64,000 nucleotides of DNA from an uncultured Lachnospiraceae bacterium (GCA_944381375.1 CALWKX010000014.1:62001-126000), one strand, 5' to 3'. Positions 1 through 64,000 are shown, numbered from the stretch's first letter. Notes: a model not told the origin generated them from the sequence alone. Translations and numbers: made by a program.

Positions 1-550
1 AAAAGATTACTGCCAGAATTATCCCTTCTACTGTTCCTATGATAAACCCTCCGATTTTATTGAAGGAGCGTATTACCGGTAGCTGCGCAAATTTATCAAT
101 AATATATATAAGTATTTTGCCTATTATAAGCGCCGCAATAAATATAATTAAAAAACTTACTATGTTTGCGATAATATCTGCTGCATTTGAAGAAAAAACA
201 GAACTTGTAGAGCCAAGCGTGTTGTTTGCAGTATCCATAAAGTTTTGCATGAAATTCTGCAAGGACGCAGGTATATTATGCATTTGAGCGGAATTTGCCC
301 ATGTATCAGCAGAAGCGGAGCCGATAAATAAAGAAGAGATTTTATTTTCTATATTTGTAATTATATTTTGATATAAGGATGTGCTTTTTAGAATACCTGA
401 TGCCCATGGGGTTAGTGCTTTGGCAACTATTATCGCTGCTATCAGCAGAAAAAATGAAAGAAAACCGCGCACGAATCCCTCGATTATACCTTTTATAGCT
501 AATACGATAAGAATAATTATTATAACTATATCAATCCATGAAAAATCCAT
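1..550 (-). CDS. CvpA family membrane protein (3' end cut by window edge)
   Basis: An open reading frame runs leftwards from an ATG at 550 and leaves the window without a stop; about 183 residues are visible. Hydrophobic segments lie near residues 6-19, 29-45, 118-136 and 160-180. The spacing, with a polar Ser/Asn-rich loop between the second and third segments and the FVRGF turn after the first, is that of the CvpA/colicin-V-production family of small integral membrane proteins, whose function is poorly defined. It diverges from mgtE and has its own promoter upstream. The ribosome binding site (AGGTAA) is modest. The C-terminus and any downstream partner lie outside the window. Confidence 0.75.
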   Translation of the reverse strand, partial: MDFSWIDIVIIIILIVLAIKGIIEGFVRGFLSFFLLIAAIIVAKALTPWASGILKSTSLYQNIITNIENKISSLFIGSASADTWANSAQMHNIPASLQNFMQNFMDTANNTLGSTSSVFSSNAADIIANIVSFLIIFIAALIIGKILIYIIDKFAQLPVIRSFNKIGGFIIGTVEGIILAVIF

Positions 551-584
551 TTGCTTACCTGTCTTTGTTATATAACTATAAGTA

Positions 585-612
585 ATTATATATGATAATT
601 TCGGCTTTTCAA
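585..612 (-). promoter_or_regulatory. Promoter of the CvpA-like gene
   Basis: On the minus strand, TTGAAA (612-607) and TATAAT (590-585) are separated by 16 nt, about 35 nt upstream of the start codon. This is a near-consensus sigma-A promoter facing away from mgtE. Confidence 0.6.
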
Positions 613-641
613 GTTTATTGCGTAAGGCATAAAGAAAAAAC

Positions 642-670
642 TTGAAAAAGAATATTTTTTTAATTATACT
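642..670 (+). promoter_or_regulatory. Promoter of the mgtE leader and mgtE-yitT operon
   Basis: TTGAAA (642-647), a 17-nt spacer and TATACT (665-670). Transcription would start near 677, just upstream of the ribosome binding site of the small leader ORF, so that ORF would be the first thing translated on the mgtE message. Confidence 0.65.
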
Positions 671-702
671 TAATTGGATAAAATAAGAAGGAGGAATAAC
701 AA

Positions 703-810
703 TTGGATATTTGTGGACGACCTGCAAACAACGATGATGATCATCATAGGCGAAATATATGTTTACTGATAAGATCCGATTGTTTTTCTTCGGTTCTTGT
801 AAAGATTTAA
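703..810 (+). CDS. 35-codon leader ORF upstream of mgtE
   Basis: A TTG start at 703 is preceded by AAGGAGG (688-694) at an 8-nt spacing, one of the best ribosome binding sites in the window. The ORF runs 35 codons to TAA at 808-810. The peptide contains an Asn/Asp/His/Arg-rich stretch (residues 9-18, including DDDHHRR) and ends in a hydrophobic tail. The codons for the DDDHH run form a perfect 14-nt DNA palindrome around 730-747. The ORF lies between a good promoter and mgtE, is in the same reading frame as mgtE, and is separated from it by stops at 808 and 856. mgtE itself lacks a clear ribosome binding site. I infer a cis-acting leader peptide or translational coupling device that responds to Mg2+. 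I do not recognise a named family. It could instead be part of a structured RNA. Confidence 0.55.
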   Translation: MDICGRPANNDDDHHRRNICLLIRSDCFSSVLVKI

Positions 811-888
811 TTTCTCCGTTTTCATATTTTCGTCTCGTTTTATGCGCACGTTGAATAAATGCCGCGTCTTTTCCAAAAAATAACTATT

Positions 889-2238
889 ATGGAAAGAGTA
901 AATTTTGATGAATTAATGCTCCTGATTGAGCAAAAAAAATTTCGGGAACTGAAAGACATACTCGAAAATTTAAACGAAGCTGATGTTGCCGAATTTATAC
1001 AGGAGCTGCCGCAAAACGATGCTATTATCGTTTTTCGTTTGCTGCGCAAAGAAATTGCAGCCGAAGTTTTTTCCTTTCTTGATATTGACATTCAGCAGCT
1101 TATAGTGAACGCTGTTACAGACAACGAACTGCAGGAGATCATTGATGAATTGTTCGTTGACGACGCCGTCGATATCATCGAAGAATTGCCCGCTAATGTT
1201 GTAAAAAGAATACTAAAAGGAATTGATCCTAAAAAGCGTAATATAATAAATCAATTTTTAAAATATCACGAAAATTCTGCCGGCGGGATAATGACAGCAG
1301 AGTTTATTAATCTGCGCAAAAACATGAATGTTGCGCAAGCCTTTGAGTATATTCGCAAAAACGCTATAGACAAAGAAACCATCTATACATGTTATGTTAC
1401 TGACAGCAGCAAAATATTGGAGGGCGTGGTAACGGTAAAGGATTTGTTTTTGGCAAATGATGGTGATCTTGTCAAAGATATTATGGATACTGATGTTATA
1501 TCCGCTTATACTTCTGATGATGAAGAAGAAGTAGCTGCTTTATTCAGCAAATATGATTTGTTGAGTGTTCCGGTGGTTGATAAGGAAAACAGACTTGTAG
1601 GCATAGTCACAGTCGATGATGCTGTTGATGTACTTACGACAGAGGCTACGGAAGACTTTGAAATAATGGGAGCCATGCGCCCTTCCGAAAAGCCTTATCT
1701 AAGAACGAATATTTTTACCCTTGCTCGGAATAGAATACCATGGCTTTTGATTCTTATGATATCTGCCATGTTTACGGGTGCTATTTTAACTCACTTTGAA
1801 GAAGCTTTTGCAGCGCTGCCTATATTAGTAACATTTATACCTATGCTTACTGACACGGGGGGCAATTCCGGTTCTCAAGCGTCTACTTTGGTAATTCGAG
1901 GTATGGCTTTAAATGAAATAGCAACAAAAGACTTTTTCAAAGTTTTGGTAAAGGAATTGGGAGTTAGTGTTATCGTTGGATTTGTACTTGCTTTCGTAAA
2001 TTTAGTCAGAATAATTATTTTTAATCCTGGACAGACTTTGGTTGGCGTAGTTGTTGCATTCAGTGTTTTAGCAACTGTTATTATTGCTAAATCTCTTGGC
2101 GTTATACTTCCCATGCTTGCCAAAAAGCTCAAATTCGATCCTGCGCTGATGGCTTCGCCTCTGCTGACTACGATTGTTGACGCTATTTCCTTAATAATTT
2201 ACTTTTTATTTGCCGAGTCCATATTGCCTGGTCTATAA
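889..2238 (+). CDS. mgtE: Magnesium transporter MgtE
   Basis: 449 residues from the ATG at 889, which gives the usual MgtE N-terminus. An in-frame ATG at 859 would add ten atypical residues, and neither start has a clear ribosome binding site. The protein has the cytosolic MgtE N domain (about 1-125, helical repeats), a pair of CBS domains (about 130-250, with VGIVTVDDAVDV at the end of the second) and five membrane helices from about 280. The motif MLTDTGGNSGSQ matches the conserved pore segment. In this family the N and CBS domains bind Mg2+ and close the channel when the ion is abundant. It forms an operon with the YitT gene, which starts 6 nt after the stop. Expression probably also depends on the upstream leader ORF; no M-box riboswitch could be recognised. 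Confidence 0.95.
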   Translation: MERVNFDELMLLIEQKKFRELKDILENLNEADVAEFIQELPQNDAIIVFRLLRKEIAAEVFSFLDIDIQQLIVNAVTDNELQEIIDELFVDDAVDIIEELPANVVKRILKGIDPKKRNIINQFLKYHENSAGGIMTAEFINLRKNMNVAQAFEYIRKNAIDKETIYTCYVTDSSKILEGVVTVKDLFLANDGDLVKDIMDTDVISAYTSDDEEEVAALFSKYDLLSVPVVDKENRLVGIVTVDDAVDVLTTEATEDFEIMGAMRPSEKPYLRTNIFTLARNRIPWLLILMISAMFTGAILTHFEEAFAALPILVTFIPMLTDTGGNSGSQASTLVIRGMALNEIATKDFFKVLVKELGVSVIVGFVLAFVNLVRIIIFNPGQTLVGVVVAFSVLATVIIAKSLGVILPMLAKKLKFDPALMASPLLTTIVDAISLIIYFLFAESILPGL

Positions 2239-2244
2239 AGTATA

Positions 2245-3135
2245 ATGAAAAAAATAAACGATAAAAACAAAAAGAAAATAAAAAAAATATTGCGTGAAAT
2301 ATTTGAGTATTTCATGGTTGCTGTAGGATGCGTTGTCATGGCGGTCAGTTTTAACGCTTTCAGCATCCCGCATAATATAGCCCCGGGCGGTTTTTCGGGA
2401 TTGGGCGCTGTTATATTTTACGCTACAGGTTTCCCTGCCGGCACAGCAACTTTTCTGCTTTGCGTACCTTTATTTATAATAGCATTTAAAGATTTCGGTC
2501 TGAAAAGACTTATCAAAACCATATACGGTACGGGAGTGTTTTCGTTGGCTTTAGATATGACGGCGTCAATTGGTAGTTTTGTAAGCGATATTTTATTGGG
2601 CGCTGTTTTCGGCGGTATTACGATGGGATTCGGTCTGGGGATTGTGTTTATGTTCAACGGCAATACAGGAGGAACAGACTTGTTGGCGATAATAATACAA
2701 AAGAAAATCAAGCGTTTTCCTGTAAGCGTTTGTCTCTTATGTGTGGATTTGATGATCGTTTTGTTAGCCGGCATCGTTTTGAAGAATATAGAAGTATCGC
2801 TTTATTCCGTAATAACACTATATATAAGTACAAAAATGGTTCATTTCATAGAAACGGGACTCGACTATTCTAAAGCGTTTTATATATTTACGAAAAAACC
2901 TTTTGAATTAAAAAACTGCATATATCAAAAACTTGACAGGGGAGTGACGCTTCTTAAGGCCATAGGCGGATACAGCGGCGAAGAAACTCATATAGTTATG
3001 TGTGTTGTAAACCGTTCCCAAATATTTACGCTTAAAGAAATTGTTAAAAGAGAGGACCCCAACGCTTTTGTAGTTTTAGCCGATGTAACAGAAGTTATAG
3101 GAGAAGGCTTTCATAAAGATGATTCGTCGAAATGA
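2245..3135 (+). CDS. YitT family membrane protein with DUF2179 domain
   Basis: 296 residues. The N-terminal about 210 residues are hydrophobic with five or six membrane segments and the Gly/Pro-rich signature HNIAPGGFSGLG, typical of the YitT/DUF161 family. The C-terminal about 75 residues form the soluble DUF2179 domain (GVTLLKAIGGYSG, IVKREDPNAFVVLADVTEV). The function of the family is not established. The gene follows mgtE by 6 nt and is probably cotranscribed with it. No strong ribosome binding site of its own is visible, which suggests translational coupling. Confidence 0.85.
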   Translation: MKKINDKNKKKIKKILREIFEYFMVAVGCVVMAVSFNAFSIPHNIAPGGFSGLGAVIFYATGFPAGTATFLLCVPLFIIAFKDFGLKRLIKTIYGTGVFSLALDMTASIGSFVSDILLGAVFGGITMGFGLGIVFMFNGNTGGTDLLAIIIQKKIKRFPVSVCLLCVDLMIVLLAGIVLKNIEVSLYSVITLYISTKMVHFIETGLDYSKAFYIFTKKPFELKNCIYQKLDRGVTLLKAIGGYSGEETHIVMCVVNRSQIFTLKEIVKREDPNAFVVLADVTEVIGEGFHKDDSSK

Positions 3136-3160
3136 GTCGGAATTTGACGAGACAATTGTA

Positions 3161-3189
3161 TTGAAAAAATTATATGGGTTAATTATAAT
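3161..3189 (+). promoter_or_regulatory. Promoter of the 63-residue small protein gene
   Basis: TTGAAA (3161-3166), a 17-nt spacer and TATAAT (3184-3189): nearly perfect consensus. The start site would lie only about 13 nt before the ATG at 3209, giving a very short leader. Confidence 0.6.
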
Positions 3190-3208
3190 TTAAGCGGAAG
3201 GTGATAAT

Positions 3209-3400
3209 ATGACACGTAACCAATTAAAAGCGCATGAACTGACGGCGCAGCTAATAAAAAGATATAAAAATCAGCAGGCTTTGCTTTCGTTGCTTAATTG
3301 CGGGCGTGAATCAGAAGATAAGAAGTGGGATGATTTTCAAGTATATGCGTCAACATATTCATCTGCTTTATTGCTGACGAAAAATATATCTGCCAAATAA
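3209..3400 (+). CDS. Small protein of unknown function (63 residues)
   Basis: 63 residues starting at an ATG with a good ribosome binding site (GGAAGGTGAT). It has its own consensus promoter upstream and a hairpin terminator just downstream, so it is a complete monocistronic unit. The peptide is charged and probably helical in its first half (ELTAQLIKRYKNQQALLSLL), with an acidic/aromatic centre and no membrane segment or signal. It has a single Cys in its middle. I do not recognise a family. The complete set of expression signals argues that it is a real gene. Confidence 0.6.
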   Translation: MTRNQLKAHELTAQLIKRYKNQQALLSLLNCGRESEDKKWDDFQVYASTYSSALLLTKNISAK

Positions 3401-3426
3401 TATCAGTATTGTTTTTTGTTGAAAAT

Positions 3427-3454
3427 GCGGCGTCTTTGAAAAGCCGCGTTTTTT
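3427..3454 (+). terminator. Terminator after the small protein gene
   Basis: Stem GCGGC (3427-3431) / GCCGC (3443-3447) followed by a run of T. Confidence 0.6.
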
Positions 3455-3475
3455 ATTTTAAATACAAATGTTATA

Positions 3476-3504
3476 TTGACATTTGTAAAATAATTGTGTA
3501 ATAT
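3476..3504 (+). promoter_or_regulatory. Promoter of tRNA-His
   Basis: TTGACA (3476-3481), a 17-nt spacer and TAATAT (3499-3504), positioned about 20 nt before the tRNA 5' end. Confidence 0.7.
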
Positions 3505-3524
3505 ACTAATCACATCATAATTAT

Positions 3525-3602
3525 GGTGGGATTGGCTTAGCTGGTTAAAGCGTCGGATTGTGGTTCCGAAGACCAAGGGTTCGAATCCCTTATCCCACCC
3601 CA
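3525..3602 (+). tRNA. tRNA-His (GTG anticodon)
   Basis: A complete cloverleaf. The extra 5' G (G-1 at 3525) faces C73, the identity pair of tRNA-His. The acceptor GTGGGAT pairs with ATCCCAC. The anticodon loop TTGTGGT carries GTG. The T-arm motif GGTTCGAATCC is present and the 3' CCA (3600-3602) is encoded. It stands alone with its own promoter and terminator, not in a tRNA cluster. Confidence 0.97.
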
Positions 3603-3618
3603 TAAAATTATATCTTTT

Positions 3619-3640
3619 AAGCGCTTGAGGAGCGCTTTTT
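3619..3640 (+). terminator. Terminator after tRNA-His
   Basis: AAGCGCT (3619-3625) pairs with AGCGCTT (3631-3637), followed by T residues. Confidence 0.7.
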
Positions 3641-3682
3641 GATTACATAAAAAATTAAAATGCCGTAAAATAAGATATACAT

Positions 3683-3711
3683 TTGACAGTATTTATTAAA
3701 AAAGGTATATT
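3683..3711 (+). promoter_or_regulatory. Promoter of trkA-trkH
   Basis: TTGACA (3683-3688), a 17-nt spacer and TATATT (3706-3711). It leaves a 5' leader of about 90 nt before trkA in which no known riboswitch was recognised. Confidence 0.65.
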
Positions 3712-3808
3712 TTTATACGTATCATATAATTTTAATATAAAATAATAGTAATATTAAATTGGAAATGCCGATAAGCAGCTTTAAGTTTTAAGTGAAAAGG
3801 GGAGCATA

Positions 3809-5170
3809 ATGAAAATTATTATAGTCGGTATCGGAAAGGTCGGCAGAATTTTAACCGAGCAATTGTCTGCGGACAAACATGATGTAATTGTGATAGATTG
3901 TAATGCTGATTTGGTAGATAAGACTGTCAATAATTATGACGTTATGGGTATTGCCGGAAACGGAGCGAGCTATGATGTGCAAAACGAGGCAAACGTTAGT
4001 AGCGCTGATTTGTTAATAGCAACTACGCCAAGCGACGAGATTAATATTCTTGCTTGTCTTGTGGCAAAAAAACTCGGCGTAAAGCATACGATTGCACGTA
4101 TAAGAAATCCTGAATATGAAGTTCAACTTCAGGTGATGCGCGAAGAATTGGGTCTTTCAATGGCTATTAATCCGGAAAAGGCTACTGCGAGAGAAATATC
4201 GCGTATTCTCAGATTCCCGAGCGCAATAAAACTTGAAACATTTTCCAATCAACGCATTGAACTGGTGGAATACAAAATAGGCAAAGATAATCCTCTGCGC
4301 GGCGTTAAACTTTCAGAATTATATAAAAATATACATGTAAAAGTCCTTATCTGCGCAGTGGCGAGAGGCCGGCAAATCTATATACCTACAGGAGATTTTG
4401 TGCTTGAAGAGTCGGATAAAATATATCTAACAGCTTCACCTCAGGATCTGAAACTTTTATTTCAGCATTTGGGTATTTTTAGATCAAGAGCAAGTAAAGT
4501 AATGATCGTGGGCGCCAGCAAAATGGCGTATTATTTGGCTTGCGAGCTCATTTCCATGGGTATGAAGGTAAAAATAATAGATAGTGATGAAAAAAGATGC
4601 CGTGAGATGAGCGAGAAGCTTTCCAAAGCTTTGGTCATTTGTGGAGATGGCACAGACAGTGAGCTTTTAAAAGAAGAAAATATAGAACAAATGGATGCAT
4701 TTGTTGCTTTGACAGGTGTTGATGAAACTAATATTATTTTGTCTTTATTTGCCTCGGGATATACTTCTTGCAAAGTAGTAGCCAAAATAAACCGAAAATC
4801 CTTTGCAGATTTGGTAGTGAATGACGGTTTGGTTGACAGCGTTGTATCCACAGGCAATGTTACATCAGAGATTATACTTCAATATACCCGCACAATGCAA
4901 AATAATACAACTTCATCTGTAAAAACGCTTCACCGTATTGTTAACGAAAAGGTAGAGGCGCTGGAGTTCGGCGTTACGAAAGATCTTAATTTTATTGGTG
5001 TAGCTTTTAAAGATCTTGAGCTTAAAGACAATATCCTTATTGCGGCAATAGCGAGGCGAGACGGTGAAATCATTATACCCGGAGGTAATGATTATCTGCT
5101 CGAAGGAGATGATGTTATAATCATCACGACAAATACATCGCTCAATGATTTAAACGATATATTAAAATAA
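3809..5170 (+). CDS. trkA: Trk potassium uptake regulatory subunit TrkA
   Basis: 453 residues arranged as two tandem RCK units, the classic full-length TrkA layout. The first Rossmann fold opens with GIGKVGRILTEQL and continues with DVMGIAGNGAS. The second starts near residue 230 (MIVGASKMAYYLACEL). Each unit is followed by a TrkA_C subdomain. TrkA forms the cytosolic ring that binds nucleotides and gates TrkH. The ribosome binding site is AGGGGAGC-like (GAAAAGGGGAGC). trkH begins 11 nt after the stop, so the two subunits are made from one message. Confidence 0.95.
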   Translation: MKIIIVGIGKVGRILTEQLSADKHDVIVIDCNADLVDKTVNNYDVMGIAGNGASYDVQNEANVSSADLLIATTPSDEINILACLVAKKLGVKHTIARIRNPEYEVQLQVMREELGLSMAINPEKATAREISRILRFPSAIKLETFSNQRIELVEYKIGKDNPLRGVKLSELYKNIHVKVLICAVARGRQIYIPTGDFVLEESDKIYLTASPQDLKLLFQHLGIFRSRASKVMIVGASKMAYYLACELISMGMKVKIIDSDEKRCREMSEKLSKALVICGDGTDSELLKEENIEQMDAFVALTGVDETNIILSLFASGYTSCKVVAKINRKSFADLVVNDGLVDSVVSTGNVTSEIILQYTRTMQNNTTSSVKTLHRIVNEKVEALEFGVTKDLNFIGVAFKDLELKDNILIAAIARRDGEIIIPGGNDYLLEGDDVIIITTNTSLNDLNDILK

Positions 5171-5181
5171 GAGGCATTGAC

Positions 5182-6648
5182 GTGAATTACAAAATGATTG
5201 GCTATGTGTTGGGCCGAATATTGCTTGTAGAAGCTGCGCTTATGCTTTTCCCGATTATTATCGCGATAATTTACGGCGAGACAAAAATTATTTCAGCGTT
5301 TGTATTGCCTATAATTCTGCTTTTGATAATAGGACTTGCCATAGGTATAAAATCTCCGAATGATAATTCCATATATGCAAGAGAAGGTCTTTTGATAGTT
5401 GCTCTTTCTTGGGTTGCGATGTCTTTATTCGGAGCTGTTCCGTTTTTTATTTCAGGCGCCATACCTAATTTTGTAGATTGCTTATTTGAGACCGTTTCAG
5501 GCTTTACAACGACAGGCTCTACTATACTTACTGATGTAGAATCTATGCCATACAGTCTTTTATTCTGGCGAAGCTTTACTCATTGGGTAGGCGGTATGGG
5601 TGTGCTTGTATTTGTTATGGCTGTCTTGCCAATATCAAAAGGGCGGACTATGCATATAATGCGCGCTGAGGTTCCTGGGCCTTCTGTAGGTAAATTGTCA
5701 AGCAAGATCAGAACAACAGCCAAAATATTATACAGTATATATCTAATTATGACTTTATCTGAAATTATTTTGCTTGTTTGCGGAGGTATGCCTTTATTTG
5801 ATTCTTTAATACATTCTTTCGGCAGCGCCGGAACAGGAGGTTTCAGCAACAAGAGTCTGAGCGTCGGAGCTTATAACAATGCATATTTCGAAATAGTTAT
5901 CGGCGTGTTCATGTTTTTGTTCGGAATCAATTTTAATCTTTATTATTTTCTGTTACTGAAACGTTTTCGTGAAGTTTTTCGTTCTGAAGAATTGCTTACC
6001 TACTTTGGAATTGCAATTGTTGCGGTTTTGTGCATAGCGGCAAACATAACTGAATTATACGGTTCATTTGTTGAAGCATTAAGATATTCATTCTTTCAGG
6101 TGTCTTCTGTTATGACTACGACGGGATTTGCCACTGCTGACTTTAATCTATGGCCTACGTTTTCCAAGGTAATATTAGTTATTTTAATGTTCTTCGGAGC
6201 ATGCGCGGGCTCCACGGCGGGCGGCATAAAAACAGCAAGACTAGTAATATTGTTTAAATCATGCATAAAAGATTTAAGACGAATGATACATCCGAATGCG
6301 GTTTCTTCTATACGTTTTGAAGGCAAAACTGCTGATGAAAAAACTGTGCGCGGTACGCATTTGTATTTGGTAATGTATCTTATTATATTCATAGTTTCGG
6401 TTGCATTGCTTTCATTGGAAGGTAAGGATATGATAACCACGTTCACTGCTGTGGCTACTTGCCTTAATAATGTAGGGCCGGGGCTTGAAATAGTCGGGCC
6501 GATGGGCAGCTTTGCTTCTTTCAGTTCCGCTGGTAAACTGTTGCTTTCTTTTAATATGCTTGCGGGGAGGCTCGAGATATATCCGATGCTTGCGTTATGC
6601 GCTCCTGCATTATGGTTTAAGAAAAGGAAGAATGATGATTCTGAATAA
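5182..6648 (+). CDS. trkH: Trk potassium transporter membrane subunit TrkH
   Basis: 488 residues from a GTG start with GAGG about 8 nt upstream. It is a polytopic membrane protein with the four pore-loop repeats of the SKT superfamily: ETVSGFTTTGST, SFGSAGTGGFSNK, VSSVMTTTGFAT and TCLNNVGPGLE, each carrying the selectivity-filter glycine. It partners with TrkA from the same operon for K+ uptake. The transcript ends at a strong hairpin shared with the convergent mrp gene. Confidence 0.95.
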   Translation: MNYKMIGYVLGRILLVEAALMLFPIIIAIIYGETKIISAFVLPIILLLIIGLAIGIKSPNDNSIYAREGLLIVALSWVAMSLFGAVPFFISGAIPNFVDCLFETVSGFTTTGSTILTDVESMPYSLLFWRSFTHWVGGMGVLVFVMAVLPISKGRTMHIMRAEVPGPSVGKLSSKIRTTAKILYSIYLIMTLSEIILLVCGGMPLFDSLIHSFGSAGTGGFSNKSLSVGAYNNAYFEIVIGVFMFLFGINFNLYYFLLLKRFREVFRSEELLTYFGIAIVAVLCIAANITELYGSFVEALRYSFFQVSSVMTTTGFATADFNLWPTFSKVILVILMFFGACAGSTAGGIKTARLVILFKSCIKDLRRMIHPNAVSSIRFEGKTADEKTVRGTHLYLVMYLIIFIVSVALLSLEGKDMITTFTAVATCLNNVGPGLEIVGPMGSFASFSSAGKLLLSFNMLAGRLEIYPMLALCAPALWFKKRKNDDSE

Positions 6649-6706
6649 AAATTTATCTATATCATAAGAAAATGTATTTATTGGTTTGTAATAAACAGGT
6701 TATTTA

Positions 6707-6748
6707 AAGATATAAAACGGCGCATAACTATGCGCCGTTTTATATCTT
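6707..6748. terminator. Bidirectional terminator between trkH and mrp
   Basis: A near-perfect inverted repeat of about 19 bp on each side (6707-6725 with 6730-6748), GC-rich at the tip and A/T-rich at the base. It can terminate both convergent transcripts. Confidence 0.85.
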
Positions 6749-6784
6749 GCGAATTATATAGTAATCACATATGAAATAGTTTTA

Positions 6785-7618
6785 TTAGTTCTGCATATTT
6801 ACAAGAATATTCGTGAGATTTTCCAAAATATCCGTATTGCACTCTTCAACTTTACCATTGTCACAAAGCATTGCAGATTCAGGATCTAAAGGAATACGTG
6901 CAAGCAGTTCAATATTATTTTCACGGGATATCTCATCAATGTGGCTTTCTCCGAACAGCTTAATTTTATTGCCGCATTCCGGACATTGCAAATAGCTCAT
7001 ATTCTCTACGATTCCTATTATTGGTATATTCATTACTTGAGCCATTTTTACTGCTTTTGTCACAATCATTGATACAAGCTGCTGCGGCGAAGATACTATT
7101 ATTATTCCATCAACCGGAAGTGACTGAAATACCGTCAATGGAACATCTCCTGTGCCGGGAGGCATATCTATAAACATATAATCAACGTCTTGCCATATAA
7201 CATCTGTCCAAAATTGTTTTACAGCCCCTGCTATCACAGGGCCTCTCCAGACAACGGGATCGGTACTGCTAGGCATAAGAAGATTTAATGACATGATTTT
7301 TATGCCGCTTTTGCTTAAAACGGGAAGCATAAATTTTTCTGTTTCGTCAAGCTTAACCATTTCATTGACGCCAAACATTTTGGGTATTGAAGGGCCTGTT
7401 ATGTCAGCGTCCAAAACAGCGCTTGCGTAGCCTTTTTTTTGCATGGCTGTCGCTGAAAGTGATGTAATAAAAGATTTTCCAACGCCGCCTTTACCGCTGA
7501 CTATGCCTATAACTTTTTTGATTTTTGATTTTTCATTTGCTGCAACTTGAAATTCAGTCTTTCTTTCATTACATTCCAAATCGCAATTAGAGCAATTGTT
7601 GTCGCATTTTTCACTCAT
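6785..7618 (-). CDS. mrp: Mrp/NBP35-type P-loop ATPase (Fe-S cluster carrier)
   Basis: 277 residues. A Cys-rich N-terminus (C5, C9, C12, C16) precedes a deviant Walker A GKGGVGKS near residue 44. The dimer-interface motif CPECGNKIK follows near residue 214. This is the ApbC/Mrp/NBP35 family, which binds a bridging [4Fe-4S] cluster and delivers it to target proteins. The N-terminal four-Cys motif resembles the extra cluster-binding segment of NBP35-like members. It lies 21 nt downstream of the DUF134 regulator and is probably cotranscribed with it. Confidence 0.9.
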   Translation of the reverse strand: MSEKCDNNCSNCDLECNERKTEFQVAANEKSKIKKVIGIVSGKGGVGKSFITSLSATAMQKKGYASAVLDADITGPSIPKMFGVNEMVKLDETEKFMLPVLSKSGIKIMSLNLLMPSSTDPVVWRGPVIAGAVKQFWTDVIWQDVDYMFIDMPPGTGDVPLTVFQSLPVDGIIIVSSPQQLVSMIVTKAVKMAQVMNIPIIGIVENMSYLQCPECGNKIKLFGESHIDEISRENNIELLARIPLDPESAMLCDNGKVEECNTDILENLTNILVNMQN

Positions 7619-7639
7619 AATTATTCTTGCCTTTTTATT

Positions 7640-8002
7640 TTATTTTTTATCAATGATCATATTTTTATGCTTTGGACATCCTTCGCATGCACAGTATTTT
7701 TCATTTCCGCTGCAAAGTATATAATCTCCGCCGTCGATTTTTAAAAATTTACCTTCAACTAAAGCTTCCGCTAATTTATAACGTGCTGAATTATATATTT
7801 GTTGAACGGTTGTACGGGCGATTTGCATATATTTGCTGCATTCTTCCTGGGTAAACCCCCTGAGGTCTATGAGATGAATTGCTTCATATTCATCTACTGT
7901 CATTTGTATCGCTTTTTTTACGGAATATCTGCAGCTCGTCGGGCCGAAAGCGTTCCTCTTCGGCAAACAGCACACTTTTCGTTCTTTTTTTGGCCTTGGC
8001 AT
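7640..8002 (-). CDS. DUF134 family DNA-binding protein
   Basis: 120 residues beginning MPRPKKERKVCCLP, the hallmark of the DUF134 family. A sigma-70 region-4-like helix-turn-helix lies at about residues 55-85 (TQEECSKYMQIARTTVQQIY), followed by a Cys-rich C-terminus (CSGNEKYCACEGCPKH) that could bind metal or an Fe-S cluster. It sits directly upstream of the Mrp Fe-S carrier in one operon. The start has AAGGAAT upstream. A perfect palindrome lies at its predicted transcription start. It is probably an autoregulator sensing metal or Fe-S status; this is inference, since the family role is not established. Confidence 0.85.
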   Translation of the reverse strand: MPRPKKERKVCCLPKRNAFGPTSCRYSVKKAIQMTVDEYEAIHLIDLRGFTQEECSKYMQIARTTVQQIYNSARYKLAEALVEGKFLKIDGGDYILCSGNEKYCACEGCPKHKNMIIDKK

Positions 8003-8017
8003 TTTTATATTCCTTTT

Positions 8018-8031
8018 TTGACATATGTCAA
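8018..8031. promoter_or_regulatory. 14-nt perfect palindrome, likely operator of the DUF134-mrp operon
   Basis: TTGACATATGTCAA is identical on both strands. It sits immediately downstream of the -10 box of the operon promoter, covering the expected transcription start. A repressor bound here would block initiation; the DUF134 protein is the obvious candidate. Confidence 0.45.
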
Positions 8032-8038
8032 TATTAAA

Positions 8039-8067
8039 ATTATATCAGTGAATTTTGCCGAAGTCAA
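8039..8067 (-). promoter_or_regulatory. Promoter of the DUF134-mrp operon
   Basis: On the minus strand, TTGACT (8067-8062), a 17-nt spacer and TATAAT (8044-8039). Confidence 0.65.
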
Positions 8068-8140
8068 TAAGTATGAATAAATGCCTTGAATGTAAATATT
8101 GCAATGTGATTTTTCCCCAGGCTCTAAGATATGAACTATA

Positions 8141-8172
8141 AAAAACCCGATGAATTTTTGCATCGGGTTTTA
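8141..8172 (-). terminator. Terminator of degV
   Basis: AAAACCCGATG pairs with CATCGGGTTTT around an 8-nt loop, with a T-run on the minus strand after the stem. Confidence 0.85.
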
Positions 8173-8206
8173 GTTATATTTCTCTTTAATGAGCTGTATG
8201 AGAAAA

Positions 8207-9091
8207 TCAGTCTCTTTTGTTGCCGAAAAAGAATAATGCTACTGTGCCTGGTCCTGTATGAGAGCCAATTACGGTTCCCACACTGTTTATTTCCACTTTC
8301 CCGTTTAGTTTCGGGAAGTTTTTTTCAATTATATCTGCAACTTCGCGCGCGTCTTCATAGCAGTCTGAATTCGATATGTAGCATTTGCCGTCATATTCAG
8401 TTCCTTTATCGGCGAATTGCATCATCTTTTCTGTAATAGCTTTTATAACTTTTTTCTTTGTTCTGATTTTTTCTCTGGGTATTAAATGGCCTTGCGCGTC
8501 CATATTCAAAAGCGGGCATATATTCAAGATAGTGCCGAAATAACCGGCAGCTTTTGAAATTCTTCCGCCTCTTATATATGAAGTAAGATCTGTGGAGAAA
8601 AACCAGTGATGAACGTTAAGCCTGTTGTCTATTGCCCAGTTGTAAAGACTGTCAATATTCATTCCTTCGTCTCTTTTGTCAGCCAATGTGTCCATAAGAA
8701 GACCGTAACCGGAAGAGGCTCCCAACGAATCCACTACAAATATTTTTCTGTCCGGATATTTTTCACTGAGTTCTTCCTGAGCGATCTTTGCGGAACCATA
8801 TGAGCCTGAAAGACCGGAAGAAAGCGACACATGAAGAATATCTTTACCGTCTTTTAAAAATGGCTCGAAAAATTCGATAAACTGAGTCGTATTAACTTGA
8901 GCAGTAGTCGGTTCGGCGCCGTTTGCCATTCTTGTATAAAATTCTTTAAACGGCATGCTTTGCCCCAAGTCGTCAGGGTACTGTTTGCCGTCCATTACAT
9001 AATGGAAGCATACATATTTAAGATTGCGAGCCTCCATGTGCTCTTTGCTCAAATCCGCTGTAGAGCAGCATGTTAAAACATACGAATTCAT
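8207..9091 (-). CDS. DegV family protein
   Basis: 294 residues from the ATG at 9091, which has GGTGG 7 nt upstream; an in-frame GTG at 9103 overlaps that site and is less likely. The two-domain DegV/EDD fold is recognisable from the fatty-acid-contacting motif SLSSGLSGSYGSAKIA near residue 90 and the region RGGRISKAAGY near residue 165. Members bind a fatty acid and in some Firmicutes present it to fatty acid kinase FakA. No FakA gene is nearby. It is monocistronic with its own terminator. Confidence 0.9.
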   Translation of the reverse strand: MNSYVLTCCSTADLSKEHMEARNLKYVCFHYVMDGKQYPDDLGQSMPFKEFYTRMANGAEPTTAQVNTTQFIEFFEPFLKDGKDILHVSLSSGLSGSYGSAKIAQEELSEKYPDRKIFVVDSLGASSGYGLLMDTLADKRDEGMNIDSLYNWAIDNRLNVHHWFFSTDLTSYIRGGRISKAAGYFGTILNICPLLNMDAQGHLIPREKIRTKKKVIKAITEKMMQFADKGTEYDGKCYISNSDCYEDAREVADIIEKNFPKLNGKVEINSVGTVIGSHTGPGTVALFFFGNKRD

Positions 9092-9180
9092 CAATATTAC
9101 CACCGTTTTAATTTTAATTATTGAAATTGCATAAATTATATATCAAAAATATTCATTTGTCAGCAAACCATATTTAATTA

Positions 9181-9243
9181 ACTCTCTACATTTTAAAAAT
9201 AGCTTGTAGAGTTTTCGTATTTCATCTCTACTTGTAGTAGAAT
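9181..9243. promoter_or_regulatory. Cluster of CTCTAC / GTAGAG half-sites upstream of the XRE gene
   Basis: Within about 60 nt occur CTCTCTACA (9183-9190), TTGTAGAG (9204-9211) and TCTCTACTTGTAGTAGA (9225-9241), the last containing the inverted repeat CTACT-TGT-AGTAG. The recurring, partly inverted half-sites just upstream of a predicted promoter suggest an operator, plausibly for the adjacent XRE regulator. Confidence 0.4.
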
Positions 9244-9270
9244 TAAGTAAAATATTATTCAAATATAACA

Positions 9271-9299
9271 TTGCGCATAAAGCGAATTAATGCTAAACT
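9271..9299 (+). promoter_or_regulatory. Promoter of the XRE membrane regulator
   Basis: TTGCGC (9271-9276), a 17-nt spacer and TAAACT (9294-9299), with TG before the -10 box (extended -10). Confidence 0.5.
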
Positions 9300-9328
9300 T
9301 TTATTTAAATGAAAATAAAGGATAAATA

Positions 9329-9943
9329 ATGGAAGATTACAAAAATAATTTTGCCCGTAATATCGTTTATCTAAGAAAACAGCGCGGCATTACGCAGGCG
9401 CAGCTGGCGCAAAGCTTGAGCTATACTGATAAGGCAGTGTCAAAATGGGAGAGAGGAGAGTCTATGCCGGATATAGCTGCAATGATACAAATATCAGAAA
9501 TGTTCAATGTCCCAATAGACTGTTTGATTCGCGATTTGCCTTTGTCAAGTGATGATAAATGTTGCCGAAGCAATAAAATTATTAATAAAAACCGTACTAT
9601 TATAGCGCTGTTGTCTGTAATGCTGGTTTTTCTACTGGCTACAATTGTTTTTGTCGTTCTGGGTCTTTTGAAAATTCTGCCCTTAGGAAAATTGTCGTTA
9701 ATATATATATATGCAATACCTGCAGCTTCTATTGTATTATTGGTGTTCAATTCCATTTGGGGCAAAGGCGGTTTGAATTACGCTATTATTACTTTATTGC
9801 TGTGGAGCCTTCTTTTCGGAATTTATTATACTTTTACTACAGAAAATCTTTGGCTGATATTTTTATTGGGCATACCATCGCAGATAATAATTTTTCTATG
9901 GGCAAATCTAAAGAAAAATCCTGTAGAAGCGGATAATAAATAA
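9329..9943 (+). CDS. XRE-family regulator with C-terminal membrane segments
   Basis: 204 residues. The N-terminal 65 residues form a Cro/CI-type helix-turn-helix (LRKQRGITQAQLAQ, then YTDKAVSKWERGESMPD). The remainder carries about four hydrophobic segments (near residues 90-112, 120-138, 148-166 and 172-190). XRE plus transmembrane architectures are common in Clostridia and are thought to act at membrane-proximal DNA or sense a membrane signal; the ligand is unknown. The gene is monocistronic. Repeated half-sites upstream suggest autoregulation. Confidence 0.8.
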   Translation: MEDYKNNFARNIVYLRKQRGITQAQLAQSLSYTDKAVSKWERGESMPDIAAMIQISEMFNVPIDCLIRDLPLSSDDKCCRSNKIINKNRTIIALLSVMLVFLLATIVFVVLGLLKILPLGKLSLIYIYAIPAASIVLLVFNSIWGKGGLNYAIITLLLWSLLFGIYYTFTTENLWLIFLLGIPSQIIIFLWANLKKNPVEADNK

Positions 9944-9980
9944 AAGACGAAAAAAACTATTAGAGCTATTTTCGTCCTTT
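9943..9980. terminator. Hairpin between the XRE gene and the convergent ABC transporter operon
   Basis: AAAGACGAAAA (about 9943-9954) pairs with TTTTCGTCCTTT (9969-9980) with one mismatch. A/T-rich flanks on both sides fit bidirectional termination. Confidence 0.6.
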
Positions 9981-10011
9981 ATTGGTTGTGTTTATATATT
10001 TTATGTATTTA

Positions 10012-10734
10012 TTATAAAACTTTAGATAAGAAGAATTTCAGTCTTTCATCTTTTGGATTTTCGAATAATTCATCCGGCGGCGCCTGTTCTTTTATGATGC
10101 CCTCATCCATAAACATTACTTTTGTTGCGATTTCTCTTGCAAACCCCATCTCATGCGTCACTATGACAGTAGTCATGCCTTCAAGAGCCACTTCTTTTAT
10201 AACATCCAATACTTCGCCGACCATTTCAGGGTCAAGAGCTGATGTAGGTTCATCGAATAACATAACATCCGGATTCATTGCCAGCGCTCTTATAATAGCA
10301 ATTCTTTGTTTTTGTCCTCCTGAAAGCATTGCCGGGTAAGTATCGGCTTTATCATACAGACCTATGCGTTTTAAAAGCTTGGCTGCGTCTTCTCTCGCCT
10401 GCTGCTTTGTTTTAAGTTTCAGATTTACGGGAGCCAGCATGATGTTTTCTATTATTGAAAGGTGAGGAAAGAGATTAAAATGCTGAAAAACCATCCCCAT
10501 TTTCTGACGTATTTTATTTAAATCACAATTACTGTCGGTTATGTCTATGCCTTCAAACAGTATTTGTCCGCTCGTAGGAGTCTCCAGCATGTTCAGGCAT
10601 CTTAAAAAAGTGCTTTTACCGCTTCCTGAAGGCCCGATAATAGCTATTCTTTCGCCCTTTGTTATGGTTTCGGTTATTCCGTTTAAAACACAAAGTTCGC
10701 CGAACTTTTTTTTCAGATTTTTAACTTCTATCAC
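10012..10734 (-). CDS. Polar amino-acid ABC transporter, ATP-binding protein
   Basis: 240 residues from a GTG at 10734, about 10 nt after GGAGG; a TTG at 10743 lies too close to that site. Walker [11 protein letters not shown]-loop [10 protein letters not shown], signature LSGGQKQR, Walker B VMLFDEPT and the switch His (VTHEMGF) are all present. The sequence matches the GlnQ/ArtP group of polar amino-acid importers. It overlaps the end of the permease gene by 14 nt, so the two are translationally coupled. Confidence 0.93.
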
Positions 10735-11440
10735 TGCGTGCAAGCCTCCTTTCGAGCTTTTTCTGCAGCTTCGTCATCACGACGACCAACAGCAAGTATA
10801 CAAGTGCGCATATATAAAGAGGTATGGAGTTAAAAGTAGTGCCTTGAATACTGTAAGCAACTTTAGTAATATCGCTTACGGCTATATATCCTGCTACAGA
10901 TGTTTCCTTAAGCAGCGCTATAAATTCATTGAAAAGAGCCGGAAGGATATTTTTTATTGCCTGAGGAAGAACTATAAGCCGCATAGTTTGGGTTTCGTTT
11001 AGTCCAAGTGAACGGCCGGCTTCAGATTGTCCTATATCTATGGACCTGATTCCGCTTCTGAATATTTCCGACACGTAAGCGCCGGAATTTATGCTGAATC
11101 CTATCATACATGCGTAATATCCTTCAGTCCATGCTGTGATGTTGTATAAAATAAGAAGCTGTACTATTACAGGCGTTCCTCTTATGACAGTAGTATATAA
11201 GTCGCATATTTTAGCGAGGAATTTTAAAACGGGTGATTTCTTTGTTTCTGCACTTGTTTTGCATATGGCAACAAGCAGTCCTATTATGATGCCGAAAATG
11301 CATGCTACCGCTGCTATCATTAAAGTTGTTTTCAGCCCGTTTAAATACAATATCCAGCGGTCATTATCTATTAGCGCACTGTAGCATCTTTGTATGAAGC
11401 GCTCAAACCATAATACAAAGCTATCCCACCATTGTTCCAA
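10721..11440 (-). CDS. Polar amino-acid ABC transporter, permease
   Basis: 239 residues from a TTG start (AAGGA upstream). Five hydrophobic segments are visible. The ATPase-contacting EAA loop reads [22 protein letters not shown] across its conserved core (quoted span broken here as [12 protein letters not shown] and MRLIVLPQA), typical of the HisM/GlnP permeases. A single permease gene implies a homodimer. It lies downstream of the binding-protein gene, behind a stable hairpin that probably lowers its expression relative to the binding protein. Confidence 0.92.
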
Positions 11441-11469
11441 AATTATTAGTTCCTTTCATTATAATATAA

Positions 11470-11514
11470 CAGGGAAAATTGGCTGCCCGCTATTAAGCAG
11501 CCAATTTTCCCTGA
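11470..11514 (-). terminator. Very stable intra-operon hairpin between binding protein and permease
   Basis: A 17-bp perfect stem (11470-11486 with 11498-11514) encloses an 11-nt loop. On the minus strand it is not followed by a clean T-run, so it is more likely a partial terminator or an mRNA-protecting hairpin for the upstream binding-protein message. Confidence 0.7.
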
Positions 11515-11522
11515 ATGATTTA

Positions 11523-12305
11523 TTATTCTACAGTATACTTTTCCATGTGTTTATTAAATATTGTATCAAATGTTCCGTCATCAAGGGATTTTTGAAGTAC
11601 GCTGTTTACAACCTCAAGAAGCTCGTCGCTGCCTTTCTGAACTCCCATAGCCGTCACTTCTTCTGAAAGAAGTCCGTCAAGAAGCTTGATTTCACTAGGA
11701 TATTCATTTACAAAAGCTTCAGCCGGAAGCAGGTCAATAATAGCTGCGTCAGCATTTCCGCTCATTACGGCATTAACTGCGTCTACCGGTTTTGTGAACT
11801 GGAGAACCTCAGCGGTTGTATAATTTTCCTGTGCGTAAATATCAGCTGTTGTCGATGCCTGAACGCCGATTTTCTTTCCTTCCAGATCGTCAAAGCTCGT
11901 TATATCACTGTCAACAGGAACTATAACTTTAAGTCCCATTTCTATGTATACTATGGAAAAATCAATTTCCTCAGCACGCTCGTCAGTTACTGTCATACCA
12001 GCGGCAATAAGATCGCCTTTACCGCTTTTGAGCGCTTCGATCAGAAGATTAAAGTCCATATCAACGACTTCCAGCTCAACGCCTATTTCGTCCGCTATAA
12101 GCTGCGCAAGTTCAATATCTACTCCTACAACTTCAGTTCCTTCTACATATTCGAAAGGTGGGAATCCTGAATTTGTTAAAAGCACAAGCTTTCCTGCATC
12201 TTTAATGTCCTGGAGTGTTTTTCCGCTGTTAGAGCACGCTGTGAACGAGAATGCTGATATAATCATAACAGCGCATAATAACATAATTGATAATTTCTTT
12301 TTCAT
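11523..12305 (-). CDS. Polar amino-acid ABC transporter, substrate-binding lipoprotein
   Basis: 260 residues. A lipoprotein signal peptide ends at the lipobox FTAC (Cys about 24), followed by a Ser/Gly linker. The mature part is a family-3 solute-binding protein with the typical opening (LLTNSGFPPFEYVEG, VGVDIELAQLIADEIG) and FDDLEGKKIGVQASTTAD in the second lobe. The substrate is a polar amino acid; which one cannot be read from sequence. It is the first gene of the importer operon, with RBS AGAGGAAAG. Confidence 0.92.
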   Translation of the reverse strand: MKKKLSIMLLCAVMIISAFSFTACSNSGKTLQDIKDAGKLVLLTNSGFPPFEYVEGTEVVGVDIELAQLIADEIGVELEVVDMDFNLLIEALKSGKGDLIAAGMTVTDERAEEIDFSIVYIEMGLKVIVPVDSDITSFDDLEGKKIGVQASTTADIYAQENYTTAEVLQFTKPVDAVNAVMSGNADAAIIDLLPAEAFVNEYPSEIKLLDGLLSEEVTAMGVQKGSDELLEVVNSVLQKSLDDGTFDTIFNKHMEKYTVE

Positions 12306-12347
12306 TTTCTTTCCTCTCTGTATGTTTCCCGATATGATTTTAAAGGC

Positions 12348-12376
12348 ATTATAAATGTATAATTATGCATTGTCAA
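12348..12376 (-). promoter_or_regulatory. Promoter of the amino-acid ABC transporter operon
   Basis: On the minus strand, TTGACA (12376-12371), a 17-nt spacer and TATAAT (12353-12348): a perfect consensus promoter. The 318-nt gap between the divergent transporter and alr genes holds this promoter, the alr promoter and otherwise only A/T-rich sequence. Confidence 0.75.
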
Positions 12377-12555
12377 GTATAAATTTACTTTTTTGAGAAA
12401 TATTTTTCGTGTTTGCTAAATGTCAAACCGTTTATTTTTAGAATTTTGAAAAAAGATAAACTGTCATTATAAATATAATGTAATAATAATGGTTCTGCTC
12501 ATACTATAGGTTGTTTCAATTTATTTCATAATATATAAAAAGTTTTAATAATTAA

Positions 12556-12584
12556 TTGTTATTTTAAATTGCAGGTGATATAAT
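12556..12584 (+). promoter_or_regulatory. Promoter of alr
   Basis: TTGTTA (12556-12561), a 17-nt spacer and TATAAT (12579-12584). Confidence 0.6.
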
Positions 12585-12623
12585 TTCACACAAATGCATA
12601 TTTATACGTAAGGAGTGAATATT

Positions 12624-13760
12624 ATGCATAATTATAATTCATATATGGAAATCAGTCTCGCAAATTTGATGGATAACATTACATATTTGCAAAAAGAAGC
12701 TGGGAGCGAGTGCAAGGTTATACCTGTGCTTAAAGGGAATGCCTACGGTCACGGCGATGCTTATATTGCAAAAGAAATCGAAAATGAGCTTTCCGTCAAT
12801 ATGATAGGTCTGGCTCATACCATAGAAGCCCGAAGAATTCGCAGCGCTGGATATAGTGGAGGTATAATGCTCTTTGCTTGCGTGCCTTTTAAAGCTATGC
12901 GTCATGCTGTAGAGTTAAAAACTATCATCCCGATAAGCAGTGTGGAAGAAGCTGAATATTTGCGCGTGTGCGCGGATGAGCAAGGGTTAAAATATGTTCA
13001 GATTCAACTGGCTGTCGATACGGGCCTGCATCGCATGGGAGCGCAACCTGGTGAAGAATTCGATAATGTCTTAAAATATGTCAAAACACATGGAAATTTG
13101 CATGTGGAAGGTATATATACGCACTTTGCCGATGCCGAAATTAAAAACAGTAAATATGCGCAATCTCAGCATGAAAAATTTTTATCGGCGTTAGAACAAG
13201 CGCAAGGCTATAATATAAATCCTCGTTTTGTGCATGAATCCAACAGTGCCGCAACGGAATGGTTTAAGGACGCTCGGTTTAATGCTGTAAGAATAGGCAG
13301 GAGACTATACATGGATAACCGTGATTTGATATATTCCGGTGTAAGCTGTGATAAGCTGCCAATTAAAGAGGTTGCTTCGTTCCGCTCGGAAATTGTCAAT
13401 ATAAAAACTTTAAGCGCTGGACAAAGAGCTGGTTACAATGTGAATTATAAAACTACTCGTACCAGCAGAATCGCAATAGTGTGCGCCGGATATTGTGATG
13501 GAGTGCAAAAAAAATTTGTTGAAAATAATGTGCCTGTTTTGGTTAACAATGATAAAGCAAAGTACGTAGGCGTATGTATGGATCAAACGTTGTTGGATGT
13601 GACGGACGTTGACTGCAAAATAGGTGATGAAGTGACGTTTTTCGGCCGCAGCCGCGATAACGTTATGCTTTCTTCGCAATATGTAGGTGAAATGATTAAT
13701 GAAGAGGGCGTATACCTTACAAGTATGCTTACAGACAGAGTTCAGCGCGTATATGTATAG
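12624..13760 (+). CDS. alr: Alanine racemase family protein (PLP-dependent)
   Basis: 378 residues from the ATG at 12624, 9 nt after AAGGAG; an in-frame GTG at 12615 overlaps that site. The N-terminal TIM barrel carries the PLP lysine in VLKGNAYGHGD near residue 37. The C-terminal beta domain has AGYNVNYKT, which supplies the second catalytic Tyr, and the conserved VCMDQ. It makes D-alanine for peptidoglycan. The sequence is divergent from the textbook enzyme: KGNAYGHG instead of KADAYGHG, and YVGVCMDQ instead of the usual GRxSMDQ. A serine or mixed Ala/Ser racemase is possible. Confidence 0.85.
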   Translation: MHNYNSYMEISLANLMDNITYLQKEAGSECKVIPVLKGNAYGHGDAYIAKEIENELSVNMIGLAHTIEARRIRSAGYSGGIMLFACVPFKAMRHAVELKTIIPISSVEEAEYLRVCADEQGLKYVQIQLAVDTGLHRMGAQPGEEFDNVLKYVKTHGNLHVEGIYTHFADAEIKNSKYAQSQHEKFLSALEQAQGYNINPRFVHESNSAATEWFKDARFNAVRIGRRLYMDNRDLIYSGVSCDKLPIKEVASFRSEIVNIKTLSAGQRAGYNVNYKTTRTSRIAIVCAGYCDGVQKKFVENNVPVLVNNDKAKYVGVCMDQTLLDVTDVDCKIGDEVTFFGRSRDNVMLSSQYVGEMINEEGVYLTSMLTDRVQRVYV

Positions 13761-13802
13761 GTTGTTATAGAGCATGCGGACAAGCCAACGCTTTATACAA
13801 AT

Positions 13803-13833
13803 GGCTTCGTTATACGGAATGAAGCCGTTTTTA
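13803..13833 (+). terminator. Terminator of alr
   Basis: GGCTTC (13803-13808) pairs with GAAGCC (13821-13826), followed by GTTTTT. Confidence 0.75.
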
Positions 13834-13885
13834 TTAATAAAAATTCATATAATACTATATTGCTTTCATTAAGAAAGGATTTTGT

Positions 13886-14599
13886 ATGCAGTTTAATAAT
13901 TTTGCAGGCGTTTTTTTAAATACTATAACGGTAATTCTCGGCAGTTCGATAGGACTTATATTGCGCAGAGGCATACCAGAAAAAATATCTAAGGCTGTAA
14001 TGACAGCAATAGGGCTTTGTACAGTTGCCATAGGTATATGTGGCGTTGTTAATAGTCAGAATCAGCTTGTAATGATTATATCGTTAGTAGTAGGCTCTGT
14101 TATTGGAACTTTATTAAATATAGACGGTTGGCTGAAGCGAATAGGCGATAGCGTTTCTTCCAAAACCAAGTTTATAAATTCAGCATCTTCCGTTGAGGAA
14201 GGTTTTGTCAGCGCTTCTTTGTTGTTTTGTATAGGCGCTATGACAATAGTCGGCTCAATAAATGCCGGAATATATGCAGACAATCAATTACTTTATACAA
14301 AATCAATATTGGATTTGATATCATCAATGATGCTTGCGGCAAGTCTTGGCATAGGCGTTTTGTTTTCAGCGGCGTTTGTATTTGTTTTTCAAGGTCTTAT
14401 CGTTATGTTGGCAGCGTTATTAGGATCATTTTTATCAGACTTTGCGATTTCGGAAATGGTATGCGTAGGTTCCGTAATGATATTTGCTCTGGGACTTAAT
14501 CTCATAGGTATAACTAAAATAAAAGTGGCGGATTTGCTTCCTTCACTCCTTATCGTTCCTTTAGCATGCGAGCTTATCGAGCTTTTGGCCTTGCAATGA
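13886..14599 (+). CDS. DUF554 family membrane protein
   Basis: 237 residues, almost wholly hydrophobic with about six or seven membrane segments. The N-terminus (GVFLNTITVILGSSIGLIL), the FCIGAMTIVGSINAG motif and the C-terminal LGLNLIGITKIKVADLLPSL segment are those of the DUF554/YdfK family, a putative transporter group of unknown substrate. RBS GAAAGGATT. It sits between alr and purC with no clear functional link. Confidence 0.88.
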   Translation: MQFNNFAGVFLNTITVILGSSIGLILRRGIPEKISKAVMTAIGLCTVAIGICGVVNSQNQLVMIISLVVGSVIGTLLNIDGWLKRIGDSVSSKTKFINSASSVEEGFVSASLLFCIGAMTIVGSINAGIYADNQLLYTKSILDLISSMMLAASLGIGVLFSAAFVFVFQGLIVMLAALLGSFLSDFAISEMVCVGSVMIFALGLNLIGITKIKVADLLPSLLIVPLACELIELLALQ

Positions 14600-14652
14600 T
14601 TTCTAAATAATGAAGAAAATAAAGTTATTTTTTGTTTTATATTATATGAGAA

Positions 14653-14681
14653 TTGAAGAATTTGATATACTGTGTTATACT
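14653..14681 (+). promoter_or_regulatory. Promoter of purC-purF
   Basis: TTGAAG (14653-14658), a 17-nt spacer and TATACT (14676-14681). No purine riboswitch was recognised in the short leader. Confidence 0.55.
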
Positions 14682-14735
14682 TATTAAGCTTTTTATTGAA
14701 TAAAACCAAACAGCTAATTTTATAGAGGTGTGTAA

Positions 14736-15440
14736 ATGGAAAAAATGGATATGCTGTATGAAGGTAAGGCGAAAAAGGTATACAGAACACAAGACCCGTC
14801 TTTGTATATAATTGAATACAAAGATGACGCAACGGCCTTCAATGCGCTTAAAAAAGGCACAATAGCAGGTAAGGGCGTTGTAAACAACAATATGACATGT
14901 ATAATTTTCAAAATGCTTGAAGACAATGGCATACCTACTCATCTGGTGAATATGATAGACGATAATCATCAGCTTGTCAAAGCTGTGGAAATCGTTCCTC
15001 TTGAAGTTATTGTAAGAAATATTGCCGCCGGTTCTATGAGCAAAAATCTTGGGATAGAAGAGGGAATGCCTCTTAAAAATACAGTGCTGGAATTCTGTTA
15101 TAAAAATGATGAATTGGCTGATCCGTTAATAAATGATACTCATGCGCTTGCGCTTGGACTTGCAACGCAGGAAGAAATAGACGTTATAAAAAAATATGCG
15201 CTCAAAATAAATGAACTTTTACAGGAGTTTTTTCTTAAAAGCAACTTGAAATTGATAGATTTTAAGCTGGAATTCGGCCGCTGTGACGGAAAAATCATAC
15301 TTGCCGACGAAATATCTCCGGATACGTGCAGGCTGTGGGATGTAAATACGAACCGCAAAATGGATAAGGACCGTTTCCGCAGAGATTTGGGCGATGTGGA
15401 AGAAACGTATCAGGAGGTTTTGAGCCGCATAAGCAAATAA
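14736..15440 (+). CDS. purC: Phosphoribosylaminoimidazole-succinocarboxamide synthase
   Basis: 234 residues, the normal length for bacterial PurC. Conserved blocks are [10 protein letters not shown] at the N-terminus, [14 protein letters not shown] near residue 88, and [14 protein letters not shown] near residue 190. It converts CAIR and aspartate to SAICAR with ATP in de novo purine synthesis. RBS TAGAGGTG. The purF start lies 1 nt beyond the stop. Other pur genes are not in the window. Confidence 0.97.
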
Positions 15441-15441
15441 T

Positions 15442-16845
15442 ATGACAAACGAGATTATTTTTGATGATAAATTAAAAGAAGAATGTGGCGTTTTCGGAGT
15501 ATACAAAACAGCTTCAAGCACCGCTGATTACGTTTATTACGGATTGCATGCGCTGCAGCACAGAGGGCAGGAAAGCGCAGGCATTGCTGCCAATGATAAC
15601 GGAGTCATCACTCAGATAAAGGGCATGGGATTAGTCGGCGATGTATTTAAGCACTGTGAATTCGATGATATAAAGGGCAATATCGCCATTGGTCATGTGC
15701 GTTATTCAACTACAGGTGAAAGCGATATAAAAAACGCACAGCCGCTTGTGGCTAATTGCCGCGATGGTCAGATAGCTTTAGCACATAACGGCAATTTAGT
15801 AAATGCCGGCGCTTTGCGTGAAATGCTTCAGGATGAAGGCGTTGTATTTATGACGAATACCGATACTGAAGTCATTATGAATTTATTGGCGCGTAATTAT
15901 AAAATTGGGCTTGTAGAATCGCTCAAAAGAATATCTCAGATTATACGCGGGGCATACAGCCTTGTAATTACTGTCGGTAATAAACTGATAGGAATGAAAG
16001 ACCCTCACGCCTTAAGACCTCTTTGCATAGGCAAGTTGGAAGACGGATATGTATTGGCTTCCGAATCATGTGCGCTTGATGCAGTCGGCGCGCAGCTTAT
16101 TAGAGAAATTGATCCTGGCGAAATCATTGTAATTGAGAACAACGAGATCAACTGTTTTAAATATGATAAATGGATAAAGCCAAAACGCTGTATTTTCGAA
16201 CTTATATATTTTGCCCGTCCCGACAGCGAGCTGGAAGGTGTAAGCGTTTATGCCTCAAGGCATAGGGCGGGAGAAATTCTCGCGGAGGCCGACAAGGACG
16301 ATACTATTGCAGATGTAGTGATAGGGGTGCCGGATTCCGGCATACCTGCTGCTATTGGTTATGCGAATGCTTCTTGTGTTCCGTATGGAGTCGGTTTGAT
16401 AAAAAATAAATATATGGGACGTACTTTCATACAGCCAAACCAAAAGCTCAGAGAAGAGGGCGTTCGTATAAAACTTAATGCATTGGCTGCAAATGTTAAG
16501 GATAAAAGCGTTGTATTAATAGATGATTCAATTGTTAGAGGTACAACTTCAAAAAGAATTGTTGCTATTCTTAAAAGAGCCGGAGCAAAACAGGTTCATT
16601 TCAGAGTAAGCAGCCCTCCGATAACTTATAGCTGTTTTTTCGGAATTGATACGCCGAGTAGAAAATTTCTAATAGCTTCAAAAAATTCCATAGAAAAAAT
16701 ACGCGAATATATAGGAGCCGACAGCTTAAAATATTTGTCCTTTGAAGGGATGAAAGAAAGCGTTTTCGATTATGAAAAAGGCTTTTGCACAGGTTGTTTT
16801 GACGGCAATTATCCTATGGAGATACCAAAACAGCAAGACGAGTAA
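15442..16845 (+). CDS. purF: Amidophosphoribosyltransferase
   Basis: 467 residues. A 14-residue propeptide precedes Cys15 in EECGVFGVY, which becomes the N-terminal nucleophile of the glutaminase domain after cleavage. The PRPP-binding loop is VVLIDDSIVRGTT near residue 355. Cysteines in KRCIFEL, TYSCFFG and CTGCFDG match the [4Fe-4S] cluster ligands of the Bacillus-type enzyme, so it should be oxygen-sensitive. It catalyses the first committed step of purine synthesis and is cotranscribed with purC. Confidence 0.97.
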   Translation: MTNEIIFDDKLKEECGVFGVYKTASSTADYVYYGLHALQHRGQESAGIAANDNGVITQIKGMGLVGDVFKHCEFDDIKGNIAIGHVRYSTTGESDIKNAQPLVANCRDGQIALAHNGNLVNAGALREMLQDEGVVFMTNTDTEVIMNLLARNYKIGLVESLKRISQIIRGAYSLVITVGNKLIGMKDPHALRPLCIGKLEDGYVLASESCALDAVGAQLIREIDPGEIIVIENNEINCFKYDKWIKPKRCIFELIYFARPDSELEGVSVYASRHRAGEILAEADKDDTIADVVIGVPDSGIPAAIGYANASCVPYGVGLIKNKYMGRTFIQPNQKLREEGVRIKLNALAANVKDKSVVLIDDSIVRGTTSKRIVAILKRAGAKQVHFRVSSPPITYSCFFGIDTPSRKFLIASKNSIEKIREYIGADSLKYLSFEGMKESVFDYEKGFCTGCFDGNYPMEIPKQQDE

Positions 16846-16848
16846 AAT

Positions 16849-16893
16849 GTAACCGTGGATAAGCGTATGCGAAGCTGCGGTTTACTTTTGTTT
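16849..16893 (+). terminator. Possible weak terminator after purF
   Basis: GTAACCG (16849-16855) can pair with CGGTTTAC (16878-16885) with one bulge, followed by TTTTGTTT. The loop is long and the stem short, so read-through into the next gene is likely. Confidence 0.35.
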
Positions 16894-16907
16894 ATAATGG
16901 AGCGTAT

Positions 16908-18353
16908 ATGTACGATGTATTAATAATTGGCTGCGGCGTTGTTGGCGCAGCTGTAGCAAGAGAGTTTTCAAAATATAATATTTCACTTGCGGTGCTGGAA
17001 GCCCAAAATGATGTGGCAATGGGGCAGACAAAAGCCAACAGTGCTATTATTCATGCGGGCTATGATCCCGAAACGGGCACTAAGATGGCGAAGCTTAATG
17101 TTTTTGGGAATGAGCTTACAGCTAAACTATGCAAAAAATTGAACGTAAGTTTTAAAAGAATCGGTTCTTTGGTAGTGGCATTTGATGAATATGATCAAAT
17201 GCATGTAAATAATTTATTTAGCAGAGGATCGGCTAATGGTATCAAGGATTTAGAGATTTGGAGCAGAGAAAAATGCCTTAAGGAGGAGCCTGCTCTTTCA
17301 AATAAAGTAAAATGCGCTCTTTACGCTCCCAGCGCCGGCATTATAAATCCATGGGAATATGCTTTGGCATTAGCTCAAACAGCAGTTAAAAACGGCGCTG
17401 ATATTTATTTTGATTCTTTTGTGACTTCAATAAAAAAAGAACAAGAATATTTTAAAGTTAGCGTATTGAATGGCTCCAGCTATTATGCCAAATATATTAT
17501 AAACGCTGCAGGTGTTCATTCGGATGAAATAGCTTCAATGGTTTCTGACAACGCCGTTAAAATTGTTCCTACGAAGGGAGAATATTATCTGCTTGACAAA
17601 TCGCAGGGTACATTGGTAAATCATATTATATTCCAATGTCCTACTGAAAAAGGCAAGGGAGTGTTGGTAGCTCCAACTATACATGGAAATTTGATAGTAG
17701 GGCCGAACGCTGAATATACTAAAAATAAAAACGATACATCAACATCCGCCAGCGGATTGGATTATGTGGCGAAAATGGCTTTAAAATCCGTGCCAGATAT
17801 TAATTTCAAAGATAATATAAGAAATTTTTCAGGCGTTCGCGCAAATACTTTAGATGAAGATTTCATAATCGGAGAAAGTAATACTGTCAAAGGTTTTTTT
17901 AATCTTGCAGGTATAAAATCACCAGGTCTTACGGCAGCTGCAGCGATTGCAAAAGAAATCGTGCAAATTTGCTCGCAAAGCGGTGTTGTGTTAGAAAGAA
18001 AAGATAACTTCATAAACGAAAGAAAAGTAGTGAGCTTAAAGTCTTTAACAGCAGATGAAAAAAATAAGCTCATTTCTTCCGATCCGAAATTCGGCCGTGT
18101 GATATGCCGTTGCGAAACAGTCACGGAGGGAGAAATAATAGCGGCTTTAAGCGGCGTACTCCCTGCACATACTGTAGATGGAGTAAAGAGACGAACCAAC
18201 GCAGGGATGGGAAGGTGCCAGGGCGGTTTTTGTTCTTCAAGAATAGTAGAAATAATATCTTCACAGCTCGGAATTGATCCGTGTGAAGTATTGCAGGACG
18301 CGCAAGGCAGTGTAATTTTGACAAAAAGGACTAAATCCGGAGATACAGTATGA
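16908..18353 (+). CDS. GlpA-like FAD-dependent dehydrogenase with C-terminal [2Fe-2S] domain
   Basis: 481 residues. The N-terminal FAD Rossmann motif is IIGCGVVGAAVAREF, followed by a DAO-type substrate domain (NSAIIHAGYDPETGT, SGVRANTLDEDFIIG). The last about 80 residues are a BFD-like module with ligands CRC (near residue 404) and CQGGFC (near residue 440). This three-gene arrangement is commonly annotated as an anaerobic glycerol-3-phosphate dehydrogenase, oxidising glycerol-3-phosphate to dihydroxyacetone phosphate. No glpK, glpF or GlpC-type gene is nearby, so another 2-hydroxyacid substrate is possible. It overlaps the next gene by 4 nt. Confidence 0.85.
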   Translation: MYDVLIIGCGVVGAAVAREFSKYNISLAVLEAQNDVAMGQTKANSAIIHAGYDPETGTKMAKLNVFGNELTAKLCKKLNVSFKRIGSLVVAFDEYDQMHVNNLFSRGSANGIKDLEIWSREKCLKEEPALSNKVKCALYAPSAGIINPWEYALALAQTAVKNGADIYFDSFVTSIKKEQEYFKVSVLNGSSYYAKYIINAAGVHSDEIASMVSDNAVKIVPTKGEYYLLDKSQGTLVNHIIFQCPTEKGKGVLVAPTIHGNLIVGPNAEYTKNKNDTSTSASGLDYVAKMALKSVPDINFKDNIRNFSGVRANTLDEDFIIGESNTVKGFFNLAGIKSPGLTAAAAIAKEIVQICSQSGVVLERKDNFINERKVVSLKSLTADEKNKLISSDPKFGRVICRCETVTEGEIIAALSGVLPAHTVDGVKRRTNAGMGRCQGGFCSSRIVEIISSQLGIDPCEVLQDAQGSVILTKRTKSGDTV

Positions 18354-19618
18354 GACATTATCAGCTTGCAATAATAGGCGCAGGCCCTGCGGGCCTTGCC
18401 GCCGCGGTTAAAGCTTATGAAAACGGCGTAAAAAAAATATTAGTCATAGAAAGAGATAAAATTTTAGGCGGCATACTGAATCAATGTATTCATAACGGAT
18501 TTGGCCTGCATAGATTCAAACAAGAGCTTACAGGTCCGGAGTACGCTGACAGATATATTAAAATGCTGAATGAAACCTCTGCCGAAATTCAAACAGATAC
18601 TATGGTTTTGAATATAACTAAAGAAAGGATTCTAAGCGTTATCAGTCCTCTGCGTGGTTTTGAAAATATAAAAGCAGATGCTGTAATTTTGGCGATGGGC
18701 TGTAGAGAACGCACAAGGGGAGCGATAAGAATACCCGGCTCGCGTCCCTCCGGGATATTCACTGCCGGAACCGCTCAGCGTTATATAAATATAGACGGGT
18801 ATATGGTAGGCAGGCGTGCAGTTATTCTGGGCTCGGGAGACATAGGCTTGATTATGGCTCGAAGAATGACGCTTGAGGGGGCAAAAGTCCTTGCTTGTAT
18901 AGAGGTTATGCCTTATTCGTCTGGACTTAACAGAAATATTGTTCAGTGCTTAAATGATTTTGATATACCATTGTATTTGTCTCATACTGTAATCGATATA
19001 AAGGGTGCAAACAGACTGGAAAAAGTCATTGCCGCAAAAGTTGATGAAAACAGGCGTCCAATAAAAGGCACGGAAATGGAGTTTGATTGCGATACATTGT
19101 TGCTTTCTATTGGTCTTATTCCGGAAAATGAACTTACGCGCGCTTGCGGCATACAGATAGACTTTAGAACAAACGGCGCTTATGTATATGAAAATATGCA
19201 AACTTCATGCGAAGGAATATTTGCCTGCGGCAATGTTGTTCATGTTCATGATCTTGTGGACTATGTATCTGAAGAAAGCGAAAAAGCGGGCGAAGCCGCA
19301 GCAAAGTATATTTTGGGCGATAAAACATTAAACAACAAAACAATCGAAATTGATGCACAAGGCGCAGTGACCTATACTGTGCCGCAGCGTATGAGATGTG
19401 AAAATATAGATAAAAATTTGAAAGTATTTTTCAGAGTTAATAAAAGTATTGACAAAGCAAAGATAATAGTATCCGATTATCAAAAAGACATAGCTTCGTT
19501 TAAAAAACAATATGTGGTTCCCGGTGAAATGCAAAATATAATACTTGCAAAAAATCAGATAGAAAATATTAGGGGCGATTATATTACAATAAGAGCAGAG
19601 GAAATAATAAGTGAGTAA
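18350..19618 (+). CDS. FAD/NAD(P)-dependent oxidoreductase, partner of the GlpA-like protein
   Basis: 422 residues with two Rossmann folds: the FAD-binding IIGAGPAGLAAAVKAYENG at the N-terminus and the NAD(P)-binding VILGSGDIGLIMARRM near residue 165. ILNQCIHNGFGLH and GIFACGNVVHVHDLVD are family signatures. There is no redox-active CxxC disulfide of the thioredoxin-reductase type. It probably relays electrons from the GlpA-like subunit to NAD(P)+ or another carrier. It is translationally coupled at both ends. Confidence 0.85.
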   Translation: MRHYQLAIIGAGPAGLAAAVKAYENGVKKILVIERDKILGGILNQCIHNGFGLHRFKQELTGPEYADRYIKMLNETSAEIQTDTMVLNITKERILSVISPLRGFENIKADAVILAMGCRERTRGAIRIPGSRPSGIFTAGTAQRYINIDGYMVGRRAVILGSGDIGLIMARRMTLEGAKVLACIEVMPYSSGLNRNIVQCLNDFDIPLYLSHTVIDIKGANRLEKVIAAKVDENRRPIKGTEMEFDCDTLLLSIGLIPENELTRACGIQIDFRTNGAYVYENMQTSCEGIFACGNVVHVHDLVDYVSEESEKAGEAAAKYILGDKTLNNKTIEIDAQGAVTYTVPQRMRCENIDKNLKVFFRVNKSIDKAKIIVSDYQKDIASFKKQYVVPGEMQNIILAKNQIENIRGDYITIRAEEIISE

Positions 19619-19961
19619 AAGTATGATATGTATTTGCTGTCCTAAGGGGTGCCATTTGGTATACGATGAAAAAAGTGGAAATGTCAGCGGAAACTCATGT
19701 GCTATGGGCGCGCGATATGCTGCTGCTGAAGCGGTTGACCCTAAAAGAGTCGTAACTTCTACAGTGAGAATAAACAGCAGTACGGCCGTAATGCTCCCTG
19801 TTAAAACAAATTTTGCTATTCCTAAACACATGGTAATGAAAGCAGTCGAATTGCTGAATGATATAGAAGTGCAGCCTCCTGTATTCATTGGAGACGTTGT
19901 ATATAAAAATATACTGGGAACGGGAGCGGACTTTGTTTGCACAAAAACGGTTAACGAGTGA
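19611..19961 (+). CDS. DUF1667 domain protein, third component of the flavoprotein operon
   Basis: 116 residues from a GTG at 19611 overlapping the previous gene by 8 nt; an ATG at 19623 is an alternative. It opens with a Cys cluster (MICICCPKGCHL, then GNSCAMG) suited to binding an Fe-S cluster, followed by the KTNFAIPKHMVMKAVELLND segment typical of DUF1667. These proteins almost always accompany GlpA-like and FAD-oxidoreductase genes. I infer a small electron-transfer subunit. Confidence 0.85.
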   Translation: MSKSMICICCPKGCHLVYDEKSGNVSGNSCAMGARYAAAEAVDPKRVVTSTVRINSSTAVMLPVKTNFAIPKHMVMKAVELLNDIEVQPPVFIGDVVYKNILGTGADFVCTKTVNE

Positions 19962-20022
19962 TGTAAATATTTAAAGTCATTATCCTGTAAAGCAAAAGCT
20001 ATGTCAAACAGATTAAATGCAT

Positions 20023-20068
20023 AGCAATAATTATTTATTGTAAAACGATAAATAATTATTGCTTTTTT
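20023..20068 (+). terminator. Terminator of the flavoprotein operon
   Basis: A 16-bp perfect stem (20023-20038 with 20048-20063) and a 9-nt loop, followed by TTTTTT. Confidence 0.9.
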
Positions 20069-20116
20069 GATTTGTGTGTGTTACACTGGATACGAGCAAA
20101 TCAAGGAGGTTGTTTT

Positions 20117-20596
20117 ATGAAGCAAAAAAAACTTTCAAGATGGTTGAAATGTTTAATTATAGGCGTTGGTATTTGCGCAATTATTATTTATGCTTTGATT
20201 ATTCCTTTTATGGGAATATCTCTTCGGGATCAATATCCTGAATTTTCTTATTGTTTTTGGCCATGGCTGATTTTTATTTGGGCTACAGGTATTCCTTGCT
20301 GTATAATCCTGATTATTGGATGGGAAATATCTTCGAATATAGGTTCAGACAGGGCTTTTTCGGAAATCAATGCAAAATTGTTTGAATGGATTTCCTTTTT
20401 GACAGCTGGAGATTCCGCTTTTTTCTTCGTGGGTAATGTTGTTTTTTTCAGTTTAAATATGAGTCATCCGAGCATTGTGTTGGCGTCATTTTTCATAGTG
20501 TTTATAGGAGTTGCAATCTCGGTAGCGTGCTCCGTATTATCTCATTTGGTCAGAAAAGCAGCCATATTGCAGGATCAAAGCGACTTGACTATATAA
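20117..20596 (+). CDS. DUF2975 family membrane protein
   Basis: 159 residues from the ATG at 20117, 7 nt after AAGGAGGT; the longer reading frame from 20072 lacks a site. Four hydrophobic segments are visible. The layout, and a following small XRE gene, are those of the DUF2975/YoaS membrane proteins paired with YozG-type regulators. The pair is presumably a membrane sensor with a cognate repressor, though the signal is unknown. Confidence 0.75.
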   Translation: MKQKKLSRWLKCLIIGVGICAIIIYALIIPFMGISLRDQYPEFSYCFWPWLIFIWATGIPCCIILIIGWEISSNIGSDRAFSEINAKLFEWISFLTAGDSAFFFVGNVVFFSLNMSHPSIVLASFFIVFIGVAISVACSVLSHLVRKAAILQDQSDLTI

Positions 20597-20611
20597 AGGG
20601 GTTATGCAGTA

Positions 20612-20821
20612 ATGGAAGGAGAAATAATTTTTAATATCGATGTCATGCTTGCAAAAAGAAAAATGAGTGTAACTGAGCTTTCTGAACGTGTGGGTATTAC
20701 ATTGGCGAATGTATCTATATTGAAAAACGGCAAAGCAAAAGCTATAAAAATTTCCACTCTTGCAAAGCTATGCGAAGCTTTGGATTGTCAGCCTGGAGAT
20801 ATTTTGGAATATAAAAAATGA
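20612..20821 (+). CDS. Small XRE-family regulator (YozG-like)
   Basis: 69 residues, essentially one Cro/CI helix-turn-helix: VMLAKRKMSVTELSERVGIT then LANVSILKNGKAKAIKIS and LCEALDCQPGDIL. The final motif is diagnostic of the YozG/small-XRE group. It is preceded by AAGGGG. It forms a unit with the DUF2975 gene before it and overlaps the following gene by 4 nt. Confidence 0.85.
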   Translation: MEGEIIFNIDVMLAKRKMSVTELSERVGITLANVSILKNGKAKAIKISTLAKLCEALDCQPGDILEYKK

Positions 20822-21291
20822 ATAAATCAAAAAAAAAAAAAATTATTTTATTGGTATGTATAGCGCTAATCATCAGCATGTTTATTACAATTGCTATAGT
20901 TTGTAAATGGATTAATAATTATTCAAAGCTTCTCAATGAAAATTGGGGAATTAAAATTCCTGCTACTGCCCATTGCAGACAAATTTACGAAATGGATTCA
21001 GGTCCCAGCTTTCATGGGGACGGTATAAGATATCATATATTTTCATATAAAAACGAAGATGACATAAAGGATATGTTGGCGTGGAGATCTGATGAAGGCA
21101 TAACGATATTTAATCAGAGTTATTCTGAAGCAGTCAATGCATGGCTTGATAGAATTACTGTGTCTTATTCACATCGTCCGAATTATAATGAATGTTGCTA
21201 TTGGTATCAAACCAAGGACGATAACAGTGAAGTATTGGTTTTATGGGATAAATCGCAGAGTAAATTATACATAGTGGAATCTTTCCTGTAG
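20818..21291 (+). CDS. Membrane-anchored protein of unknown function
   Basis: 157 residues; the ATG overlaps the stop of the XRE gene (ATGA), indicating coupled translation. A Lys-rich start is followed by one membrane helix (about residues 9-30), then about 125 extracytoplasmic residues with three Cys, including an adjacent CC pair, and several aromatic clusters (YHIFSYKNEDD, CCYWYQTKDD). I do not recognise the family. It resembles small extracellular domains encoded with membrane/XRE pairs and may be the effector or sensor of that system. Confidence 0.65.
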   Translation: MNKSKKKKIILLVCIALIISMFITIAIVCKWINNYSKLLNENWGIKIPATAHCRQIYEMDSGPSFHGDGIRYHIFSYKNEDDIKDMLAWRSDEGITIFNQSYSEAVNAWLDRITVSYSHRPNYNECCYWYQTKDDNSEVLVLWDKSQSKLYIVESFL

Positions 21292-21321
21292 TTAATAATT
21301 TACCACTAGTGAAAATTATAA

Positions 21322-21356
21322 AACAGAGCAAAACTTATGTTTAGTTTTGCTCTGTT
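21322..21356. terminator. Bidirectional terminator between the unknown gene and larC
   Basis: A 13-bp perfect stem (21322-21334 with 21344-21356) between convergent genes. Confidence 0.8.
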
Positions 21357-21367
21357 ATGTTTATATT

Positions 21368-22651
21368 TTATTTATTGTCAGTAATTTGCCTGTATATTTC
21401 CTTTTCAGCCTGCACATATGACATATTATTCTCAGAAGCTATTTTAGCAATGTCATCGTATTCGGCTTTAAGTTTCCTTGTATCATACCCGTCGCTTAGT
21501 TTAACTTTTACATTTCCAAAAGTCGTTGCCAATGTTACATTGTTTTGATTCAGCGCATATCTTTCATATTCAGCTTTTCTAACGCCTATGCTGGTGGTAT
21601 ATTTCAACATGGATTTTGCTATTCTATCCGCATCGCTTTTCTTTACTATACATGTTAGAAGTGTTGCAGGGCGAAGTTTTTTCATATAAATTGGGGTAGT
21701 AAATACGTCTAAAGCCCCTTCGTCAAATAACTTCTGCACAGCATAGCCGATAGCTTCTGCGCTCATATCATCTATATTGCATTTTAGCTCCGCAATCACT
21801 TCATTTGCCGTTGATGACAAAGTATCATCAGTGCGCCCTAAAAAAGCTCTTATTACATTAGCCTGCTCTAAATCTTTTTTGCCCATTCCGTAGCCTGTGC
21901 GCTCATTCGTCATCAAAGGTTTAGGTCCGAATTCAGAGCAGAAATGTTTTATCAAAGCAGCTCCCGTAGGAGTACATAGCTCAGCGTTCATACCGTTTGA
22001 GTACGAAGGTATTCCTCTTAATATTATTTCCGTTGCCGGAGTGGGCACAGGTAAAACTCCATGAGCAGTGAGTACTTTTCCGCTTCCCGTATTGATATAC
22101 GAAGCAGTAATTTTATCAGCTCCGATAAGTTCTATAAGCCAACATACGCCGACTATATCAGCAATGGCGTCTTTTGAGCCCACTTCATGAAAATGTACTT
22201 TGCTTACAGTTGTGCAATGAGCCTGAGCTTCCGCTTCTGCAATGATTTTATATACTGAAAGCGCATTGTATTTAACACTTTGAGGAATTTTTAAATTGTT
22301 GATAGTAACAGCGATGGTTTCTATATCTGAATGTGTGTGTTCATGGTTGTGACTGTGTATTTTGGTGGAGGCATTGGCGTCCTTTGTATGAAGATGATCA
22401 GCATTAATGATTTTATCTTTCAGCATTTTTATATCTATGCTTTCTTCTTCATGTCCGTTTACTAATACTGATACGCCTCTTGCTCTTATGCCGCATTTTT
22501 TCCCTTCACATGTGTTTATGCTTACTCCTTCAAGCCCCATGTTATTAAGCGCGTGCACAAATTCGTCGGCTTGATCATATATATCTAATAACGCCGCCAT
22601 AAGCATATCGCCGGCGGCTCCCATACTCAGCTCGAAATAAAGATTTTTCAT
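21368..22651 (-). CDS. larC: Nickel insertase for nickel-pincer cofactor, LarC
   Basis: 427 residues from the ATG at 22651, which overlaps the larB stop (ATGA); the longer frame extending into larB is spurious. Signatures are FELSMGAAGDMLMAALLD at the N-terminus and VHFHEVGSKDAIADIVG near residue 145. A His-rich segment (HSHNHEHTHSD, near residue 100) is suited to holding nickel. LarC uses CTP to insert Ni into the pyridinium bisthiocarboxylate scaffold. Here it is one continuous ORF, unlike the frameshift-split larC1/C2 of Lactobacillus plantarum. The client enzyme (LarA or a relative) is not in the window. Confidence 0.93.
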   Translation of the reverse strand: MKNLYFELSMGAAGDMLMAALLDIYDQADEFVHALNNMGLEGVSINTCEGKKCGIRARGVSVLVNGHEEESIDIKMLKDKIINADHLHTKDANASTKIHSHNHEHTHSDIETIAVTINNLKIPQSVKYNALSVYKIIAEAEAQAHCTTVSKVHFHEVGSKDAIADIVGVCWLIELIGADKITASYINTGSGKVLTAHGVLPVPTPATEIILRGIPSYSNGMNAELCTPTGAALIKHFCSEFGPKPLMTNERTGYGMGKKDLEQANVIRAFLGRTDDTLSSTANEVIAELKCNIDDMSAEAIGYAVQKLFDEGALDVFTTPIYMKKLRPATLLTCIVKKSDADRIAKSMLKYTTSIGVRKAEYERYALNQNNVTLATTFGNVKVKLSDGYDTRKLKAEYDDIAKIASENNMSYVQAEKEIYRQITDNK

Positions 22652-23403
22652 TTGCAAGACTCCATTCTGTTGATCATATTTGCTAAAAATCCGGCTCCAA
22701 AGCCGTTGTCTATATTTACTACGCTTACACCGCTTGCACAGGAGTTGAGCATTGACAAAAGAGCGCTCAAGCCTCCGAAATTCGCGCCGTACCCGACGCT
22801 CGTAGGAACAGCAATGACAGGGCAATCAACTAAACCGCCGATTACGCTTGCCAAAGCTCCCTCCATACCTGCCACGGCGATTACTACTCTTGCGTCAGCA
22901 AGTTCGTTGTAGTTGGATAGCAGTCTGTGGATTCCTGCTACTCCCACATCGTAAAGCCTTGTGACACGGTTGCCTAAAGCTTCTGCTGTAACAGCGGCTT
23001 CTTCGCTTACAGGCATATCGCTTGTTCCTCCAGTTGCTATCACTATACTGCCAAAAGGTTCGTCATATTTTTTTTCATTTACTATTGCAATTTTCGCTTC
23101 TTTATAATAATGAATATCCGCTTTGTCTTTTAAATAATCAGCGGCTTCTTCGTTTAATCTTGTTATAATGATATTTTCCGCGTTGTTGCGCGTAAGGCTT
23201 TCAAGAATCCCTTTTATCTGATATGGCGTCTTATTTTGAGCAAATATAACTTCACCAACGCCTTGCCGCACTTTTCTATGATGATCTATTTTTGCGTATC
23301 CCAAATCTTCGAAAGGATAAAGCTTGAGCTGCTTAACAGCTTCATCAACGTCAATTTTGCCTTCTTTTACATTATTAAGTATTCTTTTTACAGCTTCTTC
23401 CAT
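22648..23403 (-). CDS. larB: Nicotinate adenine dinucleotide carboxylase, LarB
   Basis: 251 residues. The C-terminal half has the PurE-like fold with VIATGGTSDMPVSEEAA near residue 122 and AVPTSVGYGANFGG near residue 195. LarB carboxylates and hydrolyses NaAD to give pyridine-3,5-dicarboxylate mononucleotide, the first step of nickel-pincer cofactor synthesis. The C-terminus is Cys-rich-free except for ESCK. It lies between larE (6 nt gap) and larC (4 nt overlap), so the three are one transcription unit. Confidence 0.93.
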   Translation of the reverse strand: MEEAVKRILNNVKEGKIDVDEAVKQLKLYPFEDLGYAKIDHHRKVRQGVGEVIFAQNKTPYQIKGILESLTRNNAENIIITRLNEEAADYLKDKADIHYYKEAKIAIVNEKKYDEPFGSIVIATGGTSDMPVSEEAAVTAEALGNRVTRLYDVGVAGIHRLLSNYNELADARVVIAVAGMEGALASVIGGLVDCPVIAVPTSVGYGANFGGLSALLSMLNSCASGVSVVNIDNGFGAGFLANMINRMESCK

Positions 23404-23409
23404 CTACTG

Positions 23410-24174
23410 TTACCTTGCTTTTAAATTAAGCGTTATTTCTTTAAAAATACCGCTGAGTTTATCGTATATTTGCTTTCTTGCGTCTATAAATTTTTTGAAG
23501 TCGCCTTCCGTTATTTCTATTTTTGCATTTACGCCGTCTGTTCTGACTCTGAAATCTTTAAATCCTAACGAGAACATATAATCTTCGCTTTCGGAAATTT
23601 TTTCCAATATTGTTTTGTTTATAGCTACGCCTTCGATTATCCTTGTTGCAAGACAGGAATAAGAGGGTTTGTTCCAAGTGAATAAGCCTGCGCGTTTTGA
23701 TAATATTCGCACGTCCTGCTTTTTTATACCGCACAGCTTTAAAGGAGATATAACGTTAAGCTGCTTTAGTGATTTGCTGCCCGGGCGTTCGAATTCATTA
23801 TCGGTTGCGTTTGTCCCGTCCAAAAGAATATTATATCCGTCTTTCAGCGCTTCTGTTTTTATGGCTTCGATGATGAATTTTTTGCAGTAATAACATCGCA
23901 GGCTGTCATTTTTTACCGCTTCATTATTGAAAATATCAAGTTTTATAATCCTAATGTCTGCATTTAAAACATTGCATAATCTGACAGCATCCCTCAGCTC
24001 GAACTCCGGCTGAAAATTAGTTTTTACATAATATGCTTTTATGTCGCAGCCGTTTTTTAAAGCTGAATACAAAACATATGCAGAATCTGTTCCTCCGGAA
24101 AAAGCCAATGCGGCTTTAGTATGTATGTCGAAAAATTTTTTTAAAGACTGAACATAAATTTCTTGATTATCCAT
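23410..24174 (-). CDS. larE: Sulfur transferase LarE
   Basis: 254 residues. The ATP pyrophosphatase P-loop is FSGGTDSAYV near residue 25. A Cys pair occurs in RCYYCKK near residue 95. The Cys in SYSCLATR (near residue 174) aligns by position with the sacrificial sulfur-donor Cys176 of the Lactobacillus enzyme. LarE adds the two thiocarboxylate sulfurs to the cofactor precursor. It is the first gene of the larE-larB-larC operon. The start codon has no clear ribosome binding site, although the promoter is strong. Confidence 0.92.
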   Translation of the reverse strand: MDNQEIYVQSLKKFFDIHTKAALAFSGGTDSAYVLYSALKNGCDIKAYYVKTNFQPEFELRDAVRLCNVLNADIRIIKLDIFNNEAVKNDSLRCYYCKKFIIEAIKTEALKDGYNILLDGTNATDNEFERPGSKSLKQLNVISPLKLCGIKKQDVRILSKRAGLFTWNKPSYSCLATRIIEGVAINKTILEKISESEDYMFSLGFKDFRVRTDGVNAKIEITEGDFKKFIDARKQIYDKLSGIFKEITLNLKAR

Positions 24175-24225
24175 ATTTACAAAGGGAGTGTAAAACTATC
24201 TTTTTTATGAAAGACTTTGAAATTA

Positions 24226-24254
24226 ATTATAAAATTAATGCGCTTTTATGTCAA
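24226..24254 (-). promoter_or_regulatory. Promoter of larE-larB-larC
   Basis: On the minus strand, TTGACA (24254-24249), a 17-nt spacer and TATAAT (24231-24226): perfect consensus. It faces away from the WYL regulator, whose product may act here. Confidence 0.7.
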
Positions 24255-24302
24255 TAATGGATTTTTTTCTATAAATAATGTATCATTAATAAGGAGATTA
24301 TT

Positions 24303-25286
24303 ATGAAAGCTGCGTCTAATTCAAAACTGAGAATTCTATATCTAATGAAAATATTTACCAAAGAGACCGATGAATATCATACGGTCACTGTTCCTCAGCT
24401 CGTAACAAAGCTGGCAAGTTACGGAATCGAAGCGGAAAGACGAACTTTATATGATGATATAGATATCTTGAGGTTATTCGGACTTGACATCGCTGTCAAA
24501 AAAAGCAGAACATATAATTATTATCTTGCTTCCAGAGATTTTGAACTGCCTGAACTAAAGCTTCTTGTCGATGCTGTGCAATGCTCAAAGTTCATAACAA
24601 TGAAAAAATCAGAAGAGCTTATAAAAAAAATAAGCAGTCTTGCAGGAGAATTCCAGGCAAAAGAGCTGAAAAGAGACGTGTATATGTATAACCGCGTAAA
24701 ATCTATGAATGAAGCGATTTATTTTAATGTTGACAATATACATAAAGCGATAAACGAAAACAAACAGCTTATATTTAAATATGCTGAATACAAGAACGAT
24801 AAGCATTTGCATCTGAAAAGGGGAGGAGAGGAATATTCAGTCAGTCCTTATTTGCTGACATGGTATGAGGACAATTATTATATGGTTGCTTACCATGAGC
24901 GTTACAATGCGCTTACGCATTTCAGAGTTGATAAAATGATTCAGTCCAGACTCAGCGGCAACGCTCGCATAGATCTCGGATTAAGCCTCAATCCTTCTGA
25001 ATATGCAAAAAAAACGTTCGGAATGTTTCCCGGCGATGAAAAAAATGTTGAAGTAAGATTTGATGAGAGTTTAATAGGAGCAGTTATAGACCGTTTCGGA
25101 AAGGACACTTTTATAATAGATGAAAATAACGGATATTTCAGGGCAGTGCTGAAAGTTGCTGTAAGCAATTCATTTTTGTCATGGCTGTTTCAGTTCGGCG
25201 GTAAAGCGGTAATTTTGGCTCCTGATGAAGTCATTGACCAAATGAAGTCGCTTTTGAATAAAGTTCAAAACAGATATGAAAAATAA
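24303..25286 (+). CDS. WYL-domain transcriptional regulator
   Basis: 327 residues. An N-terminal winged helix (HTH_11 type; HTVTVPQLVTKLASYGIEAE, ERRTLYDDIDILR) is followed by a WYL domain at about 140-215 (LIFKYAEYKNDKH, YLLTWYEDNYYMVAYHE) and a WCX-like C-terminal extension. WYL regulators bind a small ligand or nucleic acid. It is transcribed divergently from the lar operon across a 130-nt gap, so it may regulate nickel-pincer cofactor synthesis; that link is positional inference only. RBS AAGGAG. Confidence 0.88.
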   Translation: MKAASNSKLRILYLMKIFTKETDEYHTVTVPQLVTKLASYGIEAERRTLYDDIDILRLFGLDIAVKKSRTYNYYLASRDFELPELKLLVDAVQCSKFITMKKSEELIKKISSLAGEFQAKELKRDVYMYNRVKSMNEAIYFNVDNIHKAINENKQLIFKYAEYKNDKHLHLKRGGEEYSVSPYLLTWYEDNYYMVAYHERYNALTHFRVDKMIQSRLSGNARIDLGLSLNPSEYAKKTFGMFPGDEKNVEVRFDESLIGAVIDRFGKDTFIIDENNGYFRAVLKVAVSNSFLSWLFQFGGKAVILAPDEVIDQMKSLLNKVQNRYEK

Positions 25287-25326
25287 AAGTCAAAATTTAT
25301 ATTATGCCGCAAGGCGAACAAGTTTT

Positions 25327-25371
25327 GCATAAGGCAAATAATGAACGGTTTTCGTCTTATTTGCCTTATGC
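25327..25371. terminator. Bidirectional terminator between the WYL gene and metK
   Basis: A 15-bp perfect stem (25327-25341 with 25357-25371) between convergent genes. Confidence 0.85.
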
Positions 25372-25377
25372 GTTTAT

Positions 25378-26568
25378 TTAATTATTCATAAATTTTTCAG
25401 CCTGTTTTGCCAAAAGCTGCGCTTTATCCGTTCTTTCCCATGTCAGTGATAAGTCGCTTCTTCCAAAATGACCGTATGAAGCCGTTTGTTTATATATAGG
25501 TCTTCTTAAATCCAAATCGTTTATAATGGCTACGGGCCTTAAATCAAAATTTTCTTTTATAAGAGTGCATATTGCCTCATTACTAATTTTGCCTGTTGAA
25601 AATGTTTCTGCATAAATGCTTAAAGGCTGAGCCATTCCTATTGCGTATGCAAGTTCTATTTCACATCTGTCAGCAATTTTTGCTGCGACTATGTTTTTTG
25701 CTATATATCTGGCCATATAGCATGCCGAACGGTCGACTTTCGTCGGATCCTTGCCGGAAAAAGCTCCTCCTCCGTGCCTTGCGTATCCTCCGTATGTATC
25801 AACTATTATTTTTCGCCCCGTAAGACCTGTATCAGCGCTTGGGCCTCCCATAACAAACCTGCCAGTTGGGTTGATATAATACTTAGTGTTTTCATCAAGC
25901 ATGTTTTCAGGAAGTGTAGGCTTTATAACTTTGCTGATCAAATCGTTTTCCAATGTTGTAATATCTACGTTGGGATTGTGCTGAGCAGATATTAATACGG
26001 AATCAATCCTTACCGGTTTGTCATCTTCATATTCTACCGTTATTTGTGTTTTACCGTCGGGACGTAAATAGCTGAGTTCGGCATTTTTTCTTACATATGA
26101 GAGACGGCGGGCAAGCTTATGAGCGTATTCTATCGGAAACGGCATATACTCTTCAGTTTCATTGCACGCATATCCGAACATTATACCCTGATCGCCCGCG
26201 CCTAAAGAATAATCATCGTCTGCGCCTTTTTTAGCTTCAAAGCTCTTGTCCACTCCCATTGCTATGTCGGAAGATTGTTCGTTTATAGCGACCATAACCC
26301 CGCATGTTTCAGCGTCAAAACCGTATTTTGCTCTGTCATAGCCTATTTCCTTTACCGTAGTGCGCACGATCTTTTCTATGTCGACATAACAATTAGTAGT
26401 AATCTGGCCCATTACCATAATCATTCCTGTAGTTGCGGCGCACTCGCAAGCTACTCTTGCATAAGGGTCTTTTTCATAAATTGCGTCTAATACTGCATCG
26501 CTGATTTGATCGCACATTTTATCAGGATGTCCCTCGGTAACTGATTCTGATGTAAAATAATGTTTCAT
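25378..26568 (-). CDS. metK: S-adenosylmethionine synthetase
   Basis: 396 residues from the ATG at 26568 ([17 protein letters not shown]), the standard N-terminus; an upstream in-frame start at 26586 adds residues not found in the family. Signature motifs [12 protein letters not shown] and [16 protein letters not shown] are intact. It makes SAM from methionine and ATP. Expression is controlled by the S-box riboswitch immediately upstream, giving feedback by the enzyme's own product. Confidence 0.97.
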
Positions 26569-26601
26569 AATTAACCTTTCCAACACCCTACAATCTGTAT
26601 T

Positions 26602-26732
26602 AAAAAAACCTCTTGCGTGAGGTCTTATTTTAAGCTCCTCATCATTCGGATATATCCGTAGGTTTTAGCACCGCGCGTAAATGCCGGTTGCTGGGCTTCA
26701 TTGTGCCTATTCACTCAGCCTCTCATAATAAG
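26602..26732 (-). promoter_or_regulatory. SAM-I (S-box) riboswitch with terminator, controlling metK
   Basis: On the minus strand the aptamer closes with P1 strands CTTATT (26732-26727) and AATAAG (26629-26624). It contains the S-box core blocks GAGAGGCTGAG, GATGAAGCCC-type (AATGAAGCCCAGCAACC) and GGTGCTAAAACC. The downstream terminator (ACCTC/GAGGT stem, 26623-26608, then seven T) starts directly against P1, the usual arrangement in which SAM binding permits termination and shuts off metK. Confidence 0.93.
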
Positions 26733-26753
26733 GGTGTTTATTTAATTTTATTC

Positions 26754-26782
26754 ATTCTATCATTTTTCTGTTGTATTTTCAA
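26754..26782 (-). promoter_or_regulatory. Promoter of the S-box/metK transcript
   Basis: On the minus strand, TTGAAA (26782-26777), a 17-nt spacer and TAGAAT (26759-26754), about 20 nt before the riboswitch. It lies just beyond the 3' end of the RNA methyltransferase gene. Confidence 0.6.
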
Positions 26783-26790
26783 TGCTTGCA

Positions 26791-27897
26791 TTAAAAATAT
26801 TGGTATAAATAAGTCAGTAATTTGCCATTATAAAGCTTTCTGTTTTTGTTTGCGCGCTTGCCGTAATATCTTTCGAATTCTTCATTGCCGCAAAGTACAA
26901 ACATTTTCCATTCATCGAGCGATTCATAAATTTTGCGCATATCTTTATACAGCGTATTCGTTTTGTCAAGATCCATACGTTCTCCGTAGGGAGGATTTAC
27001 GATTATTATTCCATGTTTTTTCCCTGAACTGAAGTTTCGGAAATCAAGCTTTTGAAAAGCTGTAATATTTTCTACGCAAGCAATTTTTGCATTGGTATTC
27101 GCTGCTTTTACAGCGTTTTTGTCTATATCAGAACCAAGAAGTCTGAATGAAGGTATTTTATTGATGGAACCAATTTGGCTTTTTATATCCATAATCATAT
27201 TTGGGGTGATCATATCCCAGTTTTCAAATGCAAAACTTCTGTTTAAATTAGGTGCAGTTTTTGAAGCTATAAGCGCCGCTTCGATTATAATAGTGCCCGA
27301 GCCGCACATAAAATCCGCAAATGGCTGGCTGCCGTCATAACCGCTCAGTAGAATAATTCCCGCTGCAAGCGTTTCTTTTACGGGCGCTTTGGTCTGTATT
27401 GAACGGTAACCCCTTTTATGAAGACTTTCTCCGCTTGTATTTAATAGAAGCAAAACTTTGTCTTTTCTTATTTTTACATGTATTTGATAATAAGCGCCGT
27501 TTTCTTTAAGGACTGAAGTTTTGTATTTGAGTTTAAGCCGCTCGACTATTGCTTTTTTTATGATGCGCTGCGAATCTGATTTTGACATTATTCGGCTCTT
27601 TACGCAGCTAATTTTCGTTACATCAAACTTAGCGTTATGCGGAAGTACTGTTTCCCAGTCAACTGCATTTACAGCTTCAAATAATTCATCGAAGCTTCCT
27701 GCTTCGTATTCACCCATCCTAATAAATACTCTGTTGCATGTGCGAAGACATATATTCAGTTTTGCTATATCTGCGGCGTTTCCTTTTGTCTGTACAGCAC
27801 CGTCTGTGACCGAAGATATTTCCAGCCCTAATTTTCTGATTTCTTTTTTTAATACGCTCTCAAGACCGAACGAGCAGCTGCAATAAATATCAAACAT
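26791..27897 (-). CDS. THUMP-domain class I RNA methyltransferase (RlmL/YpsC-like)
   Basis: 368 residues. An N-terminal ferredoxin-like/THUMP region (SCSFGLESVLKKEIRKLG) targets RNA. The C-terminal Rossmann methyltransferase has DFMCGSGTIIIEAAL near residue 192 and the amino-methylating NPPYGERM near residue 301. This matches the RlmL-N-half/YpsC group, predicted to make N2-methylguanosine in 23S rRNA. The start is 1 nt after the uvrB stop (TAATATG), so it is coupled to uvrB. Confidence 0.9.
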   Translation of the reverse strand: MFDIYCSCSFGLESVLKKEIRKLGLEISSVTDGAVQTKGNAADIAKLNICLRTCNRVFIRMGEYEAGSFDELFEAVNAVDWETVLPHNAKFDVTKISCVKSRIMSKSDSQRIIKKAIVERLKLKYKTSVLKENGAYYQIHVKIRKDKVLLLLNTSGESLHKRGYRSIQTKAPVKETLAAGIILLSGYDGSQPFADFMCGSGTIIIEAALIASKTAPNLNRSFAFENWDMITPNMIMDIKSQIGSINKIPSFRLLGSDIDKNAVKAANTNAKIACVENITAFQKLDFRNFSSGKKHGIIIVNPPYGERMDLDKTNTLYKDMRKIYESLDEWKMFVLCGNEEFERYYGKRANKNRKLYNGKLLTYLYQYF

Positions 27898-27898
27898 A

Positions 27899-29884
27899 TT
27901 ATTCCCCGAGCTGTTCTCTAATATTTTTTATTCTGTCTCTTAATATAGCCGCTTTTTCAAAATCAAGATCCTTTGCCGCCTTTTTCATTTCAGCTTCTAA
28001 TTTATTTATTGTGTCATCGGCGTTTTTCAGCAGGGGATGCTTATTTCTGCTTTTTTTATGTTTTGCGCCATATTCTTCGGTTTTTTCCATCACTATTGAA
28101 GTTTCGATTCCTTCGCGTATTTCTTTTTTTACGCTCATCGGCGTTATGTTGTGTAATTTGTTGTATTCAGTTTGCTTTTTTCTGCGGCGTTCAGTTTCGC
28201 TGATAGCTTTTTCCATTGATTCTGTAATCGTGTCGGCATACATTACAACGCGGCCGCGAACATTTCGTGCCGCTCTGCCTATCGTTTGAATCAATGACGT
28301 TTCGCTTCGCAGAAAACCTTCTTTATCAGCGTCAAGAATAGCTACAAGCCCTACTTCAGGTATATCCAATCCTTCTCTTAATAGATTGATGCCTACAAGC
28401 ACATCAAATACACCGCTTCTTAATTCGGTTATAATTTTAAGCCTTTCCACAGTATCTATATCCGAATGTAAATAAGTAACGGCTATGTTTGCGTTTGCAA
28501 GATACTGAGTTAAATCTTCCGCCATGCGTTTTGTGAGTGTAGTTATCAGAACTTTATCTGAATTTGCAGTGACGCTTTTTATTTGTCCAATCAAATGATC
28601 TATTTGTCCCTTTGTTGGAACAACCTCTATTTTAGGATCTATAAGCCCAGTAGGTCTTACAATTTGTTCGGCAATTTGTGATGAATGTTCATATTCATAT
28701 TGTCCCGGAGTGGCCGAAACAAACACTGCCTGATTTATCCTCTCCTCGAACTCATTGAAATTCAATGGGCGGTTATCAAAAGCGGAGGGGAGACGGAATC
28801 CATAGTCAACAAGATTCTTCTTTCTGGAAAAGTCTCCTCCGTACATACCTCTTACCTGCGGCAGGGTAACGTGCGATTCATCGACAAATAACAAAAAATC
28901 ATCCGGAAAATAATCTATAAGCGTAAAAGGCGGTTGCCCGGGTTTTGTTGCGTTTATATGGCGGGTATAATTCTCGATGCCTTTGCAGTGATTCATTTCT
29001 CTTAAAAGCTCTATATCGTAATTAGTGCGCTGCATAAGCCTTTGAGCTTCTAAAAGCTTGTTTTCGCTCTTTAATTCATTTACTCTGTCATTGAGTTCCA
29101 ATTGAATAGACGCAACGGCTCTTTGCATATTTTCGGGACTTGTAATATAGTGCGACGCAGGGTAAATACTTACATGACGTCGCAGTGCGATTATTTGACC
29201 AGTGAGAGGATTTATTTCGCAGATTTTGTCGATTTCGTCACCAAAAAGCTCAACTCTTATGGCGTAGTCGCTGGTTACGGCAGGAAATATTTCTATCACA
29301 TCGCCTTTTACGCGGAAAGTTCCTCTGTGAAAATCCATCTCATTGCGTTCATATTGAATATCAACGAGTTTGCGTATTATATCGTCCCTGTTCTTTTCCA
29401 TCCCAGTGCGCAGCGACAATACCATATTTACATAATCCTTCGGACTGCCCAGTCCGTATATGCAGCTTACGCTGGCTACTATTATAACATCCCGCCGCTC
29501 TGATAGGGCCGCTGTTGCCGAATGACGCAATTTATCTATATCGTCGTTTATGTCAGAATCTTTTTCTATATATAAGTCTGCGCCGGGGACGTAAGCTTCC
29601 GGCTGATAATAATCATAGTATGATACAAAATATTCTACGGCGTTTTCAGGGAAAAAGCTTCTGAATTCATTAGCGAGCTGACCCGCAAGAGTTTTGTTAT
29701 GGGCCAAAACCAATGTCGGAAGCTGGACGTTTTCGATTATTTTGGCCATGGTAAAAGTTTTGCCTGAGCCTGTTACGCCCACAAGCGTCTGCGCATGCAT
29801 TCCTTCTTTTATGCCTCTGCTAATTTTTTCTATTGCCTGCGGCTGATCGCCGCTTGGCTCATAATCAGAATGTACCTTAAACAA
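27899..29884 (-). CDS. uvrB: Excinuclease ABC subunit B
   Basis: 661 residues, the typical size. The N-terminus [14 protein letters not shown], Walker [11 protein letters not shown], the beta-hairpin region [14 protein letters not shown], helicase motif [13 protein letters not shown], motif [11 protein letters not shown] and a C-terminal UVR domain ([18 protein letters not shown]) are all present. It verifies damage and loads UvrC in nucleotide excision repair. The start is a TTG at 29884 with only a weak ribosome binding site, because an in-frame stop lies just upstream. uvrA is not in the window. Confidence 0.97.
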
Positions 29885-29907
29885 TTATTCTACTCTTTCT
29901 TTAGGCG

Positions 29908-30627
29908 TTATGCGTGAAAACCGATAGTAAAGTCTTTTTTCTCCTGCAAAAATTTCAGTCTTTTGTCATATGCCTCTATGGCTTCTTTTTCAAATTTAAG
30001 ACCGTCGTATACATTGAGCTTTTTTAAAAACATTTTTGTAAGATAAGGATTCATAATTAAAAGAGGCCCTAAAATGTACGTTGCATAGAAATTTTTATAA
30101 GCAATGCCTTCTTTATCAGTATCCTTATTGAATCCGACGCCTCCTTTTACATCAAAAAAAGGAGAAGTTTTTTCGCCGTAATACGAAAATGAAAATTGTC
30201 TTCTGTTGCCTATGATGTCTATGTCTTCATATTTTCCCAGAAACCATGAATTATGATGTATTTTTAAGTTGCGTTTAGTATATATATCAAAAATACCCAA
30301 ACAATCGGTTTTTTCACCGCTTTCATCCTCTATATAATTGCCGAATATTTCCAACGAATTTCCTGTGGCCAGAAATATTTTTCCGCTTTCGATATAATCT
30401 GTGATGGCTTCCTTGTATTCATTCAGTAGTTTTATCGTATAAGCTTGACTTTTTTCGCTCATAGACCCGATATAAACCATGTCTATATCTTCTTTAATGA
30501 ATAAAGGAGTCGAGTTGCAGTCTGTATAAATAAATTGCGTTTTTGGTAAATTCAGCTCAAGATATTTATAATTAGCGGAGTCTCCGAAAATATTGCAAAG
30601 CTTAGGATACAGTATCTCTATTTTCAT
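29908..30627 (-). CDS. GatD-like type 1 glutamine amidotransferase homologue, catalytic residues replaced
   Basis: 239 residues from the ATG at 30627, overlapping the stop of the MurT-like gene (TGATG). The overall pattern follows GatD: an N-terminal PKLCNIFGDSANYKYLE segment, then YIGSMSEKSQ where GatD has a GGGxDxEQ motif, CLGIFDIYT, and NFYATYILGPLL. The nucleophile Cys of GatD (in a CGGYQ context) is Thr88 here (ATGNSLEIFG), and the catalytic His (TYLHGP in GatD) is Leu186 (TYILGP). It therefore cannot be a standard glutaminase. It probably remains a structural partner of the MurT-like ligase. This alignment is from memory of the Staphylococcus aureus protein. Confidence 0.75.
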   Translation of the reverse strand: MKIEILYPKLCNIFGDSANYKYLELNLPKTQFIYTDCNSTPLFIKEDIDMVYIGSMSEKSQAYTIKLLNEYKEAITDYIESGKIFLATGNSLEIFGNYIEDESGEKTDCLGIFDIYTKRNLKIHHNSWFLGKYEDIDIIGNRRQFSFSYYGEKTSPFFDVKGGVGFNKDTDKEGIAYKNFYATYILGPLLIMNPYLTKMFLKKLNVYDGLKFEKEAIEAYDKRLKFLQEKKDFTIGFHA

Positions 30628-31991
30628 CACAAAGTCTCCTCGCTGAATTTTTTCATTATTATACTTCTGAGTTGTTTTGATTTGGTTACGGCTATCACAT
30701 CATGTAATATAAATACTTTGTCTATGTCTTTAGTAAAAACGTGTTCAGCGGTTTCTTCTTCAGTTTTAACGCATACTATTCTATCTCCCGGTATGCCTGC
30801 AATAAGAAGCCTTAGCTTGTAGTCAAGATATAAATCGCCGCCTACTATTATGCGCTTGATATTTGGTTGGTTCAAAAATTCAAAATCGCTTTCGTACAAC
30901 CATGTTATTGTTTCCGAGGAATTAATTTTACCGTATGCTTCGTTGAGCAGCAGCACAAGCTGTATATTCCCTTCAACTGTTGATAAATATTCAAATACTG
31001 CGGACGCAGCGCTCACATTCTGTCCTTTGGTAAGGTAAGTGTAAAATTGTACTCCGTTTTGTTCAAGCATGCTGATTCGTGAGGGAGGCAGCGATATGTT
31101 TTTTAGATACTCGCCGATTTTATTTTCCGTTAGGCCGTATTCCTTCATAAATGCATAGGCCGAAAGCATATTGTATGCATTGAATATATTATCGGAAAGC
31201 AGACGATGGTATTCAGAGTTTATTACACAGCTTTGTTTTGCAAAATCATAATCAGTCATTACATATTTTGCTTCAGGAGAACGAAAGTCGCATTTTGAGC
31301 AATGCACAGTACCTATGCTTCTGTATTTGTGATCTTCATATACAAGATCTGAAAAACATTCTGGGCATACGCTTATATCAGGAGCGTTGTATTTATTTTG
31401 GTTGACGCCTGTTTGTTTCTTGATAGAATAATAAACGGCTTTTTTGCGGTTGTTACCTAAACGAAAACTTACAGGGTCATCCGCATTTAAAATAATAGTC
31501 ATATCATCGTAAATATTCAGCGCTTTGTCAAGATTGCCGTATACATAATCGCAATGAGCATTCCTTTTTATGGAATCCCTGCAGATATTCGTAACTATAA
31601 GATAGTCAGGCTTGAATTTGGGAATACTTTCTGGAGAAGATACTTCGTCTATTTCAAGCACGGCAGCGTCTTTTACAGGTTTATTGAATATATTTACTGT
31701 GCCGAGCAGACATCTGGCATGTCCTGACGTTGTATTGGCTCCCCAATCATTAAACCCTACGCTTTTGCCGTCAAGTTTAAGTATGTCCGCTATCAGGCTC
31801 GCTACGGACGTCTTGCCGTTTGTCCCCGTTACTCCAACTACCAAATCTGGTTTGGATACATATCTTAAAAATTCCGGGCAGATTTTGCAAGCAAGAAGCC
31901 CCGGTATGTCATCTCTTTCATTATTGAATATCTTATATATAAGCATCAGTATTTTTGCCGCAATAAGCGCAGCAACGAATCTAAGTTTCAA
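30627..31991 (-). CDS. MurT-like Mur ligase with zinc ribbon (DUF1727)
   Basis: 454 residues from a TTG at 31991 with AGGAGG 7 nt upstream. The Mur-ligase P-loop is GVTGTNGKTSVASL near residue 54. A Cys4 zinc ribbon (CPEC near 213, CSKC near 238) interrupts the central domain as in MurT, and the C-terminal DUF1727 domain ends the protein. MurT with GatD amidates the D-Glu of lipid II in Gram-positives. Here the usual NLFRDQLDRYGE-type block reads NICRDSIKRNAH, and the C-terminal DGxDxSW element that supplies the third triad residue reads SSETITW. A distinct clade with another substrate, or with direct ammonia use, is plausible. Confidence 0.8.
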   Translation of the reverse strand: MKLRFVAALIAAKILMLIYKIFNNERDDIPGLLACKICPEFLRYVSKPDLVVGVTGTNGKTSVASLIADILKLDGKSVGFNDWGANTTSGHARCLLGTVNIFNKPVKDAAVLEIDEVSSPESIPKFKPDYLIVTNICRDSIKRNAHCDYVYGNLDKALNIYDDMTIILNADDPVSFRLGNNRKKAVYYSIKKQTGVNQNKYNAPDISVCPECFSDLVYEDHKYRSIGTVHCSKCDFRSPEAKYVMTDYDFAKQSCVINSEYHRLLSDNIFNAYNMLSAYAFMKEYGLTENKIGEYLKNISLPPSRISMLEQNGVQFYTYLTKGQNVSAASAVFEYLSTVEGNIQLVLLLNEAYGKINSSETITWLYESDFEFLNQPNIKRIIVGGDLYLDYKLRLLIAGIPGDRIVCVKTEEETAEHVFTKDIDKVFILHDVIAVTKSKQLRSIIMKKFSEETL

Positions 31992-32009
31992 TTTTTCCCT
32001 CCTGCAAGC

Positions 32010-32468
32010 TTATACGATTATCCTTTTGTCAAAGATCAGACAGGCGCAAAATAAAACAGCGCCTATAGTTATAAAGCAATCCGCTATATTGAATACGGCG
32101 AAATTAATAATATAAAAATCAATAAAATCCACCACATAGCCATACGCTATTCTGTCAAATAAATTACCTATAGCTCCGCCGATTATAGAAGATATTGACA
32201 GCAAAAAAAGATTTATTGCACGGTTTCTCTTTTTTTGCTTGATCAAAAAAAGTATCATTATCACTATTACAATGCCGCTGAAGATGGTAAGCAAAACAGT
32301 GCTGTCTGAAAGCATACTGAAAGAGGCCCCCGTATTTTCTACATAAGTAAGCCGTAATACTCCATCTATTAGATCATATGAGCCTGCGCCCTTTAAATGG
32401 TTTACAGCAAGTATTTTGGTTATTCTATCCGCAGCGATAATAAGTGCTATTATAATTGCTTCTATCAT
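32010..32468 (-). CDS. lspA: Lipoprotein signal peptidase (signal peptidase II)
   Basis: 152 residues with four membrane segments. The two catalytic aspartates lie in the conserved blocks GNLFDRI and FNIADCFITIG, and VENTGASFSML is the usual NxGaaf motif. It removes signal peptides from diacylglyceryl prolipoproteins such as the ABC binding protein and the lipoprotein at 57 kb. It is followed after 18 nt by the MurT-like gene. Confidence 0.95.
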   Translation of the reverse strand: MIEAIIIALIIAADRITKILAVNHLKGAGSYDLIDGVLRLTYVENTGASFSMLSDSTVLLTIFSGIVIVIMILFLIKQKKRNRAINLFLLSISSIIGGAIGNLFDRIAYGYVVDFIDFYIINFAVFNIADCFITIGAVLFCACLIFDKRIIV

Positions 32469-32520
32469 TATTCACCTCAATTTATTACAGATACTGATTA
32501 TAGCATATTAAGCATAAAGA

Positions 32521-32543
32521 AAAAAGCCGCGTTGCGGCTTTTA
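32521..32543 (-). terminator. Terminator of glmS
   Basis: AAAAGCCGC / GCGGCTTTT with a GTT loop, extended by further A/T pairing on both sides. Confidence 0.85.
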
Positions 32544-32560
32544 TCTTATGCGTTTTATAT

Positions 32561-34390
32561 TTATTCAACTGTAACGGATTTAGCCAAATTTCTCGGCTTG
32601 TCAACATCACAGCCTCTTTGGCATGCCACGTAGTATGCAAGCATTTGCAGCAATATCACAGAAGGGATAACTGACGCCGAATTTTCGCAGTTATTTATAT
32701 AAATGGCGTAATCGCAGCATTCTTCCACTTGTTTTTTATCGTCTTGCTGCGCTATCGCAATAACTTTTGCGCCTCTTGCTTTGGCTTCTTTTATATTGCT
32801 TAAGGTTTTTTCGAAAAGTTCTCCGCGTTGGGTACATAATGCGACAATGATAGTGCCCTCCTCCAAAAGCGCTATAGGACCATGCTTCAGTTCGCCGGCC
32901 TGATAAGCCTCTACATGAATGTAAGATATCTCTTTCATTTTCAAAGAGCCTTCCTGCGCCAAGCAAAAATCTATTCCGCGGCCAATGAAGAAAGCATTTG
33001 ATGCATCTTTGAATAATCCGGCAAGTTTTTTGATGTTGTCTGCTTTGTCTAATGCTTTTTCTGCGTCTATATGTATGTTTTTACATGCTTCGGTAAGGTT
33101 TTTTATTTCTTTTGTAGCACCTAAACCGGCTAAATCAGCAAATTTTAAAGTAAGAAGATACATGCATATTACCTGTGTGGAATATGCTTTGGTCGACGCT
33201 ACGGCAATTTCTGGCCCCGCAAGCGTATAAATAATGTCGTCAGCTTCTCTTGCCACGCTGGAACCTACCACATTGGTAATTGCAAGCACGCGGGCTTTTT
33301 TATTTTTAGCCAGCCGCATAGAAGCGAGGGTATCCGCCGTTTCTCCTGATTGGCTTACTGCAATAAATAATGTGTTTTCATCCACTATAGGATCCGCATA
33401 TCTGAATTCTGATGCAATTGCCGTTTCTACAGGTTTTCTTGTATATTTTTCAATCAAAGCTTTGCCTACGCATCCTGCGTAATATGCAGTGCCGCACGCA
33501 ACGATATATATTTTTTTGATTTTGTCGTATTGCTCTTTTGTCAGCTTGAAATCGTCAAGATTGATACCGTCTGTATTCAGGCGTCCTCTGAGCGTATTTA
33601 TTACTGCTGTCGGCTGTTCGTAAATTTCCTTGAGCATAAAATGTTCATAACCGCCTTTGTTTGCGTCATCTATGCTCCATGTAACTTCAAACGGTTCTTT
33701 TGTTATAGGATTTTTCTCTGAATCAGTAAGCATAACGCTGTCTTTAGTTACTACAGCATATGTATCATTATCTAATAAGTAGACTTTTTTTGTGTATTCC
33801 AAAAGCGCAGGTATGTCTGATGCAATGAAGTTTTCATTTTGACCTAATCCTATTACAAGCGGGCTGTCTTTTCTGACAGCGATCAGTTTGTCAGGTTCGA
33901 ACGTATTCAGCACTACAAGCGCATAGGCTCCTTTCAATCGCTTTGTCGCTTCAAGAACTGCATCAAAAATATCGCCCTTATAGCAATCGTCTATTAAATG
34001 GACTATCACTTCAGTATCTGTTTGAGAGTTGAATTTATAGCCTTTGTTTATCAGTTCATTTTTTATGCTGATATAATTTTCAATAATACCGTTGTGGACT
34101 ACGCAAATACTTGAATCAGCGTTTGTATGAGGATGCGAATTTTCATCTGAAGGAGCTCCGTGAGTCGCCCACCTTGTATGCCCTACTCCTGCGACTCCCT
34201 GAAGGGGAGATACCTGAAGTTTATCTTCTAATACCTGTATGCGGCCTTTGTATTTTTTTACGTTTATTTTATTACCGTCAAATACCGCGATCCCGGCGGA
34301 ATCATAACCTCGATATTCAAGCTTTTTAAGTCCATTCAAAAGAATTGCCGGAGCCTGTTTTTCTCCTATGTAACCAACTATTCCGCACAT
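32561..34390 (-). CDS. glmS: Glutamine-fructose-6-phosphate aminotransferase (isomerising)
   Basis: 609 residues from the ATG at 34390. This start is required because Cys2 (MCGIVGYIG) is the N-terminal nucleophile; an upstream in-frame GTG overlaps the ribosome binding site. The class II glutaminase domain fills about 1-220, followed by two SIS domains (SQSGETADTLASMR near residue 350; IGRGIDFCLAQEGSLKMKE). It makes glucosamine-6-phosphate for cell-wall synthesis. The leader does not show a recognisable glmS ribozyme. Confidence 0.97.
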   Translation of the reverse strand: MCGIVGYIGEKQAPAILLNGLKKLEYRGYDSAGIAVFDGNKINVKKYKGRIQVLEDKLQVSPLQGVAGVGHTRWATHGAPSDENSHPHTNADSSICVVHNGIIENYISIKNELINKGYKFNSQTDTEVIVHLIDDCYKGDIFDAVLEATKRLKGAYALVVLNTFEPDKLIAVRKDSPLVIGLGQNENFIASDIPALLEYTKKVYLLDNDTYAVVTKDSVMLTDSEKNPITKEPFEVTWSIDDANKGGYEHFMLKEIYEQPTAVINTLRGRLNTDGINLDDFKLTKEQYDKIKKIYIVACGTAYYAGCVGKALIEKYTRKPVETAIASEFRYADPIVDENTLFIAVSQSGETADTLASMRLAKNKKARVLAITNVVGSSVAREADDIIYTLAGPEIAVASTKAYSTQVICMYLLTLKFADLAGLGATKEIKNLTEACKNIHIDAEKALDKADNIKKLAGLFKDASNAFFIGRGIDFCLAQEGSLKMKEISYIHVEAYQAGELKHGPIALLEEGTIIVALCTQRGELFEKTLSNIKEAKARGAKVIAIAQQDDKKQVEECCDYAIYINNCENSASVIPSVILLQMLAYYVACQRGCDVDKPRNLAKSVTVE

Positions 34391-34533
34391 AGCGTATTTC
34401 ACCTACCTTGCCGTACTTTGAGCTATCGTATATAGCAGCTTTTTTTATTATATTATGCTATTGCATTTTTTAGGTGTATATACTTGAAGATTTTGAATAT
34501 ATACCTGTCTATTTGCGAACATTGGTAATTATA
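34391..34533 (-). promoter_or_regulatory. glmS promoter and 5' leader
   Basis: An extended -10 (TGC TATAAT, -10 at 34533-34528) drives a leader of about 130 nt. The leader contains an inverted repeat, AGGTATATA ... TATATACACCT (about 34477-34511), and a smaller AGCTGCTATA/TACGATAGCT hairpin near 34425-34445. No glmS ribozyme core was recognised. Confidence 0.45.
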
Positions 34534-34592
34534 GCATAATTTTTCTTTATTACAATCAAATCCGATAAGTTCCGCTTTTATTATCATAAATT

Positions 34593-34603
34593 TTTGTTAT
34601 AAT
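34593..34603 (+). promoter_or_regulatory. Extended -10 promoter of mnmE-mnmG
   Basis: TGT TATAAT with the -10 at 34598-34603 and only a weak -35; it diverges from the glmS promoter. Confidence 0.45.
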
Positions 34604-34635
34604 TAACAATACTGCGTGCGAAAGGATAAACGAAA

Positions 34636-36009
34636 ATGACGGAAAATGAAACTATCGCTGCTTTATCTACTCCTGCCGGTTATGCCGGAATTGCGGTTAT
34701 AAGAATAAGCGGGAATGAAGCCTTTAGAATAATTTCTGAAATATTCAAAAGACCGGGCGGCAAGAGTTTTTCACAAATGAAATCAAACAGTATATGTTAC
34801 GGTCATATACTTGACGAAAAAGGCGCGGTTATTGATGAAGTGCTGGTTTCAAAATTATGCGCTCCTCATACTTATACGACGGAAGACGTAGTGGAAATTA
34901 ATTGTCATGGCGGATATGCGGCTGTGAGAGAAGTTATGAGTCTGTTAATACGCAGAGGCGCAAGACATGCCCTGCCCGGAGAATTCACCAAACGTGCTTT
35001 TTTAGGCGGCAGAATTGATCTTGTGCAAGCGGAAGCTGTATCTGATCTTATAGCATCCAAAACAGAGCTTTGCGCAAAGGCTGCTTTAAATCAGTTAGAA
35101 GGCGCTTTATCAGAGGAAATAGACGGTATAAAGAATGACATCTTGCAGCTTTTAATGCAGCTTGAAGTAACAATACAATATCCTGAGTACGATATAGAAG
35201 ATATGCCTTCTGAAAAGCTTATGGAAGGGTTGCTTAATATAAAGGCAAAACTCAGAAATCTTGCCGATTCATATAAAAAAGGAAGTATGCTCAACGAAGG
35301 CGTCAAAGTTGCTATCATAGGTAAGCCGAATGTAGGAAAATCAATGCTTTTGAATAAGCTTTTAAATAAAGAAAAAGCAATCGTGACCGATATACCCGGT
35401 ACGACAAGAGATGTTGTGGATGAATATATAAATCTTAGAGGTTTGCCTGTAAGGATTATGGATACGGCAGGCATCAGATCTTCGGACGATAAGGTTGAAA
35501 AAATAGGTATAGACAGATCTTATAAAGCAATCAAGCAGGCGGATTATGTGCTTCTTACGGTAAATGCGTCTCAGCCTTTGGATGATGAGGATATGTCTAT
35601 TATCAATGCTGCTGATACCGAAAAGACGATATTTGTTTTAAACAAGTGCGATATTGGCGTGTGTGAAAGCGTAAGCGAATATTTAAAAGATTTCGACAGT
35701 GTAAATATATCAGCAATGACAGGTGAAAATATCAAAGTGCTTGAAGATAAGATTTACAACCGTGCCGTAACGTCGGAAGAAGATTTTGCGAAAGCTGCTC
35801 TGATAACAAATGAGCGGCATGCTTCTTTGATACAAGGCGCTCTAATGAGCATTACTAAAGCTGAGGAAGCAATTGCGCAGGGATATCCTGTTGATATTTC
35901 GGAAATTGATATAAGAGATTGTATGGATAGTTTAGGAATGATTACGGGCGAAGTTACAAGCGAGGATATAATAGATGAAATTTTTGCAAATTTTTGCTTG
36001 GGGAAATAG
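34636..36009 (+). CDS. mnmE: tRNA uridine-5-carboxymethylaminomethyl modification GTPase MnmE
   Basis: 457 residues. The N-terminal folate-binding domain (ETIAALSTPAGYAGIAVIRI) is followed by an inserted G domain with GKPNVGKSMLLN near residue 224, TDIPGTTRD and NKCD. The C-terminal FCLGK supplies the catalytic Cys. With MnmG it installs the cmnm5 group on wobble U34 of several tRNAs. RBS GAAAGGAT. mnmG begins 3 nt after the stop. Confidence 0.97.
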   Translation: MTENETIAALSTPAGYAGIAVIRISGNEAFRIISEIFKRPGGKSFSQMKSNSICYGHILDEKGAVIDEVLVSKLCAPHTYTTEDVVEINCHGGYAAVREVMSLLIRRGARHALPGEFTKRAFLGGRIDLVQAEAVSDLIASKTELCAKAALNQLEGALSEEIDGIKNDILQLLMQLEVTIQYPEYDIEDMPSEKLMEGLLNIKAKLRNLADSYKKGSMLNEGVKVAIIGKPNVGKSMLLNKLLNKEKAIVTDIPGTTRDVVDEYINLRGLPVRIMDTAGIRSSDDKVEKIGIDRSYKAIKQADYVLLTVNASQPLDDEDMSIINAADTEKTIFVLNKCDIGVCESVSEYLKDFDSVNISAMTGENIKVLEDKIYNRAVTSEEDFAKAALITNERHASLIQGALMSITKAEEAIAQGYPVDISEIDIRDCMDSLGMITGEVTSEDIIDEIFANFCLGK

Positions 36010-36012
36010 ATA

Positions 36013-37884
36013 ATGACAGAATACGAGGCAGGCAGATACGATGTGATCGTAGTCGGCGCAGGACATGCCGGCTGCGAGGCTGCTCTTGCGTGCGCAAGAA
36101 AAAACAAAAAAACTTTGCTGCTTACACTGCATCTTGATGCTTTAGCTATGATGCCTTGCAACCCTTCCATAGGAGGAACTGGTAAAGGTCATTTGGTGCG
36201 GGAGATAGACGCCTTGGGCGGACAAATGGGCAAGGTTATAGACAAGACGTTTATACAGAATAAAATGCTCAACACTTCTAAAGGTGCGGCGGTTCATTCG
36301 TTGAGAGCTCAGGCTGACAAAGCGAAATATCACACTGAAATGAAAAAGATCATTGAGACAACGCCGAATCTGTATTTAAAACAACAGGAAGTTGTAAGCC
36401 TTGACGTTGATGACGGCAGGATAAATGGCGTCATCACAAAAACGGGCGCTCATTTTTATGCAAAAGCGGTTGTCTTGGCTTCAGGCACTTATTTAAAAGG
36501 ACGTATAGTAATAGGGGAAGCGTCTTTCGATAGCGGCCCTGGAGGGATTACTGCCGCTTCGATGCTCAGCGATTCGCTGCGCAGTTTGGGCTTTGAAATA
36601 ATAAGGCTCAAAACCGGCACTCCGGCAAGAGTTAACAAAAGAAGCATTGATTTTTCCAAGCTCGAGGCCGAATTTGGAGATGATCCAGCTACGCCGTTTT
36701 CTTTTGAAAATTTCGACAAGGAACTTAATAATATTAATTATCCTTGTTATCTCGCATATACCAACGAAAAAACGCATGAGGTGATCAAAGCTAACTTGCA
36801 CCGTTCGCCTTTGTTCAGCGGCAAAATTACAGGCGTGGGACCGAGATACTGTCCCAGCATCGAGGATAAAGTTGTACGTTTTGCCGATAAAACCAGACAT
36901 CAGCTATTTGTAGAACCTGAAGGGCTTGATACTGATGAGGTCTACTTGCAGGGCATGTCCTCGTCCCTTCCTGAGGACGTACAACTATCCTTTTTAAAAA
37001 CAATTGAAGGTTTTGAAAATGTGGAAATAATGCGCAGCGCTTATGCAATAGAGTATGACGCAATATCTCCTGTTCAGCTTAGCCTGTCTTTGGAGACCAA
37101 GCTTGTTAAAGGTCTCTTTACAGCAGGTCAAATTAACGGTACAAGCGGGTATGAGGAGGCTGCGGCGCAGGGCATTATTGCCGGCATCAATGCGGCCAAT
37201 TATGTTGACGGGAAAAATTATCTTGTACTTGACCGTTCTTCAAGCTATATTGGCGTTCTTATAGATGATATTGTGACTAAGGGTACTGAGGAACCATACA
37301 GAATAATGACGTCCAGAGTAGAATATCGTCTGCTTTTGAGACAGGATAATGCCGATATACGTCTGACTCCAATAGGATACAAAGAAGGATTGATAAGCTA
37401 TGAGCGCTACGAAAAGCTTAAAAATAAAATAGATCTTATCGAAAAAGAGATTCAAAGATTAAAAATCACAAAATTAAAACCGGATAAACAACTTAACGAT
37501 ATACTGGTAAGCTTGAATACTTCTCCTGTCGAAGGCGCTGTGTCCGTTTATGACTTATTGAAGCGTCCTCAGGTTTCTTATGCAGCTATTGCTCCTGTAG
37601 ATATTAAAAGAAAAAAACTGCCTTCAGATGTGGTCAGACAGGTGGAGATTATGGTAAAATACGACGACTACATAAAGAGACAGCAAACGCAGGTAGAAAG
37701 ATTCAAAAAAATCGAAGAAAAACGAATCCCGGACGATTTTGATTATTCAAAAGTAAAAAATCTCAGAATAGAAGCGAGGCAAAAACTCAGCAAGTTTCGT
37801 CCCGTTAATTTAGGTCAAGCGGGAAGGATTTCCGGAGTTTCTCCTGCTGATATAAACGCGCTTTTAATTGAATTAATGAAATGA
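36013..37884 (+). CDS. mnmG: tRNA uridine-5-carboxymethylaminomethyl modification enzyme MnmG
   Basis: 623 residues. The FAD-binding [14 protein letters not shown] at the N-terminus, [20 protein letters not shown] near residue 47, TGTYLKG-type ASGTYLKG and the C-terminal [15 protein letters not shown] are intact. It works as the FAD-dependent half of the MnmEG complex. It is encoded directly before a ParB/Noc gene, the common origin-proximal arrangement, but without rsmG between them. Confidence 0.97.
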
Positions 37885-37905
37885 AGAATGTAATGGAGAA
37901 TTGTA

Positions 37906-38691
37906 ATGGCAAGAATGTCAAAAGAACTAAAACTTATAGCTATTGAAGATATTGTGGCAAATGAAAATCAGCCGCGAAAATATTTCGATACACAAGCTAT
38001 AATGGAGCTTGCCGATTCAATAAAAGGAGTTGGTATAATTCAGCCATTGAGCGTTAGCGTTCGCTCTGACGGAAAATATTCTCTTATAAGCGGCGAAAGA
38101 AGGCTCAGAGCTGCGAAAATAGCTGGCCTAAAAGCTGTGCCGTGCGTGCTTATACAAGCTAAAACGGATGATATTGATCTAATCGCGCTTGTTGAGAATA
38201 TACAGCGTGAAGATTTGAATTTTATAGAAGAAGCCCGCGCTTATCAAAGGCTTATGGAAGAGTATGGTTTTACTCAGCAGCAGCTTTCCGATAAAGTCGG
38301 CAAAAAGCAATCTACAATTTCAAATAAAATAAGGCTTATAAAACTTGGAGATGAGGTATTGGCCAAACTGATCGAGTATAATCTTACAGAGCGGCATGCC
38401 AGGGCGCTGCTGCAAATACCCGATACCGAAATGCGTCTTCAGGCTGTGGAAACAATCAAAAAGAATGATCTGAGCGTAAAACAGGCCGAACAGCTTGCAG
38501 AGAGACTTAAAAGCGATGTTTTGATCAATTCTGGCAAAACAAACATAAAAAATAAATTCAATTATAAAATATATACGAATACTATAAAACAGGCTTATGA
38601 CATGATATGCAAAACAGGCATGGACGCGAAGTATACTGAAACCTGTTTTGACGATAAAGTTGAAATAAAAATTATAATACCATTCAATTAA
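37906..38691 (+). CDS. ParB/Noc family nucleoid protein
   Basis: 261 residues. The N-terminal CTPase/ParB domain has ANENQPRKYFD, SGERRLRAAKIAGLKAVPC (motif II) and LVENIQREDLNFIEEA. A helix-turn-helix follows near residue 125 (FTQQQLSDKVGKKQSTISNK). The C-terminal dimerisation part is present. Its place after mnmG suggests Noc (nucleoid occlusion), which usually lies between mnmG/rsmG and parAB; no parA follows here. Noc versus Spo0J cannot be settled from sequence alone. Confidence 0.88.
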   Translation: MARMSKELKLIAIEDIVANENQPRKYFDTQAIMELADSIKGVGIIQPLSVSVRSDGKYSLISGERRLRAAKIAGLKAVPCVLIQAKTDDIDLIALVENIQREDLNFIEEARAYQRLMEEYGFTQQQLSDKVGKKQSTISNKIRLIKLGDEVLAKLIEYNLTERHARALLQIPDTEMRLQAVETIKKNDLSVKQAEQLAERLKSDVLINSGKTNIKNKFNYKIYTNTIKQAYDMICKTGMDAKYTETCFDDKVEIKIIIPFN

Positions 38692-38704
38692 TAAGGAGCT
38701 AAGG

Positions 38705-39439
38705 ATGCTTAGGATAGAACATGTTTCGAAATCTTATGATAGGAATAAAAAGGCTGTAGATGATTTATCCATTCACGTAAAGAAAGGTGAAATATACGGT
38801 TTTATAGGCCCAAACGGAGCAGGAAAGACTACCACGATCAAAATGATAACGGGCATATTGAAGATGAGCAGCGGCAATATATTTATAGACGGTATAAATA
38901 TAGCCAGCAATCCCATTGAAGCTAAACGCAGAATGACATATGTACCCGATAATCCTGATATTCAGAAAAAACTTAAAGGCATAGAGTATGTGAACTTTAT
39001 TGCCGATATGTATGATATTTCGAAAGCAGACAGACAAGAACGCACTAATGAGTATGCAAAGCTGTTCGGCATGCAGGATGCACTCTATAATCAGATTGCG
39101 AGTTATTCGCACGGTATGCAGCAAAAAATCGTATTGATAGGAGCATTGGTTACCGATCCTCAGCTTATTGTTTTGGATGAACCAATGGTAGGACTTGACC
39201 CGAAGAGTTCCTATAATCTGAAAGAACTTATGAAAAAGCGCGTTTCTGAAGGCAAGACGGTATTTTTTTCCACGCATGTGCTAGAGGTGGCGGAAAAATT
39301 CTGCGACAGAGTCGCTATAATATCTCACGGCAAATTGATAGCTGAAGGTTCGTTGGCTCAGCTCAGAGAAAATCTTGCAGAAGGAGATATGTCGCTCGAA
39401 CAAATATTCCTCGAGCTTACGGATGAAGATAATGAATAA
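38705..39439 (+). CDS. ABC transporter ATP-binding protein (ABC-2 exporter type)
   Basis: 244 residues with Walker A GPNGAGKTTTIKM, a Q-loop region YVPDNPD, signature SYSHGMQQK and Walker B LIVLDEPMVGLDP followed by STHVLEVAE. It matches DrrA/CcmA-like exporters. RBS AAGGAG. The permease gene overlaps its 3' end by 8 nt. The substrate is unknown. Confidence 0.92.
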   Translation: MLRIEHVSKSYDRNKKAVDDLSIHVKKGEIYGFIGPNGAGKTTTIKMITGILKMSSGNIFIDGINIASNPIEAKRRMTYVPDNPDIQKKLKGIEYVNFIADMYDISKADRQERTNEYAKLFGMQDALYNQIASYSHGMQQKIVLIGALVTDPQLIVLDEPMVGLDPKSSYNLKELMKKRVSEGKTVFFSTHVLEVAEKFCDRVAIISHGKLIAEGSLAQLRENLAEGDMSLEQIFLELTDEDNE

Positions 39440-41093
39440 AGCATTTAAAATATTTAAAGTACAGCTTAAGCCGATGCTCAATTTTGCATCGCTGAAGACC
39501 GACAAAAAACAAAGAAGAAAAATTATCGGTTTTGTTTTGCTGATTTTATGTTTCGTGCCGAGTTATTTTTTGTATTTTTCAATTGTCGATATTCTGTATA
39601 ATTCTCTCGCGGCCTTAAATCAGCAAAGCGCTCTTTTGGCTATAGGAGCTATGGGAGTATCCGCAGTGGTGCTTCTGTTTGGGTTTATGTATGTCTTTTC
39701 CGCGCTTTTCGGCGCCCGTGATTTGGATATGCTGCTTGCTATGCCTGTTAAATCATGGCAGATAACCTTGGCCAAGCTCTTGAATACAATAGTATATGAG
39801 TATGTAATAGTATTGGCCCTTATGCTTCCGATTGTAATAATGTACGCCGTACTGTCCTCAGCAGGAATATTATATTGGGTTTATTCTGTAATAATGCTTG
39901 TATTCATGCCCGTAATTCCGATATCTGTAGCGACTATATTGGATGTGATCGTAATACGTATTTTTTCTATGCGATTCAACGCAGAAAAAATTCAAACAGT
40001 ATTTATGATCATTTTATTAATTGCAGCATTTGCTTTCAGCTTTTTAATAAATAAAATGTCCTCCGTTATGTATTCGGACAATCAGGCGGAAGCAATAATA
40101 TCAACAATGATAGGGGATAATCAGTATCTTATAAATATACTTACCAAAGCCTATCCGCCTGCGATGTTTTTCGCTTCCGCTCTCAGCGCCACGTCCTCAG
40201 CACAGGGAGATTTGTATCTGCTTGCTTTTGTTGCCGTAAGCATAATATTATTTGGATTGGCCGTATTTATATGCGATAAGCTTTATATCGGAGCTGTTAC
40301 AGCGGGAATAAGCAGCTCAAAATCGAAAAAGAAAAAGCTGAGTTCAGAGGAAAAGTCGGCGTCGTTCAAAACGGCTTCAAAAGTAAAAAGCATTTTCTCT
40401 GTTGACATGAAAGTAATTTTTCGCACGCCGGTGTTTGCGATAAATCTCCTCCTTGTAATACCTGTGCTTCCTGCTGTGATACTTATTTCTATTATTTCTC
40501 AGGATATAAGCATTAATACTTTGTTTGGATTGCTGTCTATGGGCGGTCCTGCGGTAGGCTTGTACCTGATAGTAATATGTTTTTTCATTGCAACAATTGT
40601 TACAATGTCAAGTTCATCTTTTTCACGTGAAGGAAGAGCGTTTTGGATTACACAGATAGTGCCCGTAAAAGCTATGGATCAGCTTATTGGCAGATGTTTG
40701 GGGACAATGCTTGCTTCGGGTTTTTTGAGCGTATTAGTTATATCCGTAATAGGTATATTTTTAAAATGGAGCGCTTTTTATATAATTGCTCTTATACTCA
40801 CGTCTTTAGTTGCATGCGCGCCTATTGCCATAGTGGGATTGCTGGTTGATGCACGCAAGCCAAAAACAGATTGGGACGATGCTGCTTCGGCAGTTAAACG
40901 TAACACCAATACCGTAATAAGTATGCTTTTGGCTATGGCCAATGCAATAGTTTTAGGTGTTATTGTATTATTGCTCAGAAATATAAATGTATGGATAACA
41001 ATAAGCATTTTGCTTGTGCTTAACTTAATATTTGCAATATTGATGGCAAATGTTTATATAAAAAAATCACCTTCAATGCTGCAAAATGAATAA
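39432..41093 (+). CDS. ABC exporter permease, large multi-spanning membrane protein
   Basis: 553 residues from the ATG at 39432 (an ATG at 39423 is also possible; the frame from 39375 lies inside the ATPase gene). About 12 hydrophobic segments are visible, interrupted by a charged cytoplasmic stretch near residues 300-320 (SSSKSKKKKLSSEEK). It forms the membrane part of the exporter with the preceding ATPase. It is related to the large putative ABC exporter permeases of Clostridia; the cargo is unknown. Confidence 0.85.
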   Translation: MNKAFKIFKVQLKPMLNFASLKTDKKQRRKIIGFVLLILCFVPSYFLYFSIVDILYNSLAALNQQSALLAIGAMGVSAVVLLFGFMYVFSALFGARDLDMLLAMPVKSWQITLAKLLNTIVYEYVIVLALMLPIVIMYAVLSSAGILYWVYSVIMLVFMPVIPISVATILDVIVIRIFSMRFNAEKIQTVFMIILLIAAFAFSFLINKMSSVMYSDNQAEAIISTMIGDNQYLINILTKAYPPAMFFASALSATSSAQGDLYLLAFVAVSIILFGLAVFICDKLYIGAVTAGISSSKSKKKKLSSEEKSASFKTASKVKSIFSVDMKVIFRTPVFAINLLLVIPVLPAVILISIISQDISINTLFGLLSMGGPAVGLYLIVICFFIATIVTMSSSSFSREGRAFWITQIVPVKAMDQLIGRCLGTMLASGFLSVLVISVIGIFLKWSAFYIIALILTSLVACAPIAIVGLLVDARKPKTDWDDAASAVKRNTNTVISMLLAMANAIVLGVIVLLLRNINVWITISILLVLNLIFAILMANVYIKKSPSMLQNE

Positions 41094-41099
41094 ATAGTA

Positions 41100-42392
41100 A
41101 TGAAAATCAGGCTGAATAAAAGCAAATTAAAAATGTATTTGAAGTTTGTTTTGTCTGCGGCGGTTATAGCCGCAGTTGGTTTTGCATGTGTAAAATTACA
41201 TTCATATTTGCAATATCTGAAAGCAAACGAACTGCAAATAAGTCGCAATATTGTATATACGCAGGAAATCGAAGAAGATGCAGCAGAATATATAATATCT
41301 TATATGGATACATATTTTTTGGCTACGGCAAACCTTAAATATACAGATATTACTTCCTTTTATGATACATCGAACTTAATCGGTTATGAATCGGCATATT
41401 TGAATCAAGCGGCGTTGTATTATACGATACTTCAAAGAACTAACAGTCCGGTTGATTTGAGATGCAAAACTCTAAATTACAAGATTAATTTTATCGAATG
41501 CGAAGAAACTGACGGGGTTTTAAATATAACCTTTGAGGAAAGTTATCAGGCGGGCTTCAGAGGCTTGGAAGGAGGAACTTCTTTTGTGACTGCGATAAAG
41601 CATGAGATCAGTCTTGCGAAAGTAACCGATGGATATAAGATAGTCTCGCATTCATGGGAAGGCACGTATCAGATAGTTGAAGATATATATGATACTTTAA
41701 TTCCTTCTGAAGGTATAAGCAGCATTAGCATTTGTGAAAAAACAATCGCAAGCCTTAATGACGAAATTAAGTCCTCTTTGGATGATATGGCGTATTATTA
41801 TTCGCTTAAGCGTAAAGATTACGCTGAAAATAAGGATAGTTATTTATACAGCGCGGAATGTACCCATGCTTACGACAGACAAGCTGCGGCTGATTACGCT
41901 AATTTGTGGGTATCATCGGATGAGATAAAAAGGAATCCTGATTTTGGTATTTACGATGAATTGGGCGGAAATTGCAATAATTACATTTCTCAGTGTATAT
42001 CTGCCGGCGGCATACCTATGGATAGCAATGGATTGTATCAATGGAAATATTATTCAGATGAAGTAAATGAAAGCAATGAAGCTGCCGGACGCAGTACATC
42101 GTGGATAAGCATAGATGATTTTTATACTTATTGCGCTTACAATGAAAACTACGGCTTGCTGGCATTTACGAACTGTCAGCTTTATTCGGCTCAGGTTGGT
42201 GATATAATACAGATGAATATAATAAGCGGCTGGGATCATTGCGTCATAGTTACCAAAATCATTTATGATGAAAACGGCAACCCTATAGATTTTCTCGTAA
42301 ACTCGAATAACTCAGACAGGGGATCGTATCCTTTAAGCGCTTATGAAGCCAAACAGCTCAGGCTGATAAAAATAATTGGCTGGAATGAATAA
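41100..42392 (+). CDS. Secreted/membrane-anchored protein with putative amidase domain (Amidase_6)
   Basis: 430 residues. A Lys-rich start and one membrane helix (about 12-30) act as signal anchor. About 250 residues of unassigned extracellular sequence follow. The C-terminal about 170 residues form an Amidase_6-like Cys peptidase module, recognisable from AYDRQAAADYANLW, the catalytic-type NCNNYISQCISAGG and GDIIQMN with WDHCVIVTK. These domains are predicted to cleave cell-wall peptides. No clear ribosome binding site is seen, 6 nt after the permease stop, so translation may be coupled. Confidence 0.8.
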   Translation: MKIRLNKSKLKMYLKFVLSAAVIAAVGFACVKLHSYLQYLKANELQISRNIVYTQEIEEDAAEYIISYMDTYFLATANLKYTDITSFYDTSNLIGYESAYLNQAALYYTILQRTNSPVDLRCKTLNYKINFIECEETDGVLNITFEESYQAGFRGLEGGTSFVTAIKHEISLAKVTDGYKIVSHSWEGTYQIVEDIYDTLIPSEGISSISICEKTIASLNDEIKSSLDDMAYYYSLKRKDYAENKDSYLYSAECTHAYDRQAAADYANLWVSSDEIKRNPDFGIYDELGGNCNNYISQCISAGGIPMDSNGLYQWKYYSDEVNESNEAAGRSTSWISIDDFYTYCAYNENYGLLAFTNCQLYSAQVGDIIQMNIISGWDHCVIVTKIIYDENGNPIDFLVNSNNSDRGSYPLSAYEAKQLRLIKIIGWNE

Positions 42393-42397
42393 TACCA

Positions 42398-44737
42398 ATG
42401 TTCGCAACAAGAGACGATAAATCACCCAAAATAAAACGCCCGGCATTTTTAATAATGCTGATTTTGTTCATCGCTTCACTTTCAGTTATATATAAGGGTT
42501 TTTTGGTTGCGCTTATCGTTATCTTAAGTTTGCTTATTATTTTATGGAATAAATTAAACATAGGAATAATCGTGTATGTTTGCATAGTGTTGAGTATAAT
42601 CGTTCTTATAAGAGGATTTGAAATTTATTCTTCTCAAAGTTCACTGTGCGAATATGATGATACGAAAATCACTTTTACCGCACAGCTTGTATCTTATCCG
42701 GAATATTCCGATAATACTCAAGCAGTATTTAAAATAGTCAGCGTCAATTCCGTCGACTGGGAGAGAGAAAAAGTGCTGGTAAGAATATATTCCTCTGACG
42801 AACGGCTCATGATAGGTGGTTTGTATGAAATAACCGGCACGTTGAAAATTGCCCGCAATGCTTCCAACCCTGGAGGATTTGACTATAAAACATATTTAAG
42901 TACGAAAAATATTAAGGCTTATGTTAATGTAAACTCCTCCGATATTCTTTTTATAGAAAAAAAAGATATCGCCTTTTTCTACGATGATATACTTCAGCTT
43001 CGAGCATGGCTTGACGGCGTAATAAGGGCAAATCTTGCGAGCGATAAAGCAGGTTTATTATCCGGCGTAATTTTCGGCGAATCGTTTATGGAAGAAGAAA
43101 TTCTGATAAGCTTCCGAAATGTAGGTGTTGCCCATGTGCTTGCTGTGTCAGGTCTGCATTGCGGCATAATTTATATGTTTTCCGTCTCTGTTTTAAGACG
43201 CCTCAACTTATCTGACAAAGGCGTTTTTATAGCAGGATTGATATGTTTGGCATTTTACTGTGCCATTACAGGTTTCACTCCTTCTGTTGTCAGAGCTTCG
43301 GTAATGTTAAGTCTTATGAGCTTTGCCTCCGTTACGAAAAGACAGTCGGATTCCTTTAATAATTTGTGTCTTGCCGCAATATTTATGCTATTGATTAATC
43401 CTATGAGCGCATTTTCCGTGTCGTTTCAAATGTCATTTTGCGCTGCCGCTTCAATAGTATTGTTCGTTCCGGTTATAAATGCAAAGCTTAAGCCTGTTAA
43501 AAATAAGTTTATTGCCGGAGCGCGCTCTCTTTTGATAATCAGCTTCACAGTCCAATTGGCTCTTGCGCCTATTACTATTTATTATTTTAACAATATAAAC
43601 CTAATAACGATTTTAGCCAATCTTTTAATCATACCCGTTATGTCTGTGGTTGTCATTGGTGGGCTTATTATTGTCGTGGTATCGGCTGTTTTTCCTTTTG
43701 CTTCAGGAGTTTTGTACTCCTTGATAGATGTTGTTTTGACATACTTGATTGAAGTGACGTCATATTTGGCAAGCATAAAGCTGACGTATTTTTATGTGCC
43801 TTCCTTGAGAATAAGGGAACTTGTTCTTTTGTATTTTATTTTGTTTGCTTTTTTTGGATATTATAATTTGCATAAATATAAGATACGAAAATATCTGTTT
43901 TGCGCTGTGTTTGTTTCTTTATTTGTATGGTGCGCCGCTTTGTATTTGCCTCCATTTAATACGAGGCTGCATTTTCTTGATGTCGGTTTCGGAGACTGCT
44001 GTATAATCAGGACTAAGCGCGGTGAAAATATTATCATAGACGGCGGCGGGCATTTGAACAATGATACGGCTAAATATGATATTATACCTTTCTTGGAATA
44101 TTATAAAATAAATTCAATTGACGCAGCTATAGTAACACATTCGCACAGTGATCATATAAACGGTATAATCGGCTTGATTAATTACGGGATTGATATAGAT
44201 ACTGTCTATGCGAACGAAGATTACACTGATCTTTATTATGATTTGATATCGGAAGCAAATAAGCGCGCCATTCAAGTGCGATCTCTTTACGCCGGAGACA
44301 GCTTGTCTTATGAAGACGTCTTTATGAACGTTCTGCTTCCTTATCCGGACATGCCCGGTAATACTTATATCAACAATTCTTCAATAACTATACTGTTGAG
44401 TGCTGATGATGTTGATTTTTTATTGCTAGGAGATCTGGAGGAATATGGATTGAATCTTCTGCTGAATACTTACTGGCTGTCTTATGTAGAAGTGGTAAAA
44501 GCGAATCACCATGGCGAATATAATCAGATGACTCCGATGCTTTACGAATATACAAGTCCAAACGTATGCGTAATAAGCGTAGGAGCGAACAATTATTCTT
44601 TACCGAATGAAGAGTTGTTTATCATGCTTAAAAATTATCAAGTTGAATGTTATACTACTGAAAACAGCGGTATGATAACTTTCGTGATTAACGGTGATGA
44701 TTATAAAATAACGGAGTATGTTGAAAATGAATTTTAA
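42398..44737 (+). CDS. comEC: ComEC/Rec2 family DNA-uptake channel
   Basis: 779 residues in the full three-part layout. An N-terminal DUF4131 region has membrane helices and an OB-like segment (residues about 1-190). The competence membrane domain (about 220-500) has VAHVLAVSGLHCGIIYMFSV. A metallo-beta-lactamase domain (about 520-770) carries HSHSDHINGI, LLGDLEEYG and ANHHGEY. It moves one DNA strand across the membrane in transformation. Only comEC is present here; comEA and comF are not in the window. Confidence 0.93.
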   Translation: MFATRDDKSPKIKRPAFLIMLILFIASLSVIYKGFLVALIVILSLLIILWNKLNIGIIVYVCIVLSIIVLIRGFEIYSSQSSLCEYDDTKITFTAQLVSYPEYSDNTQAVFKIVSVNSVDWEREKVLVRIYSSDERLMIGGLYEITGTLKIARNASNPGGFDYKTYLSTKNIKAYVNVNSSDILFIEKKDIAFFYDDILQLRAWLDGVIRANLASDKAGLLSGVIFGESFMEEEILISFRNVGVAHVLAVSGLHCGIIYMFSVSVLRRLNLSDKGVFIAGLICLAFYCAITGFTPSVVRASVMLSLMSFASVTKRQSDSFNNLCLAAIFMLLINPMSAFSVSFQMSFCAAASIVLFVPVINAKLKPVKNKFIAGARSLLIISFTVQLALAPITIYYFNNINLITILANLLIIPVMSVVVIGGLIIVVVSAVFPFASGVLYSLIDVVLTYLIEVTSYLASIKLTYFYVPSLRIRELVLLYFILFAFFGYYNLHKYKIRKYLFCAVFVSLFVWCAALYLPPFNTRLHFLDVGFGDCCIIRTKRGENIIIDGGGHLNNDTAKYDIIPFLEYYKINSIDAAIVTHSHSDHINGIIGLINYGIDIDTVYANEDYTDLYYDLISEANKRAIQVRSLYAGDSLSYEDVFMNVLLPYPDMPGNTYINNSSITILLSADDVDFLLLGDLEEYGLNLLLNTYWLSYVEVVKANHHGEYNQMTPMLYEYTSPNVCVISVGANNYSLPNEELFIMLKNYQVECYTTENSGMITFVINGDDYKITEYVENEF

Positions 44738-45764
44738 AAGATTGCAGAGTGAAATAAATAAAGGCATTATCGGACCTCTTTATTTATTTATTGTGAAAGA
44801 CGAATATATTGCTAAATCATATGCGTCCTTGATCAAAAGCAAAGCCGTAACAGGGGATTTTTATGATATGAATGTTTCTGTGTTTGACGATAAAGAATGT
44901 GATCCGGCACAGATAATGAATGCACTAATGACAATGCCCGTTATGAGTGAACGCAGATGCGTGGAAATTGATTTGGATGTGTTCGGAAAAGATTCTTCTG
45001 TTATAAAACTTTTGTGCGATTATGCTGAAAGCCCGTGCGAAGAAACTGTTTTGATAGTTTTATCTTCTCAAATAAATAATAAATCTTTGATTTATAATGT
45101 TTTTTCTTCGAATGGCAAAATAGTGGAATTCGATAAGCTTAATACATATCAGCTCAAAGACTGGATCAAGGCTGCATTTGAAAAAAGAGGGTTGAGTATC
45201 GAGACTGATGCTTTGGAGTTTATGGTCGCCGTCGCAGAATACAACACGAATGAATCGGAAGTGGACGTAGGTTATTTTGCAAATGAAATTGAAAAAATAT
45301 CTTTGTATGATACATCAATAAAAAAAATTACGGTTGATATACTTAAAAAACTTCAAAGCAAAAATATCAATGACGATATATTCAAGCTGACTGACTTAAT
45401 AGCTAATGCGAATACTGAAAAATCATTAGCCCAGCTTGATAAGCTTCTTGCCAACAACGCTTTGCCGCAGCAGATAATAAGCAGTATAGCTTCATTGATG
45501 AAGCGCATAGCGATTTGCCTGTATTTGACAGAGAATGGCTATTCACAGTCTGCTATATCAAAAAACTACCGTATGCATCCGTATGCTGTGAAAAAAGCCT
45601 GCGAAGCCAAAAATAATTTTTCCGTTAAGGATGCATTATGTGCTATACTTGTGCTTGACGCTGCGGACGTTATGATAAAAAGCGGTGAAATGGACGCGGG
45701 AAGCGCGTTGTTTATTGCTGTAGCTGACATAGCCTCAAAAACATTTTCGTTGTCTGGTGTTTAG
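44727..45764 (+). CDS. holA: DNA polymerase III delta subunit
   Basis: 345 residues from the ATG at 44727, 10 nt after GGAG and overlapping the comEC stop; an ATG at 44718 is too close to that site. The domain pattern of HolA is clear: a P-loop-less AAA-like core with GPLYLFIVKDEYIAKSYAS, MPVMSERRCVEID near residue 75, then a helical C-terminal domain. It loads the sliding clamp. The comEC-holA order is widespread in Firmicutes. Confidence 0.92.
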   Translation: MNFKRLQSEINKGIIGPLYLFIVKDEYIAKSYASLIKSKAVTGDFYDMNVSVFDDKECDPAQIMNALMTMPVMSERRCVEIDLDVFGKDSSVIKLLCDYAESPCEETVLIVLSSQINNKSLIYNVFSSNGKIVEFDKLNTYQLKDWIKAAFEKRGLSIETDALEFMVAVAEYNTNESEVDVGYFANEIEKISLYDTSIKKITVDILKKLQSKNINDDIFKLTDLIANANTEKSLAQLDKLLANNALPQQIISSIASLMKRIAICLYLTENGYSQSAISKNYRMHPYAVKKACEAKNNFSVKDALCAILVLDAADVMIKSGEMDAGSALFIAVADIASKTFSLSGV

Positions 45765-45775
45765 GAGATATTTTG

Positions 45776-46345
45776 GTGGATAATTTTTTTCTTACTACTC
45801 AAAGATGTTTTCTTACTTTTTCAGATAAAAAACTTGCGCCTTTGATACTCAAATTTTGTATCGACAACAAAGATCATCTGAAAATGTGGGAGGATAATAA
45901 CCCCGAAGAATATTATACTTTAAAATATCAAAAAAGTCTGGTGAAGCTTGAGCACAGAGAGCTTAAATGCGGCAAAGCTATGGACTTTTGGATATTGAAA
46001 AAATTCGACCGTATAATTATAGGCAAAGTGGCTGTCTTCGGAATTGTCGGCGGTAATTTGAGCAGTTGCATGATTGGATACAAAATAGATAAAGAGCACG
46101 AGGGCAAAGGCTATATGAGCGAAGCTGTGGGCAAAGTAGTCGATTTTTTGTTTGAGGAGCTGAATATGCACAGGATAGAGATTAATATTCTTCCTGAAAA
46201 TATTCGCTCAAGAAAGCTTGCGGAAAGACTCGGTTTTACCATAGAATGTCTCAGCCCGAGATTTATGAGAGTGCGTGGTAAATGGTCTGATCATTACAGA
46301 TATGTAAAAATCAACGATAATTACAAGGAGTTTGATTTATGCTGA
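45776..46345 (+). CDS. GNAT family N-acetyltransferase (RimJ/RimL-like)
   Basis: 189 residues from a GTG at 45776, 8 nt after AGGAG (a TTG at 45773 is an alternative). The acetyl-CoA-binding region reads HEGKGYMSEAVGKVVDFLF, followed by HRIEINILPENIRSRKLAERL (split here for length at ILPEN/IRSRK) and GF, the RimJ/RimL pattern. The substrate could be a ribosomal protein N-terminus, an amino acid or an antibiotic. It overlaps the PHP gene by 7 nt. Confidence 0.88.
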   Translation: MDNFFLTTQRCFLTFSDKKLAPLILKFCIDNKDHLKMWEDNNPEEYYTLKYQKSLVKLEHRELKCGKAMDFWILKKFDRIIIGKVAVFGIVGGNLSSCMIGYKIDKEHEGKGYMSEAVGKVVDFLFEELNMHRIEINILPENIRSRKLAERLGFTIECLSPRFMRVRGKWSDHYRYVKINDNYKEFDLC

Positions 46346-47190
46346 AATTTTCTTTTCATAATCATACTTATTATTCTGATGGAGAAAATTCTCCAGAGGA
46401 GATGATTGCGGCTGCCGGCAAAGCCGGTTATACGCATTATGCTTTTACAGATCATATTTACAGCGAAGTATTTGAAGATTGGACAATGGATTATCGAAAA
46501 TACGACGAATATGTGCAGCGAATCGAAAAAATAAAAAAAGACTGTGAAGGCGCAATAAAAATATATACAGGTATAGAAGCTGATTGGTACAAAAACCATG
46601 CTACTCATTTTTCGCGTTTTGAGCAATTGAGACCAAAGCTTGATTTTGTTGTCGGCGCGGTTCATGTATTAATGCCCTGCAATGATATATATTTGATAGA
46701 TGGCAGCGCGGCGGAATATGAATTATGCTTGCATAACGGCTATGCAGGAGACGCAGATGCAATGGCGGCGGATTATTATGAAACGTATTTGCAGATGATT
46801 GAAGGATTGAAGCCTGACTTACTTGCGCATGTTGATATAATGCGCAAAAATAATTTAGACGGCGTGTATTATGATAATAATGCACCGTTTATCAGACAAT
46901 ACCGTAAACAAATAGCCGAAGCAATAAAAGCTTATGATTTAGTGACGGAAATAAACGGAGGAGGCAATTACCGTTATAAAAATGATGTTTGGTATCCCTC
47001 CGATGCAATGTTTGAGGAATTGTTAAAATGCGAGGTTAAAATGACTGTAGGTCTTGATGCACACAGCGTCGATATGCTTACGTCTTATTATGATGCTTCG
47101 CTGCTAAAGCTCGCCAAAGCAGGATTTAAGGTAATATATTATTACGAAGACGGAGAATGGCTGCCAATTAAACTGAACGAGCTTATATAG
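46339..47190 (+). CDS. PHP-domain phosphatase (histidinol-phosphatase HisK type)
   Basis: 283 residues. Metal-binding motifs run in order: FHNHTYYSDGENS, TDHIYSE, TGIEADWY, GAVHVL, LLAHVDIMRKN, EINGGGNYR and GLDAHS. This is the full PHP set, best matching histidinol-phosphatases of the HisK/HisJ type. No other his gene is nearby, so a different phosphomonoester is possible. RBS AAGGAG. Confidence 0.85.
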   Translation: MLKFSFHNHTYYSDGENSPEEMIAAAGKAGYTHYAFTDHIYSEVFEDWTMDYRKYDEYVQRIEKIKKDCEGAIKIYTGIEADWYKNHATHFSRFEQLRPKLDFVVGAVHVLMPCNDIYLIDGSAAEYELCLHNGYAGDADAMAADYYETYLQMIEGLKPDLLAHVDIMRKNNLDGVYYDNNAPFIRQYRKQIAEAIKAYDLVTEINGGGNYRYKNDVWYPSDAMFEELLKCEVKMTVGLDAHSVDMLTSYYDASLLKLAKAGFKVIYYYEDGEWLPIKLNELI

Positions 47191-47191
47191 A

Positions 47192-47569
47192 TTAAAATAT
47201 ATTCCAAAACAGTATTTTTTCTCTGTCAAGCATTTGGTTTATAGCATACACGGTCGAGCTTAGATTTACTTTCGAAGTCGCTATGTCGTCATTTTCCGCG
47301 TATGCTATACTTATATTCATTAATGAGATAATAGAATATGTTTCAGTATGATTTATTATTATATCCCATGCAAAAGCGTGTCTTTCTATTTTTTCTTCAA
47401 GTAAATACAAACGGCGGAGATATTCTTCTTTATTTATGTTTTCTTCGTAGTAAAGCGCTTCGCATTCCATTTTTATGTCAGTTGCGCTATTGAAAGCGAT
47501 TATTTGAAAGATTATGCTTATTAGTGTTATCCCCAAAAATGTGAAGCAGGCCCATTTTAATTGCTTCAC
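47192..47569 (-). CDS. DUF4363 family protein
   Basis: 125 residues from a GTG at 47569 that lies 2 nt beyond the YetF stop. One N-terminal membrane helix (about 6-26) is followed by a helical, acidic extracytoplasmic part (EEYLRRLYLLEEKIERHAF). DUF4363 proteins typically accompany YetF/DUF421 proteins in Clostridia, and the pair is translationally coupled here. Function unknown. Confidence 0.8.
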   Translation of the reverse strand: MKQLKWACFTFLGITLISIIFQIIAFNSATDIKMECEALYYEENINKEEYLRRLYLLEEKIERHAFAWDIIINHTETYSIISLMNISIAYAENDDIATSKVNLSSTVYAINQMLDREKILFWNIF

Positions 47570-47571
47570 CT

Positions 47572-48204
47572 TTATTTCTCCTTGTCTGCGGCAATAACTT
47601 TCAGTTTGTTTTCAAACATATATGCCCAGTATATACTCTTGATATTACTGTGTCCGCTTTCATTCAGCATTTCCTTGAGTTCGCACCTGCTCAAATTTAC
47701 CCACGGAAGATGATTTTCTATTATTTGACCATTTTCCACAAGGCTTATGATTATCCCGTCATCTTCCTTGTTTATAATACTTATATCACCGTTCATTTCC
47801 ATGACAGCATAATCAATTTTTTCTATATCAGTAGCGTTGCAGTTTCTTAAAATTTTATTTATATCATCTACGGAAAGGAGCATTTCTTTAGTTTTGTTTT
47901 GATCGATTTTTCCGTTTTTTATAATGACGACAGGATTGCCTGAAATTATTCTGCGAAAATTCCTGTGTCTTAATGATATATATGAAATTGTAACCTGCAT
48001 GAAAGCCAGCATTATTATTGGTATAATTCCTCCCAGCAGCGGCAGGTTTACATCTTGCAAAGGCTGTGCCGCAAGATCTGCGATTAAGATAGATACGACA
48101 AGTTCAAACGGCTGCAGTTCACTCATTTGCCGTTTTCCCATCATGCGAACAACGCTGAGCACAATAAGGTACATTAGTATCACTCGTATAAATAAAATTA
48201 TCAT
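47572..48204 (-). CDS. YetF/DUF421 family membrane protein
   Basis: 210 residues. Three N-terminal membrane segments precede the conserved MGKRQMSELQPFELVVSILI (near residue 23) and ADLAAQPLQD, the YetF/YdfS signature. The rest is a soluble domain with RIISGNPVVIIKNGKID and a basic C-terminus. In Bacillus, YetF and paralogues act in the envelope and in sporulation. It is followed by the DUF4363 gene. Confidence 0.88.
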   Translation of the reverse strand: MIILFIRVILMYLIVLSVVRMMGKRQMSELQPFELVVSILIADLAAQPLQDVNLPLLGGIIPIIMLAFMQVTISYISLRHRNFRRIISGNPVVIIKNGKIDQNKTKEMLLSVDDINKILRNCNATDIEKIDYAVMEMNGDISIINKEDDGIIISLVENGQIIENHLPWVNLSRCELKEMLNESGHSNIKSIYWAYMFENKLKVIAADKEK

Positions 48205-48287
48205 TTAAATATTCTCCGTGTTATAATAAATATTATTAACTCAAAAATAATAAAAATACGCATATGTAAACGAAAGTATTTTATGCT

Positions 48288-50180
48288 ATGAATATTGTAA
48301 AGCTTATAAACGTTGCGGCAAACAAAGTCAATGGCGGACAAGATACGCTCACAGGCGTGAAAATAGCATTGCTTAAATATTTCCACGATAATCCGTGTTA
48401 TTTTGACGTCGAAAAATATTTAAAAGATATCTTTGACAGTTTTACCGTCAATACGATTATTTCTTTATGGAATCGTGAACAAGTCAAACTTTATGACGAG
48501 GCGGAATATTCACTCAGCGCAAGTGAAAGGACGATGGTACGGGAAGTTATATTTCGTGATGATTTCATTTTAAGCAATGCAGATTCTAAAATCATAGGCA
48601 TTATATACGAAGCAGGACTGACGCTGAGCGATAAGAAAAAAACAGGAACAGTATATACTCCCGAAGATATTTCTGAATATATGACGGATATAGTTCGTGA
48701 AAAAATCACTCCGTCTTCAAAACTTATAGATCCTGCATGCGGATGCGGTGTGTTTTTATCCGGTTTTTACGATGCTTTAATGAATCATTATTGCTATGAA
48801 AAAAATGAAGAAAGCATAAGCCGTGCACACAAAAAAATACTTACAGATAATATTTACGGCTGTGATATTTCCTGTGAATCCTGCGTTGTTGCCAAAATTG
48901 TTTTGGCGCTTAAATTTAAAGAATGTTTTATCTCTCAAAATATATATACGTGCGATAGTTTGATTTCTCTGCCGAAGCATTTGAAAAAAGCAAGCTTTGA
49001 TTATGTTGTCACGAATCCTCCTTATGTGGGTCACAAGAGCATAGATAAATCATATAAAAGAATACTGAGAATGTTTTATGCGGATGTATATTATGATAAG
49101 GCCGATTTATCATATTGCTTTTTTAAGCTTGGCTGTGAACTTCTTAAAAAAAAGGGTTATTTAATCTTTGTGACGAGCCGCTATTTTGCTCAGAGTCACT
49201 ATGCTGTAATGCTTAGACGCTATTTGCTTAAGAATTTTAAATTCATAAAAATCGTTGATTTTTATGGGCTGAGGCCTTTTAAAGGCGTAGGAATTGATCC
49301 GATGATATTGTATTTACAGAAGGGACAAAGAAAAAACGGGCGATTCAGGGTTATAAAACCTTCCGGAGTGACAAAACAGTTTAATATAAAAAACGAAAAA
49401 AATGCCGAACGTTTCTATATGCCGCAGAGAATACTTTCTGAAAACGGTTTCAGTTTTATAAATGAAAAACAAAGAGCAATCACAGAAATTATCGAGGACA
49501 AATGCACTTATTTGTTAGATGACATTGCGGAAACATTTCAAGGTATTATAAGCGGGGAGGACAGGGCTTTTATTATAAACAGCGACGGCTGCCGGTATGA
49601 TGATTGTATAAAAGAATGCGGAGTGAAATGGATTAAAAGCACTGATATAAATGATGATTCAATCAAGTCTTCCAATATGTACTTGCTTTATACTAATAAA
49701 AGGGCTGAACAGGAAATAGAAAGCACATTAAAAAAACTTTTTCCGCACAAGGAAACATTATCTAAAAGGCGCGAATGTAAAATAGGCGTTCGTAAATGGT
49801 ATGAGCTGCAGTGGCCGCGCAGCAGAAGTTTATTTGAAAATATTAAAATAGTTTTTCCTTATAAATGCGATAAAAATAAATTTATCGTAGATACACAAAG
49901 CCATTATTTCAGCGCTGATATATATGGAATAACTATAAAAAAAGAATATTTAAACGAAATAAGATATGAAAAACTTGCTTTGTATCTAAACAGTCCTGTA
50001 TGTGATTTCTACTTCAAAACCTATGCGAAAAAATTAGGCAATAAACTTTATGAATATTATCCGAATACCGTAAAAAAAATCGTTCTTCCTCCGCTTGAGA
50101 TTATAGATGAATTCGAAAATTACGACGATATATTCGAATACTTTAATCTTAAGCAAGCTGATATAAGAAGAAAAAAATGA
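48288..50180 (+). CDS. CamA-like orphan N6-adenine DNA methyltransferase
   Basis: 630 residues. Motif I is DPACGCGVFL near residue 148 and motif IV is NPPYVGHKS near residue 243, an amino-methyltransferase of the Eco57I/TaqI type. The C-terminal target-recognition half contains FQGIISGEDRAFII, RRECKIGVRKWYELQWPR and FPYKCDKNKF. These blocks closely resemble Clostridioides difficile CamA, which methylates CAAAAA and affects sporulation. About 80 extra residues precede the part that aligns with CamA (compare GTVYTPEDISEYM near 122). There is no adjacent restriction endonuclease. The target site here is not known. Confidence 0.85.
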   Translation: MNIVKLINVAANKVNGGQDTLTGVKIALLKYFHDNPCYFDVEKYLKDIFDSFTVNTIISLWNREQVKLYDEAEYSLSASERTMVREVIFRDDFILSNADSKIIGIIYEAGLTLSDKKKTGTVYTPEDISEYMTDIVREKITPSSKLIDPACGCGVFLSGFYDALMNHYCYEKNEESISRAHKKILTDNIYGCDISCESCVVAKIVLALKFKECFISQNIYTCDSLISLPKHLKKASFDYVVTNPPYVGHKSIDKSYKRILRMFYADVYYDKADLSYCFFKLGCELLKKKGYLIFVTSRYFAQSHYAVMLRRYLLKNFKFIKIVDFYGLRPFKGVGIDPMILYLQKGQRKNGRFRVIKPSGVTKQFNIKNEKNAERFYMPQRILSENGFSFINEKQRAITEIIEDKCTYLLDDIAETFQGIISGEDRAFIINSDGCRYDDCIKECGVKWIKSTDINDDSIKSSNMYLLYTNKRAEQEIESTLKKLFPHKETLSKRRECKIGVRKWYELQWPRSRSLFENIKIVFPYKCDKNKFIVDTQSHYFSADIYGITIKKEYLNEIRYEKLALYLNSPVCDFYFKTYAKKLGNKLYEYYPNTVKKIVLPPLEIIDEFENYDDIFEYFNLKQADIRRKK

Positions 50181-50198
50181 ATAAATCGCAGAAATAAA

Positions 50199-50240
50199 AA
50201 CGCACATCTTAATGAGTTTTTCTTTAATAAAATGTGCGTT
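50199..50240 (-). terminator. Terminator of the E2-like gene
   Basis: AACGCACAT (50199-50207) pairs with ATGTGCGTT (50232-50240). On the minus strand the stem is followed by TTTTATTT. Confidence 0.6.
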
Positions 50241-50251
50241 GAATCAGTTTG

Positions 50252-51085
50252 TTATTCTATATCCATTATTCTTTTTTCAAGCTTTTCTTCAAGCTTTTCC
50301 GGATTCAGTATGAAGCTTTCAAATAATCTGAGTGTATTGGACAGATAAAATCCATCGCATATGCGCTCATCAATTGTATAACCTACAAAATATGTGTTTT
50401 TGCTGCTGTCTTCAGGATCTTTGTGTGTGCGGCCCATAGACAAAAATGTGCTAGCCGTTCCAAAATCATATAGATGGTGATACAGATAATCAAGCTTGAT
50501 TGAGCGCATATTTGTAAGAAATGCGCTTACATGAAAAGGACTTGCCTCCAATATTGCTTTAGGGGCGATTGAATGTTTGTCCATCCACTTTACAATTCCA
50601 ACTACAAATTTTATAATGCAATTAGGTAGATTCATGAATCTTTCTGCGAGTTTATCAGTTGAATTGGATTGGGTTTCCTTCATATTTTCACGTATTGCAT
50701 TAGTTATTTTTTCAGTTACCTGCTGAAGATTTTCCGTTCCTTCAAATTTCAGTTTAACCGTTGTTTCCGGCGACGTATCTTTCAAGCTTTTCTTCACAAC
50801 GAAAGCTATTAAAATGTCGTGGCGCGCAAAAATACGGCCGTTAATTATAAACCTGTTTAATGCAGGTCTTAATGCAATTGTCCTGACTATTGCGCATATG
50901 ATAATTGACATAAGCGAGATATCAGGCATTTTTTCACGGTTGCGTTTCATATACTCATCCGTTATTTTGCTTTCAAAACATTGCCTGTAAAAAACCTGAG
51001 CGCCTGTTCTTTTATTCATAATATGCGGTATTAATTTAAAAAAAGGATCAAGCCCTTTTATTTGTCTTCCGTCTTTTCTTTTCAT
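50252..51085 (-). CDS. Stand-alone 2-oxoacid dehydrogenase E2-like acyltransferase-fold protein
   Basis: 277 residues corresponding only to the catalytic (chloramphenicol-acetyltransferase-like) domain of E2. There is no lipoyl or peripheral-subunit-binding domain. The active-site block HRxxDG of E2 reads DERICDG here (near residue 244), so the catalytic His is replaced by Glu. The central part (ISLMSIIICAIVRTIALRPA, YDFGTASTFLSMG) fits the fold. It may be a trimeric protein with another reaction, or non-catalytic. No E1, E3 or lipoate gene is nearby. It is monocistronic and diverges from the T-box operon. Confidence 0.7.
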   Translation of the reverse strand: MKRKDGRQIKGLDPFFKLIPHIMNKRTGAQVFYRQCFESKITDEYMKRNREKMPDISLMSIIICAIVRTIALRPALNRFIINGRIFARHDILIAFVVKKSLKDTSPETTVKLKFEGTENLQQVTEKITNAIRENMKETQSNSTDKLAERFMNLPNCIIKFVVGIVKWMDKHSIAPKAILEASPFHVSAFLTNMRSIKLDYLYHHLYDFGTASTFLSMGRTHKDPEDSSKNTYFVGYTIDERICDGFYLSNTLRLFESFILNPEKLEEKLEKRIMDIE

Positions 51086-51194
51086 TTATGATTACCCTTG
51101 AATATCTAATAAAAGTATAACTGCTTTAAAGTTTTTGTCAATTGAAATTTTGTCCATTAAGATTAAAGCTTGCTTAAAATTTGTAAAATTTGTA

Positions 51195-51223
51195 TTGACA
51201 AGAGCAGCATGAGCGTTTATTAT
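51195..51223 (+). promoter_or_regulatory. Promoter of the T-box operon
   Basis: TTGACA (51195-51200), a 17-nt spacer and TATTAT (51218-51223). Transcription would start near 51230, just before Stem I. Confidence 0.65.
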
Positions 51224-51240
51224 ATAACAAAATGGCAAAT

Positions 51241-51493
51241 GCGTTGATGAGGATAAAAAACTTACGCTTACTTTATTAAGAGAGCCGCTGGACGGTGAAA
51301 AGCGGTATAAAGCGCGTATTGTAAATCCCCTCTGAGCAGCCTGCTGAAAGCGTTTGCGAGTAAGCTGAGCCGGTTCCTCTCCGTTATGAGAAGGCCGTAT
51401 TGTTGGATACGGATAGAGCGGGCCGTTTATTATAACGGCAAATTGAGTGGTACCGCGGCGTATGCCGTCTCATTGAAGTGAGGCGGTTTTTTT
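51241..51493 (+). promoter_or_regulatory. T-box leader, probably isoleucine-responsive
   Basis: The canonical T-box AGTGGTACCGCGG lies at 51446-51458, followed by the terminator CCGTCTCA/TGAGGCGG (51465-51486) and a T-run. Upstream, Stem I can be drawn from GAGG (51249-51252) with CCTC, then TACGC/GCGTA and CTTTAT/ATAAAG. The distal part has AGAGAGCCGCTGG and GGTGAAAAGCGG, resembling the Stem I terminal loops. In the specifier loop the codon placed one nucleotide above the lower helix is ATC (Ile); GTA (Val) is the alternative. TGGT implies a tRNA with A73, consistent with Ile or Val and excluding Cys. The rest of the 430-nt gap upstream of the XRE-cupin gene holds only the promoter and A/T-rich sequence. 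Confidence 0.88.
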
Positions 51494-51515
51494 ATTTTTA
51501 TAAGGAGAAATTGTT

Positions 51516-52097
51516 ATGGAGTATAGTATTGAACAAGTTGCACAACGAATTAAAGGCATGAGAGATATTCTTAATATAAGCGTGGAAGAAATGGCCGAAT
51601 GTACTGGCCTTAGCGTTGAGGAATACATTGATTGTGAAAACGGCAAAAACGATTACAGTTTTACGTTTTTGTATAAGTGCGCTGAAAGGTTTGGTATTGA
51701 TCTTGCAGAGCTTCTCACAGGAGAGATGCCGAAGCTAAGTCACTATACTATAGTCAGAAAAGGACACGGACTTCCCGTAAAAAGAAGAAGCGGACTTGTA
51801 TATAATCACTTGGCGTATTTATTCAAAGACAAAATAGCTGAACCTTTTCTTGTCCGCTGTGAGTATCATGAGAGCGAGCAGTACAAGGACATTGAAACAA
51901 GCACTCATGAAGGTCAGGAAATGGATTTTATCTTGGAAGGTCAGCTTAAATTTCGTTTTGAAGACCATATAGAAATATTAAATGAAGGCGACTGCGTTTA
52001 TTATGATTCTTCGCATGAGCACGGCATGATAGCAATGGGCGGAGAAAGTTGTGTTTTTATAGCAGTAGTTATGGATGATAAGCGTAAGCAACAATAA
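51516..52097 (+). CDS. XRE-family regulator with cupin domain
   Basis: 193 residues. An N-terminal Cro/CI helix-turn-helix (KGMRDILNISVEEMAECTGL, residues about 12-60) is joined to a C-terminal cupin (about 110-185) with HEGQEMDFILEGQLKF and YYDSSHEHGMIA. Such regulators sense a small metabolite and often precede acyl-CoA synthetase genes. RBS AAGGAG. It is the first gene behind the T-box terminator and lies 16 nt before the synthetase gene. Confidence 0.9.
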   Translation: MEYSIEQVAQRIKGMRDILNISVEEMAECTGLSVEEYIDCENGKNDYSFTFLYKCAERFGIDLAELLTGEMPKLSHYTIVRKGHGLPVKRRSGLVYNHLAYLFKDKIAEPFLVRCEYHESEQYKDIETSTHEGQEMDFILEGQLKFRFEDHIEILNEGDCVYYDSSHEHGMIAMGGESCVFIAVVMDDKRKQQ

Positions 52098-52113
52098 AAA
52101 CGGAGCAGAATCA

Positions 52114-53769
52114 ATGGAATTACTTTATAAAAATTTTGTAAAAGAAAAATTTGACGAAAACGGAAGATTGTCGCATATAGAATTTACTGAAAACGATGAT
52201 TATAATTTCGGTTTTGATGTAGTAGACATGCTTGCTGAAAAATGTCCTGATAAAACAGCGCTGCTTTGGATCGGGGATGACTTTACCGAAAAACGATTCA
52301 GTTTTTACGACATAAAGAGGTATTCAAACAAAGCAGCAAATTATTTATTATCTTTAGGCATACGAAAAGGCGATAAGGTTATGCTGGTGTTAAGAAGGCA
52401 CTATCAATTTTGGTTTACGATGGTAGCACTTCATAAAATAGGCGCAATCGCCGTTCCGGCTACAGACCAACTGATGGAAAAAGATTTTACATACCGCTAT
52501 GAGACAGCCGGCATAAAAGCAGTATTGTGTACTCCGGAAAGCGGCACCCACAAAAGGGCTGAGGCAGCTATGGCTAAAGGCGGCAATGTGAGTATTAAAA
52601 TAATCGTCAATGAACCTGCTGAAGGATGGGAGTTTTTCGATGAGGGTATAGAAAAATCTTCAGATGTTTTCGAACGTCCCAAAGGAAGCGACTGCCCGAT
52701 GAAAAATGAGCCCATGCTGATGTATTTTACATCGGGAACTACAAGCAATCCAAAGCTTGCCGTTCATTCGCATACATATTCATTAGGTCATATAGTGACG
52801 GCTGCTCATTGGCATAATGTTGATCCTGACGGCGTCCATTTTACAATTTCCGAAACCGGTTGGGGAAAAGCTGTATGGGGAAAGCTTTACGGGCAATGGT
52901 TTTGCGAAAGCTGTGTGTTCGTTTATGATTTTAAGAGATTTGACGCGCATAATGTATTGCCGATGTTTGCCAAATATAATATAACAACATTCTGCGCCCC
53001 GCCTACCATATATCGTTTCTTAATCAAAGAAGATTTGAGCAAATATGATCTTTCTTCTTTGCAGTATGCTACTGTAGCGGGTGAAGCGCTGAATGCAGAA
53101 GTCTTTAATAAATTTTATGAATATACCAATGTAAAACTAATGGAAGGTTTTGGTCAGACGGAGACCACTCTTTTGATTGCGAACTTACGTTCCGATGAAC
53201 CGAAACCGGGTTCCATGGGCAAGCCCAATCCACAATATGAAGTTGTAATCCTTGATGAAGATGGAAAAGAAGTTTCCACGGGGCAAGCCGGAGAAATTTG
53301 CGTTCGTATAGATAAAAAATATCCGCATGGTTTGTTTATGGGTTATTTTGAAAACGGAGAAATAACTCTAAAACAAATAGACAAAGACGTATATCATACC
53401 GGAGATATGGCATGGCTTGATGAAGAAGGGTATTTTTGGTATGAAGGACGCAAGGATGATCTTATAAAATCATCCGGATACAGAATCAGTCCCTTTGAGA
53501 TAGAAAGCGTGATTATGGAGCTTCCTTATGTTTTGGAATGTGCGGCTACAGGAGTCAAGGACGAATTGCGCGGGCAGGTAGTAAAAGCAAGTATCGTTCT
53601 TGCCAAAAATGCAAAATGGCACGTAGGTATGGAAAAAGAAGTGCAGGAATATGTAAAGAAAAATACTGCTCCCTATAAATACCCTCGTATCGTTGAATTT
53701 GTCGATACGCTTCCCAAAACTATAAGCGGTAAAATAAGGCGTGTAGAAATCAGAAATGCTCATAAATAA
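52114..53769 (+). CDS. AMP-forming acyl-CoA synthetase (MACS/Acs-like)
   Basis: 551 residues from the ATG at 52114 with GGAG upstream; the frame from 52075 overlaps the regulator gene. ANL-superfamily motifs are all present: the P-loop YFTSGTTSNPK near residue 209, EGFGQTET near residue 346, YHTGDMAWLDEEG near residue 428, GRKDDLIKSSGYRISP, and the catalytic Lys in PKTISGKIRR. It activates a carboxylic acid to acyl-AMP and then acyl-CoA. Control by an amino-acid T-box suggests the substrate is an amino-acid precursor, such as 2-methylbutyrate for isoleucine; that is inference. Confidence 0.9.
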   Translation: MELLYKNFVKEKFDENGRLSHIEFTENDDYNFGFDVVDMLAEKCPDKTALLWIGDDFTEKRFSFYDIKRYSNKAANYLLSLGIRKGDKVMLVLRRHYQFWFTMVALHKIGAIAVPATDQLMEKDFTYRYETAGIKAVLCTPESGTHKRAEAAMAKGGNVSIKIIVNEPAEGWEFFDEGIEKSSDVFERPKGSDCPMKNEPMLMYFTSGTTSNPKLAVHSHTYSLGHIVTAAHWHNVDPDGVHFTISETGWGKAVWGKLYGQWFCESCVFVYDFKRFDAHNVLPMFAKYNITTFCAPPTIYRFLIKEDLSKYDLSSLQYATVAGEALNAEVFNKFYEYTNVKLMEGFGQTETTLLIANLRSDEPKPGSMGKPNPQYEVVILDEDGKEVSTGQAGEICVRIDKKYPHGLFMGYFENGEITLKQIDKDVYHTGDMAWLDEEGYFWYEGRKDDLIKSSGYRISPFEIESVIMELPYVLECAATGVKDELRGQVVKASIVLAKNAKWHVGMEKEVQEYVKKNTAPYKYPRIVEFVDTLPKTISGKIRRVEIRNAHK

Positions 53770-53774
53770 AATGC

Positions 53775-53817
53775 AGGCTTTCTCTTTGTTCTTCATAGGA
53801 GGAAGCCTTGTTTTTAT
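53775..53817 (+). terminator. Terminator of the T-box operon
   Basis: AGGCTT (53775-53780) pairs with AAGCCT (53803-53808), followed by TGTTTTT. Confidence 0.6.
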
Positions 53818-53895
53818 TTTATGCATATTTTTTTGAATTGCTATTTAAAAAAGCGTGTAGTATAATTAAACATAAATCATTAACGGAGGTTAGCT

Positions 53896-54594
53896 ATGCC
53901 GACTCCGCACATTCAGGCTGAGTGCAAAGATTTTGCAGAAACTGTGCTCATGCCCGGAGATCCTCTCAGGGCAAAGTTTGTAGCTGAAAATTTTTTAACA
54001 AATGCTGTAAATATAAACAATGTCAGGGGGATGCTGGCATTTACGGGCGAATATAACGGCAAAAAAGTTTCCGTTATGGGTTCCGGTATGGGTATGCCTT
54101 CCATAGGAATTTATTCTTATGAGCTTTTTAAGCATTACGGTGTGAATAATATTATAAGGATAGGTTCATGCGGAGCTTATTCACAGGATATTCATATAAG
54201 AGATGTGATTTTGTCACAAGGGGCTTGTACCGATTCGAATTATGCATATCAATATGCTCTGAACGGAACTTTTGCGCCTATAGCAGATTTTGATTTATTG
54301 CGCAGCGCATATGAAGCTGCATCAAATATGAAAATTAAAGTAACTGTGGGAAACGTACTGTCTTCAGATGTTTTTTACAAGGTGAACGATAATTGGAAAC
54401 GCTGGGCAGATATGGGGGTGCTTGCGGTCGAGATGGAAACGGCTGCGCTTTATATGAATGCGGCATATTTGAATAAAAAAGCGTTGAGCATATTAACCGT
54501 CAGCGACCATTTTATTTATGATGAATATACGACAAGTCAGGAGCGTGAAACAACATTTGCAGATATGATTAAAATCGCTCTTGCGATTGCATAA
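53896..54594 (+). CDS. deoD: Purine nucleoside phosphorylase, DeoD type
   Basis: 232 residues, the size of hexameric low-molecular-mass PNP. It starts [20 protein letters not shown] and carries [16 protein letters not shown] near residue 65, RIGSCGAYS near residue 89, EMETAAL near residue 179 and the catalytic Asp in LTVSDH. It splits purine (deoxy)nucleosides with phosphate for salvage. RBS ACGGAGG. leuS follows by 25 nt. Confidence 0.96.
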
Positions 54595-54619
54595 TTACAT
54601 CTGTCAGCGAGGAGGCAAT

Positions 54620-57028
54620 ATGAGTTACGATTTTAAAAAAATAGAAAAAAAATGGCAGAAAATATGGGATGACAAAAAAGTATTTCAGGCCGAAAATAAT
54701 TCGGATAAGCCTAAATTTTATGCGCTTGTGGAATTCCCTTATCCGTCAGGTCAAGGGTTGCACGTGGGACATCCGCGGCCATACACCGCTTTGGATATAG
54801 TTGCGCGCAAAAAAAGAATGCAGGGGTATAATGTTTTGTACCCAATGGGTTGGGACGCCTTTGGACTTCCTACAGAAAATTATGCTATTAAAACGGGCAT
54901 ACATCCTCGCGAAGTAACGAAACGTAATGTTGCACATTTCAAAAGTCAACTTAAAGCGCTTGGTTATTCTTTCGATTGGAGCCGTGAAATAAATACAACT
55001 GATCCTGAATATTATAAATGGACTCAGTGGATCTTTATTCAGCTTTATAAGCACGGACTTGCTTATAAAAAGGAGTTTCCAATAAATTTCTGTACAAATT
55101 GCAAAGTAGGACTTGCAAACGAAGAAGTTGTAAACGGCGTTTGCGAAAAATGCGGAGGCGAAGTTGTCCGCAAAGTTAAAAATCAGTGGATGCTTAAAAT
55201 AACGGATTACGCGCAAAAGCTTCTTGATGATCTTGATACGGTTGATTACATTGAAAGAGTCAAGACGAGCCAAAAGAATTGGATTGGCAGAAGCGAAGGA
55301 GCTTTGATTGATTTCCCGATAACGGGTACCGATGATTTTATAACCGTGTATACAACGCGTCCTGATACGATATACGGTTCTACTTATATGGTTGTTTCTC
55401 CAGAACACCCGATTATTGACAAGTATGAGCATCGTTTAAAAAATATGGATGAAATCAGAGCTTATAAGCAAGAAGCCATAAAAAAATCTGATTTTGAAAG
55501 AACGGAGATAATTAAAGAAAAAACGGGCGTAAAATTAGAAGGACTTACGGCGATTAATCCTATAAGCAAAAAGGAGATACCTGTTTATACGTCTGATTAT
55601 GTTTTGATGACATACGGAACAGGCGCTATTATGGCTGTTCCCGCACATGACCAAAGAGATTACGAATTCGCTAAGATCTTTAATATACCGATTGTGGAAG
55701 TTATATCCGGCGGCAATATAGAGGTCGAAGCATACACGGACAGCATGAACGGCGTGGCGATCAATTCACCGCTAATAGAAGGACTTAAAGGTAAAGATGC
55801 TATAAATCATATGATAGAAATATTGGAAGAACGCGGTATAGGACAGCGTAAAGTTAATTATAGACTGCGTGACTGGGTATTCTCAAGACAACGTTATTGG
55901 GGCGAACCGATACCTATGGTCTATTGTGAACACTGCGGTTGGGTGCCTGTGCCTGAGGAAGAACTTCCGATAGAATTGCCTGATGTAGAAAATTACAAGC
56001 CAGCGGATGATGGAGAATCGCCTTTGGCAAATATGCCTCAGTGGTATAATACAAAATGCCCTGTGTGCGGAGCGGAAGCTAAAAGGGAAACAGATACAAT
56101 GCCTCAATGGGCGGGCTCAAGCTGGTATTATCTCAGATATACTGATCCTGATAATAATGAAGTTCTTGCAGGCAAAGACGCTCTTGATTATTGGATGAAT
56201 GTCGATTGGTACAATGGCGGTATGGAACATACGACACTGCATTTGTTGTACTCAAGATTCTGGCATAAATTCTTATATGATATAGGGGTTGTCAATACTC
56301 CCGAACCTTATGCAAAACGTACTTCACACGGTATGATTCTTGGTGATAATAACGAAAAAATGTCTAAATCCAGAGGCAATGTTGTTAACCCTGACGATGT
56401 GGTGGATGAGTATGGCGCCGATACGCTGAGAACGTATGAAATGTTTATAGGCGATTTTGAAAAAGCGGCTCCATGGAATGAAAATGGGGTTAAGGGCTGC
56501 AAGCGCTTCCTTGACAGGGTTTATAATCTTACTGAATTAGTAGCAGATGGGAAGGGTTATACTCCCGAACTTGAAACATATATACATCAGACCATAAAAA
56601 AAGTAACTGATGATATTGATTCGATGAAATTCAATACTGCTATAGCAGCGCTTATGAAGCTTGCCAATTACTATTATGAGGCGAAAAAAATCACTAAAGA
56701 TGATATCAGAACGTTCATAATTCTGCTCAATCCCATGGCTCCTCATGTAACGGAAGAAATCTGGCAGATGATGGGCTTTGAAGGAATGTTAAATGAAACC
56801 TCATGGCCTGTATATGATATAAGCAAAACGGTTAATGATACCATAGAGATTCCTATTCAGATAAACGGTAAGTTAAGAGCCAAAATCGTTGTCGATAAAG
56901 AAGCTGATGCAGATGAATTAAAGGCGGCTGTTTTTGCGAATGATGTTGTAAAAAAATTAACCGACGGAAAAATGATTGCAAAACAAATATATGTTCCCGG
57001 AAGAGTTTATAATATAGTCGTAAAATAA
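54620..57028 (+). CDS. leuS: Leucyl-tRNA synthetase
   Basis: 802 residues from the ATG at 54620 behind AGGAGG; the longer frame from 54581 overlaps deoD. The class I HIGH motif is HVGHP in [14 protein letters not shown] near residue 46. The CP1 editing domain has [11 protein letters not shown], a zinc-binding CTNC/CEKC pair lies near residues 160-180, and the KMSKS motif is intact ([10 protein letters not shown] near residue 576). No T-box precedes it here, unlike many Firmicutes leuS genes; expression comes with deoD. Confidence 0.97.
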
Positions 57029-57041
57029 TGGCGGTGTAAAG

Positions 57042-57626
57042 ATGAAGAAAATATTACGGTTTTCAGTTGCAGCAATACTTTTAATAAGCCTTGTTCTCAG
57101 CGGATGCAATAGAAAAAGCGGTTATTCAGTTATAGTCGAAGACTTTTTCTATTGTCTTAACAAATATGATTTTCAATCCGCAGCAGCTCTTTTAGGCAGC
57201 GAAAATGCATATGACAGCGTGATTGAAGCTTATACTAAGGAATATGAAACGCAGTTAGAAAAAGTCGAAAACGTAAATTATATAGAATTCATTTACGGTC
57301 ATGTGTCATGCAATGTGACAGGAGAAGAAATACATGATGATACGGCGACCGTTACAGTGGAAATTACTGCTTATAATACTGATGCGGTTTTTGTATATAA
57401 ACAGAACGCCGTCACGAAATTCATGAGTTCGGAAGAATATATAAATGCAGACGAAGCTGAAAAATATATAATGCTGTGCGAATACATTCCCAATATTTAT
57501 AAGGATATGGAATATGACCTTACTCCTGTAACAGCAACGATCAATCTTACTGTAAGTAAAACTGAAAACAGTTATGTGATAACTCCACAAATAGCCTTAT
57601 TTGACGCTCTCAGCGGGATGATGTGA
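57042..57626 (+). CDS. Lipoprotein of unknown function
   Basis: 194 residues. A signal peptide ends in the lipobox LSGC (Cys at about 22), so the protein is lipid-anchored after processing by Lgt and LspA. The mature part is a small alpha/beta domain (VIVEDFFYCLNKYDFQSAAA ...) resembling NTF2-like/DUF4878 extracellular domains, but I cannot assign it firmly. It follows leuS by 13 nt and is probably cotranscribed. Confidence 0.75.
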   Translation: MKKILRFSVAAILLISLVLSGCNRKSGYSVIVEDFFYCLNKYDFQSAAALLGSENAYDSVIEAYTKEYETQLEKVENVNYIEFIYGHVSCNVTGEEIHDDTATVTVEITAYNTDAVFVYKQNAVTKFMSSEEYINADEAEKYIMLCEYIPNIYKDMEYDLTPVTATINLTVSKTENSYVITPQIALFDALSGMM

Positions 57627-57637
57627 AACATAAAATA

Positions 57638-57665
57638 AAAGCGGTGAAAAACCCGCTTTTTATTT
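57638..57665. terminator. Terminator between the lipoprotein and ACT genes
   Basis: AAAGCGG (57638-57644) pairs with CCGCTTT (57653-57659), with T-runs on both strands. Confidence 0.8.
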
Positions 57666-57751
57666 TTATTTAATTTATATACGAACGGCTTGTTTTAGCA
57701 AGGAATAATCTGTGATTTAATTATTTCCCCACGATTAGCAGAATGATCTTT

Positions 57752-58228
57752 TCAGTTCATTTCAAATTCATGGTATATTTGTTTCAGCGCTTCTTTTGCT
57801 ACGCTTTTGCTTACTACGCATGATATTTTAACTTCCGAAGTAGATATCATTTGTATGTTTACACCTTTTTCATAAAGCGCTTTGAAAAATTTTGAAGCAA
57901 TATCTGAGTTAGCTACCATTGCGGAGCCTATAACGGATAATCTTGCTACATCTGCATCATATACCACGTTCGTAGCGCCTACTTCGTTCATAAAATCTTT
58001 TGTTATTTTCAACGCTTCCTGTGCCTGATCCAGCGCTACTGTAAATGTTATATCATTTATTCCGCTTCTGTTCACATTTTGTACTATGCTTTCGATTCTT
58101 ATATTAGCTTTAGCTATCGCGCTGAACAGCTTAAATGCGACTCCCGGCCTGTCAGGCACTTCCAAAACAGATATTTTTGCAATATCATCGTCAACCGTAA
58201 TGGCTTGTATAATACTGTCTTGCTTCAT
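57752..58228 (-). CDS. Free-standing tandem ACT-domain protein (aspartokinase regulatory-domain-like)
   Basis: 158 residues forming two ACT domains, with no kinase domain. The first has ISVLEVPDRPGVAFKLFSAI, the second LSVIGSAMVANSDIASKFF and the typical NIQMISTSEVKISCVV. The sequence closely matches the C-terminal regulatory half of aspartate kinase. It starts 9 nt after homoserine dehydrogenase (RBS AGGAGG) in one operon, so it may confer threonine or lysine sensitivity on a partner enzyme. It resembles the small beta subunit of some aspartokinases, but here it is an independent gene. Confidence 0.85.
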   Translation of the reverse strand: MKQDSIIQAITVDDDIAKISVLEVPDRPGVAFKLFSAIAKANIRIESIVQNVNRSGINDITFTVALDQAQEALKITKDFMNEVGATNVVYDADVARLSVIGSAMVANSDIASKFFKALYEKGVNIQMISTSEVKISCVVSKSVAKEALKQIYHEFEMN

Positions 58229-58237
58229 GTTTTCCTC

Positions 58238-59479
58238 CTACATAAGGTTGTTTTCCATGCGCGCATAAAATACATCATGTGCGCATTGCGTAAGTTTGGT
58301 ATATAAATTCTTCATCTCCGAAGAAGCAATTTTTTCTGTTATAAAAAAGATTTTTCCTTTCGAATAGCTTAACTTGAGTTTTTTAACTGATTCGTATACT
58401 ATATCAATGCTTTTGGCAAACTGATCGAAATTTTCTGTGCTTACCCTTATGTAGTATTCGTTTTGGATTCCGTCTATACCGCATGAGAGCGCGTTGGAAT
58501 CAAATCTAAGAAGCGCGTAATCATTAATACCGGCTGCTACCTGAAGCACATCGCTCACAACAGCATTTGCCGTAGCGTTTTTTCCGGCTCCTTTGCCGAT
58601 AAAGCACATTTCTCCGATTATATCGCCTTGAATAAGTATTATGTTGTTTTCCTCATTCACATTGCTTATAACAGAGGCTTTCTTTATGAGTATCGGAGTA
58701 ACGGAAACGCTGTATTTGTTATCGTCATGCAAAAGACCCTGCGCCAGGTATTTTATAATATATCCGTGTTTGCCGGCATTCTCAATGTCTTCATACGTAA
58801 CGTTGCCTATGCCTCGCATATGAACGTTGTTTTCATCAATAACTGTTTTAAAAGCTATAGAGGATAGAATACATATTTTCCTCATTATGTCATAACCGTC
58901 TATATCAGCCGTAGGATCAGCTTCCGCAAATCCTATTTTCTGAGCTTCTTTCAGCACGTCGTCGAATTGTCTTTTTTCACGTGTGATTTTCGTTAGTATA
59001 TAATTAGTCGTGCCATTTAAAATGCCCTGTATTCTGTTTATTTTGTTTGTTTTAAGTATCTGTATGATTGATGATATTATTGGTATGCCGCCGCCTACTG
59101 CCGCTTCGAACATCAAAGATACTTTGTTGTTTTTTGCCAGGTCAAGCAAATCGACTATATGTCTTGATATTATTTCTTTATTAGCGGTTACTACATGTTT
59201 ACCCGCTTTGAGTGATCTTTTTATGTAAGTTAGCTCAGGTTCCATTCCACCCATTACACTTACAACAATATCAATGTCCTTATCATTAACGATATCATCA
59301 AAATTTTCGGTTATTAAATCATCAGAAATCTGAAGTGATCTTTTCTTTGATTTGTCTCTTACAAGTACTTTTGTAATTATGATAGGTTCTTTATTTGATG
59401 TTTTCAGAAAGCGTTCATTTACGATTTCAAAAACGCCTTGTCCTACGGTTCCCAGACCAAGCAAGCCTATACGTATCAT
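58238..59479 (-). CDS. hom: Homoserine dehydrogenase
   Basis: 413 residues from the ATG at 59479, with AGGTG upstream. The longer frame to 59536 would begin inside the promoter. The NAD(P)-binding MIRIGLLGLGTVGQGV opens the protein. SVMGGMEPE, KHVVTANKEIIS and the catalytic-domain GILNGTTNYILTKI and FAEADPTADIDGYD follow. The C-terminus bears an ACT domain. It reduces aspartate semialdehyde to homoserine for Thr and Met synthesis and is cotranscribed with the free-standing ACT protein. Confidence 0.96.
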   Translation of the reverse strand: MIRIGLLGLGTVGQGVFEIVNERFLKTSNKEPIIITKVLVRDKSKKRSLQISDDLITENFDDIVNDKDIDIVVSVMGGMEPELTYIKRSLKAGKHVVTANKEIISRHIVDLLDLAKNNKVSLMFEAAVGGGIPIISSIIQILKTNKINRIQGILNGTTNYILTKITREKRQFDDVLKEAQKIGFAEADPTADIDGYDIMRKICILSSIAFKTVIDENNVHMRGIGNVTYEDIENAGKHGYIIKYLAQGLLHDDNKYSVSVTPILIKKASVISNVNEENNIILIQGDIIGEMCFIGKGAGKNATANAVVSDVLQVAAGINDYALLRFDSNALSCGIDGIQNEYYIRVSTENFDQFAKSIDIVYESVKKLKLSYSKGKIFFITEKIASSEMKNLYTKLTQCAHDVFYARMENNLM

Positions 59480-59506
59480 GTCGTACACCTGAAAAAAATT
59501 TTTTAT

Positions 59507-59536
59507 ATTATACCATAATGCGCAGATTAAATGCAA
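59507..59536 (-). promoter_or_regulatory. Promoter of hom-ACT
   Basis: On the minus strand, TTGCAT (59536-59531), an 18-nt spacer and TATAAT (59512-59507). Confidence 0.55.
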
Positions 59537-59614
59537 TTAATCTTTCATTGCGAATCTGATTTTGTAAACTTCCTGCGCTGCTATGGAGCGTGGTAAAAAT
59601 ATATAATAGATAGA

Positions 59615-59649
59615 TTAACAGGCGAAAGCACACTGCTTTCGCCTGTTAA
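59615..59649 (-). terminator. Terminator of the dockerin/cohesin operon
   Basis: A 16-bp perfect stem (59615-59630 with 59634-59649) and a 3-nt loop, 12 nt after the cohesin gene. Confidence 0.85.
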
Positions 59650-59660
59650 CTGATTCTCAA

Positions 59661-61652
59661 TTAAATATTATTTGTTTCATCTGTGTTTTTCGCGTCTGGT
59701 GCGTTTTTATCAAGAAGCTCTTCCAAACCGTCATTTATTTTCTTTTCATTTTCTTCATCAAATATAAATTCCTTTTTATTGCGGCGCTTCTTTTTTTCTT
59801 TAACTTTCTTTTCCTTAGGTTCTTTTGTTTTTTCCGAAGTCGGGGAAGTCTTTGGTTTTCTGATGATGAAACTTGCCGCAAATCCCACAGCGATCAACAC
59901 TATGGCCGATGCAACGATTATCGGAGTTTTTAAAAACATGCCCGAAATGTTTGAATTGCCTTGTATATAATGTGTTTCCGCGCCGTCTATGCTCTTGGGA
60001 GTGATTAAAAAGTCTCCTCCCGTATCTGTTATGAACTCTACGCTGCCGCCCGCTCCTACCTGAACATTTGATGCAAGTTCAATGAATTTATTGTTTTCAG
60101 GATCATATTTGTATACGTTTATATAATTGCCTTCCATTATTGTTGTGTAAGCTGTTAGCGTTATGGGGAATGGAATATCATCTTTATGATGTATTGAAAA
60201 TACATAGCTGTTTTCATCCGATATGTTTTCAAACATGCTGTCCCGGTAAGCGCTTGCCGCATTCATAGTAAAGTCCATATCAGAATATGTTTCAGTTGAG
60301 CTCATGTCTGAACCGTTTATTATAATGCTGCCGATTCTCGTTTTTATAAATATTGAACAATTGCGGTTGTCTTTGAGAGTATTCAGTACATCTGCAGGGA
60401 TTATCTGCAGTTCGGCAGTAGATAAATCTATTATTACAGGGGAGTTGCCTGCTTTGATATTTGCGATTATATCAGATACTGCATTGGAGTCCAAAAGCAG
60501 GGAAGGGCTTGCTTTTCTTATGACCGTAATGCTGTATATTCTTACGCTGTTATCTTCGGCCGTACACATCACGTATTTTAAATTATCTTTACCCGCTATA
60601 AGATCCGATCCGCCGAGTACAGTGCATGTAGCCCATTCGCTGTCCTCAGGCGTCGCCGTGAAAGTTATGCTTGTGACGGAATAATCCACCATAATGACAT
60701 AATTAGTGATTTCGCGGCTGAAAGAAGGGTACATTGTGCCGATGCTAGGCGTTAAAGTCTTCAAATAATTATTATTTGAAGGCGTATAGTTTTCATCCAT
60801 TTCTCTGGTTGCTTTTATTACATACGTTTTCTGTGTGCCGTCCTGCGCTGTGACAATTATACTTACGGCAGTTTCGCTGCCTGCTTTAAGTTTATTGTTG
60901 GACACAGAAAAGCTTGCGTATTGGTTATTAGGCGTAGCGCTGATCGTAAGCTTTGATACCGTTGAGGGTACGTTCATCGTATATTCATAAACAGATGAAG
61001 AAAATGCAGGAGAAAGCGTGCCTTCGCTTACGGAAAGAGCGCTTAAGGTAGCGTCGGAAGATTTCTGAGCAGAAGTTCCTCCTCCTGTGGAAGAACCGCC
61101 TCCTGATGATGATCCGCCTCCGGAAGAAGAGCCTCCTCCTGATGATGATCCGCCTCCAGAAGAAGAACCGCCGCTTGAAGCCATGGTTACAGTAGCTGAA
61201 CAACCGCTGCCCGATATCTCTATTACATCATTACCGGATAACGCTGCACCCGTAACTCCTGATAAAGTAATAGTTGTTTTTTCGCCTGCTTTGAATGATG
61301 AGGTTGCAGTAAAGGTCAGTGTTACAAACGAACCGCTTTTAGTCCCAGACGCGCTGTCCGCTACAATATTGGAACCTACAGTTGCGGTAAAGGATCCTGC
61401 GCCGGAGTATGAAGAAAGAGTTATTTTTGATGAATCATAGCTTAACGCTCCGTGTACGCCCAAAATCGTATAAGAACTTGATAAATAAAACGTAACCGTA
61501 AAGCTTCCTCCGGAGTTTACAGTGGATGGCGCACTCATGCTTGTTGACATATCAGCGGCAAAAATACTTCTTGGTATGAGTGAAAGAACAAGCAAAAGCG
61601 CTATTAATACAAATATTATTTTTATTCCTGTGTTTAATGTTTTTCTTTTCAT
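59661..61652 (-). CDS. Membrane-anchored cohesin protein with cadherin-like domains
   Basis: 663 residues. A signal peptide ends near residue 33 (FAA). A cohesin domain (about 36-165) follows, with MSAPSTVNSGGSFTVTFYLS, GVHGALSYDSSKITL and a closing GSGCSATV strand. Next are a linker of repeated SSGGG units (about 168-200) and two cadherin-like beta-sandwich domains (about 205-290 and 298-385; SPAFSSSVYEYTMNVPS, YPSFSREITNYVIMVD). About 190 residues without a recognised fold precede a membrane helix near 576-596, and the tail is cytoplasmic and Lys/Glu-rich. The helix anchors the protein by its C-terminus. It lies 15 nt behind a dockerin-bearing hydrolase gene, its probable ligand. RBS AAGGAC. 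Confidence 0.85.
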   Translation of the reverse strand: MKRKTLNTGIKIIFVLIALLLVLSLIPRSIFAADMSTSMSAPSTVNSGGSFTVTFYLSSSYTILGVHGALSYDSSKITLSSYSGAGSFTATVGSNIVADSASGTKSGSFVTLTFTATSSFKAGEKTTITLSGVTGAALSGNDVIEISGSGCSATVTMASSGGSSSGGGSSSGGGSSSGGGSSSGGGSSTGGGTSAQKSSDATLSALSVSEGTLSPAFSSSVYEYTMNVPSTVSKLTISATPNNQYASFSVSNNKLKAGSETAVSIIVTAQDGTQKTYVIKATREMDENYTPSNNNYLKTLTPSIGTMYPSFSREITNYVIMVDYSVTSITFTATPEDSEWATCTVLGGSDLIAGKDNLKYVMCTAEDNSVRIYSITVIRKASPSLLLDSNAVSDIIANIKAGNSPVIIDLSTAELQIIPADVLNTLKDNRNCSIFIKTRIGSIIINGSDMSSTETYSDMDFTMNAASAYRDSMFENISDENSYVFSIHHKDDIPFPITLTAYTTIMEGNYINVYKYDPENNKFIELASNVQVGAGGSVEFITDTGGDFLITPKSIDGAETHYIQGNSNISGMFLKTPIIVASAIVLIAVGFAASFIIRKPKTSPTSEKTKEPKEKKVKEKKKRRNKKEFIFDEENEKKINDGLEELLDKNAPDAKNTDETNNI
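61085..61172. repeat. Coding repeat encoding the SSGGG linker
   Basis: Tandem 15-nt (alternating to 30-nt) units encode at least five SSGGG/SSSGGG blocks of the cohesin protein linker. The unit is a source of length variation by slippage. Confidence 0.75.
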
Positions 61653-61667
61653 GTTTATGTCCTTATT

Positions 61668-63659
61668 TTATAGGCCGGCAAGGTTTCTTCTGAAAATTAC
61701 CAAATCGCTTATAGTTACTTTAGTATCATTATTAATGTCAGATGATAATGTCTGATATGAGCTCAGTGTCGATAATCCTGCTAGATGTCTTCTTAGCAAA
61801 ACCAAATCTGATATTGTCATTGCTCCGTCGCCGTTTATATCTGAAACAACTATTGTTGTATATGTAGATGTGTAATTTCCTGAGCTGTCATAAACTTTGA
61901 AAGTCATTCCTGTTCCTACATTTCCGCTTGCAGTATCAGGCTTTATTGTACCGTTTGAAAAACCGGCGGTAAATGTAGATACAGGCGTATTGAGCGGAAC
62001 GCCGCTTATCGTATCATTCATATGATCTATTGTATAAACAGAGCTTGTCAGCGTATCCGTGCCGGTAGGCGATTCGTATTCTCCGTTAAATATAATGTCA
62101 ATATCGCTTTTTAGTACATATGCTGTGGAAATATCGAAATTATAATCCCACATGTATAAAGCGCGTTTATCCTCGTTTACCGGCATTTCGGATTGTATTA
62201 AATAGAAATCTCCGCTTTCTCCTAAGATTACGACAGGCATGCCTACAGGTTCGTTGCTCACAACGCCGGACGACCTGTTAGGATCTCTTGATGAGTATTT
62301 ATAATACGCCCATGAAGACGTTGAAGGTTCGGAGTAAGCATATGTAACTTTGTTTGTTACGCCTATGGTATATAGGCCATAATCTTTGAATCCCAAATAC
62401 TTATCTATTTCATATGCCATTGCAGCAACTTTTTCTCCATGAAAAGGATCTGAAGCATACTTTACATTTATACCGGTTGCTTTGTTTCCGGGGCTGGATC
62501 CGAAATATCTGGAATCTCCGGAATATCCTGTTATATAACCTGCAGGCTTATCAGGCACATCGTAATAAGCTGTCCCTTTAGATGAATCAATATAAGCGTA
62601 GGCGTCCATATAATACCGGTTCATATACCATTTTGCATGTTGTATTATTCCGTTTTGCGCTCCGGTGTATTCTTCAGCTTGCGAAGGGTCGTAGTCGAAA
62701 GCGCCGACGCCGAAAAAGTTATAGTTTTCTATTGCAAAATCGCTTTTTCCGTAAGAAGATTCATGATTTGCGAAAGCAATTTCCATAAGAGCATTGACGC
62801 CGTATGTATCCTGTGCCTCCAGAAATGTTGAACCCAGACCAAGATATGCGCATGTGCGGCTTGTCCAATATGTAGAATTTTTATAAGCGAGAAAACTATT
62901 GAGTTCGCTTGCCGTATATGTTGTTTGAGTTCTGTAAGATAAATTTTTATAATATATGCAATGAGTGCCTATCGGATTTACTCCGTTTGTCGCATCATAT
63001 GGATCGGTATAATATGTATAACCGTCGGTTGAATAATATCTTACTCCCGTATTCATAAAATCAGGAGCTTTATCTATAATAATTGAACTGAATTCGGTAG
63101 TATTGCTGCTTGAATAGTAGTAGCTTATATAGTGAACGAGATCGCCGCTTGAATTTCTGGTATAATAATCGAATTCGTAACGGTTTGAATTTGCAAGCCC
63201 GTATACGTGATTTGCAGGTATCAAAAGAAGCTGGCTGACTGAACATGTGCCCGTGTAACCGGATATGGTGATGGTGGCCGTAAGATTTGCGTCGGTGCCG
63301 TTGTAGTAAGCCACTAAATTATTTTGACAATAAGCCTGCGTTCCTCCCGGGAATGTTGATGTGAAAATCAATGTGGAAGAAGTAGATCTGGTTATAGCCA
63401 TCCCTTGTTTCATGGCGACAACCTTACCGCTTGCATCATATATGACTAAGGATTTATCACTCATACCCGTAAAGGCCCTGTAGGCGCTGTTGTAGTCGGA
63501 ATAAGTGCTCAAATCAGTATAAGTCATATCGGTGTTCGCTTGAGCAATAGTGTAGGCAGCCGCTGAGACTTTGTTTTGAGGGAAAATAGCGCTTATAATG
63601 CATATTGCGCAGGCAAGAGTAAAAGATATGATTTTCTTTGTCAGTTTTTTATGCTTCAT
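61668..63659 (-). CDS. Secreted glucosaminidase with C-terminal dockerin
   Basis: 663 residues from the ATG at 63659; the frame to 63722 runs through the promoter. A signal peptide (about 1-33) is followed by about 250 residues of unassigned beta-rich sequence. A glucosaminidase (GH73-like) domain (about 290-430) comes next, with YGVNALMEIAFANHESSYGK, NYNFFGVGAFDYDP and VAAMAYEIDKYLG. An SH3-like part precedes a type I dockerin (about 605-663). Its two repeats, DINGDGAMTISDL and DINNDTKVTISDL, carry the calcium ligands D, N, D and D at positions 1, 3, 5 and 12. Both recognition positions read IS. It should cut peptidoglycan while held by the cohesin protein encoded next. Confidence 0.88.
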   Translation of the reverse strand: MKHKKLTKKIISFTLACAICIISAIFPQNKVSAAAYTIAQANTDMTYTDLSTYSDYNSAYRAFTGMSDKSLVIYDASGKVVAMKQGMAITRSTSSTLIFTSTFPGGTQAYCQNNLVAYYNGTDANLTATITISGYTGTCSVSQLLLIPANHVYGLANSNRYEFDYYTRNSSGDLVHYISYYYSSSNTTEFSSIIIDKAPDFMNTGVRYYSTDGYTYYTDPYDATNGVNPIGTHCIYYKNLSYRTQTTYTASELNSFLAYKNSTYWTSRTCAYLGLGSTFLEAQDTYGVNALMEIAFANHESSYGKSDFAIENYNFFGVGAFDYDPSQAEEYTGAQNGIIQHAKWYMNRYYMDAYAYIDSSKGTAYYDVPDKPAGYITGYSGDSRYFGSSPGNKATGINVKYASDPFHGEKVAAMAYEIDKYLGFKDYGLYTIGVTNKVTYAYSEPSTSSWAYYKYSSRDPNRSSGVVSNEPVGMPVVILGESGDFYLIQSEMPVNEDKRALYMWDYNFDISTAYVLKSDIDIIFNGEYESPTGTDTLTSSVYTIDHMNDTISGVPLNTPVSTFTAGFSNGTIKPDTASGNVGTGMTFKVYDSSGNYTSTYTTIVVSDINGDGAMTISDLVLLRRHLAGLSTLSSYQTLSSDINNDTKVTISDLVIFRRNLAGL

Positions 63660-63702
63660 ACCATTAAAACCTATAATAATACCCAACTGCTTAATTCGTA
63701 TT

Positions 63703-63730
63703 ATTATACTATAATTCTTCAATAAAACAA
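63703..63730 (-). promoter_or_regulatory. Promoter of the dockerin/cohesin operon
   Basis: On the minus strand, TTGTTT (63730-63725), a 16-nt spacer and TATAAT (63708-63703), about 44 nt before the start codon. Confidence 0.5.
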
Positions 63731-63794
63731 AATATTTTACGTTTTAAGTATAATTTCGTATAATAAATATTAATTATCAGCAATGTAAAAGCGC

Positions 63795-63824
63795 TTGTAT
63801 ATAAACGGCGCTTTAAAGTATAAT
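63795..63824 (+). promoter_or_regulatory. Promoter of nfo with flanking inverted repeat
   Basis: TTGTAT (63795-63800), an 18-nt spacer and TATAAT (63819-63824). AAAGCGC (about 63788-63794) and GCGCTTT (63808-63814) form an inverted repeat around the -35 box and could be an operator. Confidence 0.45.
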
Positions 63825-63856
63825 AACTAATCAGAATGAAAGGAAAATTACACAAT

Positions 63857-64000
63857 ATGTTGACAATAGGAGCTCATTTATCAATATCGCAGGGTTATGC
63901 AAAAGCGGCTGAGCAGGCTGTAAGCATAGGGGCTAACTCATTTCAGTTTTTTACAAGAAATCCGAGAGGCGGCAGTGCAAGAGCCTTCGATGAAGCGGAT
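63857..64000 (+). CDS. nfo: Endonuclease IV (AP endonuclease), 3' end cut by window edge
   Basis: The first 48 codons are visible and the frame stays open at the window end. The N-terminus ([20 protein letters not shown], then [16 protein letters not shown]) is the characteristic start of endonuclease IV, including the first metal-proximal His. It cleaves abasic sites in base-excision repair. The start at 63857 lies 12 nt after AAAGGA. An in-frame ATG at 63836 has no ribosome binding site and would add seven residues. Confidence 0.9.

Follow-up and report, generated by a model that had tools for sequence, protein, structure and literature searches.

A dockerin-bearing glucosaminidase and a single-cohesin membrane protein encoded side by side: a probable one-to-one surface anchor for cell wall hydrolases in Firmicutes

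Introduction

Why should a secreted enzyme that cuts peptidoglycan carry one half of a coupling known from cellulosomes, and why should a membrane protein with what appears to be the other half be encoded directly behind it? This question is raised by two adjacent genes of an uncultured Lachnospiraceae bacterium, which occupy positions 59,661 to 63,659 of the window, i.e. the whole stretch of 64,000 nucleotides that was analysed. In the literature found, cohesin-dockerin interactions are part of cellulosomes or of mucin or starch complexes. A cohesin-dockerin tether for a peptidoglycan hydrolase was not found described there; however, members may be listed among the non-cellulosomal modules of Peer et al. 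2009. The sequence-only reading of the locus had proposed a one-to-one cohesin-dockerin device for a peptidoglycan hydrolase, and this proposal is supported by the strong genomic linkage described below. We consider it probable that the two proteins form a split surface anchor, in which the secreted glucosaminidase docks by its dockerin into a single membrane-fixed cohesin.

Architecture of the two-gene locus

Both genes and all features located below lie on the minus strand. Gene 1 (61668..63659) is an open reading frame of 663 codons for a LytB-like secreted glucosaminidase that ends in a type I dockerin, in agreement with the sequence-only reading. Its signal peptide (residues ~1-33; 63561..63659) is recognizable by a basic start, a hydrophobic core and an AxA-type end. 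The Glucosaminidase catalytic domain, which is of the GH73 type, comprises residues 278-418 (62406..62828) and matches PF01832 with an E-value of 5.6e-11 and 43.6 bits, the Pfam cut-off being 30.2. Glu300, which is invariant in an alignment of the enzyme and its relatives, is a candidate for the catalytic acid. The closest PDB entries, 7pj3 and 4q2w (E ~2e-17; 1.9e-17 for 7pj3), are annotated as 'putative endo-beta-N-acetylglucosaminidase' and represent pneumococcal LytB; the SagB model NF052642 does not match the enzyme. The dockerin (residues 606-660; 61680..61844) contains two 22-residue calcium-loop repeats and is assigned by PF00404 (Dockerin_1) with an E-value of 1.4e-8 and 35.3 bits against a cut-off of 22.9.

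Gene 2 (59661..61652), an open reading frame that also encodes 663 amino acids, begins 15 nt downstream of gene 1, and all parts of the layout first read from it are present. The single-cohesin membrane-anchored protein starts with a signal peptide (residues ~1-33; 61554..61652), in which a hydrophobic segment at residues 8-26 is followed by IFA-AD. The cohesin domain (residues ~34-160; 61173..61553) is followed by a Gly/Ser linker evident from the sequence (residues ~158-198; 61059..61181) and by two cadherin-like domains, which correspond to two stretches matching PF12733 (8.5e-16). The first covers residues 203-284 (60801..61046); the second covers residues ~294-381 (60510..60773), its limits being estimated by alignment. 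A transmembrane helix at residues ~578-596 (59865..59921) has a hydropathy of 2.71 over 19 residues and precedes a charged cytoplasmic tail of 67 residues (597-663; 59664..59864), in which the motif GLEELLDKN was found by tail comparison to be conserved in the family.

The 15-nt gap between the genes contains AAGGA, which resembles a ribosome-binding site. A divergent neighbour gene begins near position 63837, upstream of gene 1, and a sequence scan revealed a terminator-like hairpin of 17 pairs 3' of gene 2 (59614..59650). Genes 1 and 2 thus form an apparent transcription unit.

The N-terminal domain of the anchor as a cohesin

The assignment of the N-terminal domain (N-domain) of gene 2 as a cohesin, on which the earlier proposal depended, has to be made at the level of the family. 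The window protein itself scores 19.6 bits against PF00963, which lies under the Pfam cut-off of 24.1, but six orthologues from related genomes score 27.5-35.8 bits, all of them above the cut-off. When a profile of 17 domain sequences was compared with the PDB, 24 chains were matched at E<=1 (best 2.7e-7), nearly all of which are named or known cohesins; a single-sequence PDB search with the anchor returned glycine-linker noise only. AlphaFold2 models the window N-domain as a beta-sandwich with a domain pLDDT of ~95-98, and the top eight PDB folds are cohesins. Among the best fold matches is the Clostridium perfringens cohesin 2jh2, with a TM-score to target of 0.77. Since orthologue scores, PDB profile matches and modelled fold agree, we take the domain to be a cohesin, and the earlier assignment holds through profile kinship and modelled fold rather than through the Pfam score of the window protein.

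Many N-domains of the Bacilli anchors described below are not recognizable as cohesins by sequence. A fold search with one modelled Bacilli N-domain produced generic Ig-like matches, and cohesins appeared at ranks 15 and 33 only. Other Bacilli N-domains retain a YDSSK motif, and a comparison of the Bacilli N-domain profile with the profile of the cohesin group gave a probability of 94%.

Conservation of the gene pair

The window genome (assembly of 1.54 Mb, 92.65% complete) contains a single Dockerin_1 match and a single cohesin-like match, and both belong to the pair described here. No further dockerin or cohesin, and no multi-cohesin scaffoldin, was detected in this assembly, nor were plant-polysaccharide enzymes with dockerins; the lone dockerin resides on the wall glucosaminidase. 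The suggestion that dockerin proteins from elsewhere in the genome share the anchor was therefore abandoned for the window genome. Sharing of the anchor may occur in at least one relative, G075.

Among 60 relatives searched, the anchor gene adjoins a dockerin gene in seven genomes. In an eighth, the anchor is split across contigs and the dockerin gene adjoins its N-terminal part, while in a ninth the two genes are located on separate contigs. A shorter anchor, paired with a SpoIID enzyme, was present in three relatives, including G016, which also has the longer one. Exactly one dockerin was found in ten pair-bearing genomes among the relatives, the window genome counted.

A scan of public genomes with an alignment of the enzyme yielded 80 LytB-like loci. 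The anchor gene lies 3' of all 29 dockerin-bearing LytB-like enzymes for which downstream sequence is available, and of none of 53 dockerin-less ones, some of which are located at contig ends (Fisher test with 29/0 and 0/50 entered, p 3e-22). A search in the opposite direction, with the anchor as the starting point, detected a near-complete anchor in ~45 genomes out of 296 that belong to a Bacilli-type class. Of 30 anchors inspected from this class, 29 are preceded by a dockerin gene at a distance of -4 to 18 nt. The same approach identified the pair at 16 loci in the class of the window genome, and a search of plasmids revealed scattered cadherin-like domains only. In total, 82 non-redundant pairs were collected from Clostridia and Bacilli, and in nearly all of them the dockerin gene is located no more than 35 nt upstream of the anchor gene. 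Most pair-bearing lineages, including Bacilli, have one to three dockerins. The pair is thus conserved in relatives and over two classes, and since it recurs in dozens of genomes, the pairing is far beyond chance. Its carriers include many Firmicutes of the gut.

Cargo enzymes of the dockerins

The enzymes that carry the dockerin belong to several unrelated families, and nearly all of them cut peptidoglycan. They comprise LytB-like and SagB-like glucosaminidases, SpoIID-type enzymes, one Amidase_2 enzyme, GH25 muramidases and one S8 protease. The SagB-like glucosaminidases of Bacilli score 41-82 bits against the NCBI SagB model NF052642, far below its cut-off of 425. Cargo proteins that extend from an SH3 domain to the dockerin and lack a Pfam catalytic domain were considered as a separate type and were resolved as SagB-like glucosaminidases. 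With wall hydrolases as cargo, the system is unrelated to cellulose, as had been supposed at the outset.

Homologues of the enzyme that lack the dockerin end in sortase-like signals, in SLH-like or other wall-binding repeats or, in one case, in a membrane helix of their own. In the two closest dockerin-less homologues of the window enzyme, cadherin-like domains are fused to the enzyme itself. This comparison points to the dockerin-cohesin pair as one option among several exchangeable means of holding such enzymes on the cell.

Recognition code, co-variation and docking models

In the window enzyme, each dockerin repeat contains TISDLV, so that Ile10-Ser11 occurs twice, and the symmetry noticed in this single protein turned out to be a property of the dockerins in general. 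For 62 non-redundant dockerins, positions 10-11 of repeats 1 and 2 match at 0.86 within a protein and at 0.16 between proteins, and none of 10,000 permutations reached the observed value. The calcium-loop positions of the same dockerins match at 0.60 within and 0.54 between proteins, and this small difference argues against a simple recent duplication of the repeats. As the mirrored code is kept in systems with a single cohesin, two-way binding would have to serve something besides scaffold packing. In four genomes that contain two pairs, one of them G016, the codes differ between the pairs, which apparently use insulated one-to-one codes.

Among 53 Bacilli-type pairs, dockerin and anchor N-domain co-vary with r values of 0.66-0.68, and each of them co-varies less with the remainder of the protein to which it belongs. 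Between the two domains the partial correlation is 0.57-0.60; the control value, obtained for the remaining part of the anchor, is 0.08-0.13. Separated by cargo, the partial correlation is 0.66 for LytB-like and 0.71 for other enzymes. It drops to 0.34 at the strictest thinning of the Bacilli-type set, and with all lineages pooled and pairwise alignments it is weak (0.17) and not above the control (0.21). We regard the co-variation as good evidence, but as dependent on the method.

For structure prediction, both proteins were modelled with AlphaFold2 as one chain by in-frame read-through of the stop between the two genes, which amounts to a natural fusion because paired genes are often in frame. 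The fusion of the Bacilli pair L102 reached a pTM of 0.77 despite its disordered linker. As only ~0.5 would be expected from the larger domain without the smaller one, we infer with fair confidence that dockerin and N-domain are placed against each other in this model. The fusion of the window pair contained good domains and had a pTM of 0.57, a value already expected from the cohesin by itself, and no confident docking was obtained.

Alternative explanations

Several other roles can be envisaged for the pair. The anchor might mainly be a receptor, in which docking or undocking of the hydrolase signals the state of the wall via the helix to the tail. In the window family, the tails end in a conserved motif (LEELLDKN, FEEMLDDL or FEALLDEM), which is present in four sequences against 0.03 expected on shuffling and could bind a cytoplasmic partner. 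However, about half of all anchors have a single helix and a tail of 6-30 mostly basic residues, and no signalling domain was seen in the anchors. Because so many tails are very short, tail signalling is unlikely as a general function, and we judge a mainly receptor-like role improbable.

A lower probability still is assigned to the possibility that the two genes are merely co-transcribed, and that the true ligand of the dockerin is another molecule or the anchor serves adhesion by capturing proteins from adjacent cells. The window fusion, for which no confident docking was predicted, would be compatible with this, but the presence and absence of the two partners are coupled in both directions, and the co-variation of the Bacilli set is centred on the dockerin and the N-domain, i.e. 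on those parts that would have to bind each other.

It is very improbable that the pair is left over from, or a minor component of, a multi-enzyme complex of the cellulosome type. Cohesin and dockerin are cellulosome families, and G010, a relative of the same family, has 38 dockerins; in the 92.65%-complete window genome, however, one cohesin, one dockerin and no scaffoldin were detected, which led us to reject this explanation, and the pairs carry wall hydrolases and recur in many lineages including Bacilli. Similarly remote is the idea that the anchor holds the hydrolase inactive during secretion and then frees it: autolysins need control, and gene adjacency would, by reasoning, balance the amounts of the two proteins, but the dockerin lies distally from the catalytic domain, the linker is long, and dockerin-less homologues appear permanently anchored.

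Comparison with known systems

The split surface anchor that we favour shares its parts with cellulosomes, in which cohesin-dockerin coupling and anchoring scaffoldins such as ScaE of Ruminococcus flavefaciens also involve type I-like dockerins on secreted enzymes, a cohesin on a surface protein and symmetric recognition residues. It differs in that one cohesin and one dockerin are present per genome or operon and are encoded by adjacent genes, that a membrane helix holds the anchor in place of attachment by sortase or SLH, and that the enzymes cut the wall and not plant polysaccharides. In Clostridium perfringens, glycosidases (GH84C/NagJ) also use cohesin and dockerin outside of cellulosomes; there, the cohesin belongs to an enzyme with host glycans as its target, whereas here it is located on a membrane anchor.

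With regard to the enzyme, the catalytic region is homologous to that of Streptococcus pneumoniae LytB (7pj3). LytB is held by choline-binding repeats, in place of which the window enzyme possesses a dockerin as its predicted holder. In Lachnoclostridium sp. MSJ-17, proteins with a single cohesin and a C-terminal membrane helix have been described as scaffoldins, which are accompanied by up to 39 dockerin proteins (PMC11557425). These proteins resemble the window anchor in combining one cohesin with a transmembrane helix, but they have not been described as one-to-one hydrolase operons. Another parallel is the peptidoglycan release complex SagB-SpdC of Staphylococcus aureus, which cuts nascent strands from a membrane anchor (PMC12272431). 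In both cases a glucosaminidase would be held and positioned by a membrane partner, and the SagB model also matches many of the cargo enzymes from Bacilli, with scores under the cut-off. Here, however, a predicted dockerin-cohesin tether takes the place of SpdC, and the window enzyme is LytB-like.

Proposed function and implications

In the proposed mechanism, both proteins would be secreted and the helix would fix the anchor in the membrane, with the cohesin carried on the linker and beta-sandwich domains. The calcium-binding dockerin of the enzyme would then dock into the single cohesin of its partner, one-to-one and in a calcium-dependent manner. The hydrolase would thereby be retained between membrane and wall, where glycan strands form, instead of being lost or bound to the outer wall. 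By analogy with SagB-SpdC, a likely task would be the trimming or release of newly made strands, or alternatively daughter-cell separation; action on nascent strands is put forward only tentatively, and we think it somewhat doubtful. Beyond the window, we lean towards the view that a general class of mutually insulated one-to-one cohesin-dockerin operons in Firmicutes, including Bacilli, plugs hydrolases of unrelated families into single membrane sockets.

Among the genomes sampled from one Bacilli-type class, ~15% contain the pair, which is also present in many Clostridia. The system provides dozens of natural, apparently insulated plug-and-socket pairs, which may be used for the study of recognition codes and for protein engineering, and a genetic handle on the confinement of dangerous wall hydrolases to the membrane. 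If the proposed tether operates as outlined, cohesin-dockerin coupling would extend beyond polysaccharide digestion to the formation of the cell wall in bacteria.

Cytoplasmic tails and membrane-proximal domain of the anchors

The cytoplasmic tails of the window anchor (59664-59750, minus strand) and of the anchors L063, L064 and L065 share a C-terminal motif, which takes the forms LEELLDKN, FEEMLDDL and FEALLDEM; the remainder of these tails is variable. A different recurring tail motif, such as YxIFDD, is found in a few Bacilli anchors, and the C-terminal cytoplasmic tail of one further anchor, L251:3485-5059, contains a zinc-ribbon-like CPKC..CPYC motif. Most Bacilli-type anchors possess a conserved membrane-proximal domain with the repeats FYIYD..S..KY ... 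GWYSYD..E.TLQRY, which spans about residues 210-375 in the example L102:4148-5518, has no Pfam name and is common to anchors paired with LytB-like, SagB-like and other cargo.

Cargo, unpaired anchors and possible anchor sharing

The only cargo found that is no obvious wall hydrolase is a subtilisin-family protease with a dockerin (L071:10596-13376); a window-type anchor lies downstream of it. L072:2103-3191, L073:5580-6665 and L080:13111-14202 each encode a second single-cohesin membrane protein, which adjoins a divergent ion-channel-like gene; a dockerin gene of its own is absent next to it at these loci, and it may share the dockerin nearby. The anchor L243:845-2095 is an orphan, lacking an upstream dockerin gene, and is immediately preceded by a ToxN/AbiQ-like frame. 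At L181:496-1692 and L113:5326-7494 in the relative G075, a dockerin-bearing GH25 muramidase is without its own anchor, and its dockerin code is nearly identical to the one in a glucosaminidase encoded nearby; the muramidase is a candidate for anchor sharing. G010, a close relative of the window genome from the same family, encodes 38 dockerins and several cohesins, which make up a true multi-enzyme system.
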